A stretch of DNA of 34,750 nt from Acidimicrobiia bacterium (GTDB taxonomy: Bacteria; Actinomycetota; Acidimicrobiia; Spongiisociales; Spongiisociaceae), in contig VXRE01000057.1 of NCBI GenBank assembly GCA_009838635.1, positions 1 to 34,750 of the forward strand, written 5' to 3'. Positions 1-34,750 of the stretch are shown here, piece by piece. How positions within the stretch are numbered: position 1 is the first letter of the stretch; each line of letters starts with the position of its first letter. Under the pieces are notes generated by a model that ran no database searches, was not told the DNA's origin, and saw only the letters and a program-made list of their open reading frames with translations. The translations under genes were made by a program, and so were the position numbers.

Positions 1-3
1 GGC

Positions 4-564
4 TTAGTCGGCGTCGCGTCCGCTTCTGTCGGGGTGGTCGCCGCCGTTGTCGTGGGCGGGGTGTTCGTCTTCGTCGGCGTGGTCGTCGTCCATGGCGTGG
101 TCGTCGTCTTCGCCATGGCCATGGCCCCCTCCACCAAAGGGTATGGGGTCGAGCAGGTCGCCCACCTCCAGCACGTTGACCCCGTCCTCTTCGGCTGCCT
201 CGATCACGTCGATGAGGCCTTCCTCCAAGCCGAGACCGTTGGCAACCACCAGGTCAGCGGTGTAGAGCAGGGCCGCCTGGCTGGACGAAATCTGGTAGTC
301 GTGAGGGTCGGCGCCCGGCGGCAGCAGCACTTCGATATCAGCATTCCCACCAACGACATTCGCTACCACGTCACCGAGGATCGTGGTTGTCGCCACCACC
401 GCCAGTCGGCCTGCCGGGGCTGTGGAGGTTGGCTCTGATACCGTTTCTGCCGCCGCCGGGCTCGAGGTGGAGCTCGGTGCAGAGTCCTCTGCGTCCGTGC
501 CACACGCTGTTGAAGCTACCGTCAGCATTAGCAACAATGAGACAGCGCGCAGCCATCGGGGCAT
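4..564 (-). CDS. ZnuA/AdcA-like metal ABC transporter substrate-binding lipoprotein, apparently truncated after the His/Asp-rich loop
   Basis: Lipoprotein signal (LTVASTACG), VVATTTILGDVVANVVGG, PPGADPHDYQISSSQ and a His-rich acidic loop; ORF stops (TAA at 4-6) before the expected C-terminal lobe. Confidence 0.75.
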   Translation of the reverse strand: MPRWLRAVSLLLMLTVASTACGTDAEDSAPSSTSSPAAAETVSEPTSTAPAGRLAVVATTTILGDVVANVVGGNADIEVLLPPGADPHDYQISSSQAALLYTADLVVANGLGLEEGLIDVIEAAEEDGVNVLEVGDLLDPIPFGGGGHGHGEDDDHAMDDDHADEDEHPAHDNGGDHPDRSGRDAD

Positions 565-603
565 GAAGACTCTTCCCCTCCCTCTCGTACCCTCAGGTAA
601 TCA

Positions 604-622
604 GATAATGATAATCAGTCTC
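604..622. promoter_or_regulatory. Fur/Zur/Mur-family operator-like box
   Basis: GATAATGATAATCAGTCTC matches 17/19 of the consensus GATAATGATAATCATTATC, about 40 bp upstream of the ZnuA-like start codon. Confidence 0.6.
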
Positions 623-684
623 ATGCAGAGAGGGCAACTCTGAGGTCGGTCCCGCCGGGGGCAGCGGCGGGCTGCGGCGCCGAA

Positions 685-1092
685 CTACGGTCCGACCAGC
701 AAGGCCACCGGTCGGAACTCGGCCACCGCGGTGGCTTCCATGCTCACTTCCCGGATCCCCAGGACGTCCACGGTGACCGTGGCGGTGACCGCCACCGTCC
801 TGGGGTCGTATCCCCTGTCGGGCCGGCAGTCACACCGGAGCAGTGTGGCGCCGTTGGCGCGGACCAGCCGGGCCGCCTCGTCGATCGCTGATCCGGTGGC
901 GCCGAACGGCCGGAATGTGACCGGCGCCGCGGCCAGAGCGCCGGCTTCGGCCGCGGCGATCACCCGGTTCCGAGCAACCAGCACCTGACCGACCGCAGTC
1001 GCGCCGGCCATGAGAACGAGCGCCAGCACGATCGCCGCGATCGCGAAGACCGTCACCGATCCGCGGTCCGTGCTGATGTGCCTGGACCTCAC
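685..1092 (-). CDS. TadE/TadG-like pilus-assembly protein (Rv3654c type)
   Basis: N-terminal DRGSVTVFAIAAIVLALVLMAGATAVGQVLVARNRVIAAAEAGALAAA; last gene of the tad cluster. Confidence 0.75.
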   Translation of the reverse strand: MRSRHISTDRGSVTVFAIAAIVLALVLMAGATAVGQVLVARNRVIAAAEAGALAAAPVTFRPFGATGSAIDEAARLVRANGATLLRCDCRPDRGYDPRTVAVTATVTVDVLGIREVSMEATAVAEFRPVALLVGP

Positions 1093-1450
1093 GTCTCGAC
1101 CCGCATCTCGGTGGTCGACTCGAGCGGTATCCGCAACCCGCCGAGCGCCGCCAGCAGGACATGGTCAACCGCCACGGTCACCCGGGCGGGCCGGCCCACC
1201 ACCGGCGGGCGTCGGACGGTGATCCGGGCCCGGCCCGCCAACTCCGGGCCGAGCGCACGGCGGGTTGCCTCGATCGCGCGGGCGGGATCGGGCGAGGTGG
1301 CAGCCACCCTCGCCCCCTCCCGCCCCGCGGCGGTCAGTTGGAGCGCCGTCTTCGCCACCACGGTCACCTCGGCGATCGCCAGGACCAGCAAGAGGATCAG
1401 CGGGATGACCAGGGCGAACTCCACAGTGGAAGAGCCCCGTTCGCGCCTCA
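1089..1450 (-). CDS. TadE-like pilus-assembly protein
   Basis: ERGSSTVEFALVIPLILLLVLAIAEVTVVAKTALQLTAAGREGARVAA is a TadE motif. The ORF runs to 1715 but the upstream part overlaps the pilin gene; start is approximate. Confidence 0.75.
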
Positions 1451-1648
1451 GCCCAGCAGCCCGATGATGTGCTTGGTCACGGAGCCGAAGAACTTGCCGA
1501 TGAGGCTGGTCTTGTTGATCCAGTTCAGGAGCAACGAAGCCATACCGGCCGCGCACATCCCCACCAGGGTGTACTCGACGGTGGCCTGACCTTCCTCGCC
1601 GCCGACGGCCCGGGTCGCCCGACGGACGAGGTTGATGATTGAACTCAT
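1448..1648 (-). CDS. Flp/DUF4244-like pilin subunit
   Basis: 66 aa, EEGQATVEYTLVGMCAAGMASLLLNWI: type IVb pilin-like GQATVEY processing region and hydrophobic helix. Confidence 0.8.
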   Translation of the reverse strand: MSSIINLVRRATRAVGGEEGQATVEYTLVGMCAAGMASLLLNWINKTSLIGKFFGSVTKHIIGLLG

Positions 1649-1716
1649 GATGAGTCTCCTTTCTCCCGCGTTGGCGGGTCTGCCGGCATCCGGCCGGTCC
1701 GGGGGGAAGTGACATT

Positions 1717-2358
1717 TCAGAACGACATGATGGGGTCGAGGAGCCGCGCCAGCGAGGGCAACACCAGCGGACCGATCATCAGGATGAGCAGGCCGGGAAG
1801 CATCAGGAGGGTGAGCGGCAGCATCATCCTCACCGGTAGCCGGCGTGCCTTCTCGACGGCCGAGGAACGGGCCGCCTCCCGGTATTCGGTGACAAGCGCG
1901 GTCAGGGTGAGCTCGAGCGGCGAACCCGATAGATGCGCCGCGCCTATCTGGCGGAACAGCCGGCCGCCGGTGCCGGTGGCATTCATCAGCGATGGGGTGA
2001 GGCCGCCCTTCACGGCATGACGGAGGACACTGTCGACCTCCTGACCCAGCGACGAGGCGAGGCTCTCGCGGGCCAGCGCCAGCGCCCCGGCCGGCGACAG
2101 GCCCCCCGAGAGACCGATCAGCATGGAGTGGGTCAGCAGCTCCAACTCTCCATCCGCCCGGCGGCGGGCTAGGCGCTCGGAACGGAGTGACCGGCGCCGG
2201 CGGAGCGAGTACCAGACCAGGCCGAGGCTGGCACCGGCCAGCGGGTTGGCCAGCCCGATGGCGACGCCGCTCGCAGCGATGAGGCGTACGCCGACCGGCC
2301 GCATGGCGGTCATGACGTACACCACGACTGCGGCGGAGACCATCGTGAAGGGGCTCAT
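1717..2358 (-). CDS. Type II secretion F-domain protein TadC-like
   Basis: Start placed at MSPFTMVS; T2SF-like GGLSPAGALALARE and hydrophobic C-terminus LLMLPGLLILMIGPLVLP; overlaps the upstream tadB-like gene by 4 nt. Confidence 0.8.
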   Translation of the reverse strand: MSPFTMVSAAVVVYVMTAMRPVGVRLIAASGVAIGLANPLAGASLGLVWYSLRRRRSLRSERLARRRADGELELLTHSMLIGLSGGLSPAGALALARESLASSLGQEVDSVLRHAVKGGLTPSLMNATGTGGRLFRQIGAAHLSGSPLELTLTALVTEYREAARSSAVEKARRLPVRMMLPLTLLMLPGLLILMIGPLVLPSLARLLDPIMSF

Positions 2359-3041
2359 GACAGCTTCCTCCCCAGAAGCAGGGTCACGGAAGCGCCGCCG
2401 ACGAGAAGCACGACCCCGATGCCGACCAGGATGGGGCCGACACTCCCCATCGACATCAGGTCCGAAAGCGTTCCGGAGGCTGCCGCGGCCAGCAACCCTC
2501 CTACGGGGAGCACGGTCAGCACCGCAACAGACGCCCGGGCGGCCGAGCCTGCCGCCCTCATCTCGCGCTGGAGTTCGATACGGTCGGCTTGGATGCCGGC
2601 CAGAGTGGCGAAGGCCGCCGACACCCGGCCCCCGCTCTCGGCGCCGATCCGCACCGCGGCTCCGACCAGGCGACCGGTTCCCCGCAGCGCCTCGGACGCC
2701 GCTCCTGCCACTTCGAGCATGGGGCGCCCGGACCGGCAGAGGCGGGCCATCCGGGCCAGGTCGAGGTCGGGCGCACGAGTGCCGGCATCGACTAGCGCCT
2801 GGCGGAGGCTCCTTCCCGCCCGTAGCTCGGCGCTCACAGCCTGCAGGTAGGCGACCTCCTGGTAGGGGTCGGGTCGGCTCTGTCGGAGGGCCAACCAGAT
2901 ACCGGCGGCGATCCCCGCCAGGCCGGCCCACCACGGCAACACCGCCGCGGCTCCCAAGGCCAGCGGCTCCCACCAGCGCCGGGGCCGGAGCGCCACGCCG
3001 ATCGCCACCAGTCCGAGGATCAGCATGCCGTCTCCCGGCAC
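2355..3041 (-). CDS. Type II secretion F-domain protein TadB-like
   Basis: 228 aa; LRAGRSLRQALVDAG, RIGAESGGRVSAAFATLAGIQADRIELQREMRAAGSAARASV, terminal TM helix. Confidence 0.8.
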   Translation of the reverse strand: MPGDGMLILGLVAIGVALRPRRWWEPLALGAAAVLPWWAGLAGIAAGIWLALRQSRPDPYQEVAYLQAVSAELRAGRSLRQALVDAGTRAPDLDLARMARLCRSGRPMLEVAGAASEALRGTGRLVGAAVRIGAESGGRVSAAFATLAGIQADRIELQREMRAAGSAARASVAVLTVLPVGGLLAAAASGTLSDLMSMGSVGPILVGIGVVLLVGGASVTLLLGRKLS

Positions 3042-4084
3042 CCGTCGAGTCCGACCTCGGCGATCGTCTCCACCCGGCGGCTGGCGTTCCTGCGGCTCAG
3101 GTGCACCACCAGGTCGACCGCGGAGCGGAGTTGGCGCCGGATGGCGGTCTCTCCCACCCCTTCACTCCCGGTCAGAGCCAACGTCTCGATCCGCCAGAGG
3201 GCGTCCTCGGGTCCGTTGGCGTGGACGGTCGACAGGCTCCCGTCGTGGCCGGTGTTCATGGCCGAGATCATGTCTAGGGCTTCGGCGCCTCGTACCTCCC
3301 CCACGATGATGCGGTCCGGCCGGAGGCGGAGAGCGGTACGTACCAGGTCGGCCAGGGTGACCCGTCCGCGGCCCTCGGCGTTAGGAGGGCGGGCTTCGAG
3401 CCGGACCACATGACCGGCGAAGTTCAACTCAGCGGCGTCTTCGATAGTGACGATCCGCTCGCCGACCGGCACCGTCGCCGCCAGGGCGTTCAGCAAGGTC
3501 GTCTTTCCGGTGCCGGTCCCGCCGCTGACCACAATGTTCCTCCGGTCGATCACGGCCTGTTCGAGCACCATGCGCTGGGCATCGGTCATCGAACCCCAAT
3601 CGACGAAGGTGTCCAGGTTGGGAGCCACGGCGGTAAAGCGGCGGATGGCAACAATCGGCCCCCCGACCGAAACCGGCGGGACGATGGCGTGCAGGCGGCT
3701 CCCGTCGGGGAGGCGGGCGCTCACCAGAGGACTGGCCCGGTCCAGGCGCAGGCCCAACGGGGCGATGGTGCGTTCGACGGCAGCCAGGACCGCCGCGTCG
3801 TCGGCGAAGGTGACATCCGTGTGTTCCAGGACCCCTAGACGCTCCACCCAGACCTCGTCGGGGCCGTTGACGAACACGTCCGATACGGCGGGGTCCCGGA
3901 AGAGCGGCTCGATCGGGCCCATCCCCACGAGGGTGTCCACCACCACATCCACTATCCCGGGGGATGCCAGCGGCGACTCGACGGACATGATCCTCCGCAC
4001 TTCGGCCTCGGCCTGGTCCCGGCTCAACTCGACATCCGACTCGAGCACGCGCCGGAGGACGCGTTCGACTACTGCCATCGCCAT
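3020..4084 (-). CDS. CpaF/TadA family secretion ATPase
   Basis: VSGGTGTGKTTLLNAL (Walker A), RIVTIEDAAEL, RPDRIIVGEVRGAEALDMISAMNTGHDGSLSTVHAN; start at MAMAVVERVL. Confidence 0.95.
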   Translation of the reverse strand: MAMAVVERVLRRVLESDVELSRDQAEAEVRRIMSVESPLASPGIVDVVVDTLVGMGPIEPLFRDPAVSDVFVNGPDEVWVERLGVLEHTDVTFADDAAVLAAVERTIAPLGLRLDRASPLVSARLPDGSRLHAIVPPVSVGGPIVAIRRFTAVAPNLDTFVDWGSMTDAQRMVLEQAVIDRRNIVVSGGTGTGKTTLLNALAATVPVGERIVTIEDAAELNFAGHVVRLEARPPNAEGRGRVTLADLVRTALRLRPDRIIVGEVRGAEALDMISAMNTGHDGSLSTVHANGPEDALWRIETLALTGSEGVGETAIRRQLRSAVDLVVHLSRRNASRRVETIAEVGLDGCRETAC

Positions 4085-4599
4085 CTCCAGGCCGGCGCCC
4101 AAGACCGCAACCACCTGCCGGTGGGGGTCTGGCAAGCCGGCACGGAGTTGAAGGCGGAGCGGGAAGGAGCGTCGACAACGGGCCCCGGCCCGGGCTCCAC
4201 GCGGCCGATTCCGGTACGCACCCACACCCGCGGCGGGACCCGGGTGTCGACACCGGGGATGAGGGGCGCGACCCGGACGAACGGCATACCGTCGACGGGG
4301 GTGCGGGTCCGGACCACCACGCACGGCCAGGACCCGACCAGGGCGTAGACCACCTCCATGGCTGCCGGGATAGCCACCCCGCCGTGCGGTAGAACCGCCA
4401 GTCCCTTCCGGGAGGGGACCAGCTCGGCCAGGGTGGGGCCGTCCTCCACCAGGTCGGCCAGGGTCCGGCGACCGGGCAGGGGAATCCCCTCCGGATCGAG
4501 GTCGATCACGAGCGCCGTGCGGTGGAAGGACGCCAGCGCGAGCGGCGCCAGCATCCCGAGCACATCGTCGTGAAGGGTGTGGACAGCCAGGGCTACCAT
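4069..4599 (-). CDS. CpaE/Rv3660c-like MinD-superfamily protein, short and lacking Walker A
   Basis: Position directly upstream of cpaF; MVALAVHTLHDDVLGMLAPLALASFHRTALVIDLDPEG aligns with the start of a MinD fold. Confidence 0.6.
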   Translation of the reverse strand: MVALAVHTLHDDVLGMLAPLALASFHRTALVIDLDPEGIPLPGRRTLADLVEDGPTLAELVPSRKGLAVLPHGGVAIPAAMEVVYALVGSWPCVVVRTRTPVDGMPFVRVAPLIPGVDTRVPPRVWVRTGIGRVEPGPGPVVDAPSRSAFNSVPACQTPTGRWLRSWAPAWRWRWQ

Positions 4600-4780
4600 G
4601 CCCTCGGTCCCTGCTGCCGCCCGACCCGGCGCCGTAATGGATATTGGTTAGCATTAGTGAACATATGGCTAACGTATCCAACTTTGGGCAGCTTGGTAAC
4701 CCCTTTCTTTTCGCGTTCTCGCGGACCGATCCGGGTCGCGAAGGCCCTAAGGCTCCCGGATCGCCCCGCCCTCCCGTAAG

Positions 4781-5587
4781 ATGGGTGATGTGAGAACGGG
4801 TGTCGCCTTCTTCGATCTCGACAAGACGATCATTGCCAAGTCGTCCACCCTGGCGTTCGCCCGGCCCCTCCATAAGGCCGGTCTGCTCCGGAGACGGACA
4901 CTGCTCAGAGCGGCGACGGCCCAGGCCGTCTACGGGATGGCCGGAGCGGATCAGGAGAAGCTGGACCAGCTCCGTGACCGGCTGGTGAGCCTGACCAAGG
5001 GCGTGGAGGCTTCCCGCATCCGGGAACTGGTCGAGGAGACCATCGACGAGGTGGTGGCGCCCCTGGTCTACGAGGAGGCGCTCGACCTGATGGACGAGCA
5101 CCGCCGGGCGGGCCGGGAGGTCGTCATCATGTCCATCTCCCCCGAGGAGGTGGCCCGACCGCTGGCCTCGCACCTCGGGGTCGACCATGTCATCGCTACC
5201 CGCTCAACCGTCGACGAAGAGGGCTGTTATGCCGGCGAGTTGGCTTTCTACGCCAGCGGAACGGCCAAGGCCGAGGCGATCCGGCGGCTGGCCGAGGAAT
5301 GGCGGATCGACCTCGACCGGTGCTACGCCTACTCGGACAGCGCCACCGACCTTCCCATGCTGGAGGCGGTGGGCCATCCGGTGGCGGTCAACCCGGACCG
5401 CGCCCTGCGGGAGGTCGCAGCCGAGCGTGGCTGGCCGGTGGCCGAGTTCGACAGTCCGGTGAACCTGCGGAGCCGTCTCCAGACCCTGGCCCGGCCGGCG
5501 CCGCTGGTGTCCGGTACCGTTGTCGCCACCGCCATAGCCGGCGCCGTGACGCTGTGGGCATTGAAGGCCCGGCAGCGGGCGACGTGA
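4781..5587 (+). CDS. HAD-superfamily hydrolase, subfamily IB (SerB-like; Rv3661 type)
   Basis: AFFDLDKTIIAKSS, EVVIMSISPEEV, CYAYSDSATDLPMLEAVGHPVAVNPD; adjacent to and divergent from the tad locus. Confidence 0.9.
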   Translation: MGDVRTGVAFFDLDKTIIAKSSTLAFARPLHKAGLLRRRTLLRAATAQAVYGMAGADQEKLDQLRDRLVSLTKGVEASRIRELVEETIDEVVAPLVYEEALDLMDEHRRAGREVVIMSISPEEVARPLASHLGVDHVIATRSTVDEEGCYAGELAFYASGTAKAEAIRRLAEEWRIDLDRCYAYSDSATDLPMLEAVGHPVAVNPDRALREVAAERGWPVAEFDSPVNLRSRLQTLARPAPLVSGTVVATAIAGAVTLWALKARQRAT

Positions 5588-5669
5588 CCGGCGCCCGGCT
5601 GAAGCGCTGACTGGGCGCCGGCGATGGCGCATGCCCTGCCCGGCCGCGACGGCGCGATCGTGCGGTGCG

Positions 5670-6575
5670 ATGAGCCCTAACGCCCGCCGGATCCTCTCCT
5701 TTCTCGGGATACTGGCCGTCCTCGTGGTGATGTGGGAGGGCTACAAGTGGATGGGAACCGCGACCGGTGGTGTCTGGCCGGGCACCGGAATCGGCCTACC
5801 GGTGCGCACCAACGAGCGTTCCATGCCCCACACGTGGGACATCGTGATCGCCCTCCTCCGCCCGGCGCGGCGGGGGGGCGAGATGCTCCTCCTCGTCCTC
5901 CTCCGGGCCGCTCTCTTCACCTGGCGTTCGGCACTCCTCGGGTTCCTCCTCGGTAGCGCGGTGGGTTTCGGCCTCGGGGTGCTGTTCGTGCGATCCGCCC
6001 TTGCCGAGCGCGGTCTCATGCCACACGTGGTCGCTTCCCAGACGGTTCCCATCCTGGCCATCGCTCCGATCCTCGTGGTCTGGGCCGGTCGCCTGAACGT
6101 CACTCGGTGGCTGGTCGTCGCGGTGGTCTCCGCCTACCTGGCCTTCTTCCCGGTCGCCATCAACACCCTGCGCGGGCTGCGCAGCCCGGATGCCTCCGCC
6201 TCGGAGTTGATGCGGTCCTACGCGGCCACCCCGAACCAGGTGCTCTGGAAGCTCCAGGTGCCGGCGGCCCTGCCCTACCTGTTTCCGGCCCTGAAGATCG
6301 CGGCCACCGCCTCGATCATCGGCGCCATCGTCGGCGAGCTCCCCGCCAGCATGCCCGACGGGCTGGGTAGGGCCATACTGAACTTCGCCGCGGCCTTCTC
6401 GGCGGCGCCGGAGAAGCTCTTCGCCTCGATCCTCGTCGCGTCGCTGGTGGGTATCGGATTCGTGGGCATCGTCGTCCTCGCCGAGAGACTGCTGATACCG
6501 CCATCCCGGCGGCTGGAAGACATCAGCGAGGCCGCAGGTCCGCGGGGTCGGAACCTGAAGGAGGTGGTCGCATGA
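5670..6575 (+). CDS. ABC transporter permease (NitT/TauT/THI5-type)
   Basis: BPD_transp-like loop MRSYAATPNQVLWKLQVPAALPYLFPALKIAATASIIGAIVGE; likely start at MSPNARRI. Confidence 0.9.
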   Translation: MSPNARRILSFLGILAVLVVMWEGYKWMGTATGGVWPGTGIGLPVRTNERSMPHTWDIVIALLRPARRGGEMLLLVLLRAALFTWRSALLGFLLGSAVGFGLGVLFVRSALAERGLMPHVVASQTVPILAIAPILVVWAGRLNVTRWLVVAVVSAYLAFFPVAINTLRGLRSPDASASELMRSYAATPNQVLWKLQVPAALPYLFPALKIAATASIIGAIVGELPASMPDGLGRAILNFAAAFSAAPEKLFASILVASLVGIGFVGIVVLAERLLIPPSRRLEDISEAAGPRGRNLKEVVA

Positions 6576-7345
6576 GCGCGCTCTCGCTACGCGGGGTCGA
6601 AAAGGTGTTCAACCCCGGTTCCGACCAGGAGGTTCGGGCGGTCCATGGGATCGACCTGCAGGTGGAGAAAGGGGAGTTCATCTCCGTCATCGGACCTTCC
6701 GGGTGTGGGAAGTCGACCCTCCTGCGCCTGATCGGGGATCTCACCCCGCCCTCCGCCGGCACGGTGTCCGTCAACGGCAAGACCCCCGCCAAGGCGCGCC
6801 TCGACCGTGACTACGGCATGGTGTTCCAGTCGGCCACGCTGCTGGAGTGGAGGAGGGTCCAGGCCAACGTGGAACTGCCTCTGGAGATCATGGGGATGGA
6901 CGCAGCTGAGCGTTCGCGGCAGGCAGCCGCCATGCTGGAGCTGGTCCAACTCGACCGGTTCGCCAACCATTACCCGTGGCAGTTGTCCGGAGGGATGCAG
7001 CAACGGGTGGCCATCGCAAGGGCCTTGGCCTTCAAGCCCTCCATCCTCCTGATGGACGAGCCGTTCGGAGCCCTGGACGAGATGACCCGCGAGCGGATGC
7101 AATCGGAGTTGCTCCGCATCCGGGCCGAGACCGGGACGACCGTGGTATTCGTCACCCATTCCATCCCGGAGGCGGTGTTCCTGTCCACGCGCGTCGTCAT
7201 CATGTCGTCCCGTCCCGGGACCATCACGCAGGTGGTGGACATAGACCTCCCGGAGCCGCGGTCCGACGAAACGCGTGAGGAACAGCGCTTCTTCGAACTG
7301 CTCACCGGCGTCCGCGAGGGGCTGAGAGCGGTGGAGGGCTCTTGA
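6572..7345 (+). CDS. ABC transporter ATP-binding protein
   Basis: Walker A GPSGCGKSTLL, signature LSGGMQQRVAIARALA, Walker B ILLMDEPFGALD. Confidence 0.97.
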   Translation: MSALSLRGVEKVFNPGSDQEVRAVHGIDLQVEKGEFISVIGPSGCGKSTLLRLIGDLTPPSAGTVSVNGKTPAKARLDRDYGMVFQSATLLEWRRVQANVELPLEIMGMDAAERSRQAAAMLELVQLDRFANHYPWQLSGGMQQRVAIARALAFKPSILLMDEPFGALDEMTRERMQSELLRIRAETGTTVVFVTHSIPEAVFLSTRVVIMSSRPGTITQVVDIDLPEPRSDETREEQRFFELLTGVREGLRAVEGS

Positions 7346-8130
7346 CCTACCGGGCGGAGTTCCTCAGGAGGCTCTACTTCCGGCTTCCCGCCATCGGGAT
7401 ATTCGTCGGCGGGCTGATCGTGTGGGAAGGCATGGTCAGGATCTTCGACATCAAGGGCTTCATCCTGCCGGCGCCCACGGCGATCGCCGCCACCTTCGCC
7501 ACCGAGACCTCCGACCTGCTCGCCGCCGGGGCAGGCACGTTCTCCACCGCGCTGGCCGGCCTGCTGCTGGGCGGCTTTGTCGCGGTCTTTACAGCCCTGG
7601 CGGCCGCGCGGTGGCGCTTCGTGCGTGACGGCGCCCTTCCCTTTGCGATCGCGGCCAACTCCACGCCGATCGTGGTGCTGGCGCCGATCGCCAACTCCTG
7701 GTTCGGACTCCGTAGCCCGCTCGGCTCGATCTTCGTCGTCGCGATCCTGGTGTTCTTTCCAGTCATGATCAACCTCGTCCGCGGGCTCCTATCGGTCGAG
7801 GCTTCCGAAATAGAGCTAATGGAGTCCTACGCGGCCGGTCGGCTGGCCACCCTTTGGAAGCTGCAATTCCCGCATGCAACCCCGTACCTGTTCTCCGCGC
7901 TGAAGGTCGCCGCCGCGCTCAGCCTCATCGGCGCCATCGTCAAGGAGTTCTTCGGGGGCTCCCAGGAACGGCTCGGCCAGTACATCACCACCAAGGCGGG
8001 ACTGCTGCAGTTCGAGGAGGCCTGGGCCGCCATCGTGCTGGCTTCCCTGTTCGGCATAGCTCTATACAACATCGTGGTGTTGATCGAGCGGCGGGTCATC
8101 CCCTGGCACGTGTCGGTGCGCAATGCTTGA
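7342..8130 (+). CDS. ABC transporter permease (second, NitT/TauT/THI5-type)
   Basis: TTG start overlapping the ATPase stop; MESYAAGRLATLWKLQFPHATPYLFSALKVAAALSLIGAIVKEFFG. Confidence 0.9.
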   Translation: MTYRAEFLRRLYFRLPAIGIFVGGLIVWEGMVRIFDIKGFILPAPTAIAATFATETSDLLAAGAGTFSTALAGLLLGGFVAVFTALAAARWRFVRDGALPFAIAANSTPIVVLAPIANSWFGLRSPLGSIFVVAILVFFPVMINLVRGLLSVEASEIELMESYAAGRLATLWKLQFPHATPYLFSALKVAAALSLIGAIVKEFFGGSQERLGQYITTKAGLLQFEEAWAAIVLASLFGIALYNIVVLIERRVIPWHVSVRNA

Positions 8131-8352
8131 TCCATGGGCAGGCGGGCCGGTAGCCGCCAGATAAATCCCTCTCTGCGGGTAGCGTCGCCTACTACACCAT
8201 CTATCCTTAGTTGTTTCCCCAAAGGCGACTATTCGGAACTCCCGTAGCCGAGTTGCAGCGCATTGGCCCACTCGAGGGAAGGGAGCGGGCTTGTTGCACA
8301 GGCGACGGCAGTTTGCGATACGGGGTACACGAGCAATCTGAAGGGAGCCACA

Positions 8353-9435
8353 ATGAGGAGGCTAGGAGCACTCACCGCGACGCTGGCGGTTCTGGTGTTG
8401 ATCACCGGTGCCTGCGCCGCCGAGGACGATGAGCTGACCCCGATCAACCTGCAGCTGCAGTGGGTGGCCCAGGCGCAGTTCGCCGGCTACTACGCGGCTG
8501 TGGATCAGGGGTTCTACGCCGACGAGGGACTGGACGTGACCATCCTCGAAGGCGCGGTCGAGATCGTCCCCCAGCAGGTCGTAGCGACCGGAGGCGCCGA
8601 GTTCGGTCTGGCGTGGGTTCCCAAGGCCCTGGTGTCCAACGAGGAGGAGGCCGGGCTGGTGAACGTCGGCCAGGTGTTCCAGCGTTCGGGGACGCTGATG
8701 GTGTCGTGGGCCGACTCCGGCATCACCTCTCCGAGCGACTGGGAGGGCAAGATCGTCGGGAACTGGGGTTTCGGCAACGAGTACGAGCTGACCGCCGCCA
8801 TCGAGAAGTTCGGGGTGAACGTGGGTGAACTGGTCGCTCAGAGCTTCGACATGGAGGCCCTGCTCAACCGGGAGATCGACGCCGCCGAGGCGATGATCTA
8901 CAACGAGTACGCCCAGGTGCTGGAAGCGACCAACCCGGACACGGGCGAGCTCTACCAGCCGTCCGACCTCACCGTGATCGACTTCAACGACCCGTCGATC
9001 GCCACGGCGATGCTCCAGGACGCCATCTGGGTCACCGAGGCATACGCCGAGGACAATCCCGACATCGTCGAGGCGTTCCTGCGGGCCAGCTTCCGGGGAT
9101 GGATCCACTGCCGTGACAACCCAGACAGCTGCGTCGACATCGTGCTGGCCGCCGGACCAACCCTGGGACGCAGCCATCAGACCTGGCAGATGAACGAGAT
9201 CAACGGTCTTATCTGGCCGTCACCGCATGGCATCGGCGTCATGGATGCGGCTCTGTGGCAGCAGACCGTCGACGTGGCTACCAGCCAGGGCGTGATCCAG
9301 GGCGTTCCGCCGGCCGGTTCCTACCGGACCGACTTCGCCCAGAACGCGGTGGACGCGCTCGAGGACGACGGACTCGACACGGTCGGCAACAGCTGGCGGC
9401 GGGTCACCGTGGAGCTGAACCCGGGCGGCGAGTAG
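8353..9435 (+). CDS. ABC transporter substrate-binding lipoprotein, NMT1/THI5-like (predicted pyrimidine-type ligand)
   Basis: Lipobox LITGACA; INLQLQWVAQAQFAGYYAAVDQGFYADEGLDVTILEGAVEIVPQQVVATGGAEFGLAW typical of the NMT1/THI5-like family. Confidence 0.9.
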   Translation: MRRLGALTATLAVLVLITGACAAEDDELTPINLQLQWVAQAQFAGYYAAVDQGFYADEGLDVTILEGAVEIVPQQVVATGGAEFGLAWVPKALVSNEEEAGLVNVGQVFQRSGTLMVSWADSGITSPSDWEGKIVGNWGFGNEYELTAAIEKFGVNVGELVAQSFDMEALLNREIDAAEAMIYNEYAQVLEATNPDTGELYQPSDLTVIDFNDPSIATAMLQDAIWVTEAYAEDNPDIVEAFLRASFRGWIHCRDNPDSCVDIVLAAGPTLGRSHQTWQMNEINGLIWPSPHGIGVMDAALWQQTVDVATSQGVIQGVPPAGSYRTDFAQNAVDALEDDGLDTVGNSWRRVTVELNPGGE

Positions 9436-9487
9436 AGGATCGGACGCCCCAGCGGGGCAACTCCAAGTAGTAGTCCTGCGGATCGGT

Positions 9488-9536
<49 letters not shown>

Positions 9537-9573
9537 TCCGCGCCACAATGAGGAACAGCGGATAGGAGAGAAA

Positions 9574-10416
9574 ATGGCCAACATCGTTCGGGCAGCGCTC
9601 CTGCAGGCTGCATGGACCGGTGACCGGGAGTCCATGGTCGAGAAAGGCGCCCACTACGCGTACCAGGCCGCCGACCAGGGCGCCCAGGTGATGTGCTTCC
9701 AGGAACTGTTCAACGGGCCCTACTTCTGCCAGGTCCAGGACGACGACCACAAGGACTCCGCCGAGCCCGTGCCCGACGGCCCGAGCACGCAGCGGATGAT
9801 CGAGGTGGCCAAGGAAACGGGAATGGTGCTGGTCGTCCCCCTCTACGAGAAGGAGGACGACGGCTTCCTCTACAACACCGCGGCGGTGATCGACGCGGAC
9901 GGTACGTACCTGGGCAAGTACCGCAAGACCCACATCCCGCACGTCAACGGGTTCTGGGAGAAGTTCTACTTCCGGCCCGGCAATCTGGGTTACCCGGTGT
10001 TCGACACCGCGGTGGGCCGGATCGGCGTGTACATCTGTTACGACCGCCACTTCCCGGAGGGCTGGAGGGCTCTGGGTCTGGCCGGCGCCAAGATCGTGTT
10101 CAACCCGTCCGCTACCAGCCGCGGCCTGTCCATGTACCTGTGGAACCTCGAGCAGCCCGCATCAGCGGTGGCCAACGAGTACTTCGTGGGTGCCATCAAC
10201 AGGGTCGGCAAGGAGCCCTACGGTGACAACGACTTCTACGGCTCCTCGTACTTCGTCGATCCGCGAGGGCAGTTGGTGGGCGAGGCCGGCTCGGACACCG
10301 AGGAGGAGCTCGTGATCAGAGACCTCGAGATGGACCTGATCGACGATGTGCGCAAGATCTGGGCCTTCTACCGAGACCGCCGCCCCGACGCCTACGACCC
10401 CCTCGTCGCCCCCTGA
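9574..10416 (+). CDS. Nitrilase-superfamily amidohydrolase, beta-ureidopropionase/N-carbamoyl amidohydrolase-like
   Basis: Catalytic E (CFQELF), K (KYRKTHIPH) and C (GVYICYDRHFPEGWRALGLAGA); position in a pyrimidine catabolic cluster. Confidence 0.9.
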   Translation: MANIVRAALLQAAWTGDRESMVEKGAHYAYQAADQGAQVMCFQELFNGPYFCQVQDDDHKDSAEPVPDGPSTQRMIEVAKETGMVLVVPLYEKEDDGFLYNTAAVIDADGTYLGKYRKTHIPHVNGFWEKFYFRPGNLGYPVFDTAVGRIGVYICYDRHFPEGWRALGLAGAKIVFNPSATSRGLSMYLWNLEQPASAVANEYFVGAINRVGKEPYGDNDFYGSSYFVDPRGQLVGEAGSDTEEELVIRDLEMDLIDDVRKIWAFYRDRRPDAYDPLVAP

Positions 10417-10503
10417 GGGTCAAGTCTCAGCCAGAGTTTTTCACAAATATATGGTTGTTTCAGCTGATTACAGTCTGTTTATGTCACACCCATGGTATAG
10501 TAT

Positions 10504-10519
10504 GCGAACATATGTACGG
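10504..10519. promoter_or_regulatory. LexA/SOS-box-like palindrome overlapping the 13E12/HNH start codon
   Basis: GCGAACATATGTACGG matches 13/16 of TCGAACATATGTTCGA (actinobacterial TCGAAC-N4-GTTCGA); contains the ATG at 10512. Confidence 0.55.
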
Positions 10520-11879
10520 ATATCTACTTGACTACCCGGAACAGGAAACGGTCCAAACCCGTGTCCGAAACTACCTTGACGGTGAACGGTCGGAGTTCGA
10601 CGCGCTGGTCATGACGGCGTACCAGAAGGAGCGGCAGCGGGTCTACGACCGGGCCGCCCACATGGCTCAGAGTGTGGGTTACGTGGATGGGGACGTCGAG
10701 GACGCCCAGGCCGAAGCCGCGCTGGTCCGGGCCGAAGCGCAGGCCAGCCGGGCGCGTGGTGACCAGCTCGGATGGCTCAGGCACATGCTGCGGCGGGGTG
10801 CCGTCGCCCGGTTCGGGTACCGCAACCCCGTAGAGATGGTCGCATCCAGGCTCGACATCGACCGTCCGGCAGCCCGCGACCTCGTGTACCTCGCCGAGCG
10901 CCTGGGGGACCAGCAGACTGAGAGTATCCGTCAGGGGGCCGTCTCCTATGTGAGGGTTCTGGCGGAGACCCGCCTGGCCGAGGCGGGCGCATCGGCAGAG
11001 GTGATCGAACGCAGCCGGGACATGGACCTCGAAGCGGTCAAGCGGCTTCTCCAGGGCTATCGCAGGGTGAGCCGTACTGACGAGCGACAACTGTTCGAGG
11101 GCCAGCACGTGAGCTTCCAGCCGTCACTCGATGGCGGCCACGTACAACTGAAAGGGAGGCTCGGGCCACTGGAAGCCGAAGTATGCCGCCAGGGTCTCGA
11201 CTGCCGTGGAGAAAGGCTGGTGCCCGCGGGTGAGGCCCGTCCCGGGGCCGGACAGAGGAGAGCATTGGCGCTCACCACCCTGTGCCAGGACGAGTTGGAC
11301 CGGAAACCCGAACCGGCCCGCACGACCGCGGAGAAGATCCGGGCAGCCCGTGGCCGGCGCGAACCCGCCCTCATGATGGTCGCCGACCAGGGATTGGCCG
11401 ATGCGTCGGGAAACGAACAGGGGGTGGCCATCCTGGGCGGAGCCAGGGTAGGACCCGACACCGTGGACCTCATCCAGTGCGCGGGCCGTACTGAAGTCGT
11501 CACCGTCGCAGGCCAGAGCATCGTCCACCACGGGTCGACCGGTTCGATACGACCGTCCCTGCGCAGGGCTGTCCTAGCCCGCGACGACGGCTGCACCATC
11601 GACGGTTGCAGCTCGACCTACCGCCTCGAGGTTCATCACATCATTCCGACATCCAAGGGCGGTGACCACACCCCCGAGAACCTGACCACCTTGTGTTGGT
11701 GGCACCATCATGTGGCCGTACACCGCCGAGGCATGCGCATCGACCCCCAATCACCTCCCCGGCGGCGGCGCCTGCTACCGCCAAACCGGATCTGCGGCTA
11801 CCGACTACCGGAGCCCGACCCACACACCTTGGCGGTGTTACGCGCCCTTCGAGCACCCACCAACCGAGCCCCTCCCTAA
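10512..11879 (+). CDS. DUF222/13E12-repeat-family HNH endonuclease-domain protein
   Basis: C-terminal HNH: RDDGCTIDGCSSTYRLEVHHIIPTSKGGDHTPENLTTLCWWHHHVAVH; N-terminal DUF222-like helical region. Confidence 0.9.
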   Translation: MYGYLLDYPEQETVQTRVRNYLDGERSEFDALVMTAYQKERQRVYDRAAHMAQSVGYVDGDVEDAQAEAALVRAEAQASRARGDQLGWLRHMLRRGAVARFGYRNPVEMVASRLDIDRPAARDLVYLAERLGDQQTESIRQGAVSYVRVLAETRLAEAGASAEVIERSRDMDLEAVKRLLQGYRRVSRTDERQLFEGQHVSFQPSLDGGHVQLKGRLGPLEAEVCRQGLDCRGERLVPAGEARPGAGQRRALALTTLCQDELDRKPEPARTTAEKIRAARGRREPALMMVADQGLADASGNEQGVAILGGARVGPDTVDLIQCAGRTEVVTVAGQSIVHHGSTGSIRPSLRRAVLARDDGCTIDGCSSTYRLEVHHIIPTSKGGDHTPENLTTLCWWHHHVAVHRRGMRIDPQSPPRRRRLLPPNRICGYRLPEPDPHTLAVLRALRAPTNRAPP

Positions 11880-11945
11880 CCTGCCTGACCACCAAGCCGG
11901 GCACGATGGTCCCGCACTTACCTCGGAGTTGTCGGATCCACCCGC

Positions 11946-12917
11946 CTAGATGAGGCGCTCCACGTATGGCATGAGCGTGTCGTGGAATCTGTGGGCGGCG
12001 TCTACCAGAGCTTCGTAACCGGCCTGTCGCTCAACCGCGGGCGTGCGGTATCCACATGCTCTCTCGGGTTCCCAATAAATGCGGTTCACCCGGTGAGCCG
12101 GATTCTTGATCCACTCCAACTCACTACCGAGAGTCTCGTGGATCGCCTCACGGTCCTCGAGTAGTGAGTTGAACAATTCGTCGTTCTTGTCGCCGTCATT
12201 CGAGTCTACGCGGAGTTCGACCCGACATAAGGTCATGGTGACCACGAATTGGAACGTGAACGGTCCTCTGCTCACAATCGTCGCCCAATTGTCACGAGAC
12301 ACTCGAGGTGTGGGCAAGCTTCCCTCCGTGGCCATCGCGTCCCCGAGGCCCGACCAGAAACCCTTGCGTTGCTCGTAGCGGGTTCGGTCCGCGTCCGACG
12401 TAGACTTGGCTCCGGTCGCCGTCTCCGACTTCCACTCGTTCGGACCTGCAACCAGGCGGAAGCGGAACCCGGGGACCGAGTCGCCTATCCGACCTGCCTC
12501 GATCGCGACCAAGAACAGGCGGATCCCATCGGACCCATAGGCTTCCGAGTAGCGGTTCCACTCGTCCGCCACCGCGACGAACTCATCCCGGTGAGACTCG
12601 GCAACAACTATCACGGCCCGGCACTCGAGGCCCACTGCGTAGGCGAGGGCGCGGGTTAGGTGATCGTGGTCGGCCTCGCCGTACTGGTTCTCGACCGCCC
12701 AGTTCCGGCCGTCGGCGTCCTTCGCGAGGATGTCCAGTCGGCGCCCTCCCGGCACGTCTACCTCGGTGCTGTCCAACTCCAGTTCGCCGATCTCGAGGTG
12801 CTCGGAGAGAGCCTCCAGGTTGTCAGCAAGCCAGGGCGTGAAGTCCTTTGCTTCGCCCGGCCACACCTCGCGGATGTCGATCAGCTTGAACTCCTGGGGC
12901 AAATTCGGTCCCGTCAT
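11946..12917 (-). CDS. DUF4268 domain-containing protein (PD-(D/E)XK-like N-terminus)
   Basis: DILAKDADGRNWAVENQYGEADHDHLTRALAYAVGLECRAVIVVAESHRDEF plus a DUF4268-like C-terminus; start at MTGPNLPQ. Confidence 0.75.
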   Translation of the reverse strand: MTGPNLPQEFKLIDIREVWPGEAKDFTPWLADNLEALSEHLEIGELELDSTEVDVPGGRRLDILAKDADGRNWAVENQYGEADHDHLTRALAYAVGLECRAVIVVAESHRDEFVAVADEWNRYSEAYGSDGIRLFLVAIEAGRIGDSVPGFRFRLVAGPNEWKSETATGAKSTSDADRTRYEQRKGFWSGLGDAMATEGSLPTPRVSRDNWATIVSRGPFTFQFVVTMTLCRVELRVDSNDGDKNDELFNSLLEDREAIHETLGSELEWIKNPAHRVNRIYWEPERACGYRTPAVERQAGYEALVDAAHRFHDTLMPYVERLI

Positions 12918-13049
12918 GCTGGTCAATCTACCTCGCACCACATCCGGTGGACGAACGCTCACACTCCAAGCAGCCTCCACCAACTACATCCTCAATGGTC
13001 GGCTAGCAGGCACAACTCGGCTTCGTGACGGAGCCAGCGGGTTATCCTG

Positions 13050-14372
13050 ATGCCGTCGACGACACGGGGGTCAACTGTGGGCATTCATGCCGACCTGCTA
13101 GAGCGCCACCGGGCGGTGATACCCCCCTGGGTCGGCCTGTACTACGACGAGCCGATCTCGCTGGTGGACGGGGAGGGTCGGCACGTGGTCGACGCCGAAG
13201 GGAACCGCTACCTGGACTTCTTCGGGGGGATCCTGGTGACGATCGCGGGCCACCGGGTCCCTCGCGTGGTCGAGGCGATCAAAGCACAGGCGGACCGGAT
13301 GCTTCACTCATCCACCCTGTACCTGATGGAGTCCCACATCGCCCTGGCCGAGCAGATCGCGGAGCTGTCGGGCATTCCGGACGCCAAGGTGTTCTTCGCC
13401 AACTCGGGTACCGAGGCCAACGACACCGCCCTGATGCTGGCCACCCAGTACCGCCGCTCCAACCAGGTCCTTGCCGTGCGGGGCAGCTACCACGGCAAGT
13501 CCCACAGCGCCATCGCCGTCACCGGCAACGCCGCCTGGTCGGGCACCACCTTCAGCCCTTTCCAGGTGACGTACGTGCACGGCGGCTACAAGCTCCGCTC
13601 CCCGTTCGGTCACCTGCCGGACGACCAGTTCATCGCCCGGTGCGTCGACGATCTCCGCGACCTGCTCGACATCGCCACGGCCGGCAACGTGGCCGCCATG
13701 ATCGCCGAGCCCATCCAGGGTGTCGGGGGCTTCATAACCCCGCCCGACGGGCTGTTCGGGGCTATGAAAGAGGTGCTCGACGAGCATGGGATCCTGTTCA
13801 TCTCCGACGAGGTCCAGACCGGCTGGGGTCGCACCGGCGAGAACTTCTGGGGGTACGAGGCACACGGCATCGTCCCGGACCTGCTCACCTTCGCCAAGGG
13901 GTTGGGCAACGGCATGGCAATCGGAGGCGTGGTCGGGCGGAAGGAGATCATCGATTGCTACCCGGCCAACGCGATCTCGACCTTCGGGGGCAACCCGATG
14001 GCGACCACGGCCGGCCTTGCCACGCTCGAGGTCCTGGTGGAGGAGGACCTCCAGTCGAACTCCTACAAGGTGGGCGCCCAACTCAGGAACGGGCTCGATC
14101 ACCTCGCCATGGAGACCGAGCAGATAACCGAGGTCCGGGGCAAGGGCCTGATGCTGGGCGTGGAACTGTCCGATCCCGGCACCGGCAAGCCCGACGCCGC
14201 GCTGACCGGAGCCATCATGGAGGAGGCCAAGGCCGAGGGGCTCCTGATCGGCAAGGGCGGGCTGTACGGGAACGTGCTGCGCATAGCCCCGCCGTTGTCC
14301 ATCACCGAGGGGGAGTGCGACGAGGGCCTGGCGATGCTCGATGCCGCCGTCCGCCGGGCAACCGGCGCCTGA
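13050..14372 (+). CDS. Class III PLP-dependent aminotransferase (predicted beta-alanine/3-aminoisobutyrate-type)
   Basis: FFANSGTEANDTALMLA, ISDEVQTGWGRTG, LTFAKGLGNGMAIGGVVG; directly upstream of dihydropyrimidinase. A GTG at 13077 is an alternative start. Confidence 0.9.
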   Translation: MPSTTRGSTVGIHADLLERHRAVIPPWVGLYYDEPISLVDGEGRHVVDAEGNRYLDFFGGILVTIAGHRVPRVVEAIKAQADRMLHSSTLYLMESHIALAEQIAELSGIPDAKVFFANSGTEANDTALMLATQYRRSNQVLAVRGSYHGKSHSAIAVTGNAAWSGTTFSPFQVTYVHGGYKLRSPFGHLPDDQFIARCVDDLRDLLDIATAGNVAAMIAEPIQGVGGFITPPDGLFGAMKEVLDEHGILFISDEVQTGWGRTGENFWGYEAHGIVPDLLTFAKGLGNGMAIGGVVGRKEIIDCYPANAISTFGGNPMATTAGLATLEVLVEEDLQSNSYKVGAQLRNGLDHLAMETEQITEVRGKGLMLGVELSDPGTGKPDAALTGAIMEEAKAEGLLIGKGGLYGNVLRIAPPLSITEGECDEGLAMLDAAVRRATGA

Positions 14373-14402
14373 CAGCCGAGACAATCCAATCGGAGGGAAG
14401 CC

Positions 14403-15824
14403 ATGGGAACTGCACTCATCAAGAACGGCACCGTCGTCACCGCCACCGAGACCATGCAGGCCGACGTGTTCATCCAGGGCACGCAGGTGGTCGCCATCGT
14501 CGCGTCCGGCGGGATCGACCTGGGCCTGGTGGCGGACCGCACCATTGACGCCTCAGGAAAGCTGGTCATACCGGGCGGCATCGACGTGCACACCCACATG
14601 GAACTGCCGTTCGGGGGGACTTTCGCCGCCGACACCTTCGAGACGGGAAGCCGGGCCGCCGCCTGGGGAGGCACTACCACCATCGTCGACTTTGCCGTCC
14701 AGACCAAGGGCGAGTACGCCATGGACGGCTTCGAGCGCTGGATGGCCAAGGCCGAGGGCGAGTGCGCCATCGACTACGGCTTCCACATGATCACCGGGGA
14801 CATCAACGAGCAGACCCTCAAGGAGATGGACATGCTGGTGGACGAGGGCGTGACCTCGTTCAAGATGTTCATGGCCTACCCGGGCGTCTTCTACTCCGAC
14901 GACGGCGAGATCGTCATGGCCATGCAGAAGGCCGCCGAGAACGGATCGATGATCGCAATGCACGCCGAGAACGGCATCGCCATCGACGTGTTCGTGAACC
15001 AGGCGCTGCAGCGCGGCGAGACCGATCCGATCCATCACGGAATCGTGCGCAAGTCGGTGCTGGAAGGCGAGGCGACCCACCGTGCCATCCGGCTGGCCGA
15101 GGTCACGGACGCTCCGGTCTACTTCGTCCACCTATCGGCTCTCGAAGCCCTCGAGCAGGTCACCCTGGCCCGGGACGAGGGGCGGAACGTGTTCGCGGAG
15201 ACCTGCCCGCAGTACCTGCTGCTGGATCTGGACAACCTCGGAGGGGGCTTCGAGGGCGCCAAGTACGTGTGCTCACCGCCGCTACGCGACCGGGCGGCGG
15301 GACACCAGGAGCGGCTGTGGCGGGGCCTCCAGACCGACGACCTCCAGGTGGTGTCGACCGACCACTGCCCCTTCTGCATGGGCGACCACCACACGTTCGG
15401 AACCCAGAAGCAGCTCGGGCGGGACAACTTCGCGGCGATCCCCAACGGGATGCCCGGCGTCGAGAACCGGATGGAGCTGATCTTCGACGCTGGCGTCGCG
15501 GGCGGGCGCATCAACGCCAACCGGTTCGTGGAGATCACCGCCACCACGCCGGCCAAGATGTTCGGCCTGTTCCCGAAGAAGGGCACCATCGCGCCCGGGA
15601 GCGATGCCGACATCGTGATCCTCGACCCGGACCGCACCCACACGATCTCGGTGGATACCCACCACATGGACGTCGACTACTCGGCCTACGAAGGCCGGGA
15701 GATCACCGGCAAGGTCGAGACGGTCATGTCGAAGGGCAAGGTCATCATCGAGGACGGCCGGTATCACGGGCGCAAGGGCGACGGGGAGTACCTGCGGCGC
15801 GGCACGACCATGATGCTGCGCTAG
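14403..15824 (+). CDS. hydA: Dihydropyrimidinase (hydantoinase family)
   Basis: GGIDVHTHMELPFGGTFAADTFETGSRAAAWGGTTTIVDFA; FKMFMAYPG (carboxylated Lys region); VSTDHCPF; MPGVENRMELI. Confidence 0.95.
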   Translation: MGTALIKNGTVVTATETMQADVFIQGTQVVAIVASGGIDLGLVADRTIDASGKLVIPGGIDVHTHMELPFGGTFAADTFETGSRAAAWGGTTTIVDFAVQTKGEYAMDGFERWMAKAEGECAIDYGFHMITGDINEQTLKEMDMLVDEGVTSFKMFMAYPGVFYSDDGEIVMAMQKAAENGSMIAMHAENGIAIDVFVNQALQRGETDPIHHGIVRKSVLEGEATHRAIRLAEVTDAPVYFVHLSALEALEQVTLARDEGRNVFAETCPQYLLLDLDNLGGGFEGAKYVCSPPLRDRAAGHQERLWRGLQTDDLQVVSTDHCPFCMGDHHTFGTQKQLGRDNFAAIPNGMPGVENRMELIFDAGVAGGRINANRFVEITATTPAKMFGLFPKKGTIAPGSDADIVILDPDRTHTISVDTHHMDVDYSAYEGREITGKVETVMSKGKVIIEDGRYHGRKGDGEYLRRGTTMMLR

Positions 15825-15908
15825 AGGGTCTCCGGGGCCCGAAGGGCAGCACCGAGGCGAGCGCTACGGCAGAGTAAGTCAAGGACCTACGGCACGAGGA
15901 CGAGGGCG

Positions 15909-17402
15909 ATGAAGACCATAACGCATTGGATAGGCGGAAAACCCTGGCAGGGCGAACCGGAGCGGACCGGTCCGGTGTTCAACCCGGCCACCGGACGCCA
16001 GGCCGCCGAGGTGGCTTTCGCCGGGGCCGCCGAGGTGGACCGGGCGGTCGGCACGGCGCGCAAGGCCTTCGAGGACTGGCGGTCGGTGTCGCTGACACGC
16101 CGCCAGAACATCATGTTCGCCTACCGGGAACTGATCACCCGGCACCGGCTCGACCTGGCCCGCATCCTCACTGCCGAGCACGGCAAGACCCTCGACGACG
16201 CCTTGGGCGAGGTCCAGCGGGGCCTCGAGGTGGTGGAGTTCGCCTGCAACATCGCCCATCTGATCAAGGGAGAGTTCTCGGAGCAGGTCAGCAGCGCCGT
16301 CGACACCTACACGGTGCGCCAACCGCTGGGGGTGGCGGCCGGGATCACCCCGTTCAACTTCCCCGCCATGGTGCCCATGTGGATGTTTCCCATCGCCATC
16401 GCCTGCGGCAACACCTTCGTGCTCAAGCCGTCCGAGAAAGACCCGTCCGCCTCGCTGCTCAACGCGGAACTGCTGGCCGAGGCGGGCCTTCCCGACGGCG
16501 TCTTCAACGTGGTCCACGGTGACAAGGTGGCGGTGGACGCCATCCTGGCCCACCCGGACATCGCCGCCGTCTCCTTCGTGGGCTCGACGCCGATCGCCCG
16601 GTACATCTACGAGCAGGGAACCAGGAACGGAAAGCGGGTCCAAGCGCTGGGCGGGGCCAAGAACCACATGATCGTCCTTCCGGACGCCGACATGGACCTG
16701 GCCGCCGATGCGGCGGTATCGGCCGGGTACGGCTCGGCCGGCGAGCGGTGCATGGCCATTTCGGTGGTGGTGACGGTGGGCGAGGCCGCCGAGCGGTTGC
16801 TGCCCAAGGTCCGGGAGCGGATCGCCGACCTGGTGGTGGGTCCGGGGGACTCCGAAGGGGCCCAGATGGGCCCGCTGGTAACCGCTGAGCATCGCGACCG
16901 GGTCGCCGGCTACGTCGACGCCGGCGAGGCCGAGGGCGCCCGCCTCCTCGAAGACGGCCGGGGCTTCACCAGCGAGGGGCACGAGGATGGCTTCTTCTTC
17001 GGCCCGACCCTGTTCGACGGGGTGACGCAGGACATGTCGATCTACCGGGACGAGATTTTCGGACCCGTTCTCTCGGTGGTGCGCACCGACTCCTACCAGG
17101 AGGCGATAGACCTCATCAACGTGAACCCGTATGGCAACGGAACGGCGGTGTTCACCAACGACGGCGGCGCGGCGCGCAAGTTCCAGGCCGAGATCGAGGT
17201 GGGGATGATCGGGATCAACGTTCCCATTCCGGTACCGCTGTCCTTCTACTCCTTCGGAGGATGGAAGGACTCCATCTTCGGGGGACATTCCATCTACGGC
17301 CCCGAAGGCGTACATTTCTACACCCGGCCCAAGGTCGTGATCGCCCGATGGCCGGACCCCATCCACCGCGGGGTGGACCTCGGATTCCCGCAGCATCGTT
17401 AG
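15909..17402 (+). CDS. mmsA: CoA-acylating (methyl)malonate-semialdehyde dehydrogenase
   Basis: GITPFNFPAMVPMWMFPIAIACGNTFVLKPSEKDPSAS, QALGGAKNHMIVLPDADMD, GYGSAGERCMAISVVV. Confidence 0.95.
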   Translation: MKTITHWIGGKPWQGEPERTGPVFNPATGRQAAEVAFAGAAEVDRAVGTARKAFEDWRSVSLTRRQNIMFAYRELITRHRLDLARILTAEHGKTLDDALGEVQRGLEVVEFACNIAHLIKGEFSEQVSSAVDTYTVRQPLGVAAGITPFNFPAMVPMWMFPIAIACGNTFVLKPSEKDPSASLLNAELLAEAGLPDGVFNVVHGDKVAVDAILAHPDIAAVSFVGSTPIARYIYEQGTRNGKRVQALGGAKNHMIVLPDADMDLAADAAVSAGYGSAGERCMAISVVVTVGEAAERLLPKVRERIADLVVGPGDSEGAQMGPLVTAEHRDRVAGYVDAGEAEGARLLEDGRGFTSEGHEDGFFFGPTLFDGVTQDMSIYRDEIFGPVLSVVRTDSYQEAIDLINVNPYGNGTAVFTNDGGAARKFQAEIEVGMIGINVPIPVPLSFYSFGGWKDSIFGGHSIYGPEGVHFYTRPKVVIARWPDPIHRGVDLGFPQHR

Positions 17403-17436
17403 AAGGCAAGAGGAACCCATAGAGGGGATAGGCACC

Positions 17437-18453
17437 ATGGACTTCGGCGTCGTGCTCCAGACCGATCCACCGGCCTCCCGGGTCGTAGAGCTCACCCGGC
17501 TGGCCGAGGCCAACGGGTTCAGCCACGCCTGGACCTTCGACTCGCATGTGCTCTGGCAGGAGCCCTTCGTCATCTACTCGAGGATGCTGGCCGAGACCGA
17601 CCGGATGGTGGTGGGTCCGATGGTCACCAATCCCGGCACCCGGGACTGGACGGTGCTCGCCTCGCTGTTCGCGACCCTCAACGAGATGTACGGGGGCCGG
17701 ACCATCTGCGGGATGGGACGGGGCGACTCGGCGCTCCGCTACATCGGCCGCAAACCGAGGACCCTGGCCAAGATGGCCGAGTCGATGGAGGTCATCAAGG
17801 GGCTGGTAGCCGGGGAGGAGGTCGACTACGACGGCACGCCTCTCCGGATACCGTGGATCTCGGAGGGCTGGGACCTTCCGATGTGGGCGGCCGGCTACGG
17901 ACCGAAGGCGCTGGCCACGGTCGGGCGCCACGCCGACGGGTTCATACTGCAGCTGGCCGATCCCCAGATCCTGGAGTGGACGGTGGGGGCGGTGCGAGCC
18001 GCGGCGGCGGAGGCGGGCCGCGATCCGGACGAGATAGCGGTCTGCGTGGTGGCGCCGGCCTACGTGGGTGACGACATCGAGCACCAGCGGGAGCAGCTCC
18101 GGTGGTTCGGGGGCATGGTCGGCAACCACGTCCACGACCTGGTGAAGCGCTACGGCTCGGACAACCCGGAGATGGTCCCCGAGGTCCTGGCCGACTACAT
18201 CGCCGCCCGGGAAGGCTACGACTACGACCACCACGGGCGGGCCGGCAACCCCTCCACCGACTTCGTGCCCGACGCCATCGTGGACCGTTTCTGCGTGCTC
18301 GGAACGGCCGAGGACCACATCGCCAAGCTGGCGGAACTAAGCGCTCTGGGGATGGACCATTTCGGGGTCTACCTGATGCACGACGACCGGGAGGGAACGC
18401 TGAACGCCTATGGCAGGACGGTCATACCGGGGGTCAAGGGTCCGAGGGTTTGA
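17437..18453 (+). CDS. LLM-class flavin/F420-dependent oxidoreductase
   Basis: Luciferase-like fold: MDFGVVLQTDPPASRVVELTRLAEANGFSHAWTFDSHVLWQEPFVIYSRML, ICGMGRGDSALRYIGRKP, PMWAAGYGPKALATVGRHADGFILQ. Confidence 0.9.
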   Translation: MDFGVVLQTDPPASRVVELTRLAEANGFSHAWTFDSHVLWQEPFVIYSRMLAETDRMVVGPMVTNPGTRDWTVLASLFATLNEMYGGRTICGMGRGDSALRYIGRKPRTLAKMAESMEVIKGLVAGEEVDYDGTPLRIPWISEGWDLPMWAAGYGPKALATVGRHADGFILQLADPQILEWTVGAVRAAAAEAGRDPDEIAVCVVAPAYVGDDIEHQREQLRWFGGMVGNHVHDLVKRYGSDNPEMVPEVLADYIAAREGYDYDHHGRAGNPSTDFVPDAIVDRFCVLGTAEDHIAKLAELSALGMDHFGVYLMHDDREGTLNAYGRTVIPGVKGPRV

Positions 18454-18498
18454 TCTCGGCTCTCGCCCGGATCCACCCTCACCCGCCTCGGCGGTTCC

Positions 18499-18921
18499 TC
18501 AATAGCCGGACTCGGCGACGGGTGAGCGACCCCCGCCGGCCACCGACCCGTATTCCTCTTCGCTCACCTTGCGGCCCTCCCACACGGTGGCGCCGCCGGT
18601 GGTATGGGATACATGCGTCATCGGCGAGTCCGGGAGGGCGCCGTGCCAATGGACCTCGCCGGGAGGGGCGTGGACGAGATCTCCGGTGGAGATCTCGACG
18701 GCGGAGCCTTCCTCGTTCTGGACCAGGCCCGCGCCGTTCACGACATAGAGCACCTGGCCTTCAGGGTGGTGGTGCCAGTCGGTCCGGGCGCCCGGCTCGA
18801 AGCTCACCGCCAGGATGTTCAGCACACCGTCGTTGCGCACCGGTCCGAATAGCACGTCGCCGGTGAAGTACTCCGCGGGCGCCTCCTCCCAGGCGACGTC
18901 ACCAGGCCTCCAATGTTCCAT
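18499..18921 (-). CDS. Cupin-domain protein
   Basis: FEPGARTDWHHHPEGQVLYVVNGAGLVQNEEG...VHAPPGEVHWHGA; cupin motifs 1 and 2. Confidence 0.85.
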   Translation of the reverse strand: MEHWRPGDVAWEEAPAEYFTGDVLFGPVRNDGVLNILAVSFEPGARTDWHHHPEGQVLYVVNGAGLVQNEEGSAVEISTGDLVHAPPGEVHWHGALPDSPMTHVSHTTGGATVWEGRKVSEEEYGSVAGGGRSPVAESGY

Positions 18922-18951
18922 GATCCTCCGAACCGATAGACGCCGAGGACT

Positions 18952-20346
18952 CTAGAGGAGAGGAGCGGCTGTCCCGTCGATGAGCCTCCACAGCCGTTCG
19001 ACATGTTCCTCTCGGGTGTCCATCTGGCCTATCGACACCCGCAAGAAGGAGGTCTCCCCGATCCGGGAAGGTGTCAGGAACGAGTGACCGGACCGGTTGA
19101 CCGCCTCCCCCAATGATTCGGTGGCCCGGTTGCCGGCCCGGTGCCGGAAGCACACCAGGGCGAAGGGGACGGGGGCCACCAATTCGAAACGTGGGTCTTC
19201 CCGCATCCGGTCGGCAAGGGAGCGGGCCCACGCCACGTTGTCGCGTATCCGGGCCCGCAGCGCGGCGGCGCCGTAGTAGCGCAGGACGAACCAGAGCTTC
19301 AGGGAGCGGAAGCGGCGGCCAAGCGCCACGTGCCAGTCCCGGTAGTCGATCACCTGCCCGCTCTCCGAGGAGGCGTTGCGCAGGTACTCGGGCAGGATTG
19401 AGAGGGTGCGGATCAGGGGTCTCCGGTCGGCCACGTAGAAGAGCGAGCCGTCGAAGGTCATCGGCGTCCACTTGTAAGGGTTGACCGTGTAGCTGTCCAC
19501 CAGCTCCAGGCCGTCCTGATGGTGCCGGAACTCGGGACAGAGCATGGCGTTGCCGGCATACGCGGCGTCCACGTGATGCCACATCCCGGCGTGGCGGGCC
19601 AGTTCCCCCACGGCGCGGACCGGGTCCACCGCGGTCGTGCCGGTGGTGCCCACCGCCGAGCACGCGAAGGCGGGCTCCAACCCGGCGGCCCGATCCTCAC
19701 GGACCGCTTCCCGAAGGGCGTCGACCCGCATCGCGTACGCATCGTCCACGTCGATCAGCCGCACATGGCGGTAGCCGGCCACCCGGGCGCCCTTCTCCAC
19801 GGAGGAATGGGCCTGGGAGGACGTGTAGGCGACGCACCGGTCGGCGGAGGCGCCCCGGCGGGCCGCCTCCTCGCGGGCCACCACGAGGGCGGTGTGGACT
19901 GCATCCGAGGCGGTCTGCTGCAGCACCCCGCCGCCCTGGTCGGTGGTCTTCCACCGGGCCGGAAGGCCGAGCAGGTCCACCATCCAGTCGGCCATCACGC
20001 TCTCCAGCTCGGTGCATACAGGGCTGGTGGCCCACAGCATGCCCTGCTGGCCGAGGCCGGCCGAGACCAGCTCGCCGAGGATGCCGGGGCCGGACGTGGC
20101 GGCCGGGAAGAAGGCGAACCACCCGGGGGAGACCCAGTTGGTCAACCCGGGAACGACGATACGGTCCAGGTCGGCCGTGATCTCCTCGAAATCCTCGGGC
20201 TCCTCCGGAGCGCGGTCGGGCAGCATGTCCCGGATCTCGCCCGGAGCCAGTTGTGACTGCACCGGCAGGTCGCCCACCTGCTCCATGTAGCCGGCCACCC
20301 AGTCGATCAACGCGTAGCCTTGACGGCGGAACTCCTCGGGCGTCAT
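18952..20346 (-). CDS. Group II PLP-dependent (aromatic-L-amino-acid-type) decarboxylase
   Basis: TNWVSPGWFAFFPAATSGPGILGE, VYTSSQAHSSVEKGA-type motif (AYTSSQAHSSVEKG), WHHVDAAYAG, NPYKWTPMTFDGS. Confidence 0.92.
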   Translation of the reverse strand: MTPEEFRRQGYALIDWVAGYMEQVGDLPVQSQLAPGEIRDMLPDRAPEEPEDFEEITADLDRIVVPGLTNWVSPGWFAFFPAATSGPGILGELVSAGLGQQGMLWATSPVCTELESVMADWMVDLLGLPARWKTTDQGGGVLQQTASDAVHTALVVAREEAARRGASADRCVAYTSSQAHSSVEKGARVAGYRHVRLIDVDDAYAMRVDALREAVREDRAAGLEPAFACSAVGTTGTTAVDPVRAVGELARHAGMWHHVDAAYAGNAMLCPEFRHHQDGLELVDSYTVNPYKWTPMTFDGSLFYVADRRPLIRTLSILPEYLRNASSESGQVIDYRDWHVALGRRFRSLKLWFVLRYYGAAALRARIRDNVAWARSLADRMREDPRFELVAPVPFALVCFRHRAGNRATESLGEAVNRSGHSFLTPSRIGETSFLRVSIGQMDTREEHVERLWRLIDGTAAPLL

Positions 20347-20478
20347 GCCACAAGGTTACGCAAGCACGGTGTCGGTGCCTGCCCCAGCCATGGTCTGAAC
20401 TCCACACGGGGCGATCGCGGGGTAGCGGATACACATCCGTCGAATCTTGGGGCGGCGTATGCTGGAGAAGGGAAAGTG

Positions 20479-20691
20479 ATGCATAAGTTCGGCGTATTCA
20501 TCTACTGGAGCACTCAGGACGATGCGTTCGTCGCCGAAGTGCCGGAACTCCCAGGGTGCATGGCCCATGGTGACTCGCTGCAGTCTGCTCTCGAACATGT
20601 CCAGCAAGCCATGGACCTGTGGATAGACACCGCCAGAGAACTGGGGAATCCGGTTCCAAAGCCCACGAATCAGCCCCTGACAATGGTGTGA
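20479..20691 (+). CDS. HicB-like antitoxin-family protein, apparently orphan
   Basis: 71 aa, FGVFIYWSTQDDAFVAEVPELPGCMAHGDSLQSALEHVQQAMDLWIDTARELGNPVPKP: HicB fold pattern. Confidence 0.85.
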   Translation: MHKFGVFIYWSTQDDAFVAEVPELPGCMAHGDSLQSALEHVQQAMDLWIDTARELGNPVPKPTNQPLTMV

Positions 20692-20752
20692 CGCTGACCC
20701 TTTCACGTGGCCAGGTTGATGAGGCCGCCCGTGTACCATTCTCGGCGATCCG

Positions 20753-22156
20753 ATGACGAACCCACCGCGCACCCTTTTCCAGAAGGTCTGGGACGCCCAT
20801 GTAGCCCACGAGGCTCCCGGGGAGCCGTCCCTGCTCTACATCGACCTGCACCTGGTCCACGAGGTGACCAGCCCGCAGGCGTTCGACGGCCTGCGGCTGG
20901 CCGGACGGGGCGTGCGGCGGCCCGACCTGACGCTGGCGACCATCGACCACGGGGTCCCGACCGCCAACCGCAGCCTCGGGATACGGGATCCCCTGTCGAA
21001 GAGGCAGATCGACGCCCTGATCGCCAACTGCGAGCAGTACGGCATCACCCTCTACGGGCTGGACGACCCCCGCCAGGGCATCGTCCACATCATCGGTCCC
21101 GAGCAGGGCATCACCCAGCCCGGTATGACCATCGTCTGCGGCGACTCCCACACCGCCACCCACGGCGCCTTCGGAGCGCTGGCCTTCGGGATCGGCACCT
21201 CCGAGGTGGAGCACGTGCTCGCTACCCAGACCCTTCCCCAGGCGAAGCCCAAGGCCATGGCCGTGACGGTCGACGGCGATCTCCCCACGGGGGTCACCGC
21301 CAAGGACATCATCCTGGCCATCATCGCCAGGATCGGGGTGGCCGGCGGGGTCGGCCACGTGATCGAGTACCGGGGCTCCACCATCCGCTCCCTCTCGATG
21401 GCGGCCCGCATGACCATCTGCAACATGTCGATCGAGGGAGGGGCCCGGGCCGGCATGGTGGCCCCGGACGACACCACCTACTCGTACCTGGAGGGACGCC
21501 CCCACGCCCCCAGGGACTGGGAAGCGGCGCTGGATCACTGGCGCACCCTCCCCACCGATGACGGCGCCACCTTCGACACCGAGGTCGAGTTGGACGCGGC
21601 CGAGCTCGAGCCCCACGTCTCCTGGGGCACCAACCCCGCCCAGACCGTGCCGGTCAGCGCCCGGGTGCCCCACCCGGACGACTACGACGACCCGCTGGAC
21701 CGGTCGGGGTGCGGGCGGGCCCTGGAATACATGGACCTGGCGGCGGGCACACCCATCACTGACATCCGCCTCGACCGGGTCTTCCTGGGGTCTTGCACCA
21801 ACGCCCGCATCGAGGACCTGCGAGCGGCGGCGGGGATCGTGGAAGGGCGCTCCGTGGCCCGGTCGGTCAGTGCCATGGTGGTGCCCGGTTCCGGCCTGGT
21901 GAAGCTCCAGGCCGAGGAGGAGGGCCTCGACCGCGTCTTCACGGAGGCCGGGTTCGAGTGGCGTGACGCCGGATGCTCCATGTGCCTGGGGATGAACGAC
22001 GACATCCTCGCCCCCGGCGAGCGCTGCGCCTCGACCTCCAACCGCAACTTCGAGGGCCGCCAGGGGCGGGGCGGGCGCACCCACCTCGTCAGCCCCGAGA
22101 TGGCCGCCGCCGCGGCGGTGGCGGGGCACTTCGTCGACGTGCGAACCTGGACCTGA
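20753..22156 (+). CDS. leuC: 3-isopropylmalate dehydratase large subunit
   Basis: [91 protein letters not shown]. Confidence 0.98.
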
Positions 22157-22158
22157 CC

Positions 22159-22764
22159 GTGGACCCTGTAGGAGTCATCACCGGCACCATGGCGCCCCTG
22201 CCGAGGAACAACTGCGATACCGACCAGATAATGCCCAAGCAGTTCCTGAAGCGCGTGGAGCGGAGCGGCTACGGGCAGTTCCTCTTCCACGACTGGGCCA
22301 GGATCGCCGGCGGGGACCTCGATCCGGAGTTCGTCCTCAACCGTCCCGAGTACCAGGATGCCCGGGTCCTGGTCAGCGGGCCCAACTTCGGTTCGGGATC
22401 ATCTCGCGAGCACGCCCCATGGGGCATCCAGGACTGGGGCTTCGAGGCGGTGATCGCCCCCACGTTCGCGGACATCTTCTACAACAACTGCACCAAGATC
22501 GGGTTGCTGCCGGTCACGCTCACCGAGGCCGAGGTGAACCGGCTGATCGAGTTGGCCACCGCCATGCCGGGGGCGGTGATCACGATCGACCTGGAGGCCC
22601 AGACCGTCACCGCCGGCGACCGGCAGGCCGGTTTCGAGATCGACGCCTTCACCAAGTACCGGCTCCTCGAGGGGCTTGACGACATCGGCCTCACCATGCG
22701 GAATCTCGAGGCCATCGAGGTCTTCGAGCAGTCCCGGCCCGGCTACCTGCCGTCTCTGGCCTGA
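22159..22764 (+). CDS. leuD: 3-isopropylmalate dehydratase small subunit
   Basis: GTG start; RNNCDTDQIMPKQFLK, GPNFGSGSSREHAPWGIQDWGFEAVIAPTFADIFYNNCTKIGLLPV. Confidence 0.97.
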   Translation: MDPVGVITGTMAPLPRNNCDTDQIMPKQFLKRVERSGYGQFLFHDWARIAGGDLDPEFVLNRPEYQDARVLVSGPNFGSGSSREHAPWGIQDWGFEAVIAPTFADIFYNNCTKIGLLPVTLTEAEVNRLIELATAMPGAVITIDLEAQTVTAGDRQAGFEIDAFTKYRLLEGLDDIGLTMRNLEAIEVFEQSRPGYLPSLA

Positions 22765-22832
22765 TCTCCCCCACGGCGTGACCAGGCCCCCCTTCGACGA
22801 GTAGGCGTCTCCGGCCCGGTAGGCTCGCGGGC

Positions 22833-23726
22833 GTGTTCGCAGTCATCTCCTACCCGCCCATCCCGATCTTCGAGGTCGGGCCGCTGCGGATGTCGCTCCA
22901 CGGCGTCTTCGCCGGGGTGGGCTTCCTGGCCGGGGCCTACTACGGCACCCTCCGCTACCGGGCCCGGGGATTCGACGCCAACCTGTTCCAGTCGGTCCTG
23001 ACCTGGGCGCTGGTCGGCGCGCTGTTGGGTGCCCGATGGCTCACCCTGCCCGCCTACTGGGCAGAGAACGGCTTTGACGCGGGCGAGCTGATCAACATCG
23101 GCGGCAACTACTCCATCCTGGGCGGTTTCGCCGGTGGCATCGGAGCCGGTGTCTGGAGGGCCCGCCGGCTGGGGCTCCGGCTGGGACCGGCCGTGGACGT
23201 GGCCGCCTTCGGCCTGGCCATAGGAACGGTGGTGGGCCGCATCGGCGACCTGGCCATCGTGGAGCACCTCGGCGGGCCGACCCGGTTCGCCCTGGGATAC
23301 GGGATCCGGCCGGGTTACGACGTGGCCCCACAGCACGACCGACTGGAGTGCGTGACGGCGACAGTGGGGGAGTTCTGCGGTATCTACCACCATGCCGCCC
23401 TGTATGACATGCTGGTCGCGGCGGTCTGCTTCGGCTTCCTCTACTGGCTGGTCTTCCGGTCCGGCGTCCGGCTCCGCTATGGCCAGTTGTTTGCCATCTG
23501 GATGACCTGGTACGGCCTCCAGCGCTTTTTTATCGACTTCACCCGCCTCGCCCTGGATGTCGGCGGCGACCGGACCCTCGGTGCGCTGACATGGAGCCAG
23601 TGGAGCGCCCTGGCCGCCGCGGTGGGCGGCGTAGGCCTCTTCCTCTGGCTGGGCAAGCGGAATCCGGTGGTGACGCCCGAGAACGACCGAGCCCAAGGCG
23701 CCGCGGCCCACCATGAGGACGGGTAG
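22833..23726 (+). CDS. lgt: Prolipoprotein diacylglyceryl transferase
   Basis: GPLRMSLHGVFAGVGFLAGAYYG, GRIGDLAIVEHLGGPT, multiple TM helices, C-terminal RFFIDFTRL. Confidence 0.85.
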   Translation: MFAVISYPPIPIFEVGPLRMSLHGVFAGVGFLAGAYYGTLRYRARGFDANLFQSVLTWALVGALLGARWLTLPAYWAENGFDAGELINIGGNYSILGGFAGGIGAGVWRARRLGLRLGPAVDVAAFGLAIGTVVGRIGDLAIVEHLGGPTRFALGYGIRPGYDVAPQHDRLECVTATVGEFCGIYHHAALYDMLVAAVCFGFLYWLVFRSGVRLRYGQLFAIWMTWYGLQRFFIDFTRLALDVGGDRTLGALTWSQWSALAAAVGGVGLFLWLGKRNPVVTPENDRAQGAAAHHEDG

Positions 23727-23796
23727 GGGTCGAGGACATCAACCCAAGGCCGTTTCGGGTTGTCGGCCCGGTCGCCGATGGGGTAACCTGCCCGGC

Positions 23797-23868
23797 GTGA
23801 CTTCTACCCAGGTGTATTCGTACTTCGCCTTTACCGGGCCCGGTGCCCGGGCCTGGCGCGACGTCTAG
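23797..23868 (+). CDS. Aromatic amino acid leader peptide (M/V)TSTQVYSYFAFTGPGARAWRDV
   Basis: Not in the ORF track. 23-codon ORF GTG...TAG with 2 Tyr, 2 Phe, 1 Trp. -10-like TAACCT at 23784-23789 suggests a leaderless start. Precedes the DAHPS/chorismate-mutase gene. Confidence 0.75.
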   Translation: MTSTQVYSYFAFTGPGARAWRDV

Positions 23869-23917
23869 ACCGAACCTGTCGTAGAAAAGCCAAGGCCCGG
23901 AGCGCCCGCTCCGGGCG
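23834..23917 (+). promoter_or_regulatory. Transcription attenuator with mutually exclusive hairpins
   Basis: Seg1 CCGGGCCCGG (23834-23843) pairs with seg2 CCGGGCCTGG (23847-23856); seg2 CCGGGCC (23847-23853) is also complementary to seg3 GGCCCGG (23894-23900); seg3 GCCCGGAGCG (23895-23904) pairs perfectly with seg4 CGCTCCGGGC (23907-23916), followed by GCTTT. Confidence 0.75.
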
Positions 23918-23955
23918 CTTTGACGTCCGGAGCGAATCCGACACAGAGGAGCATC

Positions 23956-25017
23956 ATGGAACGCAGAGCACTACGCAACGGATCGCCCACGGACACCATC
24001 GTCGAGGTGGGCGACACCAGGTTCGGGCACGACCCTTTCCCGACCATCGCAGGCCCTCGGGCGGTCGAGTCGGACGATCAGATCATGGAGGTCGCCACCG
24101 CGGTGGCGGATGCGGGCGCCGCCGTCCTCCGGGGCGGGGTGTACGAGTCGACCGCCTCGCCGTACGAGTTCCCGGGTCTGGGCCGGCCCGGCCTGGAGTT
24201 GTTGCGGGACGCCGGAGCCGAGGTGGGCCTGCCCACCGTCACCAAGGCCTTGGAACCCAAGGACGTGGAGCTGGTCGCCTCGCACGTGGACATGATCCAC
24301 GTCGACCCCCGCTCCATGCAGAACTTCGAGTTGCTACGCGTCATCGGCGGGACGGGGAAGCCGGTGCTGCTCGAGCGCGGGGGGTCCGCCACGGTGGACG
24401 AGTGGCTGTGGGCGGCCGAGTACGTACTCGCCGAGGACAATGACCAGGTGGTGCTGTGCGAGGGCGGCATCCGTACCTTCGAGAAGTCGACCCGGGCCAC
24501 CCTCGACCTGAGTTCCATTCCGGTCCTCAAGGAGATCAGCCACCTGCCGGTCATCGTGGCTCCTTCCGCCGCCGCCGGCTCCCGGACCAGGATCCAGCCC
24601 CTGTCGCTGGCCGCCCAGGGGGTCGGCTCCGACGGGCTGATGGTGGAGGTTCACCCGGATCCGATGGCGGCCCGTACCAGCTCGTCACACCAGATCACGT
24701 TCGAGATGTTCACCGATCTGATGGACGCGCTGGGCGTCAACCGGGTCCGGATGAACATCGACATGATCGACCGCGACCTGGTCCGCCTGCTGGCGCGCCG
24801 GCATCTCATGGTCATGCGGGTTGGCCGGATCAAGGCCGAGCGGGGGATGCCGGTCCACGTGCCCGAGCGCGAGGAGGAATTGCTGGCAGTTGTCCGGGAG
24901 GAAGCGGAACGCCATGGCCTGGACCCGGCCGAGATCGAGGGCGTCTTCGATGTCATCCTCGAGCAGTCGAGGGAGATGCAGCGCCGGGAACGCGTCCGGT
25001 CCTGGTCCCGCGCCTGA
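23956..25017 (+). CDS. Type I-beta DAHP-synthase-fold protein with C-terminal AroQ chorismate mutase domain; DAHPS active site degenerate
   Basis: DAHPS-family backbone (TIAGPRAVES, VLRGGVYESTASPYEFPGLGRPGLELL, CEGGIRTFEKSTRATLDLSSIPVLKEISHLPVIVAPSAAAG, VEVHPDP), then CM domain VRMNIDMIDRDLVRLLARRH...RIKAERGMPVHVPEREEELL...EQSREMQ. Start ATG 23956 with SD-like GAGGA. Confidence 0.9.
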   Translation: MERRALRNGSPTDTIVEVGDTRFGHDPFPTIAGPRAVESDDQIMEVATAVADAGAAVLRGGVYESTASPYEFPGLGRPGLELLRDAGAEVGLPTVTKALEPKDVELVASHVDMIHVDPRSMQNFELLRVIGGTGKPVLLERGGSATVDEWLWAAEYVLAEDNDQVVLCEGGIRTFEKSTRATLDLSSIPVLKEISHLPVIVAPSAAAGSRTRIQPLSLAAQGVGSDGLMVEVHPDPMAARTSSSHQITFEMFTDLMDALGVNRVRMNIDMIDRDLVRLLARRHLMVMRVGRIKAERGMPVHVPEREEELLAVVREEAERHGLDPAEIEGVFDVILEQSREMQRRERVRSWSRA

Positions 25018-25045
25018 GATCTCCGTTACCCGATCTCCGTTACCT
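25018..25045. repeat. 14-bp tandem duplication GATCTCCGTTACC(C/T)
   Basis: GATCTCCGTTACCC GATCTCCGTTACCT immediately after the DAHPS/CM stop codon. Confidence 0.85.
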
Positions 25046-25292
25046 ATGCCCTAGGTGTTCGCTGACCTCGGGTCAGAATATGGTGGCGGCGGTGTCGATG
25101 ACGTTCGCTCGACGCCCACACCCGGCTTCACGGAATCACCAACCTGAGCGCGGTGTTCCCCTCCTGGACCATGGTCAGGGGAGGACGATGTTGTATCTCG
25201 GTGTCGGTGGTGCCGTCCGGGTACGGCTGCCAACAGCGCTACAAGTAGCGAACCCAGTACCCCTCATTCCGACCTGCTGAGGTCGCTCAAGG

Positions 25293-26327
25293 TCAACTCT
25301 GTGTGGGATGGAGTAACACCTTCAGGGTTGAGACCGGGTCAGCTAGCGCGTCGAAGGCTTCTTCGAAGCGGGTAATCGGGAGGACGAGTGAGGTGAGGCT
25401 CTCGATGTCGAACGCCCCCTTGGCGAGAAGGTCGATGGCGAGGGGAAATTCCTCGACGTAGATGATGCTTCCTACGACCTCAACCTCCTTGCCGATCACC
25501 GTCGTGGCGGTCACCTCGACGGGGCGCGAGGGGAGACCCGTGAGGGCGACCCGTCCGCCGTAGCGCACGATGTCGACTGCGAGTTCGAGGGTGCCCTGGG
25601 CTCCGGAGCACTCGAAGACGAACTCGGGCGGTTCGAGTTCCGTTCCGAACAGGGCGGTCGGTGGTTCCGTCTCGGGATCGAGCGCGAGGTCGGCCCCGAG
25701 GTCCACGGCGGCCTGGCGCCGGAAGGCCGAGAGTTCGATGGCGGTAATCGTCGCGGCGCCGGCGCGTCGCAGGGCCTGGACGACCAGCAGCCCGACGGGA
25801 CCGGTCCCGATCACGGCTGCGGAGCTTCCGAGCCGGAAGCGGGAGCGTCGCACCGCACGTAGCGCGGTTGCCAGCGGTTCGACGAAGGCGCCCTGTTCCG
25901 AACTGACCGCATCGGGTAGGCGATGGAGGACCCTCGGGTCGACCGTTACGAACTCCGCCATGCCGCCGTCATGCCGGATCCCGATCCCGTTCTCCATCAC
26001 GGCCGAGCGGCACAGGTTGAACCTGGCGTCCCGGCAGGCCCCGCACGCCCCGCAGAGGTTCCCGTTTGGGTTCACCACCACCCGCGTGCCAGGCTCCCAT
26101 CCCCGCACCTGCTCGCCGGTCGCCACGACCTCGCCCGAGAACTCGTGTCCCATTACGACGCCCGAGCGGAAGGGGGCGGTCATGGAAGGAGCGTGCAGGT
26201 CGGTTCCGCAAACCCCGCAGAAGTGAGGGCGCAGCAGCACGTGGCCGGGCCCCACCTCGGGGACAGGGACCTCCTCCAGCCGGATGGTTCGGTCGTCCCC
26301 GAAAACGATGGCTCGCATCCGCGCCAT
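25293..26327 (-). CDS. Zn-dependent medium-chain alcohol dehydrogenase
   Basis: CGVCGTDLH, GHEFSGEVVATG, structural Zn CGACGACRDARFNLC, Rossmann AAVIGTGPVGLLVVQALR. Confidence 0.93.
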   Translation of the reverse strand: MARMRAIVFGDDRTIRLEEVPVPEVGPGHVLLRPHFCGVCGTDLHAPSMTAPFRSGVVMGHEFSGEVVATGEQVRGWEPGTRVVVNPNGNLCGACGACRDARFNLCRSAVMENGIGIRHDGGMAEFVTVDPRVLHRLPDAVSSEQGAFVEPLATALRAVRRSRFRLGSSAAVIGTGPVGLLVVQALRRAGAATITAIELSAFRRQAAVDLGADLALDPETEPPTALFGTELEPPEFVFECSGAQGTLELAVDIVRYGGRVALTGLPSRPVEVTATTVIGKEVEVVGSIIYVEEFPLAIDLLAKGAFDIESLTSLVLPITRFEEAFDALADPVSTLKVLLHPTQS

Positions 26328-26449
26328 GATCTTGCTCCTCTCGCCTGCTCCAGCCGCCCGTCCACGGAACCCTCATCTGCCTGGGTGGGCACTTCCCGCG
26401 GTGCCCGACCGATGAGATCATGGCTGAACCACAGAGGCTAGGGCGCATG

Positions 26450-26719
26450 AACATGATCCAGACGGTTACCGGACCGATACACCCGGGGGTGAACGCCATC
26501 GCCATCCTCTGCCACGAGGGTCATGACCGCCAGATCGTGATGGCTCAGGATGTGGGTGTGCGGATGCCCTCACTCGAGATCGTCCGGCTGCCCGGGTTCC
26601 AGAAACGTAAGCCCTTGCAGCTGTCGGGGGGCCAGCAGCAGCGGGTGGCCCTTGCCCGGGCCTTGGTCAACGCCGACGCGCTGAGGCTACATCGCAGATC
26701 TGATCGGTCCGGGAGGTGA
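26450..26719 (+). pseudogene. Composite gene remnant (phosphotriesterase-like start fused to ABC ATPase signature region)
   Basis: [12 protein letters not shown] resembles phosphotriesterase-family N-termini; [29 protein letters not shown] is an ABC signature fragment with no Walker A or Walker B. Confidence 0.6.
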
Positions 26720-26921
26720 TGGGGTGACGATCAGGGGTTTCACGCAATGGCAACATGATTGCCGGCTCATGCAATTAGAACGCGGACGAGAGGGTGTAGG
26801 AGCCCGATGATCGGTAGTCTGACCCCTATACCCGGCGGCAAGGGCGCGCCCGTAGACCGGGTTACGCGTGCCGACACTCTGCCGGGGCGTCTATCGGCCC
26901 ATCTAGGGGAAGGAGGAGGTA

Positions 26922-28163
26922 GTGGAGAGGAAGAGTCGAGGGGGGCCCTCACTGGAGGAGACTCTGGAGACGAAGGTCGACCGCCATGACTTCTTGAAGA
27001 AGGCGGGTATGACGGTCGCCGCCGGTGGGTTGCTCACCACCATCGGCGCCTGCGGAACCGGAGAGTCCGAGGCCACCACCACCCAGGGGACGGGTTCGGC
27101 CACCACGGCCGGTGCCACCACTGACACAGCCCAGGAAGCGGTCGAGGTGGTGATGACCCAGGGCGGTCCCGAGATCGAATGGGAGATGGGCACCAGCTGG
27201 CCTCTGTCGCTGGACACCATCTACGGCGGTGCCGTGGAGTTCGCCCAGCGGGTCTCGGACATGACCGGCGGCCGGTTCACCATCACGCCGAGGGCGGCAG
27301 GCGAACTGGTACCGGGACTCGAGGTCCTGCAGAACGTCCAGCAGAACGCCATCCCGGCCGGCCATACCGCGTCGTACTACTACGTGGGCCTGAGCCCTGC
27401 CACGGCGTTCAACACGGCCCTGCCGTTCGGGTTCACCTACCGGCAGCAGAACGCGTGGATGTACGAGGGCGGCGGCTTGCAGCTGATGCAGGACTTCTAC
27501 GCGGATCGCTTCGGCGTGATCAACTTCCCGGCCGGTAATACCGGAGTCCAGATGGGCGGTTGGTTCAACAAGGAGATCAACTCCGCGGCGGACCTGCAGG
27601 GACTGCGAATGCGGATACCCGGCCTGGGAGGCAAGGTTATGGAGCGGCTCGGCGTCACCGTACAGGTGTTGCCCGGCGGTGAGATCTTCCAGGCACTCCA
27701 GACCGGCGCCATCGACGCCACCGAGTGGGTCGGCCCGTACGACGACACGACCATGGGATTCCATGACGTGTCCACGTATTACTACTACCCGGGATGGTGG
27801 GAGCCGGGCCCCGAGCTCGATGTCTTCATCCCGCTGGACGAGTGGAACCAGCTGCCCGAGGAGTACCAGGCGATAGTCCAGGCGGCCGCGTACGCGGCCA
27901 ACGCCACCATGATGGCGCGCTACGACGCCAAGAACCCGGCTGCTCTCCAGACGGTTCTCGAGTCGGGTATCGAGCTGCGGCCCTTCCCGGACGACGTGAT
28001 GCAGGCTTCGGAGGATGCCGCGTTCGAGCTCTTCGACGAGACCGCGGCCGACAATGATGACTTCAGCACCATCTTCGGGCATTGGAGCGCCTTCCGCGAC
28101 GGCATCACCCAGTGGCACGGTCTCGCCGAGACTGCCATGGTCAGCTGGACCGGACGGAACTAG
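26922..28163 (+). CDS. TRAP transporter solute-binding protein (DctP family)
   Basis: [88 protein letters not shown]. Confidence 0.92.
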
Positions 28164-28270
28164 CCGGCGACCCGGCCACCCGTCCCTGAGCGGGCGGTAA
28201 GCAGGACAAGCAGGGCAGACGGGGCGCCGATGTCGCCTCGTGCGGGGCGCAGGTAGGATCGGCGCGCACT

Positions 28271-29242
28271 ATGTCACCCGATACCCTCCTGCGCCTCTAC
28301 CGGCGGATGGTGCGCATCCGGATCTTCGAGGAGAAGGTCCAGGAACTCCACAGGCTGGGCAAGCTGCCCGGATTCGTCCATGTCTACGTGGGTGAGGAGG
28401 CGGTGGCGGTCGGCGCCTGCAGCGTGCTGCGTGACACCGACCACATCACCAGCACCCACCGGGGCCACGGTCACTGCATCGCCAAGGGGGCCGATGTCGC
28501 CCCGATGATGGCCGAACTGTTCGGGCGGGCGGATGGCTACTGCCGGGGCAAGGGCGGTTCGATGCACATCATCGACACCAGCCTGGGGATCCTCGGCGCC
28601 AACGGTATCGTCGGCGGCGGGATCCCGATGGCGACCGGGTCGGGCATCGCCGACGAGGTGCTGGGCCGGGACGGGGTCACCGTTTGCTTCTTCGGGGACG
28701 GCGCCGCCAACCAGGGCGTCCTGCTCGAGGCCCTCAACCTGGCCGCTATATGGAAGCTCCCGGTGGTCTACCTGTGCGAGTCCAACCAGTACATGGAGTT
28801 CACGCCGACCACGGACCTCACGGCCGGGAGGATCTTCCGCCGGGGCGAGCCCTTCGGGGTCGCCAGCATGGAGGTCGACGGGAACGACGTCCTGGAGGTC
28901 AGGCGGGTGGTCGGCGAGGCCGTCGACCGGGCCCGGCGCGGGGAAGGACCTACCCTGATCGAGGCGATCACCTACCGCCTCTCGGGTCACAGCGAGGGCG
29001 AGAGCGCCTTCGTGTCCGCCTACCGCACGGAGGAGGAGGTGGATAGCTGGAAGGCCCGCGATCCCATCACCCGCTTCCGGGACTTGCTGCAGACCGGAGC
29101 CGGGATCTCGGCCGCCCGACTCGACTCCATCGATGCGGAGGAACAGGAGGCCGTGAACGAGGCGGTGGTTTTCGCCGAGTCCAGCCCCTTCCCGTCGCCC
29201 GACGAGGCGCTCGATCACGTCTTCGCCCCCGCAGGAGGATGA
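28271..29242 (+). CDS. ThDP-dependent 2-oxoacid/acetoin dehydrogenase E1 component, alpha subunit
   Basis: THRGHGHCIAKG, YCRGKGGSMHI, NGIVGGGIPMATG, FFGDGAANQG, ESNQY. Confidence 0.93.
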   Translation: MSPDTLLRLYRRMVRIRIFEEKVQELHRLGKLPGFVHVYVGEEAVAVGACSVLRDTDHITSTHRGHGHCIAKGADVAPMMAELFGRADGYCRGKGGSMHIIDTSLGILGANGIVGGGIPMATGSGIADEVLGRDGVTVCFFGDGAANQGVLLEALNLAAIWKLPVVYLCESNQYMEFTPTTDLTAGRIFRRGEPFGVASMEVDGNDVLEVRRVVGEAVDRARRGEGPTLIEAITYRLSGHSEGESAFVSAYRTEEEVDSWKARDPITRFRDLLQTGAGISAARLDSIDAEEQEAVNEAVVFAESSPFPSPDEALDHVFAPAGG

Positions 29243-30237
29243 GGATGGCGAGGGCGTATTTCATGGCGGCCATGAACCAGGCGCTCCGAGCCGCCATGGA
29301 GGAGGACGAGACGGTGATCGTGATGGGCGAGGACGTCGACCGTGGCGTCTTCGGCGTCACCCGGGGCCTGATCGACACCTTCGGCGCCAACCGGATCCGC
29401 AAGACACCCATTTCCGAGGCGGCATTCGTCGGCGGTGCCGTGGGCGCGGCCGCGGCGGGGCTGAAGCCGTTCGCCCACGTGATGTTCTCCAGCTTCTTCT
29501 ACGTGGCCATGGATCAGGTGGCCAACCAGGCCGCCCGCCTTCGCTACATGTCGGGGGGCCAGGTGGAGCTCCCCATCGTCTATTTCGCCGGGACCGGGCC
29601 GTCCGGTTCCGCCGCCGCCCAGCACTCGGAGAACCCCCACTCGATCCTGATGCACACCGCCGGCCTCAAGGTGGTGATGCCGAGCACCCCCTACGACGCC
29701 AAGGGCCTGATGATGGCCGCCATCCGGGATCCCAACCCGGTGGTGTACCTGGCCGACCTGCGCCTCTCGCGCCGCCGCGAGTCCATCCCGGAGGACCCCT
29801 ACGAGATCCCGCTCGGGGTGGCGGACGTCAAGCGGCAGGGCGAGGACGTCACGGTCGTGGCGCTGGCTTCGCTGGTCCACGTGGCCGTCGACGTGGCCGG
29901 CAAGCTGGAGTCCGACGGGGTATCCGTGGAGGTCGTGGACCCGCGCAGCCTGGTGCCGCTCGACTGGGACACGATCGTCGCCTCGGTCCGCAAGACCGGG
30001 CGCCTGGTGGTGGCCGATCCGGCCCGCCGCCTGTGCGGCCTGGCCGCTGAGGTGATCGCCGGCGTGTCCGAGAGGGCCTGGGACTCCCTGCACTCCCGGC
30101 CATGCCGGGTCACCTGGCCGGACATTCCCGTTCCGTTCAGCCCCGTGCTCGAGGGAAGGCTCGACGTGGGCGCCGATGACCTGGAGCAGGCCATCCGGAC
30201 GACCATGGGCAGCCCGGTGGTGGCCGGCTCGGCGTGA
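29239..30237 (+). CDS. 2-oxoacid/acetoin dehydrogenase E1 component, beta subunit
   Basis: MGEDVDRGVFGVTRGL, TPISEAAFVGGAVGAAAAGLKPFAHVMF, transketolase C-terminal VVDPRSLVPLDWDTI; overlaps E1alpha by 4 nt. Confidence 0.93.
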   Translation: MRMARAYFMAAMNQALRAAMEEDETVIVMGEDVDRGVFGVTRGLIDTFGANRIRKTPISEAAFVGGAVGAAAAGLKPFAHVMFSSFFYVAMDQVANQAARLRYMSGGQVELPIVYFAGTGPSGSAAAQHSENPHSILMHTAGLKVVMPSTPYDAKGLMMAAIRDPNPVVYLADLRLSRRRESIPEDPYEIPLGVADVKRQGEDVTVVALASLVHVAVDVAGKLESDGVSVEVVDPRSLVPLDWDTIVASVRKTGRLVVADPARRLCGLAAEVIAGVSERAWDSLHSRPCRVTWPDIPVPFSPVLEGRLDVGADDLEQAIRTTMGSPVVAGSA

Positions 30238-30253
30238 GGGGAGGGAGGCCGGT

Positions 30254-30490
30254 ATGCAGGTGATACTTCCCAAATGGGGCGTGTCGATGCAGGACGCGGT
30301 GTTGATCCGCTGGCTGAAGGCGGTGGGTGCGCCGGTCGTCAAGGGCGAGCCCCTGGCCGAGTTCGAGACCGACAAGGTCGAGGTCGAGTTGGAGTCTCCG
30401 GCCTCGGGCGTCCTGACCCGGGTGTACGCCTCCGAGGATGACATCGTGGACGTCGGCGCTGTGATCGCCGAGATCCAAGAGACTCCCTAG
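30254..30490 (+). CDS. Stand-alone biotinyl/lipoyl domain protein
   Basis: 78 aa, PKWGVSMQDAVLIRWLKAVGAPVVKGEPLAEFETDKVEVELESPASGVL; lipoyl-Lys motif ETDKVEVE; no catalytic acyltransferase domain. Confidence 0.92.
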   Translation: MQVILPKWGVSMQDAVLIRWLKAVGAPVVKGEPLAEFETDKVEVELESPASGVLTRVYASEDDIVDVGAVIAEIQETP

Positions 30491-30497
30491 CCGGCCC

Positions 30498-32141
30498 TTG
30501 GCTGCGCCCGACTATCCCGGCGGTGACCTGGTTGTAGACCTTCTCGCCGCCCGGGGCGTGCGGCATGTCTTCTCTGTCTCCGGCGGACCTCTCAACCCCA
30601 TCTACCACGGCACCCTGCGCGCCCCGGTGAGGATCGTCCACACCCGGCACGAGGCGGCCGCCGCCTTCATGGCGGAGGGCACCGCCCGGGTGACCCGATC
30701 CCCCGGCGTGTGCGCGGTGACCCTCGGACCGGGGGTGACGAACACGGTCACACCCGCGCTGGCGGCCACCCGGGCCGGCGTGCCGTTCCTGATCCTGGGC
30801 GGCCAGGCCCCGGTGAGCATGCTCGACCGGGAGCCGATCATGTCGTTCGACCCCTTGCCGGTGATAGGGCCGGTCACCAAGTACGCCGCCCGGGTGGTCG
30901 ACCCCGCCCGGATCGAGGAGTACCTGGACGCCGCCTGGGCGGCCATGACGTCGGGACGTCCGGGTCCGGCCTTCCTGGAGATTCCGGTGGACGTGCTGGC
31001 CGGAGCCGCGCCACCGCCGTCGGCGAGGCGCGCCAGGGGCCGCCGGTCCGGTCCGGGGCTGGCGGCCGAGCAGGCCGAGCGGCTCCGGCATCTGGTCTCG
31101 GGCGCCCGGCGCCCCTTGCTGGTAGCCGGCGACGACATCCTGTGGTCGGGCGCCGATGGTGAACTGGCCGAGGCGGTCGACCACCTCCGGGTTCCCTTCG
31201 TCACCCTCCGGCTCGGTCGGGGCCTGATGGACGAGCGCCATCCCTGCTCCGCCGGAGTGGGTTACCTGGGATCGAACGCACCTCTCCGCAGCGCCCTCGC
31301 CCAGGCCGACCTGGTGCTGCTCATCGGCCACGAGTTCGAAGCCGACCTCGGGTACGGGGAGTCCGTCCGCGACGACGCGGTTGTGATCCAGTCGCATCCG
31401 GACCCGGGCGTGGTCGGCAAGTTCCTGCGGCCCGACCTCGGGCTGGTGGCCGGATCCGGCGCGGTGCTCGGCGCCCTGGCGACGTCCGATCCCGCCGGGT
31501 TCGACCGCACTTGGTGTGAGCGGGCGGCGCGGGATTGGCGCACCTGGCGGGACCGGGCGGCCGCGGCTCCCCGGCCTGAAGGCGGGGGGATACACCCGGC
31601 CCGGCTCTCGGCACTGCTCGAGGAAACGATGCCGCCCGGTACCACCTTCGTTACCTCCCACGGCAACATCGACTTCTGGGCCGACCCCGTGCTGAGGATC
31701 AGCCCGCCCTCCCGTTACCTGCGCGCCGGCCAGTCGGGTGCGCTGGGCGCGGAGATTCCGTTCGGGGTGGCGGCGAAGCTGGCCTCCCCGGCCGCAACGG
31801 TGGTCGTGGTCGTCGGTGACGGCGGGTTCGCATTCCACGGTCTGGAACTGGAGACGGCCCTCCGCTACGGGGCACCGGTAGTGGTGGTGGTCTACGACGA
31901 CGAGAAGTGGGGCGCCATCGCCCTACCGCAGCAGCGCGCCTACGGAACCGAGATCGAACTCGACCTGCCCCGCCGGGCGTGGTGGAGGGTCATGCGGGCG
32001 ATGGGCGGTCACGGCGAGTATGTCGACGAGGAGGCGGACCTGGGCGGTGCTCTACGCCGCGCCCTCGAGTCGGGACTACCCGCCGTCGTACAGGTCAAGG
32101 TACCGAGCGTCGAAGCGCCCTACGTGGAGTATCACTCGTAG
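30498..32141 (+). CDS. ThDP-binding enzyme of the acetolactate synthase/benzoylformate decarboxylase family
   Basis: VHTRHEAAAAFMAEGTAR, AVTLGPGVTNTVTPALAATRAGVPFLILGGQ, ThDP motif VVVGDGGFAFHGLELETALRYGAPVVVVVYDDEKWG; TTG start. Confidence 0.92.
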   Translation: MAAPDYPGGDLVVDLLAARGVRHVFSVSGGPLNPIYHGTLRAPVRIVHTRHEAAAAFMAEGTARVTRSPGVCAVTLGPGVTNTVTPALAATRAGVPFLILGGQAPVSMLDREPIMSFDPLPVIGPVTKYAARVVDPARIEEYLDAAWAAMTSGRPGPAFLEIPVDVLAGAAPPPSARRARGRRSGPGLAAEQAERLRHLVSGARRPLLVAGDDILWSGADGELAEAVDHLRVPFVTLRLGRGLMDERHPCSAGVGYLGSNAPLRSALAQADLVLLIGHEFEADLGYGESVRDDAVVIQSHPDPGVVGKFLRPDLGLVAGSGAVLGALATSDPAGFDRTWCERAARDWRTWRDRAAAAPRPEGGGIHPARLSALLEETMPPGTTFVTSHGNIDFWADPVLRISPPSRYLRAGQSGALGAEIPFGVAAKLASPAATVVVVVGDGGFAFHGLELETALRYGAPVVVVVYDDEKWGAIALPQQRAYGTEIELDLPRRAWWRVMRAMGGHGEYVDEEADLGGALRRALESGLPAVVQVKVPSVEAPYVEYHS

Positions 32142-32479
32142 CGGCTAGGTGATCCGTATGTCCATCAGAACGTGGCGTTCCTTACTCGAACCTACAAGCC
32201 CGCTAGGGGACCGGATCCGGGGTTCGCGGACGTTCCCGCCGGCGACCTTCCTGCCCCGATCCAATCGCTAGGGCCTGGTCGTCAGCTCTTGTTGGAGGGC
32301 CCTGACCGCTGGCCGCTGACCGCCCGAGCCCTTCGGTTCAAGGGCACCGCGGCTGAGTCGGCGGCGCCCGTGCGCCGGGCCGTTGCTATGATCATCGATT
32401 GCCGAGTTGAGTATGCGTTCAGCGCAGCGGCCTCAGTTACGGGTTGACTGTGGGGAACCCGATGTTCTGAAAGGGGGCC

Positions 32480-33181
32480 TTGGTGGCACGTGTCACCGAC
32501 CGACCAGCCTTCAGAATGACCGTAGGTTGGTTGCTGGTGGTCGGGACCGTCCTAAGCGTCCCGCTCGGCATCCTCGCTGTCTTCTCGCTGGAGCCCGAAG
32601 AGGGCACCGGTGTGGACAGCGCGATGTCTCACCTGATAGCGGATGGCGGCATATTCGTTGCTCTCGCGTTTCTGCTGGGAATGATCGGTGTGGAACGTGT
32701 ACTCCACGACGGGAAGAGCGTCGCTTATCTCAGGCAAGCAGGGCTGGTCGTGTTGTCCCTCGGCCTCATTTCGGAGGCGATATCGTGGACATTCACTCAC
32801 CTCCTGACCGCGCACCTCGACCGGGAACAGCCTGCCAGTACGTCTGAGCTGTTCAACACAGAGGGAACCCTGCTTGTCTCCTTCGGGGTCTCGTTCACGT
32901 TGATCGGCGTGGGACTGTTCGCGCTGGGAGCGATGGACGTTCGCTTGTTGGGACCAGATCGGGCATTGGCCACCGTTCTTGGAGTGGTCCCGGCCATCCT
33001 TGGTGCGTGCCTCCTGCTGATCGCACTACTAGGCGGCGGGGATGCGATCGGCTTGTATCAACTCGGTAGCGGCGTCCTGCTGCTACAGGTCATCTGGGTG
33101 TTCTTGATCGGGTTGGCCTTCATTCGGACCAAGCAGCCGGCCGACACGGGTCAAGAGACGGTAGGACAGCCGAGGAGTTGA
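32480..33181 (+). CDS. Uncharacterised multi-pass membrane protein
   Basis: 233 aa with about six hydrophobic segments; no family motif recognised. Start TTG 32480 or GTG 32483. Confidence 0.7.
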   Translation: MVARVTDRPAFRMTVGWLLVVGTVLSVPLGILAVFSLEPEEGTGVDSAMSHLIADGGIFVALAFLLGMIGVERVLHDGKSVAYLRQAGLVVLSLGLISEAISWTFTHLLTAHLDREQPASTSELFNTEGTLLVSFGVSFTLIGVGLFALGAMDVRLLGPDRALATVLGVVPAILGACLLLIALLGGGDAIGLYQLGSGVLLLQVIWVFLIGLAFIRTKQPADTGQETVGQPRS

Positions 33182-33369
33182 AGCCGCGACGCGGCGAGGC
33201 CGAGCCCTGCCGCCCGGCGCGCCGGAGGACAGAGGGGATCAAACCACCACCACGCAGTGCGCTGTGTCCATCGCCCAGTTATACGCTTTGTATGGTTTGG
33301 ATTATGTAGTTCAGGACGATTCTGGACTCCAGTTTGATAGCGACGTGCATTAGTGATGAGGTGATATCA

Positions 33370-34750
33370 CTAGTCCTCGTACATCAACCGGATGGCATCG
33401 GTTAGGTAGGTGCGGGCCTTGTCGGTGAGGCGCTTCCAGCCATAGGTGTCCAAGACGAAGCGCATCAGTTCCTCGTGGGTAGCGCCCGGATACACCTCGA
33501 GCCGGCGCTCCATCAGCGCCACCACCTCGTTCATCGGCACTTCGTAGAGATCACGGCTTCCGATCTCACGAACCAGGACCTCGGGACTTCCGGGGATCCG
33601 GAGAACCCGCTGGTACTCGCTGTCTCCAAGGCTTCCCAGCTCGTCGATCTGGGCCTGTCTCTGGTCGACAAGACGGTTGACAGCCTGATCCAGCCTGGAC
33701 CTGGCCAGCTTGGTGACCCGGGTGGAGCCCGATCCCCGTACGTAGACTTTGTAGGCCCGGTCGGTCGTAACCGGTCCTTCCGTCTCGATGATCCGCCGTA
33801 GCCCCGGGACGGCCCCGAACGGGTGGGTGGCACTGGGGTGAGGAAGCCCGTCCTCCTCCCATGCGGTGTAGGGAAGCAGCGCCTGGGAGGCCGGGTGCGG
33901 TCCGCTACGCCGGCGCGCGGCACCGGTCGGGGAAGGTGAGGACAGCACTCCGGAACCACCGCCACTCGAGACCGGGCTGACCGGGGCCTCGCCCCTCAGA
34001 ACGCGGGCCACGTCCTTCACGACGCTCTCCTGCGTACGGACCTGGGCTTCTGCGGCCCACCCGGCGATGTGCGGCGTCAGTACCACCTGGTCGAGCGCCA
34101 GTAGCGGGCTACCGGGAGCGAGCGGCTCCTCTTCGTACACGTCGAGGCCGGCGCCGGCGATCACTCCGTCGCGCAGAGCGGCCACCAGCGCCGCCTCGTC
34201 GAGGATGGGACCCCGGGCCGTGTTGACCAGATAGGCGGTGGGTTGCATCGCGGCGAGCTCGTCCGCGCCGATGAGGTGCCAGGTCTCGTCCGTGAGGGGG
34301 ACATGGACGGAGACGAAGTCGCTGCCGGCGAGCAACCCGGCCAGGTCGACAGGTGTTACGCCGGTCTCCTCGATGGCGTCCGGGGTCACGTAGGGGTCGC
34401 AAGCCTGGACCGCCATCCCGAACCCCAGGGCGCGCTGGGCCAGACGCCGCCCGATAGCGCCGAAGCCGATGATGCCCAGGGACTTGCCTTCCATCTCGAC
34501 TCCCATGAACCGCCACGGAGGGCTGCGGTCCCCTGCCACGAGGGCCGTGTGTGACGCCACCACGTTGCGAGCCAGGCACAGCATCAGGGCCATGGCGTGG
34601 TCGGCGACCGCGGCGGCCTGGGCCCCGGCCGCGTTCACGACCTTGACACCGCAGCCCGCGGCCGCCGGGAGGTCCACCTGGTCCATGCCGATGCCGATCC
34701 GGCCGATGACCTTGAGGCGCCGGCAACGCTCCAGAACGTCTCGCGTGAGC
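33370..34750 (-). CDS. D-isomer-specific 2-hydroxyacid dehydrogenase (SerA-like), 5' end beyond the window, with about 190-aa C-terminal extension
   Basis: KVIGRIGIGMDQVDLPAAAGCGVKVVNAAGAQAAAVADHAMALML, GKSLGIIGFGAIGRRLAQRALGFGM, VNTARGPILDEAALVAALRDGVIAGAGLDVYEEEPL, LTPHIAGW. C-terminal part is unrelated to ACT or intervening domains. Confidence 0.88.
   Translation of the reverse strand, partial: LTRDVLERCRRLKVIGRIGIGMDQVDLPAAAGCGVKVVNAAGAQAAAVADHAMALMLCLARNVVASHTALVAGDRSPPWRFMGVEMEGKSLGIIGFGAIGRRLAQRALGFGMAVQACDPYVTPDAIEETGVTPVDLAGLLAGSDFVSVHVPLTDETWHLIGADELAAMQPTAYLVNTARGPILDEAALVAALRDGVIAGAGLDVYEEEPLAPGSPLLALDQVVLTPHIAGWAAEAQVRTQESVVKDVARVLRGEAPVSPVSSGGGSGVLSSPSPTGAARRRSGPHPASQALLPYTAWEEDGLPHPSATHPFGAVPGLRRIIETEGPVTTDRAYKVYVRGSGSTRVTKLARSRLDQAVNRLVDQRQAQIDELGSLGDSEYQRVLRIPGSPEVLVREIGSRDLYEVPMNEVVALMERRLEVYPGATHEELMRFVLDTYGWKRLTDKARTYLTDAIRLMYED

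Follow-up and report, generated by a model that had tools for sequence, protein, structure and literature searches.

Why would a short reading frame crowded with tyrosine and phenylalanine codons sit directly upstream of a biosynthetic gene? The frame lies in a contig of an Acidimicrobiia bacterium, of which the whole analysed stretch of 34,750 nt is called the window here, and it ends 87 nt upstream of the ATG at 23956. An earlier note on this DNA had read it as the leader peptide of an attenuator and had not given the identity of the downstream gene. That gene encodes a DAHP synthase fused to a chorismate mutase (DAHPS-CM). Its product matches TIGR01361 above the cut-off (294 bits), carries a CM_2 domain at its C-terminus and has DAHP synthases as its closest solved structures. 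Aromatic amino acid synthesis begins with DAHP synthase, which catalyses its committed step.

The aromatic leader and its predicted promoter

Direct reading of the sequence found the leader ORF, the -10 hexamer and all RNA segments as the earlier note had placed them, together with a -35-like hexamer that was absent from that note (Table 1). Following its GTG, which lies 7 nt downstream of the TAACCT, the leader reads T-S-T-Q-V-Y-S-Y-F-A-F-T-G-P-G-A-R-A-W-R-D-V. Among 33 homologues, 32 have a TANNNT that ends 6-11 nt ahead of the leader start, compared to 6% expected, and at the exception (locus L074) the -10 distance would be regained with an ATG located 6 nt further upstream. This predicted geometry is consistent with that expected of a leaderless message. 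The earlier note had also counted a transcription start beyond the leader against itself; the promoter position predicts one at the leader GTG or close by. One MAG (locus L024) has ACG where the leader should start, which may reflect non-canonical initiation, decay or a sequencing error.

Table 1. Features of the leader region, in window coordinates unless a locus is named
Feature	Position	Strand	Description
Sigma-70-like promoter	23760-23789	+	-35 TTGTCG 23760-23765, 18-nt spacer, -10 TAACCT 23784-23789; predicted by sequence only
Leader ORF	23797-23868	+	GTG start 23797, 23 codons, TAG 23866-23868; VTSTQVYSYFAFTGPGARAWRDV; predicted leaderless
Regulatory codon cluster	23815-23832	+	Tyr-Ser-Tyr-Phe-Ala-Phe; aromatic identity conserved
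Segment 1	23834-23843	+	Pairs with segment 2
Segment 2	23847-23857	+	Partner of 1 or 3; includes Trp codon 23854-23856
Segment 3	23889-23903	+	23889-23900 antiterminator half; 23895-23903 terminator 5' arm
Segment 4	23908-23916	+	Terminator 3' arm, then GCTTT (weak T-run)
Segment 5	23924-23934	+	Can pair with segment 4 (11 bp, 23907-23917), looping out the T-run
Shine-Dalgarno of structural gene	23945-23951	+	AGAGGAG; read from sequence
DAHPS-CM gene	23956-25017	+	353 aa; AroA-beta/TIGR01361-type DAHP synthase, chorismate mutase domain (CM_2) at the C-terminus
Leaders in other families			Loci L132-L134, L136, L139, L142-L145, L150, L151, L185-L192, L194, L195, L201, L096, L099
pheS leader, family f2	L100, from about 2035		
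pheS leader, family f2	L101, about 3390-3520	-	

Only two short ORFs with at least four F/Y/W residues in six codons were found in the whole window, both strands included. When an aromatic short ORF was required together with a TANNNT before it and a hairpin after it, the leader at 23797 was the one site in the window, and 62 of 62 matches in related DNA (1.08 Mb, strand-specific) were leaders like it.

The window was compared with 39 distinct orthologous upstream regions. An ORF of 15-24 codons with a Tyr/Phe cluster was present in nearly all of this set, with clusters such as YSYFAFTG, FFAYFGFTG, FFAYFAFTG, TYFRFFFTG and VYYADFAFTG. Leader length and flanking residues vary across the homologues and the F/Y clusters are kept. 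The aromatic identity is retained with varying codons (TTC 54, TTT 40, TAT 25, TAC 22), and F/Y codons account for 135 of 403 codons in the leader frame compared to 6 of 372 and 62 of 372 in the other frames. The earlier note had named loss of the aromatic codons in orthologues as an observation against its reading; the Tyr/Phe codons are kept. Its description of the leader as tuned to Tyr, Phe and Trp is supported for Tyr and Phe, given their conserved codons, and not for Trp. The Trp codon lies within segment 2, so a ribosome halted on it would cover that segment and promote termination. Among the relatives, Trp occupies this position in the window's genus alone, and elsewhere Arg or another residue takes its place. 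On the grounds of codon position and of non-conservation outside the genus, we rejected Trp control for the window lineage. The control clusters of other families do contain Trp.

Alternative pairings in the leader RNA

Segments 1 and 2 can form 10 bp, including one G-U (23834-23843/23847-23856). The 2:3 pairing proposed in the earlier note is present and its extent was understated, as it comprises 8 contiguous bp (23847-23854/23893-23900) and, in the predicted fold, a bulged helix of ~11 bp. The 3:4 hairpin, previously described as a perfect stem of 10 bp, has 9 bp and a 4-nt loop (23895-23903/23908-23916), since a tenth pair would leave a loop of 2 nt. A short T-run does follow in the form of TTT only (23919-23921), less than had been claimed, compared to T4-T8 in relatives. 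A simple consensus terminator scan of the window did not call the 3:4 hairpin on the + strand. With a run of only TTT, intrinsic termination in the window's genus may be weak. The leader region folds with an MFE z of -4.15, better than 200 of 200 dinucleotide shuffles. On the minus strand, the hairpin at 23895-23916 has a better T-run (CTTGGCTTTT) and so may also stop antisense transcription.

Covariation was scored on an alignment of 31 sequences (A1) against shuffles and slid pairings. The 2:3 helix contained 25 cells with compensatory change compared to 12.4 in shuffles. Its covariation score was 0.192 compared to 0.091 +/- 0.014 in shuffles, with 0 of 500 shuffles reaching it; related sequences can beat shuffles without any structure, a caveat that the slid partners (score at most 0.104) argue against and do not remove. 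Most of the 2:3 signal came from columns 56:104 (CG14/UA12) and 57:103 (CG16/AU4/UA3/GC1), and the outer two pairs that were counted (58:102 and 59:101) are unpaired in most A1 sequences. For 1:2 plus 3:4, 98.2% of the cells were paired and the joint covariation score was above all shuffles; 3:4 itself is almost invariant among relatives. Column 104 is common to 2:3 and 3:4 and alternates between A and G, with both rival partners changing along with it, as expected of a switch. The compensatory changes thus support 2:3 and 3:4, where the earlier note had counted a lack of covariation in orthologues against itself.

Could the peptide itself, rather than tRNA charging, stall the ribosome through a conserved FTGP(G)? 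Conservation of the FTG motif is widespread among the leaders, but RNA pairing accounts for it, since the nucleotides concerned (TTTACCGGG) overlap segment 1, and the motif varies (FAG, FFG, YAG) where the RNA still pairs. We consider such nascent-peptide arrest extremely unlikely.

A ribosome was modelled by masking all of the RNA up to a point ~14 nt from the first base of the A-site codon. The window RNA without a ribosome gave P(3:4)=1.0. A stall at Phe10 gave P(2:3)=0.96 and P(3:4)=0.05, and a stall at Phe12 gave P(2:3)=0.99 and P(3:4)=0.00. Placing the stop codon in the A site brought P(3:4) back to 1.0 in the window, and masking at the stop codon yielded the terminator in 31 of 31 sequences. 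For a stall at Tyr9, the antiterminator was the minority fold in the window (0.23) and dominant in several relatives, so that Phe may be the dominant signal in the window according to this model. Little antiterminator was predicted by the simple footprint model at loci L025, L043 and L070. An alternative hairpin (AGCGCCCG/CGGGCGCU, 23901-23920) is seen beside the antiterminator in the predicted stalled state of the window and its closest relatives. The minority antiterminator at Tyr9, these three loci, the alternative hairpin and the short T-run of the window weigh against the attenuator reading. The alternation of terminator and antiterminator under the modelled ribosome agrees with the trp-type layout that had been claimed.

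The locus has a leader ORF with end-product codons, a position between a predicted promoter and a biosynthetic gene, and a 1:2 pairing together with mutually exclusive 2:3 and 3:4 pairings. The proposal of a leaderless aromatic leader with a trp-type four-segment attenuator is supported by the homologues, by covariation of both alternative pairings and by the ribosome-state folding. Collectively, these predictions suggest that the locus is very probably a ribosome-mediated transcription attenuator of the DAHPS-CM gene which senses the charging of tRNA-Tyr and tRNA-Phe. The pairings, codons and promoter placement come from sequence, folding and comparison, and from them we infer translation, termination and the amino-acid response. 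Judging from the position of the -10, transcription would start at or within a few nt of the leader GTG, leading to leaderless translation. With ample charged tRNA, a ribosome at the TAG would cover segment 2 and leave segment 3 free, 3:4 would form and transcription would stop. A shortage of Tyr or Phe would stall the ribosome at the Tyr9, Phe10 or Phe12 codon, where it would cover segment 1. Segment 2 would then capture segment 3, no terminator would form and the structural gene would be transcribed.

A fifth segment, absent from the earlier note, recurs just after the T-run. The longest 4:5 stem averaged 8.5 compared to 5.4 in shuffles (40 sequences). Segment 4 is nearly invariant, which leaves no two-sided 4:5 covariation to test, and the changes in segment 5 are one-sided and mostly compatible with pairing. 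Outside the Acidimicrobiia DAHPS-CM leaders there was no clear excess of segment 5 pairing (6.7 compared to 6.2 in shuffles). Since segment 5 is transcribed after the T-run, it should not decide termination there. Control might act on translation, with an RNA switch that exposes or hides the Shine-Dalgarno, perhaps via segments 4 and 5. Segment 4 (GCTCC) is complementary to the Shine-Dalgarno core GGAGC, segment 5 is able to occupy segment 4, and the T-run in the window is weak. However, the predicted opening of the Shine-Dalgarno hardly depends on segment 5, as barring segment 5 from pairing barely changed it (mean 0.45 versus 0.42; window 0.25 versus 0.37), and a role of segment 5 as a Shine-Dalgarno protector is not supported. 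The clear T-runs after the hairpin in relatives and the near-invariance of 3:4 also argue against translational control, which we regard as quite unlikely compared to transcription attenuation.

Distribution of the leader

A homologous leader was found upstream of the orthologous DAHPS-CM gene in 35 of the 41 related genomes with the fusion gene. A covariance model (R1) built from A1 was searched in 59 relatives, and the placement of its matches was counted by comparing coordinates. There were 38 matches, 35 of them directly upstream of DAHPS-CM, two of pheS and one of an AroG-type DAHP synthase. The six fusion-gene genomes with no match at this position are five of genus g9 and G042. The DAHPS-CM leader of g9 is degraded (loci L026-L029); in G042 the DAHPS frame is extended at its N-terminus and there is no such leader. 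The AroG-type gene was present in 5 of 5 sampled g9 genomes and in 0 of 6 other genomes tested. Each of the five g9 AroG-type genes is preceded, at a distance of ~150 nt (loci L205-L209), by a promoter, 2:3 arms, a T8 terminator and a YFF leader, MNVARFSSYYFFGPTGSK or a variant of it. The other TIGR01361 DAHP synthase of the window's own genome (G000:C91) showed no aromatic leader by the same scan and thus serves as an internal negative control.

The g9 arrangement also bears on a plainer explanation of the window, in which the 3:4 hairpin merely terminates an upstream gene and the short ORF is incidental. An lgt-like gene on the same strand ends at 23726 with the GC-rich hairpin downstream of it. 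The hairpin, however, lies ~170 nt past lgt, beyond the conserved promoter and ORF. A plain terminator needs neither promoter, aromatic codons nor 2:3 covariation, all of which are conserved, and the same arrangement stands before AroG-type genes in another genus. An lgt terminator is very unlikely.

In families f24, f25, f27, f28 and f54, leaders such as MKRYFWFFGTSGHPGAFAL, MQRCVGFWFFYGGHDPA, MPHATYYFWFQGRFFAGPGTERAADRT and MKLYFAWWYLGSRSPAAPATTRF precede TIGR01361 DAHP synthases. Many of the aromatic leaders in other families have Trp in the cluster (YFWFF, FWFFY), and the hairpins are strong. R1 found several of the leaders in these other families with weak E-values. Their longest 2:3 stem was 6.9 compared to 6.2 in shuffles, not clearly above chance, and we therefore claim only leader codons, -10 and hairpin for these families. 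No such leader was seen in many other families of the phylum. A model search of 299 genomes gave matches in six, two of which (L097 and L098) look like unrelated hairpins; as only ten candidates per genome were scored, this low yield is not evidence of absence.

Phe-containing leaders with hairpins precede pheS in two f2 genomes (VQHDRLRFAFTGPVARAVAVV and MVDTRFTSVSFTGGAARER). None was found at 30 further pheS loci scanned, including that of the window's genome, and we rejected pheS leaders as a general feature.

Together, these observations lead us to suggest, tentatively and with slightly less than even confidence, a previously unrecognised class of attenuators for DAHP synthase that extends across several families of the phylum beyond Acidimicrobiia. 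It would have Tyr/Phe clusters in Acidimicrobiia and Tyr/Phe/Trp clusters elsewhere, and would sit at whichever DAHP synthase carries control, one lineage having moved it from DAHPS-CM to the AroG-type gene. The Acidimicrobiia version would add a segment 5 that folds around the U-run after read-through.

Relation to known attenuators

None of the 4227 families of Rfam release 15 matched the window or 18 related loci at the curated score, and the sub-threshold matches were to only two unrelated sRNA families. A search of open-licence papers for attenuator, leader peptide and Acidimicrobi* found none. The principle of attenuation is known; the widespread DAHPS-CM leader family has no Rfam entry, and no description of it was found. 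For a class with few cultured members, this provides a regulatory RNA family that is well conserved and acts, on the present reading, at the first step towards the aromatic amino acids. The leader is a gene of the 15-24 codon type that routine annotation misses, and it provides the design for a small, naturally occurring reporter of Phe/Tyr charging in high-GC bacteria.

A survey of Actinobacteria in 2005 reported that phenylalanine and tyrosine operons lacked conserved RNA structures in their upstream regions (Seliverstov et al., PMC1262725), a gap in Phe/Tyr RNA control that the present family fills, and the table of leader attenuators of S. lividans has no Phe/Tyr leader (PMC8079986). The window locus resembles the actinobacterial trp, leu, ilv and cys leaders, which are leader-peptide attenuators of high-GC genomes, several of them leaderless (PMC1262725, PMC8079986). 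It shares with the Yanofsky-type attenuators pheL-pheA, pheST and trpL-trpE of Enterobacteria the end-product leader codons and the 1:2, 2:3 and 3:4 alternatives. In contrast to these, it has a predicted leaderless start without a Shine-Dalgarno, a mixed Tyr/Phe cluster and DAHP synthase as the target.

The closest precedent, compared by description, is the aroR-aroF attenuator of C. glutamicum (Neshat et al. 2014, cited through PMC11802643; also PMC4046766). It is reported to have a Phe-Tyr-Phe leader at a DAHP synthase gene, where stalling raises transcription, with Phe limitation mattering and Tyr availability not. Both systems place a Phe/Tyr leader upstream of a DAHP synthase gene within the same phylum, whereas the enzyme here is a DAHP synthase of the AroA-beta (B. 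subtilis/Thermotoga) type fused to chorismate mutase, and segment 5 is present at the window locus.
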